DNA from: an uncultured Ruegeria sp.
GTDB taxonomy: Bacteria; Pseudomonadota; Alphaproteobacteria; Rhodobacterales; Rhodobacteraceae
Reading direction: 5' to 3'
DNA: 64,000 nt
NCBI RefSeq assembly: GCF_947497005.1
Contig: NZ_CANMFF010000001.1
Span: 310,001-374,000 of the forward strand
Shown: in pieces, positions 1 through 64,000 of the stretch
Position numbering within the stretch: position 1 is the first letter of the stretch
Layout of the letters: each line of letters opens with the position of its first letter
The notes under the pieces: generated by a model
What the model was told of the DNA's origin: nothing
The model's input: only the letters and a program-made list of their open reading frames with translations
The model's database searches: none
Made by a program: the position numbers and the translations under genes

Positions 1-642
1 GGCGAGATCGAGTATGAAAGCTTCTCGGCTGACCGCGCCGTGATCCGGATCGAAGGCGTTTCAATCCATCCCGGACTGGCCAAGGAAAAGATGGTGAACG
101 CAGCGCATTTGGCGGCAAAGATCGTACAGACGTTGCCGCAGGCCACCATGACGCCTGAAACCACCGACGGGCGCGACGGGTTCATCCATGTGACCGATAT
201 GAACGGCGGATCATCCGAGATGGAGATCAAGCTGATCCTGCGTGATTTCGAGATGGCCGGGCTTGAGGCGCAACGTGACATCGTGCGTCAGGTCTGCGCT
301 GCCGTGCAATCGACAGAACCACGCGCGACCATCACCTGCGACATCAGCCACCAGTATCGCAACATGCGCTATTGGCTGGAGAGTGACATGACGCCGGTCG
401 ATCTGGCCCGCGACGCCTGCCGCGACCTGGGGGTCGAGCCGCTCTCTGCCCCGATCCGCGGCGGCACAGACGGGTCGCGCCTGACCGAGTTCGGCACCCC
501 CTGCCCCAATATCTTCACCGGAATGCAATGCATCCACGGACCGATGGAATGGATTTCGGTGCAGGACATGGCGCTGGCGACCGAGCTGTGCCTGTCGGTT
601 GTGACCAGGGCGGCACAGGCGGACGGTATTCGTCAGGGCTGA
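1..642 (+). CDS. pepT: Peptidase T (tripeptide aminopeptidase), C-terminal part
   Basis: Cytoplasmic zinc-dependent M20 peptidase that removes the N-terminal residue of tripeptides. The gene is cut by the window start; the frame is open from base 1, so the visible 213 residues are the C-terminal half. Visible family marks are the dimerisation-domain segment HPGLAKEKMVNA, the stretch RGGTDGSRL before FGTPCPNIFTG, and a late CIHGPMEW, which supplies the His-Gly-x-x-Glu metal-site region of M20 enzymes. A GTG at base 40 is only an internal Val codon. The N-terminal catalytic Asp and Glu lie outside the window. The next gene follows after 80 bases. Assignment as PepT rather than another M20 enzyme rests on the HPGLAKEKMVNA-type segment. 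Confidence 0.93.
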   Translation, partial: GEIEYESFSADRAVIRIEGVSIHPGLAKEKMVNAAHLAAKIVQTLPQATMTPETTDGRDGFIHVTDMNGGSSEMEIKLILRDFEMAGLEAQRDIVRQVCAAVQSTEPRATITCDISHQYRNMRYWLESDMTPVDLARDACRDLGVEPLSAPIRGGTDGSRLTEFGTPCPNIFTGMQCIHGPMEWISVQDMALATELCLSVVTRAAQADGIRQG

Positions 643-722
643 AAACCGCCGGTCGGGCAACGGCTCTTTCACCCGGGGATCAACGTGTTAAGTTGGCGCG
701 AACAGGTGTTTAGGAACAGTTG

Positions 723-1142
723 ATGCAGCGCTATGAATACAAAGTGATCCCCGCCCCGCAAAAAGGCGTCAAGGCCAAGGGCGTGAAAACGGCCGAGGGC
801 CGCTTTGCGGTCTCGGTCGAGCAGGTTCTGAACCAGATGGGTCAGGACGGCTGGGAATACCAACGTGCAGAGCTGCTGCCCAGCGAAGAGCGCTCGGGTC
901 TGACCGGGTCAACGACGAACTGGCGGAATGTTCTGGTATTCCGACGCGTGGTGGAGAATGAAATCGATGCGGCTGATGTCGGCACGGTGTCCGAGATGGA
1001 TAACACTCCACTGGCGCATCCGATTCCGGGACCGGACAAAGTGCAAGCGCCGAAACCGATTGCTGCAGAGACGGATGAACCGCCTTTGTCGTTGAAAAGT
1101 TCCGACATGACCGAGAAAGACACGAAAGCAGAAAGCAGCTAA
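723..1142 (+). CDS. DUF4177 domain protein
   Basis: Protein of 139 residues. The first 75 residues have the DUF4177 pattern: MQRYEYKVIPAP, then a middle VEQVLNQMGQDGWEYQRAELLP, then NVLVFRR. This is a small alpha/beta fold of unknown function. The C-terminal 60 residues are low-complexity, rich in Glu, Asp, Pro and Ala, and probably disordered. The ATG at 723 was chosen over the TTG directly before it because AGGAA sits about six bases upstream. No biochemical role is known to me; the protein is probably cytoplasmic, since it lacks a signal peptide or membrane segment. It lies 80 bases behind pepT and may share its transcript. Confidence 0.8.
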   Translation: MQRYEYKVIPAPQKGVKAKGVKTAEGRFAVSVEQVLNQMGQDGWEYQRAELLPSEERSGLTGSTTNWRNVLVFRRVVENEIDAADVGTVSEMDNTPLAHPIPGPDKVQAPKPIAAETDEPPLSLKSSDMTEKDTKAESS

Positions 1143-1199
1143 GTTGATAAGTTGATAAACTTGCGTCTTTCTCTACCGTAATCACTACGTCTGTTTTCG

Positions 1200-2036
1200 G
1201 TGCTGTTGTTGATCGGAGCGTGCCCGGTTGTTGCAAAAACCAACATAGAATCAGCAGCTTTTGTTGTCCCCGAGTGCCAAACCAACGTCGATGAAAAAGG
1301 TAGCCTTATCGCCGGGCTTTTGGGGACAGCGTCTGCGCCCGTAGAGTACGACAACGTTCTTACTGATCATGAGAGTATCTCGATCTTTCCTAGGAGCAGA
1401 TCCGGGCTAAACGTCGAGGTCCAAGCAAGTAAACACTTCGGCCTGGGTACTTCAAATGTTTCCGTAGACACGTCGAACTTTCTCCCTTCCATTATTTTGA
1501 CATTTGTCCGGCGGGAACAATCAATTGCCCACATTTGTTCGGTTCAAATTGTTGAGTACGACCCAGACCTTCACGAAACGGCAACCATCCAATTTGGAGA
1601 GTGTAGCCTAAAGCAAGTATCCGGAGCAGAAGTTCTTCTACCGGGACATGTGCAAATCTGTGAAAGTCCAGAACAACTGGATGAAGTTAGCGGAAGACCA
1701 CTCAGTTTTGTTGACGTTGTTCCAATCACAGGTCGCTTCATTCAAGTAAGGGGTCAATCCGAAGGGCTCGGCGTTTTTTCGTGGAACAGCGGACTTGTGG
1801 AAGGCGCGGATTCTGATGTGCACGAACTACGCAGCATTTGCCCTGTTTGGGTTGTTGAAAGAGCTCCCGCAGAAGTGGATCATCTGCTGCAAACCACGCC
1901 GCTTTGTCAGGACATAGACGGTAAGGATCTTGAAATGAAAGTTGGCGAGAGAACGAACTTATCTCTGTCTAGTTTCAACCGAAACATCAACTTTTCACCG
2001 GCAATTTCACTCAAAACCGACCACCAAAAGAAATAG
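1200..2036 (+). CDS. Unrecognised protein, probably exported or lipoprotein
   Basis: I do not recognise this 278-residue protein. It opens with a short hydrophobic run, LLLIGACPVVA, which resembles the end of a signal peptide with a lipobox-like IGAC. From the GTG at 1200 this signal lacks the usual positively charged n-region. The frame is closed just upstream by TAA at 1179-1181, and SLRLFS codons lie between that stop and the GTG. The true start is therefore uncertain, or the 5' end is damaged. The rest is a mixed, mostly beta-rich sequence with scattered cysteines and no motif I can name. Base composition is clearly more AT-rich than the flanking genes, which suggests transfer from elsewhere. 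No obvious ribosome-binding site precedes the GTG. Confidence 0.5.
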   Translation: MLLLIGACPVVAKTNIESAAFVVPECQTNVDEKGSLIAGLLGTASAPVEYDNVLTDHESISIFPRSRSGLNVEVQASKHFGLGTSNVSVDTSNFLPSIILTFVRREQSIAHICSVQIVEYDPDLHETATIQFGECSLKQVSGAEVLLPGHVQICESPEQLDEVSGRPLSFVDVVPITGRFIQVRGQSEGLGVFSWNSGLVEGADSDVHELRSICPVWVVERAPAEVDHLLQTTPLCQDIDGKDLEMKVGERTNLSLSSFNRNINFSPAISLKTDHQKK

Positions 2037-2452
2037 TTACACCGTTATAGTTTAGCTCACCTGAAGTGGAGGAGTTTGAGGTAATCGCTTCAAGACCCGG
2101 GAAAATGTCTTTGGTGCGAGAAGTCTACTTTAGTAAGGAAAGGCGATTGACCTATGAGGCCTGTAAAGTAAGCGTAAATTTGACCAGACGCGTCTAAAAA
2201 GAGCCGAAGAATTCTTCTCCGCACCTTCAAATTCGACAACAACGATACATTCGTTCTGTTTTAACTCTAGATTCTGGATGCATTAGCCGCTTTCCCAACG
2301 TCTAAATCGCGTCAAAGCGCAGAGCGGATCAGTAGAATTGGTCCCGCGGCGCCAGCTGGTTTAGAACAACCCGGTTACGCGACCTGTAAAATAAGGAAAC
2401 GCCTCCAAGAAATCTGTGGCATGTTAACCGGACAAGCGGGAGGGACATCAAA
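2037..2452. other. Gene-poor AT-rich stretch before cysK
   Basis: About 416 bases without a convincing gene. Composition stays AT-rich like the gene before it, so both probably belong to one accessory patch. A 43-codon open stretch from a GTG at 2066 to TAA at 2195-2197 has protein-like composition but no good ribosome-binding site. It may be a gene remnant. A GGGAGGG just before 2453 is the ribosome-binding site of cysK. The cysK promoter must lie in the last 150 bases, but I could not single it out. Confidence 0.5.
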
Positions 2453-3529
2453 ATGGCTATTCGGCAAACACAAGGGCGGGAACGCCTGTATGACAGCATC
2501 CTCGACACAGTTGGCGACACGCCTTGCATCCGCGTGAACCGGATCGCGCCGGACCATGTGACTGTCTATGTGAAGTTCGAAGCGTTCAACCCGGCGGGTT
2601 CGGTCAAGGACAGGCTGGCGCTGAATATCATTGAGGCAGCAGAACGTGACGGACGTTTGCAACCGGGTCAGACTGTTGTCGAGGCGACCTCGGGAAACAC
2701 CGGAATCGGCCTTGCCATGGTGTGCGCCGCCAAGGGCTATCCGCTGGTTGTGACGATGGCCGAGAGCTTTTCGGTCGAGCGGCGCAAGCTGATGCGTTTT
2801 CTGGGCGCTAAGGTTGTTCTGACCCCCAAGGCGCAGAAAGGGTTTGGCATGTACACCAAGGCCAAGGAGCTGGCCGAGGAAAAAGGGTGGTTCCTTGCCA
2901 GCCAGTTCGAGACCCCTGCCAATGCCGATATTCATGAGACCACGACCGCGCGGGAAATTCTTGCGGATTTCGAAGGGGAGCGGTTGGATTATTGGGTGAC
3001 AGGCTACGGCACCGGCGGCACCGTTTCCGGTGTGTCACGCGCCTTACGGAAAGAACGACCCGACACAAAGATCATCCTGACTGAACCGGCCAACGCCGCC
3101 ATCGTGTCATCAGGCTATGTCAACACCCGCAACGGCGATCATCAGCCAACCGAAAGCCACCCGAATTTCGAACCACATCCGATTCAGGGATGGACGCCGG
3201 ATTTCATCCCGTGGGTCCTGCAGGAAGCCATCGACAATTCCTATTACGATGAACTAATCCCTGTGCCCGGACCCGAAGGGATCGAGTGGTCACGTCGCCT
3301 TGCCTCGGAGGAAGGGATCTTCACCGGTATCTCGGGCGGATCAACATTTGCCGTAGCGATGAAGATGGCAGAAACCGCACCAGAGGGGTCCGTTATGCTG
3401 GTCATGCTGCCGGATACCGGCGAGCGTTACCTTTCGACCCCTCTGTTCGAGGGAATCGAAGATGGCATGACAGAAGAAGAATATGCAATCTCGGCCTCGA
3501 CACCGTCCGCGCAGATGAGCGCCGACTGA
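2453..3529 (+). CDS. cysK: Cysteine synthase A (O-acetylserine sulfhydrylase)
   Basis: PLP enzyme of the cytoplasm that makes L-cysteine from O-acetylserine and sulfide. The 358 residues show the family in order: PLP lysine in SVKDR (Lys52), the substrate loop TSGNTG (79-84), the phosphate-binding GTGGT (186-190), and LPDTGERYLST (319-329) near the end. The length is somewhat above the usual 310-330 because of a short N-terminal extension and an acidic tail. The ATG at 2453 has a strong GGGAGGG a few bases upstream. The gene converges with bolA, leaving only 12 bases between the stops. Cystathionine beta-synthase-like relatives are an alternative, but no CBS domain is present. Confidence 0.93.
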   Translation: MAIRQTQGRERLYDSILDTVGDTPCIRVNRIAPDHVTVYVKFEAFNPAGSVKDRLALNIIEAAERDGRLQPGQTVVEATSGNTGIGLAMVCAAKGYPLVVTMAESFSVERRKLMRFLGAKVVLTPKAQKGFGMYTKAKELAEEKGWFLASQFETPANADIHETTTAREILADFEGERLDYWVTGYGTGGTVSGVSRALRKERPDTKIILTEPANAAIVSSGYVNTRNGDHQPTESHPNFEPHPIQGWTPDFIPWVLQEAIDNSYYDELIPVPGPEGIEWSRRLASEEGIFTGISGGSTFAVAMKMAETAPEGSVMLVMLPDTGERYLSTPLFEGIEDGMTEEEYAISASTPSAQMSAD

Positions 3530-3541
3530 CGCCACAAAAGC

Positions 3542-3796
3542 TCAGGTGCCGATATCTAACGCCAGCGCATGAATGCGGGGCACGATGTCGCCCAGCGCCT
3601 TGTGCACGGCGCGATGGCGGGCGACGCGGGACTGACCCTCGAAGGCGGCCGCGCGGATGCGGACGTTGAAGTGGCTCTCGCCGCCTTCCTGATAACCCGC
3701 GTGGCCGCGGTGGCTTTCGCTGTCATCGATCACGTCAAGCTCGCGCGGATTAAAGGCGGCTTGCAGGCAGGTTCGGATTTCGTCGGTCACGTTCAT
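3542..3796 (-). CDS. bolA: BolA family protein
   Basis: BolA-type protein of 84 residues with the class II KH-like fold. Members partner monothiol glutaredoxins in iron-sulfur cluster handling and affect cell shape and stress responses. The conserved core is visible: DDSESHRGHAGYQEGGESHFNVRI, with the His residues used in cluster binding, then RVARHRAVHKALGDIV. The ATG at 3796 was preferred to a TTG four codons upstream, because GAGCG lies just before it and the family begins at this point. In Rhodobacterales bolA sits next to the J-domain gene and cobS, as here, but it is divergent from them (107 bases apart). Confidence 0.9.
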   Translation of the reverse strand: MNVTDEIRTCLQAAFNPRELDVIDDSESHRGHAGYQEGGESHFNVRIRAAAFEGQSRVARHRAVHKALGDIVPRIHALALDIGT

Positions 3797-3903
3797 TTTT
3801 TCGCTCAACGGTAAAAATTTTTCCGCTCCCCTCTTCTACTTTTGGCTACTTAGACTAAACTGCTGCCTCCGAGTCGAAAAGATGCGTTCGTGAGGATGAG
3901 AGC

Positions 3904-4530
3904 ATGGCGAAATCAGACCCCTTCGGATTCGATATGTCCGTTTCCACTTCCAAGAAGAAAAACCCGCGCGGGCGCCGGGGGATGTCGGGCGCGTCTGAAA
4001 CCTCGGTCCGGATCTGCGATCATGAGGGCTGTGAGGAGGCCGGCAAGTTCCGCGCGCCCAAAGCGCCGGACGTGCTGGATGATTTCTTCTGGTTCTGCCA
4101 GCAGCATGTGCGCGAATATAACCAGAAATGGAATTTCTTCGACGGCACCACCGAGGCTGAGCTGAACGCACAGCGGTCGAAGGATAAGGTGTGGGAGCGC
4201 GAGACCAAGCCGATGGGCGACCCCGAGGCCCGCGCCTGGGCCCGTCTGGGGATCGAGGACCCGCATCAGGTGCTGGGCGCCAACAGCACCCAGAACAAAG
4301 GCCGTACCGGTGGTGGTGGCGGACGTCGCCTGCCGCCCACCGAGCGTCGTGCGATCGAGATTCTCGAAGCCAATGACAGCTGGACCAAGGCCGAGGTTCG
4401 CAAGGCATACAAGAAACTGATCAAAGTGCTTCACCCTGACATGAACGGTGGCGACCGTAGCCAGGAAGAGCAGCTGCAGGAAGTCGTCTGGGCCTGGGAC
4501 CAGATCAAGGACAGCCGGAACTTCAAATAA
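3904..4530 (+). CDS. J-domain (DnaJ-like) protein with N-terminal zinc-ribbon-like motif
   Basis: Protein of 208 residues. The C-terminal 60 residues are a J domain: helix II AEVRKAYKKLIKVLHPD, with the essential HPD at 177-179, so it should stimulate a DnaK-type chaperone. There is no Gly/Phe region and no CxxCxGxG zinc domain, so it is not DnaJ itself. Residues 38-68 hold Cys38, Cys43, Cys65 and His68, a possible metal site. A Gly-rich linker (135-140) joins the two parts. The gene lies in the bolA-cobS neighbourhood typical of this family in Rhodobacterales. The client is unknown. Confidence 0.85.
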   Translation: MAKSDPFGFDMSVSTSKKKNPRGRRGMSGASETSVRICDHEGCEEAGKFRAPKAPDVLDDFFWFCQQHVREYNQKWNFFDGTTEAELNAQRSKDKVWERETKPMGDPEARAWARLGIEDPHQVLGANSTQNKGRTGGGGGRRLPPTERRAIEILEANDSWTKAEVRKAYKKLIKVLHPDMNGGDRSQEEQLQEVVWAWDQIKDSRNFK

Positions 4531-4537
4531 GCTTGCC

Positions 4538-4559
4538 GCCCGGTGGCAGCCGGGTCTTT
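4538..4559 (+). terminator. Weak hairpin after the J-domain gene
   Basis: GCCCGG and CCGGGT pair around a TGGCAG loop and are followed by CTTT. The stem is short and the T tract poor, so this is at best a weak terminator. Confidence 0.3.
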
Positions 4560-4672
4560 GGTCACGTGTTTACACAGTTTGGTCCGGGTGTGAGGATGCC
4601 CTATGGAAACCTGTTTGAATTCCCGCGATAGTGGTGGTGTTTTGAATCAGAGTTTTCCACGGAGCGACCGCT

Positions 4673-5227
4673 GTGCGAATTCCTTTCCTTCTGTTGCTTG
4701 TCTCACTATGCGGACTTGTCGCTGCTTATCTTTTTCCGACTGAACTGGATTGGCTGTTCCTTCTGGCCCTTTTGTGCGTATTGACCAGCACGATCCTTCT
4801 GATCCGAGCTTGGTTCGGGTGGCGCAAGGCCAACACATGGATCATCGTGGACGGCTCGAACGTCATGCACTGGAAAGACGGCAAGCCGGAATTGGGGACA
4901 TTGCAGCACGTTCTTGCGTCCTTGAAGCAAGCTGGCTTCAAACCGGGCGTCGTGTTCGACGCGAATGTGGGGTATAAACTCGAAGGTCATTTCATGAGCG
5001 ACCGGGTGCTGAGCCGCGCCCTGGGCTTGCGGGCCAAGCGGGTCATGGTCGCCCCCAAGGGCACGCCCGCAGACCCATTGATTTTGCAGGCAGCGCGGGA
5101 CAGCAAGGCGCGCATCGTCACAAATGACAGGTTTCGGGATTGGGTAGACGAGTTTCCGGATGTGTTGAACGCGGATCGCCTCGTGAAAGGCGGCTTTCGC
5201 AAAGACCAGCTTTGGTTTTCGCTGTAG
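4673..5227 (+). CDS. Membrane-anchored NYN/PIN-type ribonuclease-like protein
   Basis: Protein of 184 residues. Two hydrophobic segments (about 3-20 and 27-46) form an N-terminal hairpin anchor. Residues 55-184 resemble the NYN/Zc3h12a branch of PIN-like nucleases: IIVDGSNVMHW (Asp60), VVFDANVGY (Asp96), TPADPLIL (Asp134) and IVTNDRFRDW (Asp152). These four acids are where the metal-binding residues are expected. An RNA-cleaving role at the inner membrane face is inferred; the substrate is unknown. The start is GTG 4673 with GGAGCG upstream. It has no partner antitoxin beside it, so a toxin role is not supported. It sits between the J-domain gene and cobS, apparently an insertion. Confidence 0.75.
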   Translation: MRIPFLLLLVSLCGLVAAYLFPTELDWLFLLALLCVLTSTILLIRAWFGWRKANTWIIVDGSNVMHWKDGKPELGTLQHVLASLKQAGFKPGVVFDANVGYKLEGHFMSDRVLSRALGLRAKRVMVAPKGTPADPLILQAARDSKARIVTNDRFRDWVDEFPDVLNADRLVKGGFRKDQLWFSL

Positions 5228-5372
5228 GCAAGCGACGGTCGATGCAAGGCAGAAACGCGCAAAGCCATGAAAATGGTGCTGCGTCCTGAAGTAGCCCATG
5301 GCAATCGATCCAAGAAAACACACTTGAAGGAACTTGCTGAGACAAAGGATCAGACCAGAGTCAGTTCGAATT

Positions 5373-6275
5373 TCAACTATTCGGATTTTTGTCCGGGTAT
5401 GAGTTTCGCAAGGCAATTGCTTCCCGGCGCTTCAAGCAACTTAAGCGAGTTTGTTGCGACACTGCAGTGTCGTCACCCAAATCCGGGAATAGTGCGAGCA
5501 GCTCCATAACGTCTTCACGATGAAAAGACTTCAGCGCTGTGTCGCCCAGAAACAAGCTTTCACTGCGTAGACCCTGCGAGTGCAGTATCGCGTGTCGAGA
5601 GCAGGCAATGTGATAATAAGTGGTATCTTCACCCGTGAGCACCTGCTGAATTGCTCCGTCATTCACCAAATGGATTGCCGCAACAAAGACCCGATCCTGT
5701 CCGAACAACAACTCGGCACGCCAGCCTTCCAGCATGATCCGATGTTGCGGGGACACAAAAATATCTTGGTTGGGTTGACCCTTGCAAATCGCGTCGCGCC
5801 GAATGCGAACGGGTCTAAATTTAGGTTGCAGAACCAACGTTCTTGCACTCAGCACTTTCTTACCGATCCACAAAATCGGTAGTGTCTTCCCACCTGACAC
5901 GCAAACTCTGTCACCGATCGCCAAGTTTTCAACCGGACGGGGACCGGCTTCGGTTTCAATCAGGGTTCCTGCTACAAAACAGGGCGGGTTGTTCGGATCA
6001 AGATCACCGGTTGTGATTTGCCAGTTTCCGGTTGTCATAGGCCCGGTGGGGTTATTGGTGTCCCAGGCATAGGTGGCAGTCCCGACCTGAATGAATTCAC
6101 CAGATTCCCCGGTACCTTTGTAGTTACCTTGACCTAGGTATGTATAGGGTAGGAACGGACCACCGTTGATCGAAATTGTTTGACCTGAGACAATGGCTGG
6201 TTCGGTCCTGTTTTGTACGATCAAGTCGCCTTGCCCGCTTGTGTTGACCGTATGAAGCAGGACGTCAAACGACAT
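5373..6275 (-). CDS. Hint (hedgehog/intein) domain protein
   Basis: Protein of 300 residues. The N-terminal 95 residues are a variable Gly/Thr-rich beta segment (TGESGEFIQVGTATY). From CFVAGTLIETEAG (about 98-110) there is a Hint domain: VENLAIGDRV, PILWIGKK, VRIRRDAICKG, FVSPQHRIML, and the late AILHSQGLRSESLF. The CFxAGT start supplies the nucleophilic Cys of self-processing Hint domains, and SPQHR the His. Such proteins are common in marine Rhodobacteraceae, often as secreted or adhesin-like proteins, but their function is not established. There is no classical signal peptide. The gene points against its neighbours, is AT-richer than they are and looks like an accessory insertion between the J-domain gene and cobS. 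Confidence 0.82.
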   Translation of the reverse strand: MSFDVLLHTVNTSGQGDLIVQNRTEPAIVSGQTISINGGPFLPYTYLGQGNYKGTGESGEFIQVGTATYAWDTNNPTGPMTTGNWQITTGDLDPNNPPCFVAGTLIETEAGPRPVENLAIGDRVCVSGGKTLPILWIGKKVLSARTLVLQPKFRPVRIRRDAICKGQPNQDIFVSPQHRIMLEGWRAELLFGQDRVFVAAIHLVNDGAIQQVLTGEDTTYYHIACSRHAILHSQGLRSESLFLGDTALKSFHREDVMELLALFPDLGDDTAVSQQTRLSCLKRREAIALRNSYPDKNPNS

Positions 6276-6727
6276 ACGTTGCGCCCACTAGATTGGCTGA
6301 ACCCAAAGATAACCCGCAACGCTCGAGCTCCCTCCATCTATTGACCGCACAGAACAGCATAGACCTTACAACCTCGTAGAAACACCAAATCCACATTTAG
6401 AAGTCATGTTAATTCACCCAAGAAACATTTCAATATTAGCATCTTAATATTTGCATTTGAATGAGGTGCACAGGTTGCTGCAGGACTCTTGCCGAGCACT
6501 TCAGGGCTATGCTTAATCGGCCTCAAGTTTGTTTATGAGAGGCGCCATATCAGAGCGCGGGAAATCTTTCTGAAATGAATTGCACCACGCAGCGATAGGG
6601 CCAGTTTGAAAGAAAAACCTGCTCACCTTTCGACGCGCTTCGCTTTCCCTTGCCCTTGCCCGCAATATGTTGCACCACACACGGGTTCAAACCCGGCAAA
6701 GCGGGGCAAAGGATAAGGACAAGGCGC
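6276..6727. other. Intergenic region between Hint gene and cobS
   Basis: About 450 bases with no gene I can support. The half next to the Hint gene is AT-rich and should carry its promoter; the half next to cobS returns to the local composition. TTGCACCAC occurs twice, at 6580-6588 and 6670-6678, 90 bases apart in the same direction, and could be an operator pair for cobS. I looked for a cobalamin riboswitch B12 box and did not see one. AAGGACAAGG just before 6728 is the cobS ribosome-binding site. Confidence 0.5.
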
Positions 6728-7714
6728 ATGGCTGACGGATCGATCGATATCAACGCAAAACCTACCGAGGATGTCTCGGTCCGTGACGTGTTCGGCATTG
6801 ACAGCGACATGGCGGTCAAAGGTTTCGCCGAGCGCAGCGACCGAGTGCCGGTGATCGATCATACCTACAAGTTCGATCCGGAAACCACGCTGGCGATTCT
6901 GGCGGGCTTTTCGCATAACCGTCGTGTGATGATTCAAGGGTATCACGGCACAGGTAAATCGACCCATATCGAACAGGTCGCGGCCCGTCTGAACTGGCCG
7001 GCCGTGCGCGTGAACCTCGACAGCCACATCAGCCGGATCGACCTGATCGGCAAAGATGCAATCAAACTGCGCGACGGCAAGCAGGTGACCGAATTCCACG
7101 AAGGCATCCTGCCCTGGGCGCTGCGCAACCCGGTCGCCATCGTGTTCGACGAATATGACGCAGGCCGCGCCGACGTGATGTTCGTGATCCAGCGCGTGCT
7201 GGAGCATGACGGCAAGCTGACCCTGCTGGACCAGAACGAGATCATCACACCGAACCCGAATTTCCGACTGTTTGCCACCGCAAACACTGTGGGTCTGGGT
7301 GACACGACCGGCCTTTATCACGGCACCCAACAGATCAACCAGGCGCAGATGGACCGCTGGTCGCTGGTCTCGACCCTGAACTACCTGAGCCACGATGCCG
7401 AGACGATGATCGTGCTGTCGAAGGCGCCGCATTACAACACCGCCGAAGGACGCAAGACCGTCAGCCAGATGGTCACTGTGGCCGACCTGACCCGGACCGC
7501 CTTCATGAATGGCGATCTGTCCACCGTCATGAGCCCGCGCACCGTAATCAACTGGGCGCAAAACGCCGAGATCTTCCGCGACGTGGGCTATGCCTTCCGG
7601 CTGTCCTTCCTGAACAAATGCGACGAGCTGGAACGTCAGACTGTGGCCGAGTTTTATCAGCGTTGCTTTGATGAAGAATTACCCGAGAGCGCCGCGAGTG
7701 CGAGCTTGGGGTAA
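6728..7714 (+). CDS. cobS: Cobaltochelatase subunit CobS (AAA+ ATPase)
   Basis: ATPase subunit of the aerobic cobalt chelatase. It forms a ring with CobT that drives cobalt insertion into hydrogenobyrinic acid diamide by CobN. The 328 residues show Walker [10 protein letters not shown] (71-79), Walker B IVFDEYD (138-144) and the sensor segment FRLFATANT. The ATG at 6728, beginning [12 protein letters not shown], was chosen over an in-frame start 78 bases upstream because AAGGACAAGG directly precedes it and family members begin here. cobT follows 125 bases later. CobN is not in this window. The neighbourhood with bolA and a J-domain gene is standard for the group. Confidence 0.95.
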
Positions 7715-7725
7715 CCACCCGATTA

Positions 7726-7769
7726 ATTGCGCCCGTTTCGGGCGCAATGCCTCCGGCGGAGGTATTTTT
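7726..7769 (+). terminator. Double hairpin after cobS
   Basis: A perfect 9-bp stem ATTGCGCCC/GGGCGCAAT with loop GTTTC (7726-7748) is followed at once by CCTCC-GGC-GGAGG (7750-7762) and then TATTTTT. The combination reads as a Rho-independent terminator or attenuator between cobS and cobT. Confidence 0.6.
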
Positions 7770-7781
7770 GGCCAGATGAAG
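7749..7781 (+). repeat. Intergenic repeat, copy 1 (GCCTCCGGCGG type)
   Basis: Starts GCCTCCGGCGGAGGTATTTT and runs to GATGAAG. A second copy with the same head and a similar AAAGGTAAAG end lies after cobT. It contains a small CCTCC/GGAGG hairpin followed by T residues. Confidence 0.6.
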
Positions 7782-7839
7782 GCGGGTCCGGTTTCCAAAG
7801 TAAATGAAACCGGGATCGCGTTAAGAAAGGCTTGGGAAT

Positions 7840-9717
7840 ATGGCACCGAAGAACGACAATCCTGCTGATCCGTTCAAAAAGGCTCTGGCCGAAGCCACCA
7901 AAGTCATGGCCGATGATCCGGAACTGAGCGTTTCGTACACGGTTGACCCTTCGGGCCTGTCGGGCGAGTCGATGCGGTTGCCGCAGGTCTCTCGCCGGAT
8001 GACGCGCGAAGAGGTGCTGCTGGCGCGCGGCACGGCAGACGCTTTGGCGTTACAACGCAAGTATCATGACGATGCGACGCACAACCGCTATGCGCCTCCG
8101 GGTGATATGGCGCGGGATCTTTACGAGGCGATGGAGGTTGCGCGGTGCGAGGCGATGGGTGCGCGGGACATGCCCGGCACCGCCAGCAATATCGACGTCA
8201 AGATCGGGCATGAGGCGATCCGGCGCGGGTATGATCAGTGCAAACAGCCTGCCGATGCACCTTTGTCGGTGGCAGCCGGGTACCTGATCCGTCACCTCGC
8301 CACCGGGCGCGATCTGCCGCCTGCTGCCGAAAACGTCATGAATTTGTGGCGTGGATTTATCGAGGAACAGGCCGGTGGCGTGTTGGAAAACCTTGATGAA
8401 GTGCTCTCGAATCAAGCCGAATTCGCCAAGTTTGCCCGTCAGATGATTAAGGATCTGGGCTATGGCGACCAGCTGGGCGATGATCCCGATGAGCTGGACG
8501 ACGAGCAGGACGATCAAGCCGAGGACGACGCCGAGGAACAGCCCGATCCCGACAGTACTGGTCAGGATGATCAGGACGAGCAGGATGCGGATGCGACCCC
8601 TGAGCAAACTCAGGAAGAGCAGCAGGATCAGTCTCAGGCCCAGGTCTCGATGGATGAGATGGCCGAGGATGAGATGGGCGATGAGGCAGAGATGCCAGAC
8701 GGCGAAGCGCCGCTGGAACCACCTGCCCCGCCGCCAGCGTCCGAGGCTGACCCGGATTACAAGGTCTATCTGGACACCCATGACGAAGAGATCGCCGCCG
8801 AAGATCTGGCAGAACCTGCCGAGCTGGAACGCCTGCGGGCCTATCTGGATCAGCAGTTGGAGCCGCTGAAGGGGGCCGTGAGCCGTCTGGCCAACAAACT
8901 TCAACGCCGGTTGCAGGCGCAGCAAAACCGCAGTTGGGAGTTCGACCGGGAGGAAGGCATTCTGGACGCGGGACGATTGGCGCGTGTGGTGGCCAACCCG
9001 ACCACACCGCTGAGCTTCAAGGTCGAGAAGGACACAGAGTTCCGCGATACTGTGGTTACGCTGCTGCTGGACAACTCTGGCTCGATGCGCGGGCGTCCGA
9101 TCTCGATCGCAGCCATTTGCGCGGATGTTCTGGCGCGAACCCTGGAGCGGTGTAATGTGAAAGTCGAGATTCTGGGCTTTACCACCCGGGCGTGGAAAGG
9201 TGGTCAGGCGCGTGAGGCGTGGCTGAACGATGGTCGACCGCAACAACCCGGGCGTCTGAACGATCTGCGCCACATCATCTATAAAGGGGCCGATGCCCCG
9301 TGGCGACGGGCCCGGCCCAATCTGGGCCTGATGATGAAAGAGGGTCTGCTGAAAGAAAACATCGACGGTGAGGCGCTGGAATGGGCGCACCGGCGGATGC
9401 TGGCGCGGCGCGAGCAGCGCAAGATCCTGATGGTGATTTCGGATGGCGCGCCCGTGGATGATTCAACGTTGAGCGTGAACCCGGCCAACTATCTGGAAAA
9501 ACATCTGCGCGACGTGATCGCAATGGTCGAGAAGCGCAAGATTGTCGAGCTGCTGGCCATCGGGATCGGCCACGACGTGACCCGGTATTATGACCGAGCC
9601 GTGACCATCACCGATGTAGAGCAACTGGCTGGTGCGATGACCGAGCAGTTGGCAGCCCTGTTCGACAGTGATCCGCGGGCGCGGGCACGGGTGATGGGAA
9701 TGAGAAAGGCCAGCTGA
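7840..9717 (+). CDS. cobT: Cobaltochelatase subunit CobT
   Basis: Second ring subunit of the aerobic cobalt chelatase (625 residues). The N-terminal CobT domain (1-205) precedes a strongly acidic Asp/Glu/Gln linker (about 207-290), a Pro-rich hinge (290-300) and a C-terminal von Willebrand A domain. The metal site motif DNSGSM is at 411-416, with further vWA features near [10 protein letters not shown]. It works with CobS and CobN in cytoplasmic vitamin B12 synthesis. The start ATG 7840 is preceded by the purine run AAGAAAGG. The acidic linker is typical of the family and not an assembly artefact. Together with cobS this implies an oxygen-dependent cobalamin pathway. Confidence 0.95.
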
Positions 9718-9727
9718 AGCTGACCTT

Positions 9728-9761
9728 GCCTCCGGCGGGAGTATTTTCTGAAAAGGTAAAG
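9728..9761 (+). repeat. Intergenic repeat, copy 2 (GCCTCCGGCGG type)
   Basis: Second copy of the repeat found after cobS: GCCTCCGGCGGGAGTATTTT, ending AAAGGTAAAG. It starts 11 bases after the cobT stop and can fold as CTCC/GGAG before a T run, so it may serve as a weak terminator. Confidence 0.6.
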
Positions 9762-9869
9762 TGCCAGGCGCTTCTGAGGTCTGGCCGGTTTCGGCGGAGT
9801 ATTCCCGATCTGGACATTTTTTGAATTGCGCCTCAGGGTCTCGCACAAACGCTGTTGATGAGGCTGCCT

Positions 9870-11660
9870 ATGTTCCAATCCTTCGAAGTGACTGCCCGCC
9901 CGGAACAGGGGCCACCGAGACTGGCCGAATTACGGGAACAGATGGCGCAGGAGGGGCTGGACGGGTTTCTGATTCCGCGCGCAGATGCGCATCAGGGCGA
10001 ATATGTTGCGCCACGCGATGAGCGCCTGGCCTGGTTGACCGGGTTTACGGGGTCAGCCGGGTTTTGCGCGGCCTTGCGCGACGTAGCGGGGGTTTTTATC
10101 GACGGGCGGTATCGCACTCAGGTCAAGGCACAGGTTGCAAAAGAATTCACCCCCGTTCCCTGGCCTGAGGTCAGCCTGAGCACTTGGCTGAAAGAGCAGT
10201 TGCCCAATGGGGGCAAGATCGGGTTCGATCCATGGCTGCATGCGACGGGGCAGATTTCCAGCGCCGTGGAAGATCTGGAAGGATCGGGCATCGATCTGGT
10301 GCGGTGCGAAAACCTTGTGGACAGGGTCTGGGCAGATCAGCCCGCCCCACCGATGAACCCCGTCAAGGCACATCCGATTGAGTTTGCGGGGGAAAGTGCA
10401 GACAGCAAGATTGCCCGCTTGGCCGAAAACCTTCGGCAGGCCAGACACACGGCAGCTGTGATCACCCTGCCGGATTCGATCATGTGGCTGTTGAATATCC
10501 GAGGATCGGACATTGCGTACAACCCGGTGGCTCATGGCTTTGCGATCCTGCACGCAGGTGGTCAGGTTGATCTGTTCATGGCGGCGGCGAAACTGGCGGG
10601 GGTAAGGGATTATCTGAGCCCTCAGGTAACTCTACACGAGCCGCAGGCACTGCTGGACGCGGTTGCGGCTTTGGGCGGGTTGGTACAAGTGGACGTGGGT
10701 ACGGTGCCTCAGATCGTGGCGGACGCTCTGGACGATGCAATGACCGACGGAGGTGACCCCTGCGCCTTGCCCAAGGCCTGTAAGAACGCGGCTGAAATTG
10801 CGGGCAGCGCCGAGGCGCATTTACGCGATGCGGTGGCGGTCATCGATACCTTGTGCTGGCTGGACAAACAGGCCACGGGCAGCATCACCGAAATGCAGGT
10901 TGTCACGCGGCTGGAAGAAAACCGTCGCAAGGGGGATGCGCTGCAGGATATTTCGTTCGACACTATCGCCGGGACGGGTCCGAACGGTGCGATCATGCAT
11001 TATCGCGTGACTGAAGAGACCGACAGCCTGTTGGAAAATGGTCATATTCTGGTACTGGACAGTGGCGGGCAATATCTGGACGGCACCACTGACATCACGC
11101 GGACCATTGCCATCGGCGAAGTCGGCGCGGAGGAAAAAACCTGCTTTACCCGTGTACTGAAGGGCATGATTGCCATGTCGATGCTGCGTTGGCCTACGGG
11201 CCTTGCCGGGCGTGACATCGAATGCGTGGCCCGCACGCCGCTTTGGTCGGCAGGGCAGGATTTCAATCATGGGGTCGGACATGGGGTCGGAGCTTATCTG
11301 AGTGTGCATGAAGGGCCGCAACGCCTGTCGAAGGTCAGTCATGTGCCGCTGCAACCCGGCATGATCCTGTCGAACGAGCCGGGTTATTACCGCGAAGGCG
11401 CCTTTGGCATCCGCATCGAAAACCTTGTCGTGGTGGAAGAGGCCCCGTCTCTGCCCGGCGGCGATACCGAACGTGCGATGTTGAACTGGCGCACCCTGAC
11501 TTTCGTGCCGATTGACCGCAGGCTGATCGTGACCGATATGTTGACGGCTGGCGAACGCGACTGGCTGAACGCTTATCACTGTGACGTTGCAAAAAATATC
11601 CGCCCGAGGCTGGGACATGACGCGCAATTGTGGTTGGATGCCGCAACTGCGCCGATCTGA
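9870..11660 (+). CDS. pepP: Xaa-Pro aminopeptidase (M24B)
   Basis: Cytoplasmic dimetal aminopeptidase releasing N-terminal residues before proline (596 residues from ATG 9870). An N-terminal creatinase-like domain pair (about 1-310) precedes the pita-bread domain. Metal ligands are visible: Asp397 and Asp408 in LDSGGQYLDGTTDIT, His471 in HGVGHGVG, Glu503 in NEPGYY and Glu517 in IRIENL. The length near 600 matches the long, eukaryote-like XPNPEP1 type rather than the 440-residue E. coli PepP. GAGG six bases before 9870 decides this start over ATG 9858. It begins about 150 bases behind cobT. Confidence 0.92.
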   Translation: MFQSFEVTARPEQGPPRLAELREQMAQEGLDGFLIPRADAHQGEYVAPRDERLAWLTGFTGSAGFCAALRDVAGVFIDGRYRTQVKAQVAKEFTPVPWPEVSLSTWLKEQLPNGGKIGFDPWLHATGQISSAVEDLEGSGIDLVRCENLVDRVWADQPAPPMNPVKAHPIEFAGESADSKIARLAENLRQARHTAAVITLPDSIMWLLNIRGSDIAYNPVAHGFAILHAGGQVDLFMAAAKLAGVRDYLSPQVTLHEPQALLDAVAALGGLVQVDVGTVPQIVADALDDAMTDGGDPCALPKACKNAAEIAGSAEAHLRDAVAVIDTLCWLDKQATGSITEMQVVTRLEENRRKGDALQDISFDTIAGTGPNGAIMHYRVTEETDSLLENGHILVLDSGGQYLDGTTDITRTIAIGEVGAEEKTCFTRVLKGMIAMSMLRWPTGLAGRDIECVARTPLWSAGQDFNHGVGHGVGAYLSVHEGPQRLSKVSHVPLQPGMILSNEPGYYREGAFGIRIENLVVVEEAPSLPGGDTERAMLNWRTLTFVPIDRRLIVTDMLTAGERDWLNAYHCDVAKNIRPRLGHDAQLWLDAATAPI

Positions 11661-11723
11661 CACCAGTCTGTTACATGGAACGGGCAGACGAGAGGCCTGA
11701 ATACGACGACGGAAGGAACAGGA

Positions 11724-12065
11724 ATGACTGAGATCACGATCCAAAAAGCGCCGGGTAAATGGAGTGTCCGCTCGGGCGGGGCGATTCTGGGCGAAACGAA
11801 TAACGCGCTGGAACTGCATGAAGGCGACAAGGATCCGGTGATCTATTTCCCACGCAGCGATATTGCGATGGCGTTTCTGGATCAGACCGACAAGGTGACC
11901 CACTGCCCCGGCAAGGGCGATGCGACGCATTTTTCCATCGTCAACAAGTCATCCACAACCGAAAATGCGGTGTGGAGCTATGAAGATCCAATCCCGACCG
12001 TGGCCGAGATCAAGGGCCATCTGGCGTTTTACCCGGTAGAGTCGGTGAAAGTGGAACAGATCTGA
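11724..12065 (+). CDS. DUF427 domain protein
   Basis: Small protein of 113 residues matching DUF427: KWSVRSGGAILGET, then VIYFPRSDI, then THCPGKGDATHFSI, and the late VWSYEDPIP with AFYP. The domain is a single compact beta fold of unknown biochemical function, found widely in actinobacteria and alphaproteobacteria. No signal peptide or membrane segment is present, so it should be cytoplasmic. A GGAAGGAACAGG purine run just before the ATG is a good ribosome-binding site. The gene ends 33 bases before a strong terminator and is probably the last of the cobT-pepP transcript. Confidence 0.88.
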   Translation: MTEITIQKAPGKWSVRSGGAILGETNNALELHEGDKDPVIYFPRSDIAMAFLDQTDKVTHCPGKGDATHFSIVNKSSTTENAVWSYEDPIPTVAEIKGHLAFYPVESVKVEQI

Positions 12066-12098
12066 GTGCGCATCACCTCATCTTGCAGGGCGTTCAAG

Positions 12099-12122
12099 CG
12101 GGCCGACTGGCCCGTTTTTTTT
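12099..12122 (+). terminator. Rho-independent terminator
   Basis: Perfect stem CGGGCC/GGCCCG with loop GACT, followed by eight T residues (12115-12122). It closes the plus-strand run that ends with the DUF427 gene. Confidence 0.92.
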
Positions 12123-12204
12123 GCCAAGTGCAGATCCGGACGATCGGTTTTCGCGCAGGTGTATAATGCCTGGCTTACGGGGGCCGCGTTTCGTGCAATC
12201 TTAC

Positions 12205-13128
12205 CTATTTGGGGTCTTTCGCAATCACGGTACTCACAGTGCGTGTTGTCCTGCTTCTGGTGATTGCAATCGCGCCTAAGACCAAGGCACAGGCCAGGGT
12301 CTGAGATAGCGTGATCGCCTCATCAAAAGCAAAGAACCCAACGGCAAACATAGTCGGCAATTCAATGCTACCGATGATTGCGGTTTGAGACGCGCCGATC
12401 AGCGGCGAACAGATCGTGTAAATCAGCTGTGGCACAAGCGCCGTGACCAGCCCTATGCCGATGATCAATATCCAGTCGGACTGCCCTTTGGGAAGCAAAC
12501 TGGCGACATCGGCGTTCAGCATCAATGGCAAGAGCCCAAGAATCGATCCCAGGGAAATGGATGCAATGCGTGCAAGCGGGGCAATGCGGGACAGCCTGTG
12601 GACCAGGACACATATGCCAAAACCAAAGCCAAATGGCGCTGCCAGAGACATTAACAATGTCGGTACATGCCGGAGTGGAACGGATGCAGGCGAACCGGCT
12701 ATGACTGCCGCCAGCGCAATGACGGCCGCGGCCAGCACGGCGCGCCTGGTTGGTGCATCGGAGAACAAGGCCCAGGCAATGATCAATGTGAAAACCGGAT
12801 AGGTCATATAGAGCACGCCGACGGTTGAGGCGGGTAATGTTTCGAGCGCGGTCACATATCCAATCCAGCCAAGACCCATCACCACACCAGCTGACAGACC
12901 CCAACATATTTCGCGCCATGCGTGACGGTGCATGATGAGAACGGGCAGCAGCAAAACGGCCGCGACGATGTAGCGATAGAAGGCGACTGCATAAGGTGCG
13001 ACGCCTTGCTCGGTCAGCCCCCGGCTGAAATAGGGAACCAGTCCGAAACAGATTGACGCAAACAAAACACCAGCGACCGCAAACGCATAAGAAACAACCT
13101 TTTTTGTCTGAGGTGTCGTCGTCGCCAT
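12205..13128 (-). CDS. EamA/DMT family transporter
   Basis: Inner-membrane protein of 307 residues with ten hydrophobic segments arranged as two EamA repeats of five. The first repeat contains VAFYRYIVAAVLLLPVLI and the second ends with a segment around GSIELPTMFAVGFFAFDE. The drug/metabolite transporter superfamily exports amino acids, drugs or metabolites; the substrate cannot be read from the sequence. The ATG at 13128 was preferred to a TTG two codons upstream, though neither has a strong ribosome-binding site. The gene runs against the DUF427 gene, whose terminator separates them, and is divergent from the DUF3179 gene. Confidence 0.88.
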   Translation of the reverse strand: MATTTPQTKKVVSYAFAVAGVLFASICFGLVPYFSRGLTEQGVAPYAVAFYRYIVAAVLLLPVLIMHRHAWREICWGLSAGVVMGLGWIGYVTALETLPASTVGVLYMTYPVFTLIIAWALFSDAPTRRAVLAAAVIALAAVIAGSPASVPLRHVPTLLMSLAAPFGFGFGICVLVHRLSRIAPLARIASISLGSILGLLPLMLNADVASLLPKGQSDWILIIGIGLVTALVPQLIYTICSPLIGASQTAIIGSIELPTMFAVGFFAFDEAITLSQTLACALVLGAIAITRSRTTRTVSTVIAKDPK

Positions 13129-13280
13129 CCACAAGTGCTAACACGGGTTCGCGCATATTAGAGCAGAGATTCATCGAGCAGACACTTGGTTGCGCCGTCT
13201 TTTTCCCACCTCACGCAGCTGTGGCATGCAAGTGAGCGGCAATTGCGGCACACTTCCTCTGGGTATCACCGGGGGTTTCC

Positions 13281-14648
13281 ATGTCGATTTCACGTCGCGG
13301 TTTTGCAGGAATGATCGGGGCTGGCGCACTTGCACCCGGTGCTTTGTGGGCACAGCAGGATCCGATTCTGGAGGCGTTGCGCAGCACACTGAACGGGCGC
13401 CGGACCGAGTTTGAAGCGCAGATGGTCTATCTCAAAGATCGCGGCCAGCCGGATGTCGTGGCCGGGTTGCTGACTGCGATGCGCTATGCCGACCGTCGGC
13501 GGAATGAGATCATCGAAGTGATGGAGGCTCTGACCGGGCAGCGTCACGGCAATGACTGGTTCGAATGGATGCTGTGGCAAGAACGGAACCCCCAGATTGC
13601 CCCCCACCCGTCGTTGATCCCGTTCAAGCGGGAGGTTCTGGTGGGGATCGACCCGAATTTCGATGTGTTTCTGCGGTCTGAGTATCTGCAGCGCGACAGG
13701 ATGAAGATCCGGTTGGAGGAGATCACGTGGGGCGGTGTGCACAAGGATGGCATTCCGTCTCTGGACAACCCGACCCTGATCTCTGCTTCGAATGCGGGAT
13801 ACCTGAAGGGTGATGATCTGGTCTTTGGTGTCGCCATCAACGGCGACGAGCGCGCCTATCCGCTTCGGATCATGGGTTGGCATGAGATGTTCAACGAGGT
13901 GATTGGCGGTGTGCCCGTGGCGCTGGCTTATTGCACGCTCTGCGGGTCGGGCATCCTGTTTGAAACGCAAATAGCCGGGCGTCGGAAACCTCTGGTCTTC
14001 GGCTCGCCCGGGTTCCTGTATCGCTCGAACAAACTGATGTTCGACCGTGAAACGCATTCGCTGTGGAACCAGTATACCGGCAAGCCTGTTGTGGGACCTC
14101 TGGTGGATAGCGGCATCAAGCTGAAGCAGCGCCCGGTGGTGATCACGACATGGGACAGCTGGCAGACCTCGCACCCCAAGACCCGTGTTTTGTCGGTGAA
14201 CACGGGGCATCGGCGCAATTATGGGTCCGGCGTTGTCTATCGGGATTATTTCGCCTCAGGCGAGTTGATGTTCCCGGCAGTCGTGGATCAGTCCCGCCAT
14301 CGGCAGAAGGATTACATATTTGCCGTGCGCCAGTTTGGCGCCGCACGCGCTTGGCCGCTGGATGAGTTCAAGGGCAAGCCGGTTATCAATGACGCAATTG
14401 GTCAGACGCCTCTGGTTCTGATCGGCGATCCCAAGGAGCGCAGCGTGCGGGCCTATGAGCGGAAAGGCCACCAGTTCAGGGCCACGCAAAGCGGGTTGCA
14501 GGATGGGTCGGGGAAAGGCTGGACCGTTACCGAAGAGGCATTGATCGGGCCGGATGGTGCGCGTTTGCCGCGGGTCGCCGGACATATCTCTTACTGGTTT
14601 GCGTGGGACAATTACTTGGGCGACGCAGCCAGCGTATATGGCCGGTGA
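13281..14648 (+). CDS. DUF3179 protein with Tat signal
   Basis: Protein of 455 residues. The N-terminus MSISRRGFAGMIGAGALAPGALWAQQ is a twin-arginine signal with the RRGF motif and an AQQ cleavage area, so a folded, probably cofactor-bearing protein is expected in the periplasm. The body matches DUF3179: YPLRIMGWHEMFNEVIGGVPVALAYCTLCGSG, then VFGSPGFLYRSNKLMFDRETHSLWNQ, then LSVNTGHRRNYG. The CTLCGSG cysteines may bind metal; the biochemical role of the family is unknown. The long N-terminal part (about 30-150) is extra compared with the core domain. It converges with the ClC gene, three bases apart. Confidence 0.88.
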   Translation: MSISRRGFAGMIGAGALAPGALWAQQDPILEALRSTLNGRRTEFEAQMVYLKDRGQPDVVAGLLTAMRYADRRRNEIIEVMEALTGQRHGNDWFEWMLWQERNPQIAPHPSLIPFKREVLVGIDPNFDVFLRSEYLQRDRMKIRLEEITWGGVHKDGIPSLDNPTLISASNAGYLKGDDLVFGVAINGDERAYPLRIMGWHEMFNEVIGGVPVALAYCTLCGSGILFETQIAGRRKPLVFGSPGFLYRSNKLMFDRETHSLWNQYTGKPVVGPLVDSGIKLKQRPVVITTWDSWQTSHPKTRVLSVNTGHRRNYGSGVVYRDYFASGELMFPAVVDQSRHRQKDYIFAVRQFGAARAWPLDEFKGKPVINDAIGQTPLVLIGDPKERSVRAYERKGHQFRATQSGLQDGSGKGWTVTEEALIGPDGARLPRVAGHISYWFAWDNYLGDAASVYGR

Positions 14649-14651
14649 AAC

Positions 14652-16337
14652 TCAGGAATGTTCTTCGGCAGCCGTCGCCGCCAGTGCCCTGTTATAGGCC
14701 TTGAGCGCATCGACGTGATAGAGCGCACCAACAGGTGTCTCAGATCCATCCTCTTCCAAAATGACAACCGGGATGCAGGGGATGTCGTCGCGGTCGAAAT
14801 AAGGCATTGCGGCTTCCAGCGTGGCGCTGGCCTGAATGCACAAGCCCTGTTCGATCAGTCCCTGCGCCTCTTCCTTGGTGATTGAACGCGGATCCCCAAT
14901 GGGACGCATCACCGCCCCGGCGCGCAGCATGGCCAATAGATAAGCCTGCGGTCCGGCAGCCAGATGGACATCACGCCGCTCCAGTTGGGTCAGGAAGAAC
15001 GACCGATCCACAAGACGTGAGGCCAGTGCTGTGGACATCGACACGGAGGCCATCACCGCGATGCCGATCTGCCAATCCCCGGTCAGTTCAAAGACGATCA
15101 GAGTGGTCGAGATCGGCGCGCCCAACACCGCCGCGGCCACAGCACCCATTCCGGCAAAGGCATAGAGCGTGTGCGTGCCCGACACATCCGGCAGCAACCC
15201 GGTGGCGATCAGGCCAAAGGCCAGCCCGGTCAGCGCCCCGACCATCAGCGAGGGAGAAAACACGCCGCCACCCATGCGCCCGCCCATCGTGATGGCGACG
15301 GCAACCGTTTTGGTTACCGCAAACAGGACAGCTGTTGTCAGTACCAGATCACCGGTCAAAGCGCGGATGGTCGTCTCGTACCCGACACCAATGATATGCG
15401 GGAACCAGATCGCCATCAGCCCCAGCATCGCCCCGGACACCGCCGGGCGCAGCCAGCCCGGAATGGACAGGCGGTTCTGAATATGGCTGCCAATATCCTC
15501 GGCAAAGAAGATCGACCGCATCAGCAGCAGGGCGACAAAGCCACAGATCAGGCCGAGGATCAGGAAAGCTGGCAGTTCGACGTAGAATTGCAGCGATCCC
15601 GGTGTCTCCAGCGTGAATTCGGTGACATCGCCATATTCCAGACGGTTGATCACCGTTCCGGCGACCGAAGCGATGACGATTGGCGCGAAGGCATGCACGG
15701 CGAAATGGCGCAGCACAACCTCGAGCGCGAACAAGGCCCCGGCGATGGGTGCGTTGAAGCTGGCCGATACGGCGGCAGCGACCGCACAACCCAGCAGGTC
15801 TCGGCCCGTGATCCCGTCCGCGTGAATTCGGTTGCTGACCCATGTGGATATGACCCCGGCCATGTGCACCACGGGGCCTTCGCGGCCCGTTGACCCACCC
15901 GAACTGAGCGTGATCAATGAGGCGAAGAACGAGGCGATGCCCGCCTTGACCTCGACCCGCCCGTCGGTGATGGCCGAGCCTTCGATCACATCGGCAACCG
16001 ACCGGACGCGACCGTCATTGGTGAACCTGTTCAGGATCACACCCACGATCAGCCCGCCAATAATAGGGATGATCAGAACCATGAACCACGGCAGCATTTC
16101 CGCGTGGCTGTGCAGCAGCAGGATGTCATCGGTATCGTAAAGATAGGCCTGCAGCGCGCGGATGGCTTTGCGGAACCCCAAAGCCATGAACCCTGCTGCG
16201 ATCCCAATGGCCAATGCGATGAACCAGAACTGAATCTGGCTTGGCCCCCGGCGCAGCATCACCCGCCACGCATCCTTGATCGCGGCCAGAGCCTGATTGA
16301 ACTGGTTGCGCAGAACGGTGCGGGTCGATTGGGTCAT
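14652..16337 (-). CDS. ClC family chloride channel/antiporter with CBS region
   Basis: Inner-membrane protein of 561 residues. The N-terminal part carries the voltage-gated chloride channel domain, with selectivity motifs GSTGREGPVV (148-157, gating Glu153) and GGGVFSPSL (near 360). A C-terminal soluble part (about 475-555) has the CBS-like features VMRPIGDPRSITKEEA and DDIPCIPVVILEEDGS. ClC proteins move chloride, often in exchange for protons. The gating glutamate is kept, consistent with an exchanger. The start is ATG 16337. It lies downstream of recN on the same strand with a 100-base gap, so it may be separately expressed. Confidence 0.92.
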   Translation of the reverse strand: MTQSTRTVLRNQFNQALAAIKDAWRVMLRRGPSQIQFWFIALAIGIAAGFMALGFRKAIRALQAYLYDTDDILLLHSHAEMLPWFMVLIIPIIGGLIVGVILNRFTNDGRVRSVADVIEGSAITDGRVEVKAGIASFFASLITLSSGGSTGREGPVVHMAGVISTWVSNRIHADGITGRDLLGCAVAAAVSASFNAPIAGALFALEVVLRHFAVHAFAPIVIASVAGTVINRLEYGDVTEFTLETPGSLQFYVELPAFLILGLICGFVALLLMRSIFFAEDIGSHIQNRLSIPGWLRPAVSGAMLGLMAIWFPHIIGVGYETTIRALTGDLVLTTAVLFAVTKTVAVAITMGGRMGGGVFSPSLMVGALTGLAFGLIATGLLPDVSGTHTLYAFAGMGAVAAAVLGAPISTTLIVFELTGDWQIGIAVMASVSMSTALASRLVDRSFFLTQLERRDVHLAAGPQAYLLAMLRAGAVMRPIGDPRSITKEEAQGLIEQGLCIQASATLEAAMPYFDRDDIPCIPVVILEEDGSETPVGALYHVDALKAYNRALAATAAEEHS

Positions 16338-16437
16338 TGGCCCTCGGCGATCATCTCTTGATCCTTAGTAAGCCACGGAGCGCCCATATAAAAGTGAGAT
16401 AGCGACAGTGTGAGCACCAATTCACGCCATTGGCGCG

Positions 16438-18087
16438 TCAGGCTTGCAGCAGCGCCCGGGCAGCGGCGCGGGCTTCTTCGGTGATGGTATCACCTGCGAC
16501 CATGCGCGCGATCTCGTCCACCCGGTCCAGCTCGGCCAGAGGTACGACGGAGGACAGGGTTTGCCCGTTCGTTACCTGTTTTTGCACCCGCCAGTGATGC
16601 GCCGCCCGCGCGGCGACTTGCGGGGAATGGGTGACAACCAGAACCTGCCCGCCCTGCGCCAGCGATGCGAGCCTGCGCCCGACCGCATCGGCAGTTGCGC
16701 CACCGACGCCGCGATCAATCTCATCAAAGATCATCGTCCGGGCACTGTCATCACCTGACAAGCAGACCTTTAGGGCCAGCAGGAAGCGGCTGAGTTCACC
16801 CCCTGATGCGATCTTGTTCAGCGGCCCTGACGGAGCACCGGGGTTGGTGGCCACGGTGAACGCCACGGCGTCGGTCCCGTCAGGGCCCGGTTCGGACGGG
16901 GTGAGTTCGGTCTGAAACACGGCGCGTTCCATCTTGAGCGGGGCGAGTTCGGCCATGACGGCCGCATCAAGCTGCCCGGCGGCCGCCTTGCGGGCCGCGC
17001 TGAGATCGGCGGCTGCGGCATCATACGCCTGCTGTGCCGCGTCCACGGCTGCGCGTCTGTCTGCCAGATCGGCATCACCCGCTTCCAGCCGGTTCAACCG
17101 GTCGCGCAGGGTGTCGGCAAACGTGCCCAGATCGTCCGGAGCCACATCATGTTTGCGGGACTGCGCGCGGATGGCGAAAAGGCGTTCTTCGGCATGCTCC
17201 AGTTCTGTCGGATTGAAGTCCAGCGCCTGAAGGCAGGCATTCACGCCATCCTGTGCTTCGCCCAGTTCGATCATGGCGCGACCAAGCGCGGCGATCGGGC
17301 TTTCCAGCTGGCCACCCGCGTTGTCAGAAACGCCTTCCAGCCAGCGGATGGCGTCGGACATGGCCCCCTCGGCCCCGTCTCCGGACAACAGGGCAAAGGC
17401 GCGCGCGACATCGTCACGGATGCGCTCGGCCCCTTGCATCATGCGTCGGCGGGCATCCAGTTCGGCATCTTCGCCGGGTTGTGGGTCAAGCTGATCCAGT
17501 TCGGCAACCGCGTGGCGCAGGAATTCTTCTTCACTGCGGACGGCGGCCAATGCAGCTTCGGTCTCGGCCAGTGCTTTGCGCGTGCACGACATTTCGGTCC
17601 AGGCTGATCGTACTCCAGCCAGATGGTCTGATACCCCTGCAAACTCGTCCAGCATCGCACGATGACCACGTGGGTTCAGCAGCCCGCGATCGTCATGTTG
17701 GCCGTGCAATTCGATCAGAGTCTCAGAGAGCGCCCGCAGCACTTCGCCCGAACATCGGCGATCATTGACCCAAGCGGTCTTGCGCCCCTCGGCAGTGTTG
17801 ACACGACGCAGGATCAGTTCCTCGCCGCCCGGAAGGCCAGCTTCGGCCAAAACCGCGTGGGCGGGATGGTCGGCGGTGAGTTCGAACTCGGCAACAACCT
17901 CGCCCTGCGCAGCGCCCTGCCGTACCAGTTCAGCCCGGCCGCGCCAGCCCAGCACGAAGCCCAGCGAATCCAGAAGGATCGATTTGCCCGCCCCGGTTTC
18001 ACCGGTCAATGCGTTCAAGCCCGGCTGAAAACTCAGTTCAAGCCGGTCAATGATCAGCATATCGCGGATATCAAGGGCGCGCAGCAT
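16438..18087 (-). CDS. recN: DNA repair protein RecN
   Basis: SMC-like ATPase that acts early in double-strand-break repair (549 residues, normal length). Walker A GETGAGKS is at 29-36 in LNALTGETGAGKSILLDSLGFVLGWRG. The central third is rich in heptad-like Ala/Leu/Glu, forming the coiled coils. The C-terminal half has the signature SGGELSRFLLALK, Walker B ARTMIFDEIDRGVGG and VLVVTHSPQVAA. It is the last gene of the long minus-strand run, 36 bases after bamD. I saw no LexA-type box directly upstream, so any SOS control would have to come from further up. Confidence 0.95.
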   Translation of the reverse strand: MLRALDIRDMLIIDRLELSFQPGLNALTGETGAGKSILLDSLGFVLGWRGRAELVRQGAAQGEVVAEFELTADHPAHAVLAEAGLPGGEELILRRVNTAEGRKTAWVNDRRCSGEVLRALSETLIELHGQHDDRGLLNPRGHRAMLDEFAGVSDHLAGVRSAWTEMSCTRKALAETEAALAAVRSEEEFLRHAVAELDQLDPQPGEDAELDARRRMMQGAERIRDDVARAFALLSGDGAEGAMSDAIRWLEGVSDNAGGQLESPIAALGRAMIELGEAQDGVNACLQALDFNPTELEHAEERLFAIRAQSRKHDVAPDDLGTFADTLRDRLNRLEAGDADLADRRAAVDAAQQAYDAAAADLSAARKAAAGQLDAAVMAELAPLKMERAVFQTELTPSEPGPDGTDAVAFTVATNPGAPSGPLNKIASGGELSRFLLALKVCLSGDDSARTMIFDEIDRGVGGATADAVGRRLASLAQGGQVLVVTHSPQVAARAAHHWRVQKQVTNGQTLSSVVPLAELDRVDEIARMVAGDTITEEARAAARALLQA

Positions 18088-18123
18088 CAGGTCTTCAGCG
18101 TCCCGGACCAGAGGCCATGGCGA

Positions 18124-18987
18124 TTACAACCATTCACCTTTGATGGTCTGACGATAGATCGTGTTGAGCCAGTTGTTGCCACGGCTCTTGAGTTTCAGCC
18201 CGCGCGAGGTCAGCAACTTATAGGCATCGTCATACCATTCCGTGGACTGATAGTTATATCCAAGGATTGCCCCCGCAGACTGCGCTTCGTCCAGCAGGCC
18301 GAGGGACAGATAGGCCTCGACCAGACGATACAGCGCTTCGGCGGTGTGGGACGTGGTCTGGAAGTCTTCGACCACAACGCGGAACCGGTTGATCGCCGCG
18401 ATATAATGATCCTGACGCAGGTAATAGCGTCCAATTTCCATTTCCTTGCCCGCCAGATGATCGAAGGCCAGATCAAATTTCAAAACCGCCGAAGTGGCGT
18501 ATTCGCTGTCGGGATAGACCTCGATCACGGTGCGCAGGGATTGCAGTGCCTGGAAGGTCAGGCCCTGATCGCGACCGACTTCATCAATCTGATCATAATA
18601 GCTTAGTGCCAGCAGATACTGCGCATAAGCCGCGTCTTCATCCGTGGGGTAGAAGTCGATATAGCGCTGCGCAGCCGCACGGCTTTCTTCATAGTTCTGG
18701 TCCGCATGGAACGAAAACGCCTGCATGATCAGCGCACGTTTGGCCCAGTCAGAATAGGGATACAGACGTTCGACTTCCGAGAAATACCACGCCGCATCAT
18801 CCGACCGATTCTGCGACAGTTCGTATTCACCACGGGTGTAGATCTGTTCCGGCGTAAACCCTTCAAGGTTCTGGTCCCGGTCTGCGCCTTTGTTACCAAA
18901 AAGGCCGCCCCCGTTACCGCACGCCGCCAAAACTGCTGTCAGAAGAACCGCGCCTGCGAATCTGACTGCCGCTTTGCTGCCAACCAT
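18124..18987 (-). CDS. bamD: Outer membrane assembly lipoprotein BamD
   Basis: TPR lipoprotein of the BAM complex that helps fold outer membrane beta-barrels. From ATG 18987 the protein has 287 residues: signal MVGSKAAVRFAGAVLLTAVL with lipobox LAAC (Cys23), then TPR helices such as YTRGEYELSQNRSDDAAWYFSEVERLYPYS and AAQRYIDFYPTDEDAAYAQYLLALSYYDQI. A start three codons upstream (18996) is also possible; the longer frame to 19092 would place 35 residues before the signal and is rejected. AAGG lies upstream of both. It lies between lpxC and recN, the usual Rhodobacterales order. Confidence 0.93.
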   Translation of the reverse strand: MVGSKAAVRFAGAVLLTAVLAACGNGGGLFGNKGADRDQNLEGFTPEQIYTRGEYELSQNRSDDAAWYFSEVERLYPYSDWAKRALIMQAFSFHADQNYEESRAAAQRYIDFYPTDEDAAYAQYLLALSYYDQIDEVGRDQGLTFQALQSLRTVIEVYPDSEYATSAVLKFDLAFDHLAGKEMEIGRYYLRQDHYIAAINRFRVVVEDFQTTSHTAEALYRLVEAYLSLGLLDEAQSAGAILGYNYQSTEWYDDAYKLLTSRGLKLKSRGNNWLNTIYRQTIKGEWL

Positions 18988-19113
18988 ACCGCCCATCCTT
19001 GTCGTCTTGCTTAATGGGGTTTGCCCCGAATTGAGCCATGGTCTAGCACAGAAAATTCCGGTGCAAAACGCCTTATGCAACTTCTGGCGCAAATGTCGTC
19101 AGAGTTGATCAGA

Positions 19114-20034
19114 TCAGGCGACTTCGGGAATTTCGTTTACGACCAGCCCCTGCCCCGGCAGGCGCGCGGCCTGTTCCGGCGTACACAGAATCGGACGCAC
19201 CGCACCCGGCGTTTCGAACAGATTGCGCAACAAAGTGTTGGTCAGAGAATGACCCGACTTGTCGCCCGTGAAGTGGCCCAAAATCGGTCCACCCGCCAGA
19301 TATAGATCGCCCAGAGCGTCCAGCATCTTGTGGCGCACGGCTTCGTCCGTGCGGCGGAACCCGCCGGGCGTCAGAACGTCGCTGCCTTGAACGACCACAG
19401 CATTTTCAAGTGTACCACCCAGTGCCAGCCCATTTTCCCGCATCGCTTCGACATCCGTGCGACGGCAGAAGGTCCGGCAATCACTGAGCTCGCGCGCGAA
19501 CGATCCGTTGCGCATATCCAGCGTTTTGGTTTGGTTGCCGATGGCGCTGTCTTCGAAGTTGATGTGGAAATCAATGATCAGTCCGTTCGCCGGTGCGATG
19601 CTTGCGCTTGCGCCTTCGCGCAATGCGGTGACAGGCTTCAACACCTCATAGGCCAGAACCGGGCTGGCCTGACGGCGTACGCCTTTGGCCATGATGCCCC
19701 GCACGAATTCAATCGAGGACCCGTCCATGATCGGAACTTCGGGACCGTCGATCTCGATCAGTGCGTTATGTACGCCGCAACCCGCCAAGGCAGCCATGAT
19801 ATGTTCGATGGTGGAAACCGAGACACCGGCATCATTCACCAGACGTGTGCAGAGCGGGGTCCGTTCGACCACGTGATAGATGGCAGGGATCATCGCATCG
19901 CCCAGATGAATATCCGTCCGCTTGAACCAGATCCCATGACCAGCCGCCGCCGGTTTCAGGACCATGGTCGCCGGTTTGCCGCTGTGCAGTCCGACACCAT
20001 TAAACCTAACCGGAGATTTGAGCGTATGTTGCAA
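19114..20034 (-). CDS. lpxC: UDP-3-O-acyl-N-acetylglucosamine deacetylase LpxC
   Basis: Zinc deacetylase for the committed step of lipid A synthesis. From the TTG at 20034 it has 306 residues, matching the E. coli length of 305. The zinc and catalytic residues fall in register: His78 (STIEHIMAAL), His235 and Asp239 (RHKMLDALGD), His262 (DKSGHS). A GAGG eight bases before this TTG supports the start. The frame is open 24 codons further up to another TTG (20106), but that extension has no family counterpart. It follows ftsZ and its terminator, so it probably has its own promoter in 20035-20190. Confidence 0.94.
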   Translation of the reverse strand: MQHTLKSPVRFNGVGLHSGKPATMVLKPAAAGHGIWFKRTDIHLGDAMIPAIYHVVERTPLCTRLVNDAGVSVSTIEHIMAALAGCGVHNALIEIDGPEVPIMDGSSIEFVRGIMAKGVRRQASPVLAYEVLKPVTALREGASASIAPANGLIIDFHINFEDSAIGNQTKTLDMRNGSFARELSDCRTFCRRTDVEAMRENGLALGGTLENAVVVQGSDVLTPGGFRRTDEAVRHKMLDALGDLYLAGGPILGHFTGDKSGHSLTNTLLRNLFETPGAVRPILCTPEQAARLPGQGLVVNEIPEVA

Positions 20035-20192
20035 AATGGGCCTCGGTGAGTGATGTCCAGCCTTCTGAGGCTGTGTTGGACACTCAGTTAAGGAAGCCCG
20101 CGTCAAGGCTCAACTCACTCTTTGCAACCGATTGAAACATGTATGTGACAGATCGGCAAAACCCTGCTTACATGCCTGTAAGCTGCTGTTAA

Positions 20193-20225
20193 CAAAAAAT
20201 TAAGGGCCGCCAAAAGACGGCCCTT
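20193..20225 (-). terminator. Terminator after ftsZ
   Basis: On the minus strand AAGGGCCG and CGGCCCTT pair around an eight-base loop and are followed by AATTTTTTG. It lies 23 bases after the ftsZ stop and separates ftsZ from lpxC. Confidence 0.88.
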
Positions 20226-20247
20226 CGAGTGGATTTTGTTACCGTGA

Positions 20248-21852
20248 TCAGTTGGCCTGACGGCGCAGGAAGGCCGGAATTTCGATGCGGTCCTGGTCCG
20301 CATCGGCCTCATCCTGCATCGGTGCCGTAGCTTCGGACTGGCGCAGAACGGGTTGCTGACGGGCTGGTTGCGCCGGTGTATCCGGGGCGTGACCTGTCAT
20401 CCGATCGATCAGACGATTGAAGCCAAAACGCGAGCGTTCTTCGGGTTCCGACTGTGAAACAGCCTCGTGTTGGCGAGGCGCGGCCGGACGTTGCGGTGCC
20501 GAAGGAACCTTCTGAACAGCTGCCTGCAGACGCTGCAGAGCTTCGGGCGACGGGGTACCAGCGGAATGTCCGCGCGGTGCCGCATATGCTTCGGGTGCTG
20601 GCTCGACATGTTCGGGTTGCGGTTCGAATTCTGCCACACGCGGCTGGTAGGCTGGCGGCGGCAGGCCGTCATCCTCACGCGCGTCACGCGGTTGGAACTG
20701 CGTCTGTGAAGGCTCTTCGGTAGCCTCGAACAGCGACGGCTCGCGGATCTCTTCCGGCTGCGGTGCAGGCTCTACCATTTCCGCTGCGACCGGTGCTTCT
20801 TCCTGAACATGCTCTTCCGCCGAAACGGTGCGGGTCAGCGGTTCCGACATGGAGCGGCGTGCCACCGGGACATCTGCTGTTTTCTCGGTAGCGTCGATGC
20901 CGGTCGCAACAACCGATACACGCATACCACCTTCCATGACTGTATCCAGCGTCGAGCCGACGATGATGTTCGCCTCAGGATCCACTTCTTCGCGGATGCG
21001 GTTGGCGGCTTCGTCCAGTTCGAACAAGGTCAGGTCGTGTGAGCCGGTGATGTTGATCAGAACGCCTTTGGCGCCCTTGAGGCTGATTTCGTCCAGCAAC
21101 GGGTTGGCGATGGCTTTTTCCGCCGCCTGGATGGCGCGGTCTTCGCCGGTTGCTTCGCCGGTACCCATCATCGCCTTGCCCATTTCGTCCATCACGGCGC
21201 GAACATCGGCAAAGTCGAGGTTGATCAGGCCCGGACGCACCATCAGGTCGGTCACGCCCTTGACGCCTTGATACAGAACGTCGTCAGCCATCGAGAACGC
21301 CTCGGTGAAGGTGGTCTTTTCGTTGGCCAGACGGAACAAGTTCTGGTTCGGGATGATGATCAGCGTGTCGACGACTTGCTGCAATGCTTCAACGCCGTCT
21401 TCGGCTTGCCGCATCCGCTTGGCACCTTCGAACTGGAAAGGCTTGGTGACAACACCGACGGTCAGAACACCCAGCTCACGGGCGGCCTGTGCGATGATCG
21501 GTGCCGCACCTGTACCGGTACCGCCGCCCATGCCAGCAGTGATGAAGCACATATGCGCGCCGGCGAGGTGATCCACGATCTGTTCTATGCTTTCTTCCGC
21601 GGCGGCTGCACCCACGGTCGGACGGGCCCCCGCCCCCAGACCTTCGGTGACTTTCACACCCAGCTGCACACGCGCTGAGGACTGGCTTTGCTGCAAAGCC
21701 TGCGCGTCCGTATTGGCGACCACAAAATCAACGCCGTCCAATTGTTTTTCAATCATGTTGTTGACCGCGTTTCCGCCTGCACCGCCAACGCCAAATACTG
21801 TAATCCGAGGCTTCAGTTCGTCCTGCCCGGGCATCGAAAGATTCAATGTCAT
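20248..21852 (-). CDS. ftsZ: Cell division protein FtsZ
   Basis: Tubulin-like GTPase that forms the Z ring (534 residues). The tubulin signature GGGTGTG is at 109-115, after [23 protein letters not shown]. The conserved GTPase core ends near residue 320. A long linker rich in Glu, Pro, Gln and Ala follows (about 330-515), and the conserved C-terminal peptide is [12 protein letters not shown]. The long linker is typical of alphaproteobacteria. The tail should bind FtsA, encoded just upstream. A terminator follows directly and a 348-base gap precedes it, so the gene is probably transcribed on its own in addition to any read-through. Confidence 0.97.
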
Positions 21853-22200
21853 GCTCTGTCCGCCTGTATTTATGTCCCGCCAAAGCGGTGTTTTTCTTAC
21901 CTATCCATGTATGATTCTAGCGGCCTGATGCGAAAAGGTCACGTCAAAAATCGCGTTTTCCCACAAAATATGGAGGAAATAAGGCACCAACCGGCGGCAT
22001 TTCGCAGGCTCTGCCAGATATAGCGAAAACATCGACGACCACCACAAGACAACCAACATGAACGCGAAGACTCACCCGTTCATCACGCTCTGATCGACTA
22101 TCAACTACATTGCGGAAAACTGCTCAGGTCCTGCCGCGAGGCCTCTGCCGGGCCTTGTGGATATCTTGAGGGATAAATCGAATCGCTGCAACCGGATTTT
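21853..22200 (-). promoter_or_regulatory. ftsZ upstream region with three GANTC sites
   Basis: About 348 bases without a gene, between a secreted-protein gene and ftsZ; it must hold the ftsZ promoter. It carries three GANTC motifs: GATTC 21913-21917, GACTC 22069-22073 and GAATC 22180-22184. GANTC is the CcrM methylation target, which controls ftsZ transcription in Caulobacter. Control of that kind here is inferred. I did not find a TTAA-N7-TTAA CtrA site. Confidence 0.45.
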
Positions 22201-22620
22201 TCAGCTGGTCGGAGCATTTGGACAGTTTAGGCTGACTTCTGTGATGCTACGCACTTCTTGTATTTCGCCCTCCGCGAAAGAGGCGAGTCGCACCATCAGG
22301 CGGTCTTCGTGCAAAAAAGGCCACCAGCAGACAGGCATACCATCAGGGTCATTGTCATAGAGAAAGCAAATCTGCCCGTTGGGGGTGGTAATCTGCCCAT
22401 AGACGCAACTCTGCCCCTCTTCCCGCCAGACCGAAACACGGCGGCTCAGGAACTGCTCGGTCCCAACCAGGCCGCCGCTGCGAATCTCATAGAATGTGAG
22501 CGTTTTTCCGACAGCAGCATCCAGAAACGCCTCAGGCGTGATAATGGTCTGGGCAAAGGCCCAGCCCGGCAGCAGGGCCGCGCATAGAGCGACCCGGAGC
22601 AGGTGTCTACCAATTGTCAC
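22201..22620 (-). CDS. Secreted protein of unknown function between ftsA and ftsZ
   Basis: From the GTG at 22620 the product has 139 residues. It opens with a classical signal peptide, VTIGRHLLRVALCAALLPGWAFAQ, cleaved after AFA, so it is periplasmic. The mature part has four cysteines (QSCVYG, GQICFL, MPVCWW, LNCPN) that could form two disulfides, and a YDNDPDGMPVCWWPF segment. The start overlaps the ftsA stop by 14 bases, implying coupled translation with ftsA. A longer in-frame reading into ftsA is an artefact of overlap. I do not recognise the family. Confidence 0.72.
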   Translation of the reverse strand: MTIGRHLLRVALCAALLPGWAFAQTIITPEAFLDAAVGKTLTFYEIRSGGLVGTEQFLSRRVSVWREEGQSCVYGQITTPNGQICFLYDNDPDGMPVCWWPFLHEDRLMVRLASFAEGEIQEVRSITEVSLNCPNAPTS

Positions 22621-23944
22621 GGAACCACCGAACGGCGCGCTTGAACGGGCGCGCGGCATACGTATCGACCGGAATCTCGAAGTCCCACCATTCATCCTGC
22701 GGATTGGCCGCGAACAGGCTGAGACCGACCGCGGACGAGAACCCCGGCCCGGTGGCCGATTGCGGCAGGCCGTGCACGCGCAGCGGGCGACCCAGGCGCA
22801 CGCGCTGCCCCAGAATACGAGTGGCGAGGCCATCCAGCCCCATGATCTGGCTGCCACCGCCGGTCAGCACGATCTGCTGGCTTGGCATATGTTCGAACCC
22901 AGCGGCGTCCAACCGCACGCGAACCTCTTCAAGGATTTCTTCGACGCGCGGGCGCATAATGCCGATCAGTTCGGCACGGCTGACGGTGCGACGGTCATGT
23001 TCCCAGTCGCCTGTATCACCACCGATATCGATCATGTCACGATCATCTGCACCTGTCGCATGAACACCGCCGTTGAAGGTCTTGATCCGTTCGGCCACAG
23101 CCGCTGGCACGCCCAGCCCCATCGAGATATCGGACGTCACGTGATCGCCACCCATACCGACGCAGTCAGCGTAGATCATGTGTTTCTTCATGAAGATCGA
23201 CACGCTGGTCGTGCCTCCGCCCATGTCGATACAGGCCGCGCCCAGTTCCTGTTCATCCTCGACCAGTGCCGAGATGCCCGAGACATAGGCCGAGTTCGCG
23301 ATGCCTGCCAGTTCCAGATCGCAGCGCTTTATGCAGCGTACGATGTTCTGGATCGCCATCGCATCGGCGGTCAGCATATGCATATCGACCGCAAGGCTTT
23401 GGCCCATCTGGCCGCGCGGATCGATCAGGCCCGATCGGTTGTCCAGTGCGAAATTCACCGGTTGCGCGTGCAGCACCTCGCGCCCGTCGCCATAATCCGG
23501 CACGTCGCAAGCGTTCAGAACACGGCCGACTTCGGCCTCGGTTACAAGCTGACCGTCCAGATCCACCTGTGCGTCCAACCCGTATGAACGCGGGTTCGCC
23601 CCTGAAAAACAGGCAATCACATGATCGACGCGGATATCGGCCATCTTCTGTGCAGCCTGAAGCGCAGTGCGGATGGCGCGTTCGGTTTCCTGCATGGCGG
23701 TGACTTCGCCAAACTGCACACCGCGCGACCGGGTGGTCGCCGCGCCGATGACACGGAACCCCGTCTGCCCCGCCATTGAACCGATGGTGCTATCCTCACT
23801 CAGCCGACCCGTCCCGTCAAAGCGCAGGACGAGGCAGGCTATTTTCGAGCTGCCCACATCCAGAATTGCGATCACACCGCGTTGCAAAGCCTGCCGCCGC
23901 ATCTGACGCATGGCGCGTTGGGACTGATAAAGATCGGTCATCAT
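22607..23944 (-). CDS. ftsA: Cell division protein FtsA
   Basis: Actin-like ATPase that ties FtsZ to the inner membrane and recruits later division proteins (445 residues). The actin-family phosphate 1 loop is seen in IAILDVGSSKIACLVLR (24-40), phosphate 2 in AACIDMGGGTTSVSIF, and the adenosine motif in QQIVLTGGGSQIMGLDGLA. A C-terminal segment AARPFKRAVRWFRDNW is an amphipathic helix, expected to be the membrane tether. Two ATG codons in tandem (23944 and 23941) are equally possible starts. It follows ftsQ by five bases and overlaps the next small gene. Confidence 0.96.
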   Translation of the reverse strand: MMTDLYQSQRAMRQMRRQALQRGVIAILDVGSSKIACLVLRFDGTGRLSEDSTIGSMAGQTGFRVIGAATTRSRGVQFGEVTAMQETERAIRTALQAAQKMADIRVDHVIACFSGANPRSYGLDAQVDLDGQLVTEAEVGRVLNACDVPDYGDGREVLHAQPVNFALDNRSGLIDPRGQMGQSLAVDMHMLTADAMAIQNIVRCIKRCDLELAGIANSAYVSGISALVEDEQELGAACIDMGGGTTSVSIFMKKHMIYADCVGMGGDHVTSDISMGLGVPAAVAERIKTFNGGVHATGADDRDMIDIGGDTGDWEHDRRTVSRAELIGIMRPRVEEILEEVRVRLDAAGFEHMPSQQIVLTGGGSQIMGLDGLATRILGQRVRLGRPLRVHGLPQSATGPGFSSAVGLSLFAANPQDEWWDFEIPVDTYAARPFKRAVRWFRDNW

Positions 23945-23949
23945 GGTCG

Positions 23950-24957
23950 TTACTGCCCGTTACTCACTGTCACTTTTGTGTTCCACCAGTCTTCGCTGGC
24001 GGCTTTGGTCATTCGGATGGTGGGGCGCTGCCCGAGGCGCATGTCCACCACGGCCACGTCGCGTTCCAGAAGGTCCTGCACCTCATTCACTGCAAGCACA
24101 CGTTCCAGCGCACGCACCGGACGGTCGGTCGGCAGCATGATGCGCTGACCGCGGTCCAGCACCAGATCCCAGCGTCGTTCACCAACGCGCACCAACCCAC
24201 GCACGCGATTGCCCAGGCTGCGCGACGTTTGAAGAAGTTCCAGCGCTTGACCCACGTGATCATTTGCGCCTGTTCCCGCGATCAGCGGCAGGTCGGCATG
24301 AACCTTGCGCGAGATGGTTTCCTTGACATGCGCGCCAGTCTCATCAAGCAGTTCGAGCCCGTCACGCGTCCGCCAGACAATCACCGGCTGACGCTCGACC
24401 ACGTCCACCTGCAGGATGCCGCCGGGACGGATTCTGACAGTTGCGGATTTCACAGGATCCAGACCGGTGATCGTGTCACGCATCTGTTCAACATCCAGAT
24501 CCCAGGAGCTGATCGGGAAATCCAAAGGTACAATTTCGCGGATATCCTCGGACAGGCTGGTACCGGCCCCATCGATGGCCATCAGGTTGACCATGAATTC
24601 AGGGCGCTCCTGAATCGAAGTGCGCACATCTGCGATGTATGCCCCGAGTGCATCGCGACGGTCCTGAGAGGCAAAGAATAAGCCAACCGCAGCGGCGATG
24701 GCGCAAATCGGCAGACCGACCTTGACGCCCAGACGAATGCCTGGCGTCAGCATCCAGCGCTGAAGCCTGTAGCTGAGACGCGACGGCGCTGGGTCGCTGC
24801 GCCGGGCGGTGCGAGAAAACACCCGCGCCCCACGCAAACGCAGAAGCGGTTGGGTCTCGTGCGGTTCGGTGTCCGCCGAGGCGAAATCCGCATCCGGCCC
24901 CAAAACGGGCTTGGCACGATGGATTTCCAGCGAACGACTGGCGGTCAGCGGTCGCAT
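23950..24957 (-). CDS. ftsQ: Cell division protein FtsQ
   Basis: Bitopic division protein that links cytoplasmic and periplasmic divisome parts (335 residues from ATG 24957). There is a basic cytoplasmic N-terminus of about 80 residues, one membrane segment (LGVKVGLPICAIAAAVGLFFAS), then a POTRA-like domain (PEFMVNLMAIDGAGTSLSEDIREIV) and the FtsQ domain with VERQPVIVWR and LVLDRGQRIMLP. The ATG overlaps the ddl coding end by 13 bases and has GGAGG just upstream; a TTG nine codons earlier is less likely. The gene sits in the standard ddl-ftsQ-ftsA order. Confidence 0.94.
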   Translation of the reverse strand: MRPLTASRSLEIHRAKPVLGPDADFASADTEPHETQPLLRLRGARVFSRTARRSDPAPSRLSYRLQRWMLTPGIRLGVKVGLPICAIAAAVGLFFASQDRRDALGAYIADVRTSIQERPEFMVNLMAIDGAGTSLSEDIREIVPLDFPISSWDLDVEQMRDTITGLDPVKSATVRIRPGGILQVDVVERQPVIVWRTRDGLELLDETGAHVKETISRKVHADLPLIAGTGANDHVGQALELLQTSRSLGNRVRGLVRVGERRWDLVLDRGQRIMLPTDRPVRALERVLAVNEVQDLLERDVAVVDMRLGQRPTIRMTKAASEDWWNTKVTVSNGQ

Positions 24958-25862
24958 GAGGCGTCCTCCACCATCCAGGCGCAAAGCTGTCCGAACGTCA
25001 TATCCAGATGGGCGGCCTGTTCCGGGGCCAGCGAGGTGGGCGTCATGCCGGGCTGGGTGTTGGTCTCCAGCAGAATCAGACCATCGGCACCCATGCTGTC
25101 ATCCCAGCGGAAATCGGTGCGGCTGACGCCTTTACAACCCAAGACATCATGCGCGCGCACAGCGTAATCCATGCAGCGATCGAAGATATCTTGCGGGACG
25201 TCGGCAGGCAGCACGTGCCACGACCCGCCGGGTTTGTACTTGGCGTCGTAATCATACCAACCATCGTCGGTCATGATCTCAGTCACGGTCAGGGCGCGGT
25301 CGCCCACCACGGTCACGGTCAGTTCGCGCCCCGCCACGTATTTTTCGACCATGATCTGATCGGGCATATCTCCGGACAGCTGCGGCGGGCCGTTGGCGTT
25401 TTCATGCACGATATAGATGCCAACACTGGAGCCTTCGTTGTTCGGCTTGGCCACGTAGGGCGGCTCCATCACGTGGGCTTCGATCACCGCCGTTTTTGGA
25501 ACGATCACACTGGGAACAACGGGCAGCCCTACGGCCTGATACACTTCCTTGCTACGCTGTTTGTCCATCGCCAGAGCCGAGGCCAGCACGCCGGAATGCG
25601 TATAGGGAATGCGCACCCATTCCAGCAGCCCCTGCACACAGCCATCCTCGCCCCAGCGGCCATGCAGGGCGTTGAAAACCACATCCGGCTTGATGTCCAA
25701 TAGGCGCGCATAGAGGTCGGGACCCGCGTCCAGCTCGACCACTTCGAAACCTTCTCCCACAAGAGCGGCTGCGCATTCGCGCCCAGAGCTGAGAGACACC
25801 TCGCGTTCCGCCGAGGGGCCACCCATCAATACCGCCACTTTGGGGTTTGTCCTGCTCGACAT
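24945..25862 (-). CDS. ddl: D-alanine--D-alanine ligase
   Basis: ATP-grasp enzyme joining two D-alanines for the peptidoglycan stem peptide (305 residues from ATG 25862, normal for DdlB). Motifs in order: VAVLMGGPSAEREVSLSSG near the start, FNALHGRWGEDG, IPYTHSGVLASALAMDK, YVAKPNNEGSSVG, YVAGRELTVTVV, and metal ligands in LILLETNTQPGMT. An in-frame TTG six codons upstream was not chosen. The 3' end overlaps ftsQ. A gap of about 108 bases separates it from murB upstream. Confidence 0.95.
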   Translation of the reverse strand: MSSRTNPKVAVLMGGPSAEREVSLSSGRECAAALVGEGFEVVELDAGPDLYARLLDIKPDVVFNALHGRWGEDGCVQGLLEWVRIPYTHSGVLASALAMDKQRSKEVYQAVGLPVVPSVIVPKTAVIEAHVMEPPYVAKPNNEGSSVGIYIVHENANGPPQLSGDMPDQIMVEKYVAGRELTVTVVGDRALTVTEIMTDDGWYDYDAKYKPGGSWHVLPADVPQDIFDRCMDYAVRAHDVLGCKGVSRTDFRWDDSMGADGLILLETNTQPGMTPTSLAPEQAAHLDMTFGQLCAWMVEDASCDR

Positions 25863-25970
25863 ACCCAACGTGCGCCTCAATGTCCCCGGACCTTATATGG
25901 TGGTCCGTACTGCGTTTATGCCTTTGATCCGTCGCCTATATTTGCCTGTTATGGTCTGACGGATGGGGCT

Positions 25971-26897
25971 TTATTCTTTCAACGGATCACCGACCCGCAT
26001 GATTTCCCACTCTAGCGTGATGCCGCTTGTTTCGTAAACCTTTTTTCGCACTTCCTCGCCCAGACCTTCGAGGTCGGCAGCAGTGGCCGCGCCGGTATTG
26101 ATCAGGAAATTCGAATGTTTCGGGCTCATCTGCGCACCGCCAAGCGTCGCGCCACGCATCCCGGCGTCATCAATCACCTTCCACGCCTTGAAATCATGCA
26201 CGTCATCCGCCTGACCCGTTGAGGAAAATCCGGCCGGATTGCGGAAAGTCGACCCCGCGCTGCGGTCTTTGGTCGGCTGGGTTTCGTCACGTTTCCTGAG
26301 CTGAGCCTCCATTTGGGCATGGAGGTCTTCGGGATTGCCTGAGGGACCCTCGAACGTTGCCGAGATCAGCACCGCACCTTCGGGCAGGTCTGTCTGGCGG
26401 TAGCGAAAGTTCAAATCTTCGGGCGTCAGCTCCACAACCTCACCCTGCCGGTTGACGATTGTGGCCTTGCGCAGAACATCTGCCGTATAGCTTCCATAGC
26501 ACCCCGCATTCATCCGCACTGCGCCACCGATCGAGCCCGGAATAGTACGCAGAAAGGTCAAATCCACACCGGCGTTCGCCGCTTTGCGCGCCACATGCGC
26601 ATCCAGCGCTGCAGCTCCTGCCGTAACGATACTGCCCTCAACCGAGATCGTATTGAACCCGCGCCCCAATCGGATCACGACGGCCCGCAGGCCGCCGTCC
26701 CGGACAATCAGGTTCGAGCCGACACCCATCGGAAAGATAGGGATGTCCGCGGGCAATTCCCGCAGAAACGACTGCAGGTCATCGATATCGGCGGGCTGGA
26801 ACAGGTAATCAGCCGGGCCGCCGACACGAAGCCATGTGAAGTCAGAGAGGGTACGCGCCTGAGACAAGCGACCACGGGGAGCGGGAAGCGTTGTCAT
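25971..26897 (-). CDS. murB: UDP-N-acetylenolpyruvoylglucosamine reductase
   Basis: FAD enzyme that reduces enolpyruvyl-UDP-GlcNAc to UDP-MurNAc with NADPH (308 residues). FAD-binding marks are [14 protein letters not shown] and [17 protein letters not shown]; the catalytic region has [18 protein letters not shown] and the Ser-bearing [11 protein letters not shown], with the late [15 protein letters not shown]. It is a short type II-like form. The ATG at 26897 overlaps the stop of the upstream membrane protein gene as ATGA. A frame open 210 bases further upstream only covers that neighbour and is rejected. Confidence 0.95.
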
Positions 26898-27187
26898 GCG
26901 TCTGCGCGCACCGCCAGACTGCGCCCACCAACGCCACCCATGATCGCGGCAAAGAGGAAGGGAAGTACTCCGGCGGTCAGCCAAACGAGCGGGCCGAAGG
27001 CTTGTTCTTCTTCGCCTGTTCCAATACCGGCCAGAACGACAATCAACGCCAACCCGACCGCTGATGCCAGCCCGATAAGCCACAACAGGCCGCGCAGGCC
27101 CAACCAACGGCCTGCCGTGAAACCGGCAGCGGCCCCGAGAAGGAAAGAAAAAATAGGCAGATAGGCAAATGTAGCGACCGACGCCAT
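26894..27187 (-). CDS. Small membrane protein of unknown function
   Basis: Protein of 97 residues, nearly all hydrophobic, with three membrane segments (about 6-28, 33-53 and 67-88) and Gly-rich packing faces ([20 protein letters not shown]). A short acidic loop GTGEEEQ lies between the second and third. I do not recognise a family. It lies between the DUF2484 pair and murB and ends by ATGA overlap with murB, so it is translated in the cell-wall operon. Its job may be structural in the envelope, but nothing in the sequence proves this. Confidence 0.7.
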
Positions 27188-27211
27188 GGCGGATCTCCTG
27201 AACTTGGCCGG

Positions 27212-27478
27212 TTATTCGTCAGCCGCCTTCATGCCCTGCATTTTCGTCTTTGTCCAACGGGTCAGATAAATCACAGGCCAGCGCAGCACGGACATGCCCA
27301 TGGCCAGCACCAGCAAGCCAATCCACGGGCCGTTCTGGAAGGTAACGTACCCCAGGATCGGAATGCCCACGGCGATCAGGATATAGGCACGAGTCCAGTG
27401 GTTGTCTTTGCTTGGGATCATTGCCAGCAGATTCGCAGCAACCCCCCAGAGGCCGGCAAGGGCGATGGACCAGTTCAT
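27212..27478 (-). CDS. DUF2484 family membrane protein (second copy)
   Basis: Protein of 88 residues from ATG 27478 with hydrophobic segments about 3-22, 28-48 and 52-70 and a basic end ([18 protein letters not shown]). It resembles the DUF2484 family, seen in Rhodobacteraceae beside murB and murC. Its layout parallels the neighbouring upstream gene: [19 protein letters not shown] against MIFAALWVICATIVAFLP, and [10 protein letters not shown] against RNPIRFYWRKW, so the two are tandem paralogues. Start and upstream stop overlap as ATGA. The function is unknown. Confidence 0.75.
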
Positions 27479-27723
27479 TCCATGACCTCCCTCCGCACCC
27501 ATTTCCGCCAGTAGAACCGGATGGGGTTGCGGAACATCGAAACGAACCCGCCGAAGGCAAAAACCGACCAGAACCTGCCGTGGTCATAGCCCAGCCAGAC
27601 GATCAGAATCGGCGCACAGATTAACAGGGCCACGCCGGGCGGGAATTGCAGGCGCATCGGCAAGAACGCCACAATCGTGGCGCAGATCACCCAGAGTGCG
27701 GCAAAGATCATCGAATAGTCCAT
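27475..27723 (-). CDS. DUF2484 family membrane protein (first copy)
   Basis: Protein of 82 residues with three hydrophobic segments and a basic C-terminus ([13 protein letters not shown]). It is the upstream member of a tandem DUF2484 pair between murC and murB. The family is short, restricted as far as I know to Rhodobacteraceae-type genomes, and has no assigned role. The ATG at 27723 is 75 bases after the murC stop, and the stop overlaps the next start. Its constant place in the cluster suggests a part in wall synthesis or division, which is inference from position only. Confidence 0.75.
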   Translation of the reverse strand: MDYSMIFAALWVICATIVAFLPMRLQFPPGVALLICAPILIVWLGYDHGRFWSVFAFGGFVSMFRNPIRFYWRKWVRREVME

Positions 27724-27798
27724 CTGCCCCTCCGAGGACGTGCGATAGCTGCGGGCAGATTACCACACTTTCAGGTTGTGCATCAATCAAACGGGAAG

Positions 27799-29208
27799 TC
27801 AAACGGCTTGTTTTCGTTGCAATCTCTCGGGCAGGCCGTTGGCCCAGACGCTGATCGTACCGGCGCCGAGACAGACAACCATATCGCCGGGACGGGCCTG
27901 TTCCCGCACAAGACGTTCAAGATCGTTTTCATCGAGCAGCGCGCGGGCATGGCGGTGGCCGTGGCGGATCAGGCCTTGCACCAGATCGTCACGGGTTGCA
28001 CCTTCGATCGGGTCTTCGCCGGCGGCAAAGACCTCCGCGATGGCCACGACATCGGCGTCGTTGAAGCAGGTGCAGAAATCGTCGAACAAGTTGGACAGGC
28101 GCGAATAGCGGTGCGGCTGATGCACGGCGATCACGCGGCCTTCGGTCGCCTGACGCGCGGCTTTCAGAACAGCGGCAATCTCGACCGGGTGGTGGCCGTA
28201 ATCGTCGATGATGGTGACGCCGTCGACTTCTCCGACCTTGGTGAAGCGACGGTTGACGCCGCCGAAATTGGCCAGCGCTTCGCGGATTTCCGAGGCTTTC
28301 ATGCCCAGATGGCGGGCAACGGCCACGGCGGACAGCGCGTTCGAGACATTATGGTCTCCGGGCATCGGCAGGGTACAGCCTTCGATCACCTTGTCTTCGT
28401 ATTGCAGATGGATATCAAAATGCGCAACGCCGCCTTTGTAGGTCAGGTTCTCGGCGCGCACGTCGGCTTGTGCGTTGAACCCATAGGTGCGCACACGGCG
28501 GTCGGTGATGCGACCGACCAGAGCCTGCACCTCGGCATGATCCGTGCAGCAGACGGCCAGACCGTAGAACGGCAGGTTCGAAACGAACTCATAGAAACCG
28601 TCGCGCAACGTGTCGAAATCGCCCCAGTGCTCCATATGCTCGGGGTCGATATTGGTGACGATGGCGATAGTGGCAGGCAGACGGTTGAACGAGCCGTCGG
28701 ATTCGTCGGCCTCGACGACCATCCATTCGCCCTGCCCCATCCGCGCGTTCGAGCCATAGGCATGAATGATACCGCCATTGATCACGGTCGGGTCAAAATC
28801 CCCCGCGACCATCAACTCGGCCATCATGGTCGTCGTAGTGGTCTTGCCGTGCGTTCCGGCGATGGCAATATTCGAGCGCAAGCGCATCAGTTCGGCCAAC
28901 ATGTCAGCTCGGCGGACAACAGGCAGGCCCTGCGCGCGCGCCTTGTCCAGTTCCGGGTTGCCCGGTTTGATCGCGGTTGAAGTGACAACGACAGCTGCGT
29001 TTTTAAGGTTCTCGGCGCGTTGGCCGACAAAGATCTCCGCGCCCAGACTTGCCAGACGGTCGGTGATCTTGGATGCTTTGAGGTCCGAGCCCTGCACCCG
29101 ATAGCCAAGGTTCAACAGCACCTCAGCGATGCCTGACATCCCGATTCCGCCGATCCCAACAAAATGAATCGGCCCTACGTCCTGGGGCAGTTTGGTTGCT
29201 GGATTCAT
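27799..29208 (-). CDS. murC: UDP-N-acetylmuramate--L-alanine ligase
   Basis: First Mur ligase, adding L-alanine to UDP-MurNAc (469 residues). The N-terminal Rossmann-like domain begins [18 protein letters not shown]; the ATP loop GTHGKTTTT is at 118-126; [11 protein letters not shown] and [12 protein letters not shown] carry Mur ligase residues; the C-terminal domain has [27 protein letters not shown]. The ATG at 29208 overlaps the murG stop as ATGA, so it is coupled to murG. Confidence 0.96.
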
Positions 29209-30302
29209 GTGGTCTCCTTCTGCGCCAATTGCTCGACCAGGGCGACCAGACGCTCAGTGGCGTCGGGTGCCCCGACAGACAAGGCGGCGTGGGCCATTTT
29301 CTGTGCGGCTTCAGGGTTCGTGAGAACCGTGGTGATTTGCTGTGTCAACGCGGGAACGTCAAGTGCCTTTTCCGGGATCATGATGGCCCCGCCCGCCTGC
29401 ACCAACCCACGCGCGTTTGCAGTTTGATGATCCCCGGCGGCAGCGGCGAACGGGATCAGGATCGAAGGACGCCCGATGACTGAAATGTCGGCAACGCTGG
29501 ACGCGCCCGAGCGTGAGATCACCAGCTGGGCATCCGACATGCGACGGGGGACATCATCGAAGAAGGGCTGCACATCGGCGCGAATGCCGTGGTCGTTGTA
29601 GAAGGCTGTGACGCGCTCGCCGTCTTCGTCCCGTGCCTGATGCGAGACGCGGATGTGATTGCGGATGTCTTCGGGCAGTGCGGCGATGGCTCCGGGCACA
29701 ACATCGCTGAGGATGCGAGCGCCTTGCGACCCGCCCATGACAAGGACCGACATCGGATAATCACCGGGCGGAATGTAACCGGCTGCGGCGCGGTCCAGAA
29801 CGGCAGCCCGGACCGGGTTGCCAGTGTGGATGCCATGTGCGCCTTCGGGCAGGTCCGTGGGCCAGACACCGCAGGCCACCTGCGCGACGCGGGTGGCGAA
29901 CAACTGGTTCACACGCCCCAACACTCCGTTCTGTTCGTGGATCATGCGGGGGATTTTAAGCATGGTCGCCGCGCTCAGCGCCGGGATCGAAGGATACCCG
30001 CCGAAGCCCACAACAACATCGGGCTTGTCCCGCATCATCTGGAACACCGTGCTGGCGACGCCGCCCGCAATCTTGGGACCGGCCATAGCCTTGGCCACCA
30101 GGCCGCCACGGGCGAAAGTGGCTGAGGACGCCTCGACAATCTCGGTCGAATGCGGGAAACTTCCGGTATAGCGGGCGCCGCGCGGGTCGGTAGACAGGCG
30201 CACACGCCAGCCCTTGTTAAGCATCGCCTCGGCCAGCGCCTGAGCGGGGAACATGTGCCCCCCAGTCCCACCAGCCGCAATCAACAGGTATGGAGTCCCC
30301 AT
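29205..30302 (-). CDS. murG: Lipid II synthase, GlcNAc transferase MurG
   Basis: Membrane-surface GT-B glycosyltransferase that adds GlcNAc to lipid I (365 residues). The N-domain has [22 protein letters not shown] with the Gly-rich acceptor loop and [15 protein letters not shown]. The C-domain has [52 protein letters not shown] for UDP-GlcNAc. The ATG at 30302 shares one base with the ftsW stop (TAATG). The longer open frame upstream lies over ftsW and is not used. The stop overlaps murC. Confidence 0.96.
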
Positions 30303-31465
30303 TATCCTCGTCCGCGTAGAATATCGCCAAGTTCGCCCTGTGGGCGGTTTCGGGTAAAGGCCAGCAGCATTCCGACCGCAATACCGCCTGCAATCAGCGA
30401 TGAGCCGCCATAGCTGACAAAAGGTAGCGTCATACCCTTCGCGGGCAGCAGACGTACGGCAACACCCATGTTGATCATCGCCTGCACGCCGAACATGCAC
30501 GCCAGACCGGTACCCGCCAGACGGATGAACATGTCGCGTTCCCGCATCAGGCGCAGCAGCGAGCGTACCACGATCAACGAATAAAGCGCGATGATGATGA
30601 GCACCAGGATCAGGCCGTATTCCTCGGCCGCGACGGCAATGATGAAATCGGTATGCGCGTCCGGCAGAGACCATTTCACCTGCCCCTCACCCACACCGAC
30701 ACCGAACAAACCACCTTCACGAATGGCGTTGGTGGCATAGCCCAACTGCGTGGTCGGATCGACCTCTTGATTCAGGAAGCCATCGATACGACGGGCAAAA
30801 TGTTCAGAATTGGAATAGGCAAACATACCACCCAGAACAACAAACCCGGCCATTCCGACCAGCAGCAGCATCGGCGCCCCGGCGACAAAGTACATCACCC
30901 CCCAGCCGAACAGGATCAGGCAGGCCTGGCCGAAATCAGGCTGCATCACCAGCATGCCGACAATCGCCATGCACAGCGCAAAGGACCAGATGCGCCCCGG
31001 CGGGCCGTTGATTTCCTGCGAGGCGGCCAGCAGCCACGCGGCCACAACGATGAACCCGGGTTTCAGAAACTCGGACGGCTGCAGCGAGGCAAAGCCCAAC
31101 GAGTACCAACGCACCGCGCCCTTACCAAAGTCGGTCCCGAAGACAGGCAGGAAGACCAGCGCCACAAAAGCACCCAGAAACCCCAGCACCGCCAGACGGC
31201 GCACCAGGGTCGGCGACATCATCGAGGTCAGCAACATCGCGATCAGCGCCAATCCGCCGAAGATGGCCTGACGTTCAACATAATGGAAAGGATCAAAACC
31301 GTTTCGACCGGCAAGCGGCGGCGATGAGGCCAGCCCCAGCAACAACCCGATGGTAAACAGGATCAGAACGCAGGACATCGTCCAACGATCAATTGTACGC
31401 CACCATTTCGGTAGAATCGGTTCTCCGCGCCGGTCCTGAACCGCGCCATACACCATCTCAGTCAT
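30302..31465 (-). CDS. ftsW: SEDS glycosyltransferase FtsW
   Basis: Septal peptidoglycan polymerase of the SEDS family, working with FtsI (387 residues). About ten membrane segments are visible. SEDS marks are [25 protein letters not shown], the loop [18 protein letters not shown] with the catalytic Asp area, and the late [21 protein letters not shown]. The start is ATG 31465. This gene opens the second half of the cell-wall cluster; a 229-base gap, a cupin, a plus-strand flavoprotein and a lipoprotein gene separate it from murD, so it needs its own promoter in about 31466-31694. Confidence 0.96.
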
Positions 31466-31694
31466 GAGATACCGCCACTCTCTGCCTCGTTAACGCCCCG
31501 TTTTCGGGATCTGATTGAGAGTTTACAAGGATTTTTACCTTTGGGCTAGCGGAATGAAGACATAACACAGAAATCGACCTGCCATGTGCGCCTCATCCCT
31601 CATATGCCTCAGGATGGCCATGGATGTTGGAGTTGTAACTGCTGCTCTTAGTCGAACAGCGTGCGGTTGAACCCACAAGGCGCATCGCTTTGCG

Positions 31695-32030
31695 CTAGTC
31701 TTTAATCGGGTATCGGTCAGGTTCTTCAAACACGTCGATGACACGAGACCCCGCCTTGATAACTCCACCGTGCTCAACCCCGCTCGGGATCGAATAACTG
31801 TCGCCGGGACGATAGGTGTTGGTCTGGTCACCTATTGTGAGTTCAATTTCCCCTTCAACCACTGTCCCCCATTGGGCACCATGCGAATGCAAGGGAAGTT
31901 CCATATCCTTTAGAAAAGTGAGAAATGCGACCAAACCTGCGTCGGATCGAATAACGGCCGTCTGCACTACGTCTTCAGGGAACGGCACATCCAGTTTTGG
32001 GAAGGACGCTATAAATTCCGGAAATTGCAT
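31695..32030 (-). CDS. Single-domain cupin protein
   Basis: Protein of 111 residues with one cupin barrel. Motif 1 is seen in LPLHSHGAQWGTVVEGEIELTIG (two His and one Glu candidate metal ligands) and motif 2 in YRPGDSYSIPSGVEHGG. Small cupins of this kind bind metals, sugars or act as isomerases; the substrate cannot be told. There is no signal peptide. It lies between ftsW and the flavoprotein gene, an unusual place inside the dcw cluster, and reads in the cluster direction. The composition is slightly more AT-rich than the mur genes. Confidence 0.82.
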   Translation of the reverse strand: MQFPEFIASFPKLDVPFPEDVVQTAVIRSDAGLVAFLTFLKDMELPLHSHGAQWGTVVEGEIELTIGDQTNTYRPGDSYSIPSGVEHGGVIKAGSRVIDVFEEPDRYPIKD

Positions 32031-32221
32031 TGAAAATTCCTTTTGTCAGCGGGTTTTGTCAAAAATTTTGGTGGTCAAGGCAACAGCATGACAGTACACT
32101 GAACATCTGGCAATCCTCACGTCAGTTGACCTCAGATTTGGGAATACGCATGTGGCTCGTCTCGTGAACCACATCGGCATGAGCTCTTGCCATCCTGCCT
32201 AATCCACGCCATGCGCACCAC

Positions 32222-33403
32222 ATGACCTACGACACGATCATCCTTGGCGCCGGGGCCGCCGGCATGATGTGCGCAGCCTATTGCGGCGGGCGTGTGCTGG
32301 TGATCGACCACGCCAAGGCGCCGGGTGAAAAAATCCGCATCTCGGGCGGTGGACGCTGCAACTTTACCAACATGTATGCGGGTCCCGACAACTTCCTGTC
32401 GCAGAACCCGCATTTCTGCAAGTCCGCGCTGGCTCGGTACACGCAGTGGGATTTCGTCGATCTGGTCGGGCGCTATGGCATTGCCTGGCACGAGAAAACT
32501 CTGGGGCAATTGTTCTGCGATGGATCTTCGAAACAGATTATCCAGATGTTGCTGGACGAGATGAACAGTGCAGGAGCAGAGCTGTGGGTGCAAACTTCGG
32601 TGCGCGACCTGCGCAAGACGGACAGCGGGTTTGCGCTGGAGGTCGAACGTGAAGGGCAACGCCTTCATCTGACCTGCGCCAATCTCGTGCTGGCCACGGG
32701 CGGCAAATCGATCCCCAAGATGGGCGCGACCGGGCTGGCCTATGACATTGTCGGGCAGTTCGGCCTGCGCGTGACCGAAACGCGTGCGGCGCTGGTGCCG
32801 TTCACTTTCTCGGATGGTCGGTTCAAGGGCCTGTCCGGTGTTTCCCTGCCCGCACGGTTGTCGAATGACCGTACCAGCTTTGACGAGGCGCTGCTGTTTA
32901 CTCATAGGGGCCTCAGCGGGCCGTCAGTGTTGCAGCTTTCATCCTACTGGCGCGAAGGCGAAGCGATCCGTGCAAATCTGATCCCAGATCTGCCCCTGTT
33001 CGATCTGTTGCGCTCGCAGCGGCAGAGTGCAGGCCGCAAAGCGTTGACCACTGAATTGGCGCGGCATATGCCGGCCCGACTGGTCGATTATCTGTGTCAA
33101 TTCATTCCGATGTCCGGAAATCTGGCCGACCAATCAGATGCGAAGCTGGCTGACCTGACCTCGGCTTTGTCTGACTGGCAGTTGGTTCCGTCCGGAACCG
33201 AAGGGTATCGCACCGCCGAGGTCACGCTGGGCGGGATCGAGACCAATGATCTGTCCTCGAAAACAATGGAGGCCAAGGATGTCCCCGGCCTCTATGCAAT
33301 TGGCGAAGCGGTGGATGTCACCGGGTGGTTGGGCGGCTACAATTTCCAATGGGCATGGTCATCCGGCCATGCTGCAGGTGTCGCCATTGCCGCCAGGCAT
33401 TAG
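32222..33403 (+). CDS. HI0933/YhiN-type FAD-dependent oxidoreductase
   Basis: Flavoprotein of 393 residues. The N-terminal dinucleotide fold is TIILGAGAAGMMCAAYCGG (5-23), followed by the family mark GEKIRISGGGRCNFTN. A second nucleotide segment is NLVLATGGKSIPKMGATGLAY, and the C-terminus has GLYAIGEAVDVTGWLGGYNFQWAWSSGHAAG, the FAD-closing motif. Members are annotated as aminoacetone-oxidase-like or TIGR00275-type proteins; the physiological reaction is not settled. The gene lies on the plus strand inside the minus-strand dcw cluster. It converges with the lipoprotein gene across a 27-base tandem repeat. Confidence 0.88.
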   Translation: MTYDTIILGAGAAGMMCAAYCGGRVLVIDHAKAPGEKIRISGGGRCNFTNMYAGPDNFLSQNPHFCKSALARYTQWDFVDLVGRYGIAWHEKTLGQLFCDGSSKQIIQMLLDEMNSAGAELWVQTSVRDLRKTDSGFALEVEREGQRLHLTCANLVLATGGKSIPKMGATGLAYDIVGQFGLRVTETRAALVPFTFSDGRFKGLSGVSLPARLSNDRTSFDEALLFTHRGLSGPSVLQLSSYWREGEAIRANLIPDLPLFDLLRSQRQSAGRKALTTELARHMPARLVDYLCQFIPMSGNLADQSDAKLADLTSALSDWQLVPSGTEGYRTAEVTLGGIETNDLSSKTMEAKDVPGLYAIGEAVDVTGWLGGYNFQWAWSSGHAAGVAIAARH

Positions 33404-33466
33404 CCGACACGACAATTTGCGCGACTTTAGCCGACACATCAATTTGCGCGGCTTCAGCCGACGACG
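33400..33466. repeat. 27-base tandem repeat between convergent genes
   Basis: Two full units (33400-33426 and 33427-33453) begin TTAGCCGACAC and contain CAATTTGCGCG; a third, partial unit starts TCAGCCGACGACG at 33454. The units differ at few positions. The first holds the stop codon of the flavoprotein gene and the third holds the stop of the lipoprotein gene on the other strand. Confidence 0.8.
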
Positions 33467-33828
33467 TTATATCCGCGCCCACGCATACAGTTGCGCACGA
33501 TCACTTCCTGATTCTGGGTGTTGTTGATCGCACTTGCACCAGCACCGATCAGGGCACCGGCAGCCGCCGCTCGGCCCAGATCGCTGGCGCTGTTGTCGAT
33601 GATCGCTGTCGTCGCCGCAGCACCAGCCGCGCCGATGGCCGCAGCACCAGCGGTGTTGCTGTCGAGCGTTGGCTGAGACCGGGCCAGCGCCTGACAATTG
33701 GCCAGATCAGACTGATAGTTAGGGCCTACGGCCCCATCGACGATCGGAACATAATTCGCCCCGCTATTGGCGCAGGCCCCAGCCAGCGCGACCACGGGAA
33801 GGGCGAAGAAAATTTTGCGTGCAGACAT
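33454..33828 (-). CDS. Glycine-zipper lipoprotein
   Basis: Protein of 124 residues. The signal MSARKIFFALPVVALAGAC ends in lipobox LAGAC (Cys19), so it is probably anchored to a membrane as a lipoprotein. Residues 60-105 are a Gly/Ala-rich zipper (GAAAIGAAGAAATTAII, GRAAAAGALIGAGASAI), which can insert in or pack against the outer membrane, followed by a conserved-looking RNCMRGRGYNVVG end. Similar small glycine-zipper lipoproteins are common in alphaproteobacteria and not characterised. It lies downstream of no mur gene directly; murD begins its own reading 99 bases to the other side. Confidence 0.8.
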   Translation of the reverse strand: MSARKIFFALPVVALAGACANSGANYVPIVDGAVGPNYQSDLANCQALARSQPTLDSNTAGAAAIGAAGAAATTAIIDNSASDLGRAAAAGALIGAGASAINNTQNQEVIVRNCMRGRGYNVVG

Positions 33829-33927
33829 ATCCGCTACCTCTTTGTGAACTGAAGGTGACGCAACCTTACTTCCTACAAAGTGTCAATCTGATTGGGAAAA
33901 GTCCAGATCAACCGGCAGGGCGCTGCC

Positions 33928-35325
33928 TCAGCTAAGATGTTTGCGCACTTGTTCGGCAAAGTCATCGCCGCGTTGTTCGAAGTTGTCATACTGATCGAAA
34001 CTTGCTGCTGCAGGGGCCAGCAGCACGGTATCGCCCTCTTCGGCATCCTCCATGGCTTGCGCCACAGCTGCTTCCATCGTGGTGCAGACCTGAGCGTCGG
34101 CTTCAAGCTGCATCGCAAAACCGGCCGCTTCGCGACCGATCACATAGGCCTTCAGAACCTGATTCGCTGCAGCGTTCAGGGCTGCGATGCCCCCTTCTTT
34201 CTCAAGCCCGCCACAAATCCACCGGATCTTTTTGAACGCGGTCAGTGCCTTCAGCGCACTGTCGACATTGGTTGCCTTGGAGTCGTTGACGTAAGTGACC
34301 CCATCCGCCTCGGCAATGATCTGGCTGCGATGCGGCAGGCCCGGATAAGAGTGCAGCGCATCCTCGATCACGCGCGGCGCAAGGCCCAATGATCGGCAGG
34401 CGGCATAAGCCGCGCAGGCGTTTTGGTGGTTATGCGCGCCGGGCAAGCCCTTGATGACGCGCAGGTCGATGGACCCGGCCTGACGCCCTTTTCGGTATTC
34501 CGACAGGAAACCCTTGCGCGCAAAAACCTGCCAGCCCGGCCCGGTCAGTTTTCGCGCCACCGAGACACGGACCACCCGGTCATCTGCTGGCCCTTCGGCC
34601 AGTTGCCCTGCCAGAAATGCGCCCTCAGCTTCGTCGATACCAATGATCGCGCGGTCGGGGCCACCTTCGGAAAAGAGGCGCCGTTTGGCCGCGAAATATC
34701 CACCCATGCCGCCGTGGCGGTCCAGATGATCGGGCGACAGGTTGGTGAATACCGCCACATCGGGGGTCAGAGCGCGAGCCAGCTCGGTCTGATAGCTGGA
34801 AAGCTCCAGCACCACGACCGAACCATCGCCGCCCGGATCGATATCCAGAACCCCGCGCCCAATATTGCCTGCCAACTGCGCCTCGCGCCCGGCCTCGGTC
34901 AGGATATGATGGATCAGAGCGGCGGTCGTCGATTTTCCATTCGATCCCGTCACCGCGATCACGCGCGGCGGCGTGTCGTAACCGTTCCATTCCGACCCCG
35001 CGAACGAACGGAAGAATAGGCCGATGTCATTGTCCACCGGCACTCCAACATCCAAGGCTGCAGCAACCACCGGGTTGGGTTCGGGATAGAGATGTGGAAT
35101 GCCCGGAGAAACGATAAGCGAAGCAATGCCGTCAAACGCGCCGTGTTTACGCAGGTCAGCGCAAGTGAAACCTTCCTCGACGGCGATGTCGCGGGCGGCT
35201 GGGTTGTCGTCCCAACACACAGGGTCTGCCCCACCAGCGCGCAGGGCGCGCGCAGTTGCCAGGCCGGACCGGCCCAGCCCCAGAACCGCTACTTTCTGTC
35301 CTGAAAAGCCTTTGACCGGGATCAT
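33928..35325 (-). CDS. murD: UDP-N-acetylmuramoylalanine--D-glutamate ligase
   Basis: Second Mur ligase, adding D-glutamate (465 residues from ATG 35325). N-domain [24 protein letters not shown] loop GSNGKSTT at 127-134; [23 protein letters not shown] carries Mur ligase residues; the C-domain has [25 protein letters not shown] and [11 protein letters not shown]. An AGGTGGGTAGG purine run precedes the ATG; the GTG twelve codons upstream has no such site. A block of palindromes lies between it and mraY. The last gene of the first dcw segment. Confidence 0.95.
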
Positions 35326-35400
35326 CCTACCCACCTTCTTTGAATTGAATTTGGAGGTCACACTGCACCGAAGAAATTCACAATGACAAGGGGCGTGTCA

Positions 35401-35459
35401 GGCTCGCGCTGCAGCGCGAGCCGGGCCCAACAGTTGGCCGGAGGGCCGCAGGCCCTCCG
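35401..35459. repeat. Paired palindromes between mraY and murD (REP-like)
   Basis: A perfect 22-base palindrome with 11-base arms (GGCTCGCGCTG, 35401-35422) is followed 16 bases on by CGGAGGGCC-GCA-GGCCCTCCG (35439-35459), a 9-bp stem with a three-base loop. No T tract follows on either strand. The layout resembles REP/BIME-type elements and may act as a transcript stabiliser or partial terminator between mraY and murD. Confidence 0.7.
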
Positions 35460-35474
35460 ATCCTGGCGGGAGCG

Positions 35475-36557
35475 CTACCGCACTTTCAGCGTTGCCAGAC
35501 CGATCATCGCCAGGATCAGTGAGATGATCCAGAAACGGATGACGATGGTCGGCTCGGCCCAGCCTTTTTTCTCATAGTGGTGATGGATCGGGGCCATCAA
35601 AAAGACCCGTTTGCCGGTGCGTTTGAAGTAGAGCACCTGAATGATCACGCTCAGCGCCTCGACCACGAACAGGCCACCGACCACGGCCAGAACCAGCTCG
35701 TGCTTGGTGGCCACGGCGATTGCGCCCAGCGCGCCCCCAAGAGCCAGCGATCCGGTGTCGCCCATGAACACGGCCGCCGGGGGGGCGTTGTACCACAGGA
35801 AGCCAAGCCCCGCGCCGAAAAGCGCTGAGGTGAAGATAAATATCTCACCTGTGCCCGGGACGTAATGCACGTCCAGATATTCGGTAAAGTCGACCCGGCC
35901 CACCGCATAGGCGATGACGCCCAGAGTTGAGGCCGCGATCATCGCGGGCATGATCGCCAGGCCGTCCAGACCGTCGGTCAGGTTCACCGCGTTGGCCGCG
36001 CCAACGATCACGACAATCGAGAACGGGATATAGAAGACGCCCAGATTGAGCAGAGTGTCCTTGAGTACCGGCACGGCAAGTTGGTTCTGCAAAGCCTCGG
36101 GGTGGTGCAACGTCGCCCAAAGCGAGGCCAGTACGGCAATAATCACACCCAAAGCGAGGCGCATCCTGCCCGAGACGCCTTGAGTGTTCTGTTTTGAGAC
36201 CTTGGCGTAGTCATCGGCGAATCCGATTGCCGCATAAGACAAGGTCACGAACAGCACCATCCAGACATACGGGTTATCCAGCCGCGCCCAGATCAGTGTC
36301 GAGGTCACAAGGGCGCCGACAATCAACAATCCACCCATGGTCGGCGTGCCTGCCTTGGAAAAATGACCCTCGGGGCCGTCATCGCGGATTGGCTGGCCCT
36401 TGCCCTGTTTTTTACGCAGCACGTTGATCAAGGGTTTTCCGAAGATGAACCCAAAGATCAGTGCCGTCATAAAAGCACCGCCTGCACGGAAGGTAATATA
36501 CCGGAAGAGGTTCCAAAAATCCCCTCCATCCGACAGGGCGGTCAACCAGTACAGCAT
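35475..36557 (-). CDS. mraY: Phospho-MurNAc-pentapeptide transferase MraY
   Basis: Integral inner-membrane enzyme that makes lipid I from UDP-MurNAc-pentapeptide and undecaprenyl phosphate (360 residues, normal length). About ten membrane segments. Active-site marks are [15 protein letters not shown] (the Asp-Asp pair), [16 protein letters not shown], and the late [17 protein letters not shown]-like segment with HHHYEKKGW. The start is ATG 36557, 36 bases after the murF stop. It lies in the standard murF-mraY-murD order. Confidence 0.97.
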
Positions 36558-36593
36558 GCCAATACCTTTCTCACACGAGGCGCGCGGGCACGT

Positions 36594-37988
36594 TCACCCA
36601 TCAAGCGCGCCCCCTTGCCCCATTTTGCGCAGACCGTCAACAATCGTGGCCAATGCCATGCTGAGCGAACCCTTGGCGAGCACAGTATCGCCATCCCGGA
36701 TTAAACTTGGCAGTTGCTCGGCCATTTCGGCGCTGGTTTCAGACCAGAGACCGCGCTTTCCCTCGGGCAACGCATGGTGCATCGCCTGCATCAACGGGCC
36801 GATACAGTGGACCTGATCCACTTGCGCCATCGCCTTGATACCTGCCATGGCCGAGTGCATGGCCTCTTCCCGAGTACCCAGTTCTTTCATGTCGCCCAGA
36901 AACGCGATGCGGCGCGAGCCTTGCGAGGCGGCCAATACCTCCAGCGCGGCCTCCATCGAGGTTGGGTTGGCGTTATAGCTGTCATCCAGCAGTTCGATCT
37001 GCCCGCCACTGGACAACGGCAAGCTTTCGCGTACCCCGCGCCCTTTGACTGGCGACCACGCGCGCAGGCCTGCGATAGCCTGGTCCAGAACGACACCTAA
37101 TTCAACGCAAGCCGCCAGAGTACCCAGCGCATTCATGGCGAAATGCGTGCCTGCAGAATTCACTTCAAATCGGATCACGTGATCACCGACCACAGCCTCG
37201 GCTTTGACGGCGTTGGACTGTGGCTGAACATCGGTCAGCCGGTAATCCGCTGCGGTGTGGCCGAAATCAACGATCCGTGCCGCCTGTTCAAGCGCCGTTT
37301 GGCGCAGGATGTCCGCGTGGTCGATATCTGCGTTGACGATCGCGGCCCCGCCGGGTTCGAGCCCCTCAAAGATCGCAGCTTTTTCGTGCGCGATGCCTGC
37401 GACCGACTCGAAGGCTTCCAGATGCACTGCCGCCACGGTTGTGACCAACGCGACTTGCGGACGGGCCTGTTTGGCCAGCGGAGCAATTTCGCCCGGGTGG
37501 TTCATGCCGATCTCGATTACCGCAAACTCGGTGTCGCGCGGCATCCGCGCGAGGGTCAGCGGAACACCCCAATGGTTGTTATAGCTGGCCACGCTGGCAT
37601 GGGTCTTACCGTGTGTTTCAAGGATCGTCGCCAGCATTTCCTTGGTCGAAGTCTTGCCGACACTGCCCGTTACGCCCACCACACGTGCATCCGTTCGGGC
37701 CCGGGCCGCCTGTCCCAAAGCTTCGAGCCCCGTTTGTACGTCATCGACGACTAGCAGAGGTGCACCTTCAGGCACATCGTCGGGAATACGAGAAACAAGT
37801 GCCGCCGCAGCGCCTTTTTCCAGCGCCTGCGCCACGAAATCATGCCCGTCCCGCGCCGCTTTCAACGCCACGAACAGATCGCCGGGCTGAAGGGTGCGGG
37901 TGTCGATGGACACGCCATTTGCGGCCCAATCGCTCGTTGCCTGCCCTCCGGTAGCCTCAGCGGCCTCGGACGCCGTCCAGAGTGTCAT
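36594..37988 (-). CDS. murF: UDP-MurNAc-tripeptide D-alanyl-D-alanine ligase MurF
   Basis: Fourth Mur ligase, adding D-Ala-D-Ala supplied by Ddl (464 residues). The N-domain has GVSIDTRTLQPGDLFVALKAARDGHDF; the ATP loop GVTGSVGKTSTKE is at 105-117; YNNHWGVPLTLARMP and EIGMNHPGEI carry substrate and metal residues; the C-domain has LLDDSYNANPTSMEAAL and IAFLGDMKELG. Start ATG 37988 overlaps the murE stop as ATGA, so the two are translationally coupled. Confidence 0.96.
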   Translation of the reverse strand: MTLWTASEAAEATGGQATSDWAANGVSIDTRTLQPGDLFVALKAARDGHDFVAQALEKGAAAALVSRIPDDVPEGAPLLVVDDVQTGLEALGQAARARTDARVVGVTGSVGKTSTKEMLATILETHGKTHASVASYNNHWGVPLTLARMPRDTEFAVIEIGMNHPGEIAPLAKQARPQVALVTTVAAVHLEAFESVAGIAHEKAAIFEGLEPGGAAIVNADIDHADILRQTALEQAARIVDFGHTAADYRLTDVQPQSNAVKAEAVVGDHVIRFEVNSAGTHFAMNALGTLAACVELGVVLDQAIAGLRAWSPVKGRGVRESLPLSSGGQIELLDDSYNANPTSMEAALEVLAASQGSRRIAFLGDMKELGTREEAMHSAMAGIKAMAQVDQVHCIGPLMQAMHHALPEGKRGLWSETSAEMAEQLPSLIRDGDTVLAKGSLSMALATIVDGLRKMGQGGALDG

Positions 37989-39484
37989 GCGACCCTCCCG
38001 TCCAGCGCGGCAACGGAAATGCTGGCCTGCTCCACATCATCGAATGGCAGGACCTGATCGCCCACGATTTGCCCGGTTTCATGGCCCTTTCCTGCGATCA
38101 AAAGCGCGTCGCCGGGTTGTAGAGCATCGATGCCGCGCAAAATGGCTTCGGCACGGTCACCGACCTCGGTCACACTGGTGTCGCCTGCGGCTTGCAAAGC
38201 GCCTGCCATGACGGCTGCGCGGATGCTGGACGGATCTTCGCTGCGCGGGTTGTCATCGGTGACAAAGACCACGTCTGCGTGGGTTGCAGCCGCTTTGCCC
38301 ATCAGGGGGCGTTTTGTAGCGTCGCGGTCGCCACCTGCGCCGACAATGGCAATCAAACGACCCATCACATGGGGGCGCAGCGCCTTCAGAGCCGTGGCCA
38401 CGGCGTCAGGCGTGTGGGCGTAATCCACAAAAACCGTTGCGCCATTGTTGCGGGTTGCAGCCAATTGCATCCGCCCCCGAACCGTCGTCAGGTGCGGCAG
38501 GGTTTCAAAGACCTTATCGGGGTTGTCGCCTGCGGAGATCACCAGCCCGCAGGCCAGCAGGATGTTTTCGGCCTGGAACCCACCGATCAAATTCAGACGG
38601 GTCTGGAAGGTTCTGCCCTGCCACGCAAAGCGCAGATCCTGTCCGGTGGCATCAAACCGCTGGTTGATCAGGCACAGATCGGCATCACCCAGACCAACGC
38701 TCAGCATCGACTGACCCCGCGCCTCGGCGATCCGCCTGACCTGAGCCCCCTTTGGGTCGCTCAGATTGATTACGGTGGTTCCATCCTGCGGCAAAACACG
38801 GTCGAACAGGCCCATTTTGGCAGCGAAATAAGCTTCAAACGTTTCGTGGTAGTCCAGATGGTCCTGTGTGAAATTCGAGAACCCGGCCGCGGTCAGATGC
38901 ACGCCGTCAAGACGGCGCTGTTCAAGGCCGTGGGATGAGGCCTCCATCGCGGCATGGGTCACGCCGTTTTCGGCGGCTTCCGCCAGACAGCGGTGCAGAG
39001 TGATCGGCTCGGGCGTGGTGTGAGCCAGTGGAGCGGTCCACGCGCCCTCGACCCCAGTGGTGCCGAGGTTGACGGCAGCGTGGCCAAGTTCGGTCCAGAT
39101 CTGACGCACGAAGGTGGCAACAGACGTTTTGCCGTTCGTTCCGGTGACAGCGACGATGGTTTTCGGCTGCGCGCCGAACCACAGCGCGGCAGCACCGGCC
39201 AGCGCCTGTCGCGGGTCTTCGACCACAACCAGTGCCGCGTCCGAGACTGCAAGCTCTCGCGCCGCGATCTCGGCCCCTTCGGCATCGGTCAGGATCGCGG
39301 ATGCCCCCATGCGCAGGGCGAATTGGATGAAATCTCCGCCATGAACGCGGGTGCCGGGAAGGGCTGCGAAAAGATAGCCGTCTTTCACCTCGCGGCTGTC
39401 AACGGCAAGACCCATGATATCGGGGTTTGCGCCCCCTCTTGCGGTCAGGGCCAGTTGGTTGAGTTTTTTCGTCCTTGTGCCCAT
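37985..39484 (-). CDS. murE: UDP-MurNAc-tripeptide synthetase MurE (meso-DAP type)
   Basis: Third Mur ligase (499 residues). The N-domain has DSREVKDGYLFAALPGTRVHGGDF, the ATP loop GTNGKTS is at 115-121, and the substrate segment MEASSHGLEQRRLDGV with FTQDHLDYH follows. The residue-choice motif DNPRSEDP at 411-418 is the DNPR form that selects meso-diaminopimelate rather than lysine, as expected for a Gram-negative. The start is ATG 39484, 22 bases after the ftsI stop; the stop overlaps murF. Confidence 0.96.
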   Translation of the reverse strand: MGTRTKKLNQLALTARGGANPDIMGLAVDSREVKDGYLFAALPGTRVHGGDFIQFALRMGASAILTDAEGAEIAARELAVSDAALVVVEDPRQALAGAAALWFGAQPKTIVAVTGTNGKTSVATFVRQIWTELGHAAVNLGTTGVEGAWTAPLAHTTPEPITLHRCLAEAAENGVTHAAMEASSHGLEQRRLDGVHLTAAGFSNFTQDHLDYHETFEAYFAAKMGLFDRVLPQDGTTVINLSDPKGAQVRRIAEARGQSMLSVGLGDADLCLINQRFDATGQDLRFAWQGRTFQTRLNLIGGFQAENILLACGLVISAGDNPDKVFETLPHLTTVRGRMQLAATRNNGATVFVDYAHTPDAVATALKALRPHVMGRLIAIVGAGGDRDATKRPLMGKAAATHADVVFVTDDNPRSEDPSSIRAAVMAGALQAAGDTSVTEVGDRAEAILRGIDALQPGDALLIAGKGHETGQIVGDQVLPFDDVEQASISVAALDGRVA

Positions 39485-39506
39485 GACCCACCTCTTGCCG
39501 GACAGC

Positions 39507-41294
39507 CTAGTTTGAGGTCAGCGTTATAGCAGCGCCCGCCTCAGGCTCAAGCCGGGGACGCAGGCCCAGTAGGGGGGCAACGCGACCGATAAGTTCAGCG
39601 GCAACCGGCACCGCCGTCCAACCCGCCGTGCGTCGTTTTTCGCCGTAAGCCAGAATCGAGGGCTCATCCAGCGTGACGATCAGAACGTATTGCGGATCAT
39701 AGGCCGGAAAGATCGTTGCGAAGGTGGCAATGACCTTGTCATCATAGTACCCGCCACGCGGCTTGGGCTTGTCCGCCGTACCGGTTTTGCCCGCCACGTC
39801 ATATCCCTTGACCTCGCCAAAGCTGGCGGTGCCGTCTGTCACCACCTTGCGCAGCATTTTCTGCGCCTGACGCGCGGTGCCCTGTGACATGACACGCGGG
39901 CCGTATTGCGGGCCGTTCTGGCGCAGGATGGTCGGGCTGACATAGTGTCCGCCATTTGCAATCGTCGCATACCCGGCGGCCAGATGCATCGGGCTGGTCG
40001 ACAGGCCATGGCCATAAGAAATTGTCACGGTGCTGAGCTCGCCCCATTTCTTCGGCTTCAGCGGCGCACCGCCCTTGGCCTCGACAATCTCGAACGGGGT
40101 CGGGTCGAACATACCAAGCGCGTTCAGGAAATCCTGCTGTCGCTGGGACCCGATTTGCAGTGCCAAGCGCCCTGTGCCACGGTTTGAGCTGTGAACAATC
40201 ACATCCGCCACACTGATTTTACCGTAATTCTTGCCGTTGAATTCACCAATCGGGAAGCGTCCGATCTTCATCGGGCCAGATGTATCGATGATGGTGTTCG
40301 AATTCACCAACCCAAGCTCAACCGCCTGCGCAGCAGTGAAAATCTTAAACACCGATCCCAACTCATAGACGCCCTGCACATAGCGGTTGAACAGCGGGCT
40401 GTCCGAGGGGTCAAATCCCGAGGTCGGTGGGCGTGGTCGGTCATTCGGGTCAAATGAAGGCAGCGAGGCGGCGGAAACAACCTCACCCGTATGGGCGTTC
40501 ATCAAAACGGCCGAGGCACCCTTGGCGTTCATGATCTTCATACCGCCATAAAGAACCTGCTCTACCGCCGCCTGGATGGTCAGGTCCAGCGACAGCTGCA
40601 GCGGCTTGTTGCCGTTGGCCGGGTCGCGCAGATAATCGTCGAACTGCTTTTCCACGCCAGCGACGCCGATCACTTCGGCGGCGCTGACGCCTTCGCGGCC
40701 GAAACCGGACCCACCCAGAATATGCGCGGCCAGACGGCCGTTGGGATACAGCCGCATTTCACGCGGGCCGAACAGGATGCCGGGATCACCGATGTCATGG
40801 ACGGCCTGCTTCTGCTCGGGCGAGATGCGTTTTTTGATCCACAGGAACTTGCGATTTCCGGTGAAATCTTTAACTAGACGCTCTTTTTCCAGATCGGGGA
40901 AAATCGCCACCAGCTGATCCGCAGCGGCAACCGGGTCGATCATCAGCGGCGGCTGGGCGTAAACGGAATAAGTGTCCAGGTTGGTCGCCAGAATACGACC
41001 CTCGCGGTCGACAACATTGGCGCGCTGCATGGCGATTGCGGCCCCCGGCGCGCTGGCCAGCGGCTCTTGCGCCTCAGAAGTTGCCAACATGCCCATGCGG
41101 ACACCGACGACCGAAAACGCGCAGAAAAAGAACAGACCCAACACAAGCAGACGCCCTTCGGCGCGGGCGCGGGCGCGGTCTTTCATGTCTTCATGGCGTT
41201 TGCGGATGTTCTCACGCTCGATCACCTTGGGGTTTTCGCCCCGGGCGCGGGCGTCAAGGATACGGGCCAGAGGGCGCAGCGGGGTGCGTGTCAT
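39507..41294 (-). CDS. ftsI: Septal transpeptidase FtsI (PBP3)
   Basis: Class B penicillin-binding protein that cross-links septal peptidoglycan with FtsW (595 residues). A cytoplasmic basic N-terminus precedes one membrane segment (LLVLGLFFFCAFSVVGVRMG, about 49-68). The pedestal domain has NVVDREGRILATNLDTYSVYA. Transpeptidase motifs are SVFK (Ser314, Lys317), SSN (369-371) and KTG (503-505). The ATG at 41294 overlaps the ftsL stop as ATGA. The basic N-terminus is longer than in E. coli, as is common in alphaproteobacteria. Confidence 0.96.
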   Translation of the reverse strand: MTRTPLRPLARILDARARGENPKVIERENIRKRHEDMKDRARARAEGRLLVLGLFFFCAFSVVGVRMGMLATSEAQEPLASAPGAAIAMQRANVVDREGRILATNLDTYSVYAQPPLMIDPVAAADQLVAIFPDLEKERLVKDFTGNRKFLWIKKRISPEQKQAVHDIGDPGILFGPREMRLYPNGRLAAHILGGSGFGREGVSAAEVIGVAGVEKQFDDYLRDPANGNKPLQLSLDLTIQAAVEQVLYGGMKIMNAKGASAVLMNAHTGEVVSAASLPSFDPNDRPRPPTSGFDPSDSPLFNRYVQGVYELGSVFKIFTAAQAVELGLVNSNTIIDTSGPMKIGRFPIGEFNGKNYGKISVADVIVHSSNRGTGRLALQIGSQRQQDFLNALGMFDPTPFEIVEAKGGAPLKPKKWGELSTVTISYGHGLSTSPMHLAAGYATIANGGHYVSPTILRQNGPQYGPRVMSQGTARQAQKMLRKVVTDGTASFGEVKGYDVAGKTGTADKPKPRGGYYDDKVIATFATIFPAYDPQYVLIVTLDEPSILAYGEKRRTAGWTAVPVAAELIGRVAPLLGLRPRLEPEAGAAITLTSN

Positions 41295-41659
41295 GGGATC
41301 TGCACCTCGCCCAATGCCTGAATGTCCGTGATGGCCTGCAATTCAATCGGATCGACGATAGGCAGGTCCGGGTCTTCTGCATAGGCAATCTGATCGGCGC
41401 GCCCGAACTGTTCGGCCCGCAGCGGCAGCAGGCCAAGGCGTTCAAAGTTCAGGTCGGCCAGTTCGCGCAGCCGGTCGGGACGGTTCAGATAGGCCCATTC
41501 GGCGTTCAGAACGGCCAAGCGTACTTGCGCCATACCGATTTCGCGCTGCAGGGATTGCGTTTCTTTTGCCACCTGCTGGGTGCGGTAGTTTTCCTGATAG
41601 GCCCACAATGCCAGCCCAAACACGGACAGAGCAGTCAACACATACAAAACACTCTTCAT
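41291..41659 (-). CDS. ftsL: Cell division protein FtsL
   Basis: Bitopic protein of 122 residues. A membrane segment at the very N-terminus ([21 protein letters not shown]) is followed by a coiled coil ([31 protein letters not shown]) and the conserved [19 protein letters not shown]. FtsL pairs with FtsB and FtsQ to activate FtsW-FtsI. The C-terminal 40 residues are acidic and less conserved. It overlaps rsmH at its start and ftsI at its end, both as ATGA, so all three are coupled. Confidence 0.93.
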
Positions 41660-42648
41660 CTCGCCCTTCCCCCAAGCTGCGGCATCCCGATGGCTCGTGC
41701 CTCGATTTCCCCCGACGGCGCCTCAGTTCGTATTGCGACGCGCAGCTTGGCCGAGCGTGCGCGCGGATTCTCCTGCAATTCCTGTTCGTCAGGACCCACC
41801 GCCTTGCGGGTCTTCAGCGTGAATTGCGGCTGTTCCTGTTCCATCTCGGGTGCATAACGGTTCGCACGCCCGGTCTTGCCCGCACGGGATTGGAAGAACC
41901 GCTTTACCATCCGATCCTCGATGGAATGAAAGGTGACAACGGCCAGTTGCCCGCCAGGTTTCAAAGCGCGTTCGGCGGCCATGAGCCCTTGGTACAGTTC
42001 TTCGTACTCCGCATTCACAGCAATGCGCAGGCCCTGAAAGCTACGCGTCGCAGGATGAGATTGTCCCGGTTTAGGCCGCGGCAGGCAGGATTCGATGATC
42101 TCGGTCAGACGTAGGGTCGTTGTGATCGGTTCTTCCGTCCGCGCCCTGACAATTGCCTTGGCAATCCGACGGCTGGCGCGTTCTTCGCCGTAGTGGAACA
42201 AGATATCTGCCAACTGAACTTCGGTCGCGGTGTTCACCAGATCGGCGGCACTTTCGCCCTTTTGACTCATCCGCATGTCCAGCGGGCCGTCTTTCATGAA
42301 GGAAAAGCCGCGTTCGGCCAGGTCCAGCTGCATCGAAGACACACCAAGATCCAACACAACGCCGTCCAGATCTTGCGCATATTCATCCATGCGCGAAAAC
42401 ACACCCTGCTGCATCACCAGCCGGTCGCCATAGTCACCGACCCAATCCGCTACCATCTCAAAGGCCAGCGGATCGCGATCAACGCCGATAACCTTGTCAG
42501 CTCCTGCATTGAGCAACCCGCGCGTGTATCCGCCTGCCCCAAAGGTGCCGTCCAACCAAACGCCGCACACCGGAGACACCGCGGCCAGCAATGGACGCAG
42601 CAATACAGGAATATGAGGTTTATTAGAGGAGGGGATAGCGCCGGACAT
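41656..42648 (-). CDS. rsmH: 16S rRNA (cytosine-1402-N4) methyltransferase RsmH
   Basis: SAM-dependent methyltransferase of 330 residues that modifies C1402 in the ribosomal decoding site. N-terminal [13 protein letters not shown] is the conserved opening. The SAM loop is [45 protein letters not shown] and [14 protein letters not shown] follow; late marks are RTFxG-like [14 protein letters not shown] and [18 protein letters not shown]. The ATG at 42648 is four bases after the mraZ stop. An open frame reaching further into mraZ is an overlap artefact. Confidence 0.96.
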
Positions 42649-42652
42649 GCCG

Positions 42653-43156
42653 TCACGCGTCCCCGACGCCATCGAGATAGACCATCGGGTCAAAATCGTC
42701 GGGCAGATCGTCCATCCACTCTTCAGCCTTGGCCAGTTCCTCGACCTCGTAGGTCTCGGGCTTCCAGATCTGGAACGTGTCACCGGCGGCGATAAAGAAC
42801 GCCTCATTCTCAAGGTCGATCTTGGTGCGCAGCTTGGCGGGCAGAACCAGACGCCCGGTTTCATCCACGTTTGTCGGGAACGACTGGCCGTGGAACATGC
42901 GCTGCAACATTTTGCGCTCCATTGAACCACGCGGAAGCGCGTCAATCTTGGCGTCGACCTCGTCAATCGCCTGCATCGTATAACATTCAAGGAATTTGCG
43001 GCGGTGGTCACCGTAGACAATCACAAGTTCTGGAGAGTCACCGGGCTGCCAGTTGGGATCGGACGCTTCAAGCACACGGCGAAACGAGGCCGGGATCGAG
43101 ACCCTGCCCTTCGTGTCCACCTTATGGTGGCCTTCACCTCTAAACCTGCGCGCCAA
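42653..43156 (-). CDS. mraZ: Transcriptional regulator MraZ
   Basis: First gene of the dcw cluster (167 residues). MraZ is an AbrB-like DNA-binding protein that represses its own cluster in other bacteria. Two SpoVT/AbrB domains are seen: [19 protein letters not shown] near residue 12 and [36 protein letters not shown] in the second half. The start is TTG at 43156 ([14 protein letters not shown]), supported by AAAGGGA about ten bases upstream. No ATG fits the family start. The length is slightly above the E. coli 152 residues. Confidence 0.94.
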
Positions 43157-43900
43157 GACGACTGTCCCTTTCGCTTGCGCCCCACTTGAAATTCACGTCC
43201 CCCAGAAGGTAAAAACGGCGAGTTGATCTGCTGCCACTGATCAACCCGCCGCATTGACCCGCTTTGCGGGATGTCCAGCTGCACGCGCCACCTGGGGGGA
43301 TGTCTGCTCGCCCGCGCGCCGGATCTCTTGATTGATGAAAGCGAGATGCCTGTATGAAACCTGATTATTTTTGGTCGGGGTCGTTTGGTGCCCCTGCTGC
43401 CTCGTCCTCATCGGATGCATAAGGGATGCCATGGGAATTCATGGAAATCAATAGGAAAATTGTGGAGCGTGTCACACGGAACACGCCAAAAACATAGTAT
43501 CACACTGAAATTGGAGCGCCACGACACCATTTGTAGGACAAAGCGAGTATGAAGCCGCTATATATAGGAAATTTCGGGTGTGAAATTTTTTCCCATGAAT
43601 TCCCGAAAAACTTTGGAATATGCCATTAAGTGTGGAAAAACTGCGCGCCTTTGGGCAGCCGTATCACAGAATCGCTCGGATTTCCTGAGTAATTCAGGCC
43701 TGACGTTCCTCGAAAACCAACACTACCCATGATTTCCCATTGGACGCCGATCGCGCACTTTGCGGCACAGGAAACAGGTGAACCGCCGCGCTTCGCGGTG
43801 GTACTTCTTTCGCGGACGCGTCCCGAGATGCTTTAAATCGCACAAATTCCCGTCGATCGTGCCCAATTCACATGCAGGTCATCAGACCGTTGTGATCGGG
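43157..43900 (-). promoter_or_regulatory. Long upstream region of mraZ, no gene seen
   Basis: About 740 bases, AT-rich in the middle, with no supportable gene on either strand. On the minus strand TGGGGG (43199-43204) and TGGGGC (43179-43184) lie 20 bases apart just before mraZ and could be MraZ boxes. Other structures: a GCGTGT/ACACGC inverted repeat at 43467-43486; the palindrome CTATATATAG (43558-43567); a 12-base inverted repeat GGGAATTCATGG (43433-43444) against 43592-43604; a DnaA-box-like TTTTCCACA on the minus strand (43631-43639); and a 9-bp hairpin at 43782-43802. I looked for rnpB signatures and found none. Confidence 0.45.
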
Positions 43901-43901
43901 G

Positions 43902-43930
43902 TTGAAAAGTGACCTAGGGTAATAGCTATG
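43902..43930 (+). promoter_or_regulatory. Candidate heat-shock-type promoter of the DUF1127 gene
   Basis: TTGAAA at 43902-43907 is a good -35 element of RpoH-type or vegetative promoters; the -10 could be around GGTAATAGCTATGT (43919-43932). In Rhodobacter the equivalent gene is controlled by RpoHI/RpoHII, so a stress promoter is expected here. The -10 is not clear, hence the low score. Confidence 0.3.
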
Positions 43931-43983
43931 TTTTACAGGCCTGTTTTTGACGTTGGGGAAAAAACTGAGCCAATCTATGCATT

Positions 43984-43998
43984 TGCTGCATAGCAGCA
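43984..43998. promoter_or_regulatory. TGCTGC-ATA-GCAGCA palindrome
   Basis: Perfect 6-base arms around ATA, containing CTGC-N3-GCAG. This matches the form reported for the polyhydroxyalkanoate regulator PhaR in Rhodobacter and Paracoccus. Further TGC-rich copies follow (GTGCAATCGCAGCATTTGC, 44017-44035). It lies about 100 bases before the DUF1127 start. Confidence 0.4.
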
Positions 43999-44099
43999 TT
44001 GATGACGTGACCCATTGTGCAATCGCAGCATTTGCTTATTTTCAGTCTCAAGCAAGGGCCGAGCGATATCGGCAAAGCAAAAAGATACGGATGATGAGC

Positions 44100-44324
44100 A
44101 TGGCAGTTGCAAGCACACAAACAGCACTGAAGAGCGCACCGGCGTTCGGGTTCGGCGCACTGGTAGAAAACGCAAAAATCCGGTTCGTGCGCCATCGCAT
44201 GTACCGCCAGACCGTCAGTGAACTGTCCGCTCTGTCCAATCGTGAACTGGCAGATCTTGGCCTGCACCGCTCCATGATCCGTCGCGTGGCCATGCAGGCC
44301 GCAAACGATCAAATCGCGCGATAA
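44100..44324 (+). CDS. DUF1127 small protein (CcaF1-like)
   Basis: From ATG 44100 the product has 74 residues. The C-terminal half is a DUF1127 domain: RFVRHRMYRQTVSELSALSNRELADLGLHRSMIRRVAMQ, an Arg-rich helical element. The start has ACGGA about eight bases upstream; ATG at 44091 and 44094 are alternatives, and the frame is open to 43947 but without family support. In Rhodobacter sphaeroides the counterpart CcaF1 is an RNA-binding protein co-transcribed with the CcsR small RNAs and affects their processing. The same layout follows here, which makes that role likely. Cytoplasmic. Confidence 0.88.
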   Translation: MAVASTQTALKSAPAFGFGALVENAKIRFVRHRMYRQTVSELSALSNRELADLGLHRSMIRRVAMQAANDQIAR

Positions 44325-44345
44325 GCGCGCAACACATACCGAGAT

Positions 44346-44414
44346 CAGACCCTTACTCCTCCCTTAGGGTCTGTAATTAGCGGCAACGTCTCTCCTCCTC
44401 CCTGACGTTGCCGC
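44346..44414 (+). ncRNA. Cuckoo (CcsR-like) small RNA unit A
   Basis: Two hairpins six bases apart. Hairpin 1: 8-bp stem CAGACCCT/AGGGTCTG (44346-44373) with CTCCTCCC in its loop. Hairpin 2: perfect 11-bp stem GCGGCAACGTC/GACGTTGCCGC (44380-44414) with CCTCCTCCC at 44394-44402 in a 13-base loop. The unit starts 21 bases behind the DUF1127 stop. Two CCUCCUCCC-loop hairpins per RNA is the defining form of CcsR ('conserved CCUCCUCCC motif stress-induced') RNAs. The exposed motif could pair with Shine-Dalgarno-like GGGAGG sites in mRNAs. Confidence 0.88.
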
Positions 44415-44449
44415 ACCTAATACCGGCCTCAACTCCGCCGGAAACTGAT

Positions 44450-44526
44450 ACATCGGGGCTCTCCTCCTCCCTGCCTTGATGTTGAAAGCGCGCGGCGACG
44501 TCTTCCTCCTCCCTGACGTCGCCGCG
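44450..44526 (+). ncRNA. Cuckoo (CcsR-like) small RNA unit B
   Basis: Hairpin 3: ACATCGGGGC (44450-44459) pairs with GCCTTGATGT (44473-44482) using two G-U pairs, loop motif CCTCCTCCC at 44463-44471. Hairpin 4: perfect 12-bp stem CGCGGCGACGTC/GACGTCGCCGCG (44491-44526) with the motif at 44505-44513. The spacer between hairpins is eight bases. The unit lies 35 bases after unit A, the same distance as from B to C. Hairpins 3 and 5 are near copies, so the units arose by duplication. Confidence 0.88.
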
Positions 44527-44561
44527 TCTTCCTCATTCCGGGTTCAAACCCGGGTTCGGAT

Positions 44562-44639
44562 ACATCGGGGCTCTCCTCCTCCCTGCTCTGATGTTGACAA
44601 GACGGCGGTTCCCTCCTCCCTGGGGACCGCCGTTTTTTG
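44562..44639 (+). ncRNA. Cuckoo (CcsR-like) small RNA unit C with terminator
   Basis: Hairpin 5: ACATCGGGGC (44562-44571) with GCTCTGATGT (44585-44594), motif at 44575-44583. Hairpin 6: ACGGCGGTTCCC/GGGGACCGCCGT (44602-44633, one G-U pair) with the motif at 44612-44620, followed by a run of T residues. The last hairpin thus doubles as the Rho-independent terminator of the whole DUF1127-small-RNA transcript. Confidence 0.9.
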
Positions 44640-44691
44640 TTTTGGGTCATTGGTGTAGGATGGCGTCCTGATTTCTGATCCGGAGGACGTT

Positions 44692-44982
44692 ATGGCAGCC
44701 TATTTCATCGCGCAGATTGATATCCACGACCCGGACGGGTATCAGGACTATCTTGCAGGCTTCATGCCGATCTTCGACCGCCACGGAGGCCGCTTGCTGA
44801 CGATCTCGTCCAAACCGGTCGAACGAATCGAAGGCAAATGGCCTGAAGGCGGGATTGTGTTGATGGAGTTTCCGGACCTTGCGGCGGCAAAAGCCTGGAA
44901 AGACGACCCCGATTACATCGAGCTGGCGAAGATCCGGCAAGCCACTGCCTCGACTAATCTGGTTCTAGTCGAAGGGATCTAA
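44692..44982 (+). CDS. DUF1330 domain protein
   Basis: Protein of 96 residues of the dimeric alpha/beta barrel kind: AAYFIAQIDIHDPDGYQDYLAGFMPIFDRHGGRLLTISSKPVERIEGKWPEG, then IVLMEFPDLAAAKAWKDDPDYIELAKIRQ. DUF1330 proteins are small cytoplasmic proteins without an established reaction. A CGGAGG six bases before the ATG is a strong ribosome-binding site. It follows the small-RNA terminator, so it should have its own promoter in the 50 bases before it. It converges with uvrD, four bases apart. Confidence 0.92.
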   Translation: MAAYFIAQIDIHDPDGYQDYLAGFMPIFDRHGGRLLTISSKPVERIEGKWPEGGIVLMEFPDLAAAKAWKDDPDYIELAKIRQATASTNLVLVEGI

Positions 44983-44986
44983 CACC

Positions 44987-47383
44987 TCAGAACGGGACGT
45001 CATCTTTGTTGGTCAGGAACCGCGAAACAACCTTCTTGGTTCCAGCCTTGTCGAAATCGACCTCAACCTTGTCACCCTCGATTCCGATCACCGCGCCATA
45101 GCCAAACTTCTGGTGGAACACCCGTTCGCCCAGAGTGAAACTGGCCAGTGCAGTGGCATCGATCACCGTGTCCCGGCTTTCTTTCGGTTGCGACATGCCA
45201 TATTGCCCTTGCCGCGCCTGCAACCGCTTCCAGCCCGGCGAGTTGTAGACATTGGCTTCCGCCGCACGCGTTTCGATGCCCGCCGTTTGCTGGCCACCGC
45301 CATAGAGACCCGGAGGCGTCAGCACCTCCACATGATCCTCGGGCAGTTCGTCGATGAACCGCGAGGGCATGGAGTTCTGCCACTGCCCGAACACCCGCCG
45401 GTTGGCGGCAAAGGAAATCGTACAGACCTCTTCCGCGCGGGTGATGCCCACATAGGCCAGCCGCCGTTCCTCTTCGAGGCCCTTGATCCCCGATTCGTCC
45501 ATTGACCGTTGTGAGGGGAACAGCCCATCCTCCCACCCCGGCAGGAAAACGGCGGGAAACTCCAGCCCCTTGGCCGCGTGCAAAGTCATGATCGAAACCT
45601 TGTCGCCATCCGAGTCCTGCTCGTTATCCATCACCAGGCTGACATGTTCCAGAAACCCCTGCAGGTTCTCGAAATTGTCCAACTGGTTGACCAGTTCCTT
45701 GAGATTCTCCAGCCGCCCCGGCGCCTCGGGCGTCTTTTCGTTCTGCCAATGGGCGGTATAGCCGGATTCGTCCAACACGATCTGCGCCAGTTCGATATGC
45801 GTATGCTCGGGCGCGCCATAGCGGATCGGCGAGACGCCATCATCGATGACCGTATCATCATCCACCTCGATCCGAGGTCCCCGCGTCATCGCGTTCCACC
45901 GCGCCAAACCACCGATCAGTTCGCGCAGCGCCTTGCCGCCCTTACCCTTGATCAGCCCGTTGTCAACAGCGATTCGGGCCCCATCAACCAGAGACACCCC
46001 GTTCTCACGCGCTGTCATCTGAATCGTCTGCTGAGCCTTGTCGCCAAGGCCGCGTTTCGGCGTGTTCACGATCCGCTCGAACGCCAGATCATCCTCGGGG
46101 CTGACCACCAGCCGGAAATAGGCCATGGCATCGCGAATCTCCATCCGTTCATAGAATCGCGGGCCGCCGATCACCTTGTAAGGCAGACCGATTGTCAGGA
46201 ACCGATCCTCGAAGGCGCGCATCTGGTGCGAGGCGCGGACGAGGATGGCGATTTCGTCGAGATTCATAGGCCGCACGCCGCGTGTGCCACTCTGCAGCGC
46301 ATCGATTTCCTCGCCGATCCAGCGCGCCTCTTCTTCGCCATCCCAATGACCGATCAGATGCACCTTGTGGCCTTCCTCTTCGGCGGTCCACAATTCCTTG
46401 CCCAGACGGTTTTCATTGCCCCGAATGACATTCGACGCAGCAGCCAGAATATGCGGGGTCGAGCGATAGTTCTGTTCCAACCGCACAACATATGCGCCCG
46501 GGAAATCCTTTTCGAACCGCAGGATATTCCCCACCTCGGCCCCGCGCCAGCCATAGATCGACTGATCGTCATCGCCGACGCAACAGATGTTCTTGTGCCC
46601 TCCGGCCAGCAATCGAAGCCATAGGTATTGGGCGACATTAGTGTCCTGGTACTCGTCCACGAGGATGTAACGGAACCAGCGCTGATATTGCTCCAGAACG
46701 TCCTGATGGGTCTGTAAGATCGTGACCACGTGCAGCAGAAGGTCACCAAAATCCACTGCATTCAGCTCTCGCAGGCGGGTCTGGTACCGGGCATACAACT
46801 CAATGCCCTTGTTGTTATAGGCTCCGGCGTCGGCGGTTGGCACCTTGTCGGGTGTCAACGCGCGGTTTTTCCAGTCGTCGATAATCCCAGCCAACATCCG
46901 CGCGGGCCAGCGTTTGTCATCAATATTGGCGGCTTGCGTGAGCTGCTTGAGCAGCCGCTTCTGATCATCGGTGTCCAGAATGGTGAAGTTCGACTTCAAC
47001 CCGGCCAGCTCCGCATGGCGGCGCAGCAGTTTTACGCAAATCGAGTGGAAGGTGCCCAGCCATGGCATCCCCTCGGCAGGCTGACCCAGCAGACGACCGA
47101 CCCGCTCTTTCATCTCGCGCGCAGCCTTGTTGGTGAAGGTCACCGACAAAATCTCATTAGGACGGGCCCGCGCCGTGTTGAGCAGGTGCGCGATCCGGGC
47201 CGTCAGAGCCTTGGTCTTGCCTGTCCCTGCACCTGCCAGCATCAGAACCGGGCCATCCAAACGCTCGACTGCATCCCGCTGCGCCGGGTTCAGCTCATCC
47301 AGATAGGGCGAGGGGCGCACGGCCATAGCCCGCGCCGACAATGATGCGCCTTCGAAGGCGTCCATTTCGTCAAAACTGCTCAT
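44987..47383 (-). CDS. uvrD: UvrD/PcrA-type DNA helicase
   Basis: Superfamily 1A 3'-5' helicase of 798 residues for excision repair, mismatch repair and displacement of stalled complexes. Q motif LNPAQRDAV (31-39), Walker A AGAGTGKT (50-57), VTFTNKAAREMKERV, Walker B DEYQDTN (243-249), DDQSIYGWRGA, VRLEQNYRST, TLHAAKGLEFPAVFLPG, and EERRLAYVGITRAEE. The C-terminus ends with a Tudor-like segment (GERVFHQKFGYGAVIGIEGDKVEVDFD) known to bind RNA polymerase in PcrA. The start is ATG 47383. A GTTC-N7-GTTC box lies 42 bases upstream, so LexA control is likely. Confidence 0.95.
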   Translation of the reverse strand: MSSFDEMDAFEGASLSARAMAVRPSPYLDELNPAQRDAVERLDGPVLMLAGAGTGKTKALTARIAHLLNTARARPNEILSVTFTNKAAREMKERVGRLLGQPAEGMPWLGTFHSICVKLLRRHAELAGLKSNFTILDTDDQKRLLKQLTQAANIDDKRWPARMLAGIIDDWKNRALTPDKVPTADAGAYNNKGIELYARYQTRLRELNAVDFGDLLLHVVTILQTHQDVLEQYQRWFRYILVDEYQDTNVAQYLWLRLLAGGHKNICCVGDDDQSIYGWRGAEVGNILRFEKDFPGAYVVRLEQNYRSTPHILAAASNVIRGNENRLGKELWTAEEEGHKVHLIGHWDGEEEARWIGEEIDALQSGTRGVRPMNLDEIAILVRASHQMRAFEDRFLTIGLPYKVIGGPRFYERMEIRDAMAYFRLVVSPEDDLAFERIVNTPKRGLGDKAQQTIQMTARENGVSLVDGARIAVDNGLIKGKGGKALRELIGGLARWNAMTRGPRIEVDDDTVIDDGVSPIRYGAPEHTHIELAQIVLDESGYTAHWQNEKTPEAPGRLENLKELVNQLDNFENLQGFLEHVSLVMDNEQDSDGDKVSIMTLHAAKGLEFPAVFLPGWEDGLFPSQRSMDESGIKGLEEERRLAYVGITRAEEVCTISFAANRRVFGQWQNSMPSRFIDELPEDHVEVLTPPGLYGGGQQTAGIETRAAEANVYNSPGWKRLQARQGQYGMSQPKESRDTVIDATALASFTLGERVFHQKFGYGAVIGIEGDKVEVDFDKAGTKKVVSRFLTNKDDVPF

Positions 47384-47424
47384 GGCCCCAAACTACGCCG
47401 GATAAGCGCGAAGGGAAAGGGTTT

Positions 47425-47439
47425 GTTCACGCCTTGTTC
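47425..47439. promoter_or_regulatory. LexA-type SOS box (GTTC-N7-GTTC)
   Basis: GTTC at 47425-47428, seven bases, GTTC at 47436-47439: an exact match to the alphaproteobacterial LexA operator form. It lies between uvrD (start 47383, minus) and the diguanylate cyclase gene (start 47564, plus), closer to uvrD. Confidence 0.7.
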
Positions 47440-47563
47440 ACAAGCTTTTCACACTTCTTTTTGCGTTCAATTCTAAACAAAGACGCCGCTGCCCTGCGCA
47501 CCCGTTAACCCTCTGTCAAATATTGGTCTGGATGCTTGGCCGAGTGTTGTGGGAGCGGGAAAG

Positions 47564-49339
47564 ATGGAACAGGTGACTTTGACAGGCCAGTCCTCAAGGC
47601 TGAAAATGGCGGGCGCAACCCTGATGCTGGTCGCGCTGACCGCAGCAGCGGGATGGGGCATTTACGCCGTTCCTGCGCCAGTGGTCGATCGCATGCTGGA
47701 ATCCGATCTGCGAAAAAGCGCGATGCAGATGAGCCGCCAGGTTGAAAGCCACCTGTACGATCTGGGCGAGACTTTCCGGTTTCACGCGTTGACCGAGCAT
47801 GACGAGGAATTTCTGGAACTGCTACCCGTGACCTCGGACATTTATCGCTTCAAGCTGTTTGATGCTGCGGGGCAGGTCTTCTGGTCGACCCGTACAAGTG
47901 ACGTCGGGACTGTGAATACGAAACCTTATTTCCAATCAACCGTGGCTGCCGGTGGCCTTTACTACAAGCATGAAGAGAAACCGATTGCCGAAGTTGATTT
48001 CTTCGGCGCAAGCAATCCAGAGGATACTGGTCTTAGCAGCCGCCATGTGGCCGAGGTCTACACACCGATCATCAGGGATGCGACGTTTCTGGGAGCCATC
48101 GCATTCTATTCGGACATTACGGACCTGCGGAACCTGTTCATCACCCGCGTGCGCCTGTCTTTGGCGGTTCTCAGCGGGGTTGCCTTGCTGGCGCTGTCCA
48201 CAGTCATCCTGATTGTTCACCGCACCAACCGTCGTCAGGTTCGCGATCTGCGCACGCGCACCAACAAGGAACGTGAGTTGATGGATGAACAGCTGCGTCT
48301 GGCCCGCGAGGTCCGCTTGCTGGGCGAACTGAACGAATGGCTGCAATCAAGCCGGTCGCTGGACGAGCTGTTCGACATGGTCGCTCGCTTCATGACACAT
48401 ATCCTGCCCGAGGCTGAAGGCAGCGTTTATGTCTATTCCAACTCACGCGATGTGCTGGATGGCTGCGCCAGCTGGAATGGCGGCGCGCATAAGGCGCATA
48501 TCCACCCCGAAGGATGCTGGGGCTTGCGGCGTGGCCGGACCTATGAATTCGGCGTATCCGAGATCGATTTCGTTTGCGAACATGCCGAACCTCATGATGG
48601 GAGGCGGTATTTCTGTTTTCCTATTCTGGCACATGGGGAAACCGTTGGTCTTCTGCATCTGCGGGCAATTGAGGGGCGTGAAGATTGCTTCAACAAAAGC
48701 CGCAAACTGGCACAATTGTGCGCAGAACAGATCAGTGTGGCGATTGCCAATGTCCGTATGCGCGATCAGCTGCATGACCAATCGGTACGTGACCCTCTGA
48801 CCGGGTTGTTCAATCGCCGCCATATGACTGAGACGCTGCGCAAATCCATCAACCGCAGCCAGCAGACAGGCGCCGCGCTTAGCCTGATCGCGGTGGATGT
48901 CGATCACTTCAAGAAATTCAACGACACTCACGGTCATGACGCTGGTGACATGGTATTGCGCGCCGTCGGTGCCGCGCTGGAGCAAGGCTGCGATCGGGAT
49001 GAAATCGCCTGTCGCATTGGGGGCGAGGAGTTCATGTTGATCCTGCCCGACAACAGCCCCGAAGATGCCATGACCCGCGCCGAACACCTGCGTCAGGCGG
49101 TCGAGGCCGTGACTGTACGATATGGCGAGAAGGCTCTGCCGCGCATTACGATATCGGTTGGGGTCGCGCATTACCCGGCACACGGAACCATGCCTCAGGA
49201 CCTGATGCGTGCGGCCGACGATGCGCTGTATGTCGCCAAAGACAAGGGGCGCAATCAGGTGCAGGTCGCCTGTGGAGCCAAGAACCAGACCAAACACACA
49301 CCGCCCGAAAGCCAGCAACCATCGACGGATGCAGCGTAA
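47564..49339 (+). CDS. Membrane-bound GAF-GGDEF diguanylate cyclase
   Basis: Protein of 591 residues that should make cyclic di-GMP. Membrane segment 1 is about 15-35, then a periplasmic sensor region of about 155 residues (LFDAAGQVFWSTRTSDVGTVNTKPYF is dCACHE-like), membrane segment 2 about 190-215, a coiled-coil signalling helix, a GAF-like domain (about 250-395), and a GGDEF domain with active site GGEEF at 486-490. The inhibitory RxxD site expected six to nine residues before GGEEF reads DRDE, so product inhibition by the usual I-site seems absent. The ATG at 47564 is chosen over the GTG five codons before, with GGGA just upstream. Confidence 0.9.
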   Translation: MEQVTLTGQSSRLKMAGATLMLVALTAAAGWGIYAVPAPVVDRMLESDLRKSAMQMSRQVESHLYDLGETFRFHALTEHDEEFLELLPVTSDIYRFKLFDAAGQVFWSTRTSDVGTVNTKPYFQSTVAAGGLYYKHEEKPIAEVDFFGASNPEDTGLSSRHVAEVYTPIIRDATFLGAIAFYSDITDLRNLFITRVRLSLAVLSGVALLALSTVILIVHRTNRRQVRDLRTRTNKERELMDEQLRLAREVRLLGELNEWLQSSRSLDELFDMVARFMTHILPEAEGSVYVYSNSRDVLDGCASWNGGAHKAHIHPEGCWGLRRGRTYEFGVSEIDFVCEHAEPHDGRRYFCFPILAHGETVGLLHLRAIEGREDCFNKSRKLAQLCAEQISVAIANVRMRDQLHDQSVRDPLTGLFNRRHMTETLRKSINRSQQTGAALSLIAVDVDHFKKFNDTHGHDAGDMVLRAVGAALEQGCDRDEIACRIGGEEFMLILPDNSPEDAMTRAEHLRQAVEAVTVRYGEKALPRITISVGVAHYPAHGTMPQDLMRAADDALYVAKDKGRNQVQVACGAKNQTKHTPPESQQPSTDAA

Positions 49340-49378
49340 AAACCTTGCCGAATCGCATGGCAGGTCGGATCAATCTGC

Positions 49379-50506
49379 ATGGACCTGCACAGCACCTACC
49401 CAGGCATTCCCGATCTGAAACGCCGCGCGCGCCGCCGCCTACCGCATTTTGTGTGGGAATATATCGACAGCGGAACCGGGGCTGAAACGACCCTACACAG
49501 GAATCGCAAAGCGCTGGATGAGGTGCGCCTAAGCCCGTCGATCCTGCACGGAGATTTGGATTTTGATACGTCAAGGACGTTTCTGACGACTGCGTATCCA
49601 TTCCCTTTCGGTATCGCCCCGATCGGGATGTCCGGGCTGGTCTGGCCCGATGCGGAACAACTGCTTGCCAGTGCCGCTGCCAAAGCCGGGATTCCATACA
49701 CCCTGTCAACCGTCGCCAGCCAGAGCCCTGAAGACTTGGCGCCGAATCTGGGGGAAAACGCCTGGTTTCAACTTTATCCACCAAGGGACCCGGAGATTCG
49801 CAAGGATATGCTGAACCGGATTCGCCAAGCTGGCTTTCGCACACTGGTTCTGACGGTTGATGTCCCTGTCGCCTCGCGCAGGGAACGGCAAACCCGATCT
49901 GGCCTGAGACAGCCGCCAAAGCTGACCCCGCGCCTGTTGGCACAGATCGCTCAAAAGCCCGCGTGGGCCATAGGTATGCTGCGCAACGGTGTGCCGCATA
50001 TGCGTACGCTGGATAAGTATATCGACAACCCGGGCGATCTGCCGCCAACGGCTCATATCGGTTACCTGCTGCGGACGTCACCGGATCTGGACTATGTCAA
50101 ATGGTTGCGCGATCACTGGGACGGGCCATTTATCCTGAAAGGTGTCCTGCGCCCCGAGGACGCGGGCAGGCTGGAACAGGTTGGTGTGGACGCCTTGTGG
50201 GTGTCGAATCACGGCGGCCGTCAGTTTGACGCCGCCCCGGCCAGCGTCGAAGTTCTTCCCGCCATACGGGACGCGACCCGCCTGCCCCTGATCTTTGACA
50301 GCGGCGTCGAAGGCGGGCTGGATATCTTGCGCGCGCTGTCGCTGGGTGCGAATTTCGTCATGCTCGGGCGTGCTTTTTTGTATGGGCTGGCGGCACTTGG
50401 CGCGCCGGGGCCTGCACACGTAATCGATATTCTGAGACAGGATCTGCAGGCGAATATGGGTCAGTTGGGACTGGCAGATTTGTCCCAGATTGAGAGCAGA
50501 CGCTAA
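49379..50506 (+). CDS. lldD: FMN-dependent alpha-hydroxy acid dehydrogenase (L-lactate dehydrogenase type)
   Basis: TIM-barrel flavoenzyme of 375 residues. FMN and substrate marks: PHFVWEYIDSGTGAETTLHRN at the start, PFGIAPIGMSGLVWPDAE, TLSTVASQSPEDLA, LVLTVDVPVASRRERQTRSG, FILKGVLRPEDA, and the catalytic His278 in WVSNHGGRQFD, followed by FDSGVEGGLDILRALSLGANFVMLGRAFLYG. Members oxidise L-lactate, glycolate or mandelate; the exact substrate is not certain, and lldD is the best guess by similarity. It lies 40 bases after the diguanylate cyclase gene on the same strand. Confidence 0.85.
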   Translation: MDLHSTYPGIPDLKRRARRRLPHFVWEYIDSGTGAETTLHRNRKALDEVRLSPSILHGDLDFDTSRTFLTTAYPFPFGIAPIGMSGLVWPDAEQLLASAAAKAGIPYTLSTVASQSPEDLAPNLGENAWFQLYPPRDPEIRKDMLNRIRQAGFRTLVLTVDVPVASRRERQTRSGLRQPPKLTPRLLAQIAQKPAWAIGMLRNGVPHMRTLDKYIDNPGDLPPTAHIGYLLRTSPDLDYVKWLRDHWDGPFILKGVLRPEDAGRLEQVGVDALWVSNHGGRQFDAAPASVEVLPAIRDATRLPLIFDSGVEGGLDILRALSLGANFVMLGRAFLYGLAALGAPGPAHVIDILRQDLQANMGQLGLADLSQIESRR

Positions 50507-50660
50507 ACATTTGATGCTGCGGCGCGGCATAAGTATAAGAACGCAGCGGCCAAAGGGCGTTTGCGAGCGATAACATGCCGGTTCTACCCAGAAGAACGGA
50601 TATACCTGCGCGTATTCTCCGCCCAATAAGACGCCCACACACAAAAGACCGGGACCTACC

Positions 50661-53600
50661 ATGACAGACTTCAACAAGATCCTGATCGCCAACCGAGGCG
50701 AGATCGCCATTCGCGTAATGCGCGCAGCAAACGAGATGGGCAAACGCACCGTCGCTGTCTACGCGGCAGAAGATAAGCTGGGCCTGCACCGGTTCAAGGC
50801 GGACGAAGCGTATCAGATCGGCGAGGGCATGGGGCCAGTCGCGGCCTATTTGTCGATTGACGAGATCATTCGCGTGGCCAAGCAATGTGGTGCCGACGCG
50901 ATCCACCCTGGTTACGGCCTGCTGTCCGAGAACCCGGACTTCGTTGATGCCTGTGTCCAGAACGGTATCACCTTCATCGGCCCCAAGGCCGAGACCATGC
51001 GCGCCCTGGGTGACAAGGCCAGCGCCCGGCGCGTGGCCGTAGCGGCAGGTGTTCCCGTCATTCCGGCCACCGAAGTGCTGGGCGACGACATGAATGTCAT
51101 CCGCAAAGAGGCCGCAAAGATCGGTTACCCGCTGATGCTCAAGGCATCCTGGGGCGGCGGCGGTCGCGGCATGCGCCCAATCCAGTCGGAAGATGAACTG
51201 GAAGAAAAGGTTCTGGAAGGTCGCCGCGAGGCCGAAGCCGCCTTTGGCAACGGCGAGGGCTATCTGGAAAAGATGATCATCCACGCCCGCCATGTCGAGG
51301 TACAGATCCTTGGCGACAAGCAAGGTGAGATCTATCACCTTTATGAACGCGACTGCTCGGTCCAGCGCCGGAACCAGAAAGTAGTCGAACGCGCCCCCGC
51401 CCCATACCTGAGCGAAGAACAACGCGCCGAGATCTGCGAGCTGGGTCGCAAGATCTGCGCACATGTGAACTATGAATGCGCTGGCACGGTCGAATTCCTG
51501 ATGGATATGGAAACCGGCAAGTTCTACTTCATCGAAGTGAACCCTCGTGTTCAGGTGGAACATACCGTGACTGAAGAAGTCACCGGCATCGACATTGTGC
51601 AGGCGCAGATCCTGATTGCGGAAGGCAAGACACTGGCCGAGGCCACCGGTGCAGCAAGTCAAGCAGACGTACACTTGACCGGTCATGCCCTCCAGACCCG
51701 GATCACGACTGAAGACCCGCAGAACAACTTCATCCCCGATTACGGCCGCATCACCGCCTATCGTTCGGCCACTGGTATGGGTATCCGTCTGGACGGCGGC
51801 ACGGCGTATGCAGGTGGTGTGATCACGCGTTATTATGATTCGCTGCTGACCAAGGTAACGGCCAAAGCGCCGACCCCCGAGGCAGCGATTGCCCGCATGG
51901 ACCGTGCGCTGCGCGAATTCCGTATTCGTGGCGTCAGCACCAATATCGACTTTGTCATCAACCTGCTGAAACATCCGACCTTCCTGTCGAACGAATACAC
52001 CACCAAATTCATCGACACGACGCCGGACCTGTTTGCCTTCAAGCGCCGCCGCGACCGGGGCACCAAGGTTCTGACATATATCGCTGACATCACGGTGAAC
52101 GGTCACCCCGAGACCAAGGACCGCCCCGAACCGCGCGCTGATCTGAAAGAGGCCAAGCCGCCCGCGCTGAAAGCCGAACCGCAGATGGGTACGCGCAACC
52201 TGCTGGAGCAGAAGGGCCCGCAGGCGGTGGCAGACTGGATGAAAGCGCAGCGCCAACTGCTGATCACCGACACCACCATGCGCGACGGGCACCAGTCTCT
52301 GTTGGCGACCCGGATGCGGTCAATCGACATGATCAAAGTGGCCCCGACCTATGCGGCGAACCTGCCGCAGCTGTTCTCGGTCGAGTGCTGGGGCGGTGCG
52401 ACCTTTGACGTCGCATACCGCTTCCTGCAGGAATGTCCGTGGCAGCGCCTTCGCGATCTGCGCGAAGCGATGCCGAACCTGATGACCCAGATGCTGCTGC
52501 GCGGCGCGAACGGGGTTGGCTACACCAACTACCCCGACAACGTGGTGCAGGAATTCGTGCGCCAAGCGTCCAATAATATCGACGTGTTCCGTGTGTTCGA
52601 CTCGTTGAACTGGGTCGAGAACATGCGTGTGGCGATGGACGCGGTCGTCGAGAACGGCAAGATCTGCGAAGGCACCGTCTGTTACACAGGTGATATTCTG
52701 GACCCGGATCGCGCCAAATATGACCTGAAGTACTATGTCGGCATGGCGAAAGAACTGCGCGATGCCGGTGCGCATATTCTGGGCCTGAAGGACATGGCTG
52801 GCCTGCTGAAACCGGCCTCAGCCAAGATCCTTATTCGCGCGTTGAAGGAAGAAGTTGGCCTGCCGATCCACTTCCACACTCATGACACTGCAGGTATCGC
52901 CAGCGCGACCATTCTGGCGGCGTCCGAGGCGGGCGTGGACGCGGTGGATTGCGCGATGGATAGCTTCTCGGGCAACACCAGCCAGGCAACGCTGGGCACC
53001 GTGGTCGAGGCGCTGCGCCATACCGACCGCGACACCGGGTTGGACATCAAGGCGATCCGCGAAATCAGCGATTACTTCGAGGTTGTACGCGGCCAGTACG
53101 CGGCCTTTGAATCCAGCCTGCAGGCTCCGGCATCGGAAGTCTATCTGCACGAGATGCCCGGCGGCCAATTCACCAACCTCAAGGCGCAGGCGCGTTCGCT
53201 GGGGCTGGAAGAGCGCTGGCATGAGGTGGCGCAGATGTATGCGGACGTGAATCGGATGTTTGGCGATATCGTGAAGGTGACACCATCCTCCAAGGTTGTT
53301 GGCGACATGGCACTGATGATGGTCAGCCAGAACATGACCCGCGAACAGGTCGAGGACCCGGGCACCGACGTGGCCTTCCCCGACTCGGTCGTGGACATGA
53401 TGCGCGGCAATCTGGGTCAGCCTCCGGGCGGGTTCCCGGATACCATCATCAAGAAGGTGCTCAAGGACGAAGCGCCCAACACCCAGCGCCCCGGCAAGGA
53501 CGTGCCTGCGGTTGATCTTGAGGCCACCCGCGCCGAGCTGTCCAAGCAGTTGGAAGGCAAAGAGGTCGATGACGAGGATCTGAACGGATACCTGATGTAT

Positions 53601-54098
53601 CCCAAGGTCTTTCTGGACTACATGGGCCGTCACCGGGTTTATGGCCCGGTCCGTACCCTGCCCACGCGCAGCTTTTTCTACGGCATGGAACCCGGCGAAG
53701 AGATCACGGCCGAGATTGATCCCGGCAAAACGCTGGAAATCCGCTGCCAGGCGATTGGTGAGACCGATGAAAAGGGTGAGGTCAAAGTGTTCTTTGAACT
53801 CAACGGCCAGCCGCGTGTCATCCGTGTTCCGAACCGAATGGTCACATCGACCACGCAGGCTCGGCCCAAGGCCGAGGTCGGCAACCCAGATCATGTCGGT
53901 GCACCGATGCCGGGTGTTGTGGCCACTGTGGCCGTCTCGGCAGGCCAACAGGTCAAGGAAGGCGACATGCTGCTGACCATCGAGGCGATGAAGATGGAAA
54001 CCGGTATCCACGCCGAGCGTGATGCGACGGTCAAGGCCGTTCATGTGCAGCCCGGCGGCCAGATTGACGCAAAGGACCTTCTGGTCGAACTGGAATAA
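50661..54098 (+). CDS. pyc: Pyruvate carboxylase
   Basis: Biotin enzyme that makes oxaloacetate from pyruvate, bicarbonate and ATP, refilling the TCA cycle (1145 residues, the usual single-chain length). Biotin carboxylase domain (about 1-455) with ILIANRGEIAIRVMRAA, LMLKASWGGGGRGMR and FIEVNPRVQVEHTVTEE; carboxyltransferase domain (about 525-800) with LITDTTMRDGHQSLLATRMR and HFHTHDTAGIASATILAASEAGVD; tetramerisation/PC domain; and a biotinyl domain with EAMKMET, the biotin on Lys1111. Ribosome-binding site GGGACC before the ATG is modest. It is followed by a hairpin terminator. A single-gene transcript is likely. Confidence 0.97.
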   Translation: MTDFNKILIANRGEIAIRVMRAANEMGKRTVAVYAAEDKLGLHRFKADEAYQIGEGMGPVAAYLSIDEIIRVAKQCGADAIHPGYGLLSENPDFVDACVQNGITFIGPKAETMRALGDKASARRVAVAAGVPVIPATEVLGDDMNVIRKEAAKIGYPLMLKASWGGGGRGMRPIQSEDELEEKVLEGRREAEAAFGNGEGYLEKMIIHARHVEVQILGDKQGEIYHLYERDCSVQRRNQKVVERAPAPYLSEEQRAEICELGRKICAHVNYECAGTVEFLMDMETGKFYFIEVNPRVQVEHTVTEEVTGIDIVQAQILIAEGKTLAEATGAASQADVHLTGHALQTRITTEDPQNNFIPDYGRITAYRSATGMGIRLDGGTAYAGGVITRYYDSLLTKVTAKAPTPEAAIARMDRALREFRIRGVSTNIDFVINLLKHPTFLSNEYTTKFIDTTPDLFAFKRRRDRGTKVLTYIADITVNGHPETKDRPEPRADLKEAKPPALKAEPQMGTRNLLEQKGPQAVADWMKAQRQLLITDTTMRDGHQSLLATRMRSIDMIKVAPTYAANLPQLFSVECWGGATFDVAYRFLQECPWQRLRDLREAMPNLMTQMLLRGANGVGYTNYPDNVVQEFVRQASNNIDVFRVFDSLNWVENMRVAMDAVVENGKICEGTVCYTGDILDPDRAKYDLKYYVGMAKELRDAGAHILGLKDMAGLLKPASAKILIRALKEEVGLPIHFHTHDTAGIASATILAASEAGVDAVDCAMDSFSGNTSQATLGTVVEALRHTDRDTGLDIKAIREISDYFEVVRGQYAAFESSLQAPASEVYLHEMPGGQFTNLKAQARSLGLEERWHEVAQMYADVNRMFGDIVKVTPSSKVVGDMALMMVSQNMTREQVEDPGTDVAFPDSVVDMMRGNLGQPPGGFPDTIIKKVLKDEAPNTQRPGKDVPAVDLEATRAELSKQLEGKEVDDEDLNGYLMYPKVFLDYMGRHRVYGPVRTLPTRSFFYGMEPGEEITAEIDPGKTLEIRCQAIGETDEKGEVKVFFELNGQPRVIRVPNRMVTSTTQARPKAEVGNPDHVGAPMPGVVATVAVSAGQQVKEGDMLLTIEAMKMETGIHAERDATVKAVHVQPGGQIDAKDLLVELE

Positions 54099-54120
54099 GC
54101 TGTCGAACCGGTTACAGTGC

Positions 54121-54154
54121 AAAGGGCTACGCAGGAAACCGCGTGGCCCTTTTC
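54121..54154 (+). terminator. Terminator after pyc
   Basis: AAAGGGCTACGC and GCGTGGCCCTTT form a 12-bp stem with one G-T pair around AGGAAACC, followed by a short T run. It sits between pyc and the next gene. Confidence 0.75.
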
Positions 54155-54176
54155 TATAATGGCACGGAGATACACT

Positions 54177-54560
54177 ATGCTTGCAATCACCCCGATCTAC
54201 GCGGCTCTGATCGCACTCCTTTATGTGACGCTCAGCGTCAAAGTGATCCTGCAGCGCCGCAGCGACAGGATCTCGGTCGGGGATGGCGGCAGCAAAATGA
54301 TGATCAAGGCGATGCGGACGCACTCAAATTGCGCCGAATACGCCCCAATCGCCCTGTTACTTATCGCTATGGTGGAATTGCAGGGTGCAGGTGGGTTGAC
54401 ATTGCATGTGCTGGGCCTGACGTTGCTGGCCGGGCGTCTGCTGCACGCTTATGGATTTGGCAGGACCCCCCAGATTGTTATCTTGCGGCAGATCGGTATG
54501 GGGCTGACATTCACAGCTATTTTGGTCGCCGCCATCGCGAATCTGGTCTTGGCGCTCTGA
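54177..54560 (+). CDS. MAPEG family membrane protein
   Basis: Protein of 127 residues with four membrane segments: ITPIYAALIALLYVTLSVKVI, APIALLLIAMVELQGAGG, LTLHVLGLTLLAGRLLHAYG and MGLTFTAILVAAIANLVLAL. The pattern AMRTHSNCAEYAPIALLLIAM, with Arg, His, Asn and Glu in a helix, and GRLLHAYGF matches the MAPEG superfamily (glutathione-related membrane enzymes). The ATG at 54177 has GGAG about eight bases upstream; an ATG six codons earlier is possible. It lies behind the pyc terminator, so read-through or a small promoter is needed. Confidence 0.85.
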   Translation: MLAITPIYAALIALLYVTLSVKVILQRRSDRISVGDGGSKMMIKAMRTHSNCAEYAPIALLLIAMVELQGAGGLTLHVLGLTLLAGRLLHAYGFGRTPQIVILRQIGMGLTFTAILVAAIANLVLAL

Positions 54561-54573
54561 CGGCAGGCGGGGT

Positions 54574-54726
54574 TTATCCCGCCAATACGCGTGTTTCGAT
54601 CTGCGGTGCGTGCATAAGGATTGGTTCGACCTCGGCCACCTTGTCCTCGTCCCGCGCGCCTATCATCGTGGTCAGTACGATCAACACGGCCAACAACGCC
54701 ATTTTCATATCCGCAGTACGTGTCAT
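54574..54726 (-). CDS. Small membrane or exported protein, 50 residues
   Basis: A short gene on the minus strand between the MAPEG gene and the tRNAs. The product has 50 residues: MTRTADMKMALLAVLIVLTT is a signal-like or membrane N-terminus, followed by GARDEDKVAEVEPILMHAPQIETRVLAG. The second part is charged and would be periplasmic. The start could also be the ATG at 54708 (MKMALLAV). Ribosome-binding site is weak (GAAGACAGAAA). Its codon use looks like that of the neighbours. I recognise no family. It converges with the MAPEG gene across 13 bases, as expected for a real gene rather than a chance frame. Confidence 0.5.
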   Translation of the reverse strand: MTRTADMKMALLAVLIVLTTMIGARDEDKVAEVEPILMHAPQIETRVLAG

Positions 54727-54828
54727 TTTCTGTCTTCAGCCCCTCTTGTTTTGTCACGCTCTGGATTTTGAACGCATCAGACCTGGATTTCCGTCGAAAG
54801 ATTTTTCCTGTTTTTTGTGTTTTTCCGC

Positions 54829-54857
54829 TTGCAGCCCCGCGTGGGAATTAATACATC
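54829..54857 (+). promoter_or_regulatory. Candidate promoter of the tRNA-Gly pair
   Basis: TTGCAG at 54829-54834 and TACATC at 54852-54857 are separated by 17 bases, a vegetative promoter layout 18 bases before the first tRNA. The -10 is only a partial match. Confidence 0.35.
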
Positions 54858-54874
54858 CCTCCTCACTCAACGGC

Positions 54875-54949
54875 GCGGGCGTAGCTCAGGGGTAGAGCAT
54901 AACCTTGCCAAGGTTAGGGTCGGGCGTTCGAATCGCCTCGCCCGCTCCA
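54875..54949 (+). tRNA. tRNA-Gly (anticodon GCC), copy 1
   Basis: 75 bases including the encoded CCA. Acceptor stem GCGGGCG/CGCCCGC, D arm AGCTCAGGGGTAGAGC, anticodon arm AACCTTGCCAAGGTT with anticodon GCC, T arm with the standard GTTCGAATC. Reads GGC and GGT glycine codons. The cloverleaf is complete and identical to copy 2. Confidence 0.97.
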
Positions 54950-54982
54950 TTGAGAGGTCTTCGGACCACATAAGTATCTGAT

Positions 54983-55057
54983 GCGGGCGTAGCTCAGGGG
55001 TAGAGCATAACCTTGCCAAGGTTAGGGTCGGGCGTTCGAATCGCCTCGCCCGCTCCA
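54983..55057 (+). tRNA. tRNA-Gly (anticodon GCC), copy 2
   Basis: Identical in all 75 bases to the first copy 33 bases upstream, with encoded CCA. Probably transcribed together with it. The tandem pair suits high demand for GGC/GGT codons in a GC-rich genome. Confidence 0.97.
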
Positions 55058-55138
55058 GATACCAAGCTTTCCAAACTTGCTGGTTCTTTGCTGGGTGTTG
55101 CGCCATTCTGGCTGGCAGACGCAATGCAGGATTACTCT

Positions 55139-56005
55139 ATGTCTGATTATATCATCCGCCCCCTCACCGTCGCCGAAGTCCAGCATGCCGTGGATTGGGC
55201 CGGACGCGAGGGATGGAACCCGGGGGTGCATGATGCCGAATGCTTTCGCCAGACGGACCCCGGTGGTTTCCTGGGCGGATTTCTGAACGGAGAGATGATC
55301 GCATCCGTGTCAGCGGTAAATTACAACGATCACTTTGCTTTCCTGGGCTTCTACATCGTCAAACCCGAATTCAGACGCCATGGCCACGGGCTTGAGATCG
55401 CGCAGCATGCGCTGGCCCATTGCGCCGGGCGCAACATGGGTCTGGATGGCGTGGTCGAGCAACAGGACAATTATCGCAAGTCCGGGTTCACTTTCGCCTA
55501 TAACAATTATCGGTTTGCCGGAACGAAAACTCTGATGCTGGCGAAACTGGACACATCTCCGAATAATCACATCGCGGATCTGAACAGCGCATCTGACGCG
55601 TTGAAGGCCTATGACCGCAATCTATTCCCTGCGCCACGTGACTTATTTCTCGACAGTTGGCTGAGCGCTTTCAGCCATGTCTCGAAAGTCTATTCCGAGA
55701 ACGGTAATATCCGGGGCTACGCCACGCTGCGCCCTTGCCTCACGGGCTATAAAGTTGGGCCTCTGTTTGCGGACTCCACCGATATCGCAAAGGCGTTGTT
55801 GAACGCTGTCTTGTCCTCGATTCCCGAGGACCACACTGAACATGAGGTATTCGTGGATATGCCACAGCCCAACGCATCAGCCTTTGCGTTGGCCGACGAA
55901 ATCGGGCTGGATAAAGTCTTTGAAACGGCCCGGATGTACTCCAGCCATCAGCCGGATATCGATCTGGATCGTATTTTTGGCGTCACTACGTTCGAACTTG
56001 GTTAA
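55139..56005 (+). CDS. GNAT acetyltransferase with second C-terminal domain
   Basis: Protein of 288 residues from ATG 55139 (AGGA seven bases upstream). The N-terminal GNAT domain (about 1-125) shows AFLGFYIVKPEFRRHGHGLEIAQHALAHC, the acetyl-CoA pyrophosphate loop RxxGxG/A, and VEQQDNYRKSGF. The C-terminal half (about 140-288), with RGYATLRPCLTGYKVGPLFAD and VFVDMPQPNASAFALADEIGL, resembles the second domain of the YitH/Acetyltransf_18 type. The substrate is unknown. An upstream ATG (55124) is possible. The gene converges with the Lrp-type gene by four bases. Confidence 0.85.
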   Translation: MSDYIIRPLTVAEVQHAVDWAGREGWNPGVHDAECFRQTDPGGFLGGFLNGEMIASVSAVNYNDHFAFLGFYIVKPEFRRHGHGLEIAQHALAHCAGRNMGLDGVVEQQDNYRKSGFTFAYNNYRFAGTKTLMLAKLDTSPNNHIADLNSASDALKAYDRNLFPAPRDLFLDSWLSAFSHVSKVYSENGNIRGYATLRPCLTGYKVGPLFADSTDIAKALLNAVLSSIPEDHTEHEVFVDMPQPNASAFALADEIGLDKVFETARMYSSHQPDIDLDRIFGVTTFELG

Positions 56006-56241
56006 AACGCCTTGAACGTCATCGTCGTCAGCGAACGTTCGATATTGGGAATCACCAGCAGGTGTTCGTTGATGAAATGGCCCACATCCTCGGTTTCGGG
56101 GATGTAGAGCTTGAGCAGCAGGTCGTATTCACCGCTGGTGGAATAAAGTTCCGAGTGGATTTCGCGCAGGGCGATTTCTTCAGCGACCTTGTAAGTGGTG
56201 CCGGGTTTGCAGCGGATCTGGATGAAAACGCAGGTGGACAT
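56002..56241 (-). CDS. Stand-alone Lrp/AsnC ligand-binding (RAM) domain protein
   Basis: Protein of 79 residues consisting only of the AsnC_trans_reg/RAM domain: CVFIQIRCKPGTTYKVAEEIALREIHSELYSTSGEYDLLLKLYIP followed by IPNIERSLTTMTFKAF. The helix-turn-helix of full Lrp proteins is absent, and the upstream sequence does not encode one. Such stand-alone domains bind amino acids and may assemble with full-length Lrp relatives. The start is ATG 56241. It is divergent from hisB, 154 bases apart. Confidence 0.9.
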   Translation of the reverse strand: MSTCVFIQIRCKPGTTYKVAEEIALREIHSELYSTSGEYDLLLKLYIPETEDVGHFINEHLLVIPNIERSLTTMTFKAF

Positions 56242-56395
56242 GGTTTGACCCTATCGGTTCGTGTTGTTCGCAGGCTGACACGGGGCCAAGCCGGGTGCAA
56301 TCCCCTGCAACAGATTGCAGCGATCACAACGCGCGGTCTGGAAAACCATGACCATCCCCGTCTATAAGCGCGCCTGTAGCAAAAGGAATTCGCCC

Positions 56396-56983
56396 ATGCG
56401 CAGCGCTTCGATCAGCCGCAAGACCGCCGAGACCGAAATTTCGGTTCAGGTCAATCTGGACGGCACCGGCACCTATGACAACCAGACCGGCGTCGGGTTC
56501 TTTGACCATATGCTTGATCAGCTGGCGCGCCATTCGCTGATCGACATGACGATCCACGCCAAGGGTGATTATCACATCGACGACCACCACACGGTCGAAG
56601 ACACTGGCATCGCGCTGGGTCAGGCACTAACGCAGGCTTTGGGCGACAAGAAAGGCATCCGCCGCTATGGCGAATGCCACCTGCCTATGGACGACGCACA
56701 GGTACGTTGTGCGCTGGACCTGTCGGGTCGCCCGTTCCTGATCTGGAACGTTGATCTGCCGACGCAGAAGATCGGCACATTCGACACCGAGCTTGTGCGT
56801 GAGTTCTTTCAGGCACTCAGCACCCATGGTGGCATCACCCTTCATATTGATCAGCTGCACGGCTTCAACAGCCACCACATTGCCGAAGCTGCTTTCAAAG
56901 CCGTTGCACGCGCCTTGCGGGATGCGGTTGAGACCGACCCCCGCAAGGCGGACGCAATTCCGTCGACCAAGGGCGCGCTGTAA
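56396..56983 (+). CDS. hisB: Imidazoleglycerol-phosphate dehydratase
   Basis: Sixth histidine step, dehydrating IGP to imidazole acetol phosphate (195 residues, the mono-functional form). Manganese ligands come from two copies of a His motif: [20 protein letters not shown] with [22 protein letters not shown], and [28 protein letters not shown] precedes the ATG at 56396. The stop is directly followed by the ATG of hisH at 56984, so they form an operon. Confidence 0.96.
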
Positions 56984-57622
56984 ATGCTGACCGCAATTAT
57001 TGACTACGAAAGCGGCAACCTACATTCGGCCGAGAAAGCGTTTCAGCGCATGGCGCGCGAGGTGAATGCGGGCGAAGTTGTTGTAACCTCGGACGCGGAT
57101 ATTGTCGCGCGAGCGGACCGCCTGGTTCTGCCCGGTGATGGGGCATTTCCGGCCTGCGCTGCCGAGTTACGCGGCCACAAAGGCATCTATGATGCGATGG
57201 TCGAGGCAGTCGAGACGAAAGGCCGCCCGTTTCTGGGTATCTGCGTCGGCATGCAACTCATGGCAACGACAGGCCATGAATATACTGATACGGATGGTCT
57301 GGACTGGGTTGCCGGTGATGTGGTCAGGATCGAGCCGTCGGATTCAACTCTGAAAGTACCCCATATGGGCTGGAACAATCTGGTTCTGGAAAGCGATCAC
57401 CCCGTGTTCAACGGGGTGAAATCGGGGGATCATACCTATTTCGTGCACTCCTACCACTTCCGCGTCACAGATCCGGCACAGCGGCTGGCTTATGTGGAGT
57501 ATGGTCAGGACGTCACGGCCATGATCGGCCGCGACACGATGGTTGGGATGCAGTTCCACCCTGAGAAAAGCCAGGACGTTGGCCTGCGCATGCTGGGCAA
57601 TTTCCTGACCTGGAAACCCTGA
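56984..57622 (+). CDS. hisH: Imidazole glycerol phosphate synthase, glutaminase subunit
   Basis: Class I glutamine amidotransferase that feeds ammonia to HisF (212 residues). IIDYESGNLHSAEKAF at the start, oxyanion region VLPGDGAFPAC, nucleophile Cys87 in LGICVGMQLM, and His/Glu of the triad in GMQFHPEKSQDVGLRML. It partners HisF, encoded 5 kb downstream rather than next door, because hisA and several unrelated genes lie between. It abuts hisB directly and converges with the DUF2147 gene. Confidence 0.96.
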   Translation: MLTAIIDYESGNLHSAEKAFQRMAREVNAGEVVVTSDADIVARADRLVLPGDGAFPACAAELRGHKGIYDAMVEAVETKGRPFLGICVGMQLMATTGHEYTDTDGLDWVAGDVVRIEPSDSTLKVPHMGWNNLVLESDHPVFNGVKSGDHTYFVHSYHFRVTDPAQRLAYVEYGQDVTAMIGRDTMVGMQFHPEKSQDVGLRMLGNFLTWKP

Positions 57623-57625
57623 CGC

Positions 57626-58027
57626 TTACTGGACCCTTGTCCAGGTCTGACCCCGGCAGATCAAACCGCCCGCCACACAGCCTTTGACGGTCAGCTTGTT
57701 CTGGCCGTCCAGCGACATTTTAGAGTTATAGGTCTTGTCGCGGTCCGGGGCCCAGATCTTGCCGCTGTCATAACTGCCGCCACCCTCGGGCACCATGTCC
57801 CAGATTATCTGTTTACCCAGATTTTCATACTCCAGCTGCTGATTGCCATCCGCGTCGAACGCGCTGTCGATGGTGCCGCAAATCGCGCTGCCGCATTCTG
57901 AAATTGTTACGTGCAGATATCCGCCTGTATCACCCGGTGCGGTCTTCCACAGACCATCGACGGGATCAGCGGCCATTGCCCCGGTTGCAAGAAGCGTCAA
58001 ACCCGCTGCAAAAGTAAATCTCTTCAT
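57626..58027 (-). CDS. DUF2147 periplasmic protein
   Basis: Protein of 133 residues with a signal peptide [22 protein letters not shown] (cleaved after AMA). The mature part matches DUF2147: [31 protein letters not shown], then [43 protein letters not shown]. Four cysteines could form two disulfides. The family is a small beta-barrel-like domain of unknown function. It lies on the opposite strand between hisH and hisA, splitting the histidine genes. Confidence 0.9.
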
Positions 58028-58161
58028 GGTTGTCTCCCTGTTTTGAGGACAGTCTGACCCGCCAATGGGCGACGGGCAAGAATGACCCAGCGTCGCGTTG
58101 CATCCCCTGCCCTGCTTGTGCGATATCCCGCGCGTGTAACAGTGATATAGGGCCGCCTGAC

Positions 58162-58884
58162 ATGATCCTCTACCCCGCCATCGATCTCAAAGACGGCAAC
58201 GCCGTACGCCTGCTGCGTGGCGAAATGGACAAGGCCACCGTGTTCAACGAAGACCCGGCGGCACAGGGCTGCGCCTTTGTCGAGGCAGGTTGCGAATGGC
58301 TGCATCTGGTCGATCTGAACGGTGCATTTGCAGGTGAACCCGTCAACGCTGCACCTGTCGAAGCGATTCTGAAAGCGTGCAATGTGCCCGCACAGCTGGG
58401 CGGTGGCATCCGCGACATGGCCACGATTGAGACCTGGATCGACAAAGGTCTGGCGCGGGTCATTCTGGGCACAGTTGCAGTCGAAGACCCTGACCTGGTG
58501 CGCGAAGCTGCCAAAGCCTTTCCCGGTAAGGTCGCGGTGGGCATCGACGCGCGGAACGGCATGGTGGCCACCAAAGGCTGGGCCGAAGAGACGGACGTGC
58601 AAGTTACCGATCTGGCGCGCAGCTTCGAAGACGCAGGTGTTGCCGCGATCATCTACACCGACATCAACCGCGACGGCGCCATGCAGGGTCCCAATATCGA
58701 GGCCACGGCAGAGCTTGCCAAGACAGTGGACATTCCTGTTATCGCATCCGGCGGCGTGTCATCGATCGCCGATCTGATCGCCCTGCGTGATTGTGGCGCA
58801 GCCCTGAACGGTGCCATTTCCGGTCGTGCGCTTTATGATGGGGCGATTGACCTGAAAGAGGCTCTGACAACTCTCAGAGAATAG
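58162..58884 (+). CDS. hisA: ProFAR isomerase (HisA)
   Basis: Fourth histidine step, an Amadori rearrangement on a TIM barrel (240 residues). [21 protein letters not shown] with the first catalytic Asp, [42 protein letters not shown], and [14 protein letters not shown] with the second catalytic Asp, then [13 protein letters not shown]. The ATG at 58162 begins the conserved MILYPAIDL; no clear ribosome-binding site beyond GGCCGCC. The gene is followed 4 bases later by the DUF2867 gene. Confidence 0.96.
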
Positions 58885-58888
58885 TTCA

Positions 58889-59353
58889 ATGCTCCATTCG
58901 CCTGTAAAACGTTCCGATTTATCCGCGCAAAGCCTGCTGCACAAACGGTACAAAAAGGGCGACTTTCTGGATTGCTTCAGTGTCGAGTCCGAGCTTTCGC
59001 CCCGTCGGGCCGCGGAAATCATTGCTGCGTTTCCGGCATGGGCGATGGCATTGGTGCGATTGCGCGGCTTGCTGGTCGCACCTTTTGGCCTCAGCACCAA
59101 AGGGCCGGACGCTGGGGACAAGCTGGGGATTTTTCCGGTTGAGCATGATGGTGAGACCGAAGTGATTGCAGGGTTCAACGACCGCCACCTGGATTTTCGT
59201 GTCTCAGTCCTGTCGGAAAACGGCCACATCTCGCTGGCCACGTGGGTTCATCGCCACAATCTGGGCGGACGGCTGTATTTGGCTGCGATTCTGCCATTTC
59301 ACATCTTGATCACGCGTAACGCGCTTGCGCGTGTGAACAGCGCAAGCACGTAG
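58889..59353 (+). CDS. DUF2867 domain protein
   Basis: Protein of 154 residues that matches DUF2867: DCFSVESELSPRRAAEIIAAFPAWAMALVRLRGLLVAPFGL, IFPVEHDGETEVIAGFNDRHLDFRVSVL, and VHRHNLGGRLYLAAILPFHILITRN. Function is unknown. It starts 4 bases after the hisA stop and so is translated with it, but it has no known link to histidine synthesis. No signal peptide; a C-terminal hydrophobic stretch (YLAAILPFHILI) may touch the membrane. Converges with the DUF302 gene. Confidence 0.85.
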   Translation: MLHSPVKRSDLSAQSLLHKRYKKGDFLDCFSVESELSPRRAAEIIAAFPAWAMALVRLRGLLVAPFGLSTKGPDAGDKLGIFPVEHDGETEVIAGFNDRHLDFRVSVLSENGHISLATWVHRHNLGGRLYLAAILPFHILITRNALARVNSAST

Positions 59354-59363
59354 CAACAGGTAC

Positions 59364-59810
59364 TTAACCCGCGGCAGCGGCGGTCAGCTTGGCCAGAGCA
59401 CCGCGCATCTTTTCGATGACCGGTGACTTTTCGACATCATCCAGCTCATCCATCGTCTCTTTGGGATCTTCATAGGCCAACCAGACCTGACCGTCGGAGT
59501 CCTCATAGGCCTGCACCTTGAGGGGCAAGAACAGCCCTGCGCGTGGATCGATCTGCATGGCAGGCGTGCCCAGCGCAGGATTGCCGAAAATCAGCACCTG
59601 ATTGGCAGGAATGGGCGTTCCGACTTTTTCCGCCCCGGCCGCGTGGTCGACGCGGGCAAATACGGTTGCCCCTGCATTGCCCACTGCCGCCTCGAGCGCA
59701 TCCAGCGCCTCGACCACGGATTTGTCTGTTTGAACTTTGATGATGTCGTCAGCCATGGCGGAAAGTGCCCCTCCGAACGTGAAAATTGAAGCCAGTATCA
59801 AGATACGCAT
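59364..59810 (-). CDS. DUF302 periplasmic protein
   Basis: Protein of 148 residues with a signal peptide MRILILASIFTFGGALSAMADD (cleaved after AMA). The mature part matches DUF302: VVEALDALEAAVGNAGATVFARVDHAAGAEKVG, then QVLIFGNPALGTPAMQIDPRAGLFLPLKVQAYEDSDGQVWLAY. The family is a small alpha/beta domain of unknown function, often periplasmic. It lies on the minus strand between hisA and the fused membrane protein gene. The 217 bases upstream of it are AT-rich and hold no other gene that I can see. Confidence 0.9.
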   Translation of the reverse strand: MRILILASIFTFGGALSAMADDIIKVQTDKSVVEALDALEAAVGNAGATVFARVDHAAGAEKVGTPIPANQVLIFGNPALGTPAMQIDPRAGLFLPLKVQAYEDSDGQVWLAYEDPKETMDELDDVEKSPVIEKMRGALAKLTAAAAG

Positions 59811-60027
59811 ATCGGTTATCCTTCTGTGAAAATCAGCCCAATTCTCACAGGTTCTGGAAATCTGGCAATCACAAGTCTGGCATCGGCAAGGCTTTGCCGG
59901 AATTGGAAAAGCTCAATTTACCCTTGTATTCGAGAACAATCCGAACAGAAGCCAAAGATTTTACTGCATTGAGCCTCAATTCAGCCGGAATTCCCGCCTA
60001 TTTCATGCCTCAAACACAGAAACTCGG

Positions 60028-62259
60028 GTGGCAAACGTGAGTATTTCCAACCTAGACGTTCCCAACACGTCCAGATTCCGATCAGCAACTATTGCGATCT
60101 TCTGCGCCGCGATTTTCACGAGCGCGAGCCTGCTTTTCTTTGTTCAGCCCCTGTTTGCCAAGCTGGTCCTGCCCAAGATTGGCGGTGCCCCGGCAGTTTG
60201 GACCACTGCCATGCTGTTTTTTCAGGTGGTGCTGATTCTCGGGTATGTATACGCGCACCTGTTGACCAAGTTTCTGCCCTTGCGCTGGCAAATCATCACC
60301 CATTTTGCCTTTTGGATCGCAGCGCTGACATTTCTTCCACTGTCCACAAGCGAAAGCTGGAGATACGACGCGTCGACTTCGACCGCGCTGCAAACGCTTG
60401 GCCTGTTCGCCGTGGGTGTGGGTGTGCCTTTTGCCGTACTGTCGGCAAATGCGCCTCTGTTACAGGCCTGGTACGCCAAGTCGGGCGGGCCTTCGTCTGA
60501 CGATCCGTACTTTTTGTACAGCGCCAGTAATGTAGGGTCTTTGCTGGCGTTGCTGGCCTTTCCCCTGATAGCAGACCCATTTTTCGGCGCGGCAGAGATC
60601 AGCCGCGCATGGTTGGCCGGTTTTGTTCTTTTCGGTGTCCTGTTGCTCAGCAGCGGTTTGATCGCCTTGCGCGGATCCCGTCAGATGGAAGTTCACACAA
60701 ACGCCGCAACCCGAGCCAGTTTCCCCGCTTTGAAGCAGATAGTGATTTGGGTATTTGTTGCCTTTGTTCCGTCTTCGCTGATGTTGTCGTTCACAACCCG
60801 GGTCAGCACCGACCTTGGGGCGCTTCCCTTGATTTGGGTTATCCCGCTGGCGATTTACATTCTTTCTTTCATTATTGCTTTCGCAAAGTGGAAGCGGCTG
60901 ACACTGGCCAGTTTGGAATTGCCCATGCTGATCGCTCTGGCGATAGGAGTGGTGCTGGTCTCAAAAATTGTAAGCGAGCACGATGCGCCTGCGGTTATTC
61001 TGCTGTACGCGCCTGTTCTGTTTGTCGTCGCGCTGTTTGCGCACAGACTGCTCTACGAACTTCGACCGCCAGCCGATCAACTGACCGTTTTCTACATCGC
61101 CTTATCTGCGGGCGGCGCTTTGGGTGGCTTGTTCAACTCGATCGTTGCACCCCTTGTCTTTGTGCGTGAACTGGAAGTGCCAATTACCATGATGCTTGCC
61201 GGGGGGCTTTTCCTTGTACGCGCCCCGGATTTTTCTTTGCGCCATATAGGTATGGGCTTTATTTCAGGCATCCTTGTTCTGGTGATCGCCATCGCGCTGC
61301 GGGGGGTGGATATACTGAGTTCGGAATTCGCGCGGGCCGGTGCAATCTTCATCTTGCTTCTGACAGTACTGCTGATCTTCCGTACATACCCGGTGCGCAT
61401 CCCGGCCGTTTTGGCGGCCGTGATACTGCCAGCTTTTGCCGCGGATAACAGCCCGATCCTACAGGACCGCAGTTTCTTTGGCGTGCATTCCGTCTATTCA
61501 AGCGCAGGCTACCGTGTCTACAAGAACGGCACGACGGTTCATGGTTGGCAGCGTGAATCCGAGTATGACAAAAGACCGACGCCCTTGTCCTACTATCACC
61601 CAGATGGCCCCATGGCCCAGGTTATCACTTCGGAATTTGGCAATCAGGCCGACAGCATCGGCATCGTCGGGTTGGGCACAGGCGCGCTGGCCTGCTACCG
61701 GCAACCCTGGCAAACGTGGGAGTTTTTCGAAATCGACGCGACCGTCGACAAAATCGCCCGCGACCCATCCCTGTTCACTTATATTTCCGAATGTACGCCT
61801 GACTCGGTCACTCATCTGGGCGACGCGCGTATCGTGCTGGAACAAAAGCCGTTTGAATTCGACATCCTTGTTCTGGATGCCTACAGCTCGGACGCGATAC
61901 CGCTGCACCTGATCACTCTGGAAGCGGTCCAGACATATACCCGTCAACTGGCTGAGGATGGCGTTCTGGTCTTCCATGTCACCAACCGTTTTTATGATCT
62001 GGTGCCACCCTTGGCCAGAATTGCGGATCGCCTGAATCTGAACGTGGCACACCAGCTTCTGGACGCCAAGGCGAATCAGATCGAGACTGGCGCAGCCACC
62101 AGCAGCGTCGTTATTCTGAGCCCCGACAAAGCCCGCATTGACGAATTCGTGCGTGACGGAAACTGGCAGATCGTGAACCCGGATGGAGCAACGCCGTGGA
62201 CCGACGACAAGGCCAACCTTCTCACGGCGCTCAAGCTATTGAAGGACAAGGCTCACTAG
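60028..62259 (+). CDS. Fused membrane/spermidine-synthase-like protein
   Basis: Protein of 743 residues. The first two thirds are about a dozen or more membrane segments (IFCAAIFTSASLLFFVQPLFAKLVLPKIGGAPAVW opens a known conserved pattern), followed by a soluble C-terminal domain (about 500-743) of the spermidine-synthase/methyltransferase fold: SIGIVGLGTGALACYRQPWQTWEFFEIDATVDKIAR, HLGDARIVLEQ, FDILVLDAYSSDAIPLHLITLEA. Such fusions occur in many bacteria; whether they make polyamines is not shown. The start is uncertain: GTG 60028 or GTG 60037, without a clear ribosome-binding site. Confidence 0.85.
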   Translation: MANVSISNLDVPNTSRFRSATIAIFCAAIFTSASLLFFVQPLFAKLVLPKIGGAPAVWTTAMLFFQVVLILGYVYAHLLTKFLPLRWQIITHFAFWIAALTFLPLSTSESWRYDASTSTALQTLGLFAVGVGVPFAVLSANAPLLQAWYAKSGGPSSDDPYFLYSASNVGSLLALLAFPLIADPFFGAAEISRAWLAGFVLFGVLLLSSGLIALRGSRQMEVHTNAATRASFPALKQIVIWVFVAFVPSSLMLSFTTRVSTDLGALPLIWVIPLAIYILSFIIAFAKWKRLTLASLELPMLIALAIGVVLVSKIVSEHDAPAVILLYAPVLFVVALFAHRLLYELRPPADQLTVFYIALSAGGALGGLFNSIVAPLVFVRELEVPITMMLAGGLFLVRAPDFSLRHIGMGFISGILVLVIAIALRGVDILSSEFARAGAIFILLLTVLLIFRTYPVRIPAVLAAVILPAFAADNSPILQDRSFFGVHSVYSSAGYRVYKNGTTVHGWQRESEYDKRPTPLSYYHPDGPMAQVITSEFGNQADSIGIVGLGTGALACYRQPWQTWEFFEIDATVDKIARDPSLFTYISECTPDSVTHLGDARIVLEQKPFEFDILVLDAYSSDAIPLHLITLEAVQTYTRQLAEDGVLVFHVTNRFYDLVPPLARIADRLNLNVAHQLLDAKANQIETGAATSSVVILSPDKARIDEFVRDGNWQIVNPDGATPWTDDKANLLTALKLLKDKAH

Positions 62260-62375
62260 GGCGGCTGTTCAACGCGTAATGAACGCTGCCCGGGCAATCC
62301 CCTTCTCTGGCGTCAAAACGTCTGTAGCATCAGCTGCGCTTTGCCGGTAAAGGTCCGGCAACAAAGGACGTCCAG

Positions 62376-63137
62376 ATGCTGAAAACCCGGATCATTCCCT
62401 GCCTTGATGTTGCCGATGGCCGCGTGGTCAAAGGTGTGAATTTCGTAGGCCTGCGCGATGCGGGTGACCCGGTGGAATCAGCCAAAGCCTATGATGCCGC
62501 CGGTGCGGATGAGATCTGTTTTCTGGACATTCACGCCACCCATGAGAACCGAGGCACCATGTTCGATGTGGTGCAACGCACGGCAGAGCAGTGCTTTGTG
62601 CCCCTGACCGTGGGCGGTGGCGTTCGCACCAAGGATGATGTGCGCGCCTTGCTTTTGGCGGGGGCGGACAAGGTCAGCTTCAACTCGGCTGCCGTTGCCA
62701 ACCCGGATGTGATTGCGGAATCGGCGGACCAGTTCGGCAGCCAGTGCATTGTCTGCGCCATCGACGCCAAGACAGTCGGCCCCGGCAAGTGGGAGATCTT
62801 CACCCACGGCGGGCGCAAACCCACCGGCATTGATGCTGTCGCATTTGCCCAAACGGTTGTTGCCAAGGGTGCTGGGGAAATCCTGCTGACCTCGATGGAT
62901 CGCGACGGCACCAAAGCCGGCTTCAACCTGCCCCTGACCCGCGCCATTTCCGATGCCGTGGACGTGCCAGTGATCGCAAGCGGAGGTGTCGGCAATCTGG
63001 ACCATCTGGTTGAAGGCGTCACCAAGGGTGGCGCAAGCGCGGTACTGGCCGCCTCGATCTTTCATTTTGGCGAATACACGATCCGCGAGGCCAAGGAACA
63101 CATGGCCGCCGCTGGTGTTCCAATGAGGTTGATATGA
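62376..63137 (+). CDS. hisF: Imidazole glycerol phosphate synthase, cyclase subunit
   Basis: TIM-barrel cyclase that with HisH makes IGP and AICAR (253 residues). Catalytic Asp11 in [46 protein letters not shown], the second catalytic Asp in [24 protein letters not shown] and [17 protein letters not shown]. The ribosome-binding site AAAGGACG precedes ATG 62376, with a small hairpin TTGCCGG/CCGGCAA at 62341-62361 before it. The stop overlaps hisE as ATGA. Confidence 0.97.
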
Positions 63138-63451
63138 GCATTCTGCACGATCTGGCAGCCACGATTGAAGCCCGCAAGGGCGCTGATCCGGAGTCAAGCT
63201 GGACAGCCAAGCTGCTTGCAAAAGGCCCCGAGAAATGCGCCGAGAAATTTGGTGAAGAAGCCATTGAGGCCATCATCGAAGCAACAAAAGGGGATCAGGC
63301 CAAGCTGACCTCTGAGGCGGCGGATGTTCTGTATCACCTGCTGGTCATGCTGGCCGCGCGCGATGTGGCGCTGGACGATGTGCTGGCCGAGCTTGCGCGC
63401 CGTCAGGGCATGAGCGGCATTGCCGAAAAAGCTGCCCGCCCCAAAGGATAA
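63134..63451 (+). CDS. hisE: Phosphoribosyl-ATP pyrophosphatase
   Basis: Second histidine step, hydrolysing PR-ATP (105 residues, all-alpha MazG-like fold). [72 protein letters not shown] shows the acidic metal-binding residues EE..E and E..D. The ATG overlaps the hisF stop, so the two are coupled. A separate HisI domain is not fused, as usual in alphaproteobacteria. It ends 69 bases before the last gene of the window. Confidence 0.96.
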
Positions 63452-63520
63452 AGGCCGGGTTCCGCGCCGTTTAAATGACCGCTATACTCGGGCGTCAGAA
63501 TGACAGGCCGAGGGCGCAAC

Positions 63521-64000
63521 ATGATCCGAGTATTGATGCTTGTGGCATCCTTTGCCATCGTCGCGGCCTGCTCTGCGCCACCACCCTCCACCGGAGATGA
63601 GGTGCAACGCCTGACAGCAGAGATTCAGAGGCTTGGGCCCGATATCGACCCTGAAGAAGCCGCACGGGCCGCGCAAGTCGCCTATGCCTATACCGCCCAG
63701 CTGGTGGACGAATACCAGATCACGGACCCACCCCTGATCCACAACGCTAAGGTCAACAAAGGTCTTCGCCCACGTGGCCTGTGTTGGCATTGGGCCGAGG
63801 ATATCGAGCGGCGCCTGAAACGGGAAAACTTTCAGACGCTGGAGTTGCATCGCGCCATCGCAAATGCCGACAATCCACTTAGGATCGACCACAGTACCGC
63901 TATCATCAGTCGCAGGGGAGAATCGCTGTATGACGGCGTCGTGCTCGACCCCTGGCGCTATGGCGGGGTCTTGTATTGGTCTCCGCTGGTTGAGGATACC
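63521..64000 (+). CDS. Lipoprotein of unknown function, cut by the window end
   Basis: An open frame of 160 codons to the last base. The signal MIRVLMLVASFAIVAAC has lipobox IVAAC (Cys17), so the product is a lipoprotein. The mature part contains EEAARAAQVAYAYTAQLVDEYQ, RPRGLCWHWAEDIERRL and LDPWRYGGVLYWSPL, where the Cys-Trp-His-Trp run stands out as a possible catalytic or metal site. I do not recognise a family. GAGG seven bases upstream supports ATG 63521; an ATG seven codons earlier is possible. The 3' end is outside the window. Confidence 0.75.
   Translation, partial: MIRVLMLVASFAIVAACSAPPPSTGDEVQRLTAEIQRLGPDIDPEEAARAAQVAYAYTAQLVDEYQITDPPLIHNAKVNKGLRPRGLCWHWAEDIERRLKRENFQTLELHRAIANADNPLRIDHSTAIISRRGESLYDGVVLDPWRYGGVLYWSPLVEDT

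Follow-up and report, generated by a model that had tools for sequence, protein, structure and literature searches.

The window analysed here, 64,000 nt of a Ruegeria genome, holds beside mraZ what the evidence supports as a ccaF1-CcsR ("cuckoo", CIN1) locus, an operon of a kind that is itself already known. Two features of it add to that picture: a VtlR/LsrB-type box upstream of the promoter, which is a new point of analysis, and a third, motif-less hairpin in each linker of the RNA array, which may be another. Taken as a whole, we consider it probable that this copy of the operon is transcribed with the help of an RpoH-kind sigma factor and a LysR-type regulator (LTTR) of the VtlR/LsrB kind, that CcaF1 and RNase E process the transcript, and that the products act as anti-Shine-Dalgarno RNAs.

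Table 1. Features of the ccaF1-CcsR locus and its surroundings, in window coordinates
Feature	Positions	Strand	Evidence
Operator-like element: dyad CTATGC-N7-GCATAG (43975-43993), overlapping TGCATAGCAGCATTG (43987-44001)	43975-44001	+	VtlR motif match
Core promoter, RpoHI/RpoHII-like: TTG (44015-44017), TAT (44037-44039)	44015-44042	+	spacing, consensus match
Short stem GCCGA/TCGGC in the putative 5' untranslated region	44058-44073	+	by eye; other stems in relatives
DUF1127 gene, ccaF1 ortholog, 74 aa	44100-44324	+	PF06568; match in 54/54 genus genomes
Hairpin A1, loop CUCCUCCC	44346-44373	+	covariation-tested structure
Hairpin B1, loop CCUCCUCCC	44380-44414	+	motif count, covariation-tested structure
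Linker hairpin C1, CCGGC/GCCGG, without anti-Shine-Dalgarno motif	44423-44441	+	linker folding
Hairpin A2, loop CCUCCUCCC	44450-44482	+	motif count, covariation-tested structure
Hairpin B2, loop CCUCCUCCC	44490-44527	+	motif count, covariation-tested structure
Linker hairpin C2, CCGGG/CCCGG, without motif	44538-44553	+	linker folding
Hairpin A3, loop CCUCCUCCC	44562-44594	+	motif count, covariation-tested structure
Hairpin B3, loop CCUCCUCCC, then T-run: terminator	44599-44636	+	motif count, covariation, terminator check
DUF1330 gene	44692-44982	+	between RNA array and helicase gene

The gene ahead of the hairpins does encode a DUF1127 protein, as an earlier sequence-only reading of the window had said: in a protein family search it scores 53.2 bits against PF06568 (cut-off 23.3), and it adjoins the array on the same strand, with its stop at 44324 and the first hairpin beginning at 44346. 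That reading put the start at 43902, which is wrong for the gene; we set the gene start at 44100 because a frame read from the conserved ATG farther upstream runs into a shift or a stop ahead of the DUF1127 gene in 39 of 54 Ruegeria relatives. Every one of the 54 Ruegeria genomes searched has a DUF1127 protein match, and all 54 best loci show at least six CTCCTCC matches (overlaps counted) within 900 bases downstream of the gene. To the left of it, and divergent, lie what we take to be mraZ and further dcw genes, and to the right of the array, on the opposite strand, presumably a pcrA/uvrD-type helicase gene. The mraZ gene stands beside the locus in 53 of the 54 Ruegeria stretches fetched, the exception being L033, whose longer copy (L109) has it; the mraZ/dcw synteny reaches three genomes with the best scores for RF02791 (CcsR1). 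The proposed identity with the Rhodobacter CcaF1-CcsR system is supported by like gene order, an RpoH-like promoter sequence, a terminator, two-hairpin units and adjacency to mraZ/dcw. Of the 54 Ruegeria loci, some have the DUF1330 gene as a neighbour and others do not. Elsewhere in the window, a tandem pair of tRNA-Gly (gcc) genes, which score equally in Rfam, occupies 54875-55057.

The region from 43975 to 44042, missed in the earlier reading, is a family-wide promoter block, and conservation in aligned Ruegeria upstream regions begins at about 43973. We surveyed L001-L084 and L116-L164 (133 loci, five of them dropped for want of a DUF1127 match), omitting L085-L115 as apparent copies of genus loci already counted. 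Of the resulting 128 loci, 126 contain both the upstream box and the promoter element, at a distance of 26 bases in 109 cases and of 25 bases in 16. The set is not a random family sample, since L055-L084 were picked by high CcsR1 score and L116-L164 by DUF1127 similarity. Behind the downstream element ATTGTGCANNNGCAGCA comes YATNTW, whose distance from the TTG is 22 or 23 bases in 101 of the 117 distinct loci of the family; in 10 of the 117, YATNTW is absent after the TTG. As far as sequence can tell, TTG and TAT at this near-fixed distance fit the RpoHI/RpoHII promoter consensus TTG/TAT (PMC10673084), and a search for a sigma-70-like site at the promoter found none. Transcription would accordingly be expected to start near 44050.

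Ahead of this core promoter, the upstream element has the consensus nCnATGCAnTTGCTGCATAGCAGCATTG over 116 loci. The passages of PMC12595884 on the Brucella regulator give its binding motif as CAATGCAGCCATGCA, or TGCATGGCTGCATTG on the other strand, and the latter agrees with the nCnATGCAnTTGCTGCATAGCAGCATTG consensus at 13 of 15 positions; the window's own TGCATAGCAGCATTG likewise matches the motif, on the opposite strand, at 13/15. Across 118 distinct upstream regions, the VtlR 15-mer occurs with one mismatch in 16, two in 76, three in 20 and more in 6, hence within two mismatches in 92/118 and within three in 112/118, as compared to 2/590 and 17/590 dinucleotide shuffles and to 0/117 control regions 600-900 bases upstream (within three), although the motif was chosen after the conserved block had been seen, the PhaR site being the second published operator with which the block was compared. 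In the window, the box is the sole place within two mismatches of the motif, while at three mismatches there are five places against 3.66 expected, so that such matches are not rare. It counts against the VtlR reading that the published motif has T at base 9, where 112 of 116 loci carry A or G; this T is also part of the box GCAT-N3-TG-N3-T (PMC7486931).

Relative to the putative start, the box spans about -63 to -49. LsrB, the counterpart of VtlR, activates the cuckoo-type RNA NfeR1 via a site at -72 to -57 (PMC10746234), and VtlR activates three DUF1127 genes as well as AbcR2 in Brucella, according to the passages of PMC12595884. The corresponding Rhodobacter passages name only RpoHI/RpoHII as control of the ccaF1 promoter (PMC10253847), and among the literature matches listed we found no paper that treats LsrB or VtlR together with CcsR. 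Judged from the box, the operon would be controlled by a LysR-type regulator. The box was not found at two other DUF1127 genes of the same genome (best 4 and 5 mismatches, 480 bases). Genome-wide, the second-best match to the ccaF1 upstream element, GCTGCATCGCAGCATTG with one mismatch, lies in the middle of L190 (G000:C4:318689-318705, minus strand).

Our first idea for this element was an operator of the storage-polymer repressor PhaR, which would make the operon responsive to carbon storage. The element contains CTGC-ATA-GCAG, and the genome has a match with two mismatches upstream of what we take to be a phasin gene, whose neighbours include presumed phaC-like and phaR-like genes. PMC12542648 gives CTGCNNNGCAG as the PhaR site of R. 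sphaeroides. The exact phasin sites listed, however, all read CTGC-RNY-GCAG, whereas the third base of this spacer is A or G in 116/116 ccaF1 elements; the VtlR motif accounts for more conserved positions than the PhaR motif; and the phasin promoters of 30 of the 54 Ruegeria genomes show a different core. We therefore disfavour a PhaR operator and regard it as unlikely. These phasin loci (L209-L238) carry two tandem exact CTGC-RNY-GCAG sites upstream of the gene in 22 of 30 cases and one in 7, the tandem arrangement presumably being a PhaR operator pair. In six genomes (G005, G008, G012, G014, G041 and G049) there are two phasin genes whose scores are the same or nearly so. G049 has them on separate contigs, whereas in the other five genomes they share a contig and lie about 13-36 kb from each other; this reflects either recent duplication or an assembly effect.

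A translated leader peptide that begins at 43977 and attenuates ccaF1, as at a Sinorhizobium DUF1127 gene, is more doubtful still. In 54/54 Ruegeria loci an ATG begins a frame that stays open for at least 29 codons, and upstream-ORF attenuation is described for S. meliloti in the relevant passages of PMC12218461. Yet variation in the frame is nearly equal by codon position (0.416, 0.388, 0.497), the frame appears to be shifted in L014 and its end is unconserved, and the block keeps a near-fixed, promoter-like spacing family-wide, all of which argues against an attenuator.

For the VtlR/LsrB-type box, a candidate regulator is at hand. In Brucella, vtlR is located beside trxB (passages of PMC12595884). 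Of 58 alphaproteobacterial genomes, 53 had a trxB match, and among the 30 best-scoring of these loci, 14 have an LTTR, recognized by sequence signature, next to trxB. A search profile built from five such trxB-linked LTTRs singles out one LTTR in the genome of the window (341 bits, the next reaching 180), located at L274:1501-2406 (G000:C3:160023-160898) and identical to one profile query at 51 of its first 60 residues. The same profile finds one gene each in 144 of 149 Rhodobacteraceae genomes. In the genome of the window, this LTTR is not adjacent to trxB; trxB itself has as neighbours what we take to be Lrp-like and adenylate-cyclase-like genes. Against the 25 NCBIfam models listed (of 56), the protein stays below every cut-off, and its provisional designation as VtlR/LsrB-like draws on trxB synteny in other genomes and on similarity, rather than on a named reference sequence. 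LsrB is stated to occur solely in Rhizobiales (PMC11975290, 2025). The Rhodobacteraceae hold either an LsrB ortholog that PMC11975290 did not sample, or a closely related regulator whose DNA-binding part is almost the same. On balance we lean toward a broader proposal: the Rhodobacteraceae would possess an unrecognised core LTTR of VtlR/LsrB type that has the ccaF1-cuckoo operon as its main conserved target. One ancient circuit, in which an LTTR switches on a DUF1127 protein and anti-Shine-Dalgarno sRNAs, would then be common to rhizobia, Brucella and marine roseobacters, joined in the Rhodobacteraceae with RpoH control as a two-input stress switch.

Downstream of the gene, the six hairpins that had been read there are confirmed, five with CCTCCTCCC and one with CTCCTCCC in the loop. 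All five copies of CCTCCTCCC in the window fall within 44394-44620 on the plus strand (0.63 expected; five reached in 0/100 shuffles). Genome-wide, the motif occurs 17 times, including the five at the locus, and the reversed control pattern 12 times, which is why the clustering is a signal and the total is not. The hairpin region folds with -143.9 kcal/mol (z -9.85, 0/100 shuffles), and the last hairpin, B3, which a T-run follows, is terminator-like. The grouping into three pairs holds as well; the spacings first given, 6-8 bases within pairs and exactly 35 between them, hinge on the chosen stem ends, and with our own stem limits the two hairpins of a pair stand 6, 7 and 4 bases apart, and successive pairs are separated by 35 and 34. 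The locus does have three units, but this is no special departure from four: 43 of the 54 Ruegeria genomes have three pairs and 11 have four, making three the usual number in the genus. At L055 (G103), 14 CUCCUCC hairpins follow a DUF1127 gene in series, several of the units being nearly identical; this array is a recent tandem amplification.

The stems themselves covary. We tested the named structure (67 pairs in eight helices) on the 43 three-unit Ruegeria loci, across which it is 99.6% paired. Stems without compensatory change would have spoken against the sequence-only reading, and here 19 of the 67 pairs have changed on both sides, as compared to a shuffled mean of 8.1 (sd 1.7; 0/500) and to 0-5 in slid controls, where the shuffles overstate independence because the species are related and the slid controls retain that relatedness. 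The loop motif stays constant while the stem sequences vary across relatives, and this, together with the trans action of related RNAs in Rhodobacter and Sinorhizobium, makes it least probable of all that the array, for all its strong stems and final terminator, is a long 3' UTR structure that stabilises the DUF1127 mRNA and yields no trans-acting RNAs.

The linkers between the pairs are more than spacers: each holds a small hairpin (C1 and C2) that the earlier reading missed. We folded distinct linkers of 24-60 nt with 40 shuffles each. The 106 from the genus have a median fold z of -2.02, with 89% below -1 and 59/106 in the lowest twentieth of their shuffles; for 99 linkers from other family loci, some of them also Ruegeria, the median is -1.51, with 76% below -1 and 41/99 in the lowest twentieth. 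A CCGG-like start is found in 106/106 genus linkers and 72/99 of the others. Both linker stems are nearly invariant in the 43 Ruegeria loci, and covariation evidence is therefore absent for them; in other genera, stems of differing sequence are seen by eye at the linker position. The linker hairpin probably marks or spaces an RNase E cutting site, and it might also be bound by CcaF1. Present once per unit, it is a concrete candidate for what CcaF1 or RNase E recognises in the transcript.

As to family membership, the suggested run of cuckoo-RNA covariance models did match the region in a permissive scan, with best scores of 47.1 bits (E 3.4e-10) for RF02791 CcsR1 and 49.7 bits for RF02344 ar14, but these lie below the respective gathering scores of 65.3 and 58.8, and the Rfam scan at gathering level gave no match at the locus. 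By Rfam's own rule, then, the locus is not RF02791. Across the family, however, RF02791 finds matches at E <= 0.001 in 243 of 295 genomes (and one below the cut-off among 14 control genomes), whereas only 10 reach the cut-off and 285 stay below it. The gathering score thus misses most family members, and we read RF02791 as a narrow model rather than its score as a sign of non-membership.

The passages of PMC10253847 describe the Rhodobacter operon as co-transcribed, with a terminator and an RpoHI/RpoHII promoter for ccaF1; in passages of this and other sources, RNase E and CcaF1 take part in CcsR maturation, with effects on C1 metabolism and pyruvate dehydrogenase, and PMC3927594 assigns two motif-bearing stem-loops to each CcsR RNA in the part that describes them. 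By analogy, an RpoH-kind stress sigma factor, aided by the VtlR/LsrB-kind activator bound just upstream, would produce one transcript. RNase E with CcaF1 would cut it in the linkers, as known from Rhodobacter, into two-hairpin RNAs of about 80 nt, the third hairpin of each linker marking or spacing the cut. Through their C-rich loops, these RNAs would then pair with the purine-rich Shine-Dalgarno sequences of selected mRNAs and keep them from being translated, much as the loops of NfeR1 pair with mRNAs at the ribosome site and so silence them (PMC10746234). A search of the genome for GGGAGGAG-N3-10-ATG returned 24 sites, two of them inside the ccaF1 locus, and 18 precede frames of at least 100 codons. 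These 18 candidate targets include five solute-binding proteins, an acetate-CoA ligase, a PQQ alcohol dehydrogenase and molybdo-enzyme subunits. One of the 18, at a thiolase, was rejected, its ATG being internal to the gene and so no true start. Neither DUF1127 nor mraZ occurs in the main-text passages of the R. pomeroyi sRNA paper PMC4809877.

With the operon known, novelty would lie in its control. If true, a family-wide VtlR/LsrB-type site adds a metabolic or redox input to the operon, explains why DUF1127 genes recur with anti-Shine-Dalgarno RNAs, and gives the LTTR a defined core target. Among known systems, the closest is ccaF1-CcsR1-4 of Rhodobacter sphaeroides (RSP_6037; CIN1; RF02791), which shares the DUF1127 gene, the two-hairpin CCUCCUCCC units, the terminator, what by sequence looks like the RpoH-type promoter and, via the three RF02791-best genomes, nearby dcw genes; it has four units where the Ruegeria locus has three, and the Ruegeria stems have diverged (47.1 bits against the 65.3 cut-off). 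The NfeR1/alpha-r14 sRNA of Sinorhizobium (RF02344) resembles the locus in its redundant CCUCCUCCC loops and in that a LysR-type regulator, LsrB, has its site ahead of the promoter (PMC10746234), the box being the candidate counterpart in Ruegeria. Unlike the multi-unit 3' UTR of a DUF1127 gene behind an RpoH-like promoter, however, NfeR1 is a three-hairpin sRNA with a sigma-70 promoter. The VtlR regulon of Brucella and Agrobacterium, with its DUF1127 genes and AbcR sRNAs, has an operator motif that the Ruegeria box closely resembles (passages of PMC12595884 and PMC7486931), and the Brucella targets listed in that part of PMC12595884 include an sRNA as well as DUF1127 genes. In that regulon the two are targeted separately, whereas in Ruegeria they form one operon, and its box differs at base 9.
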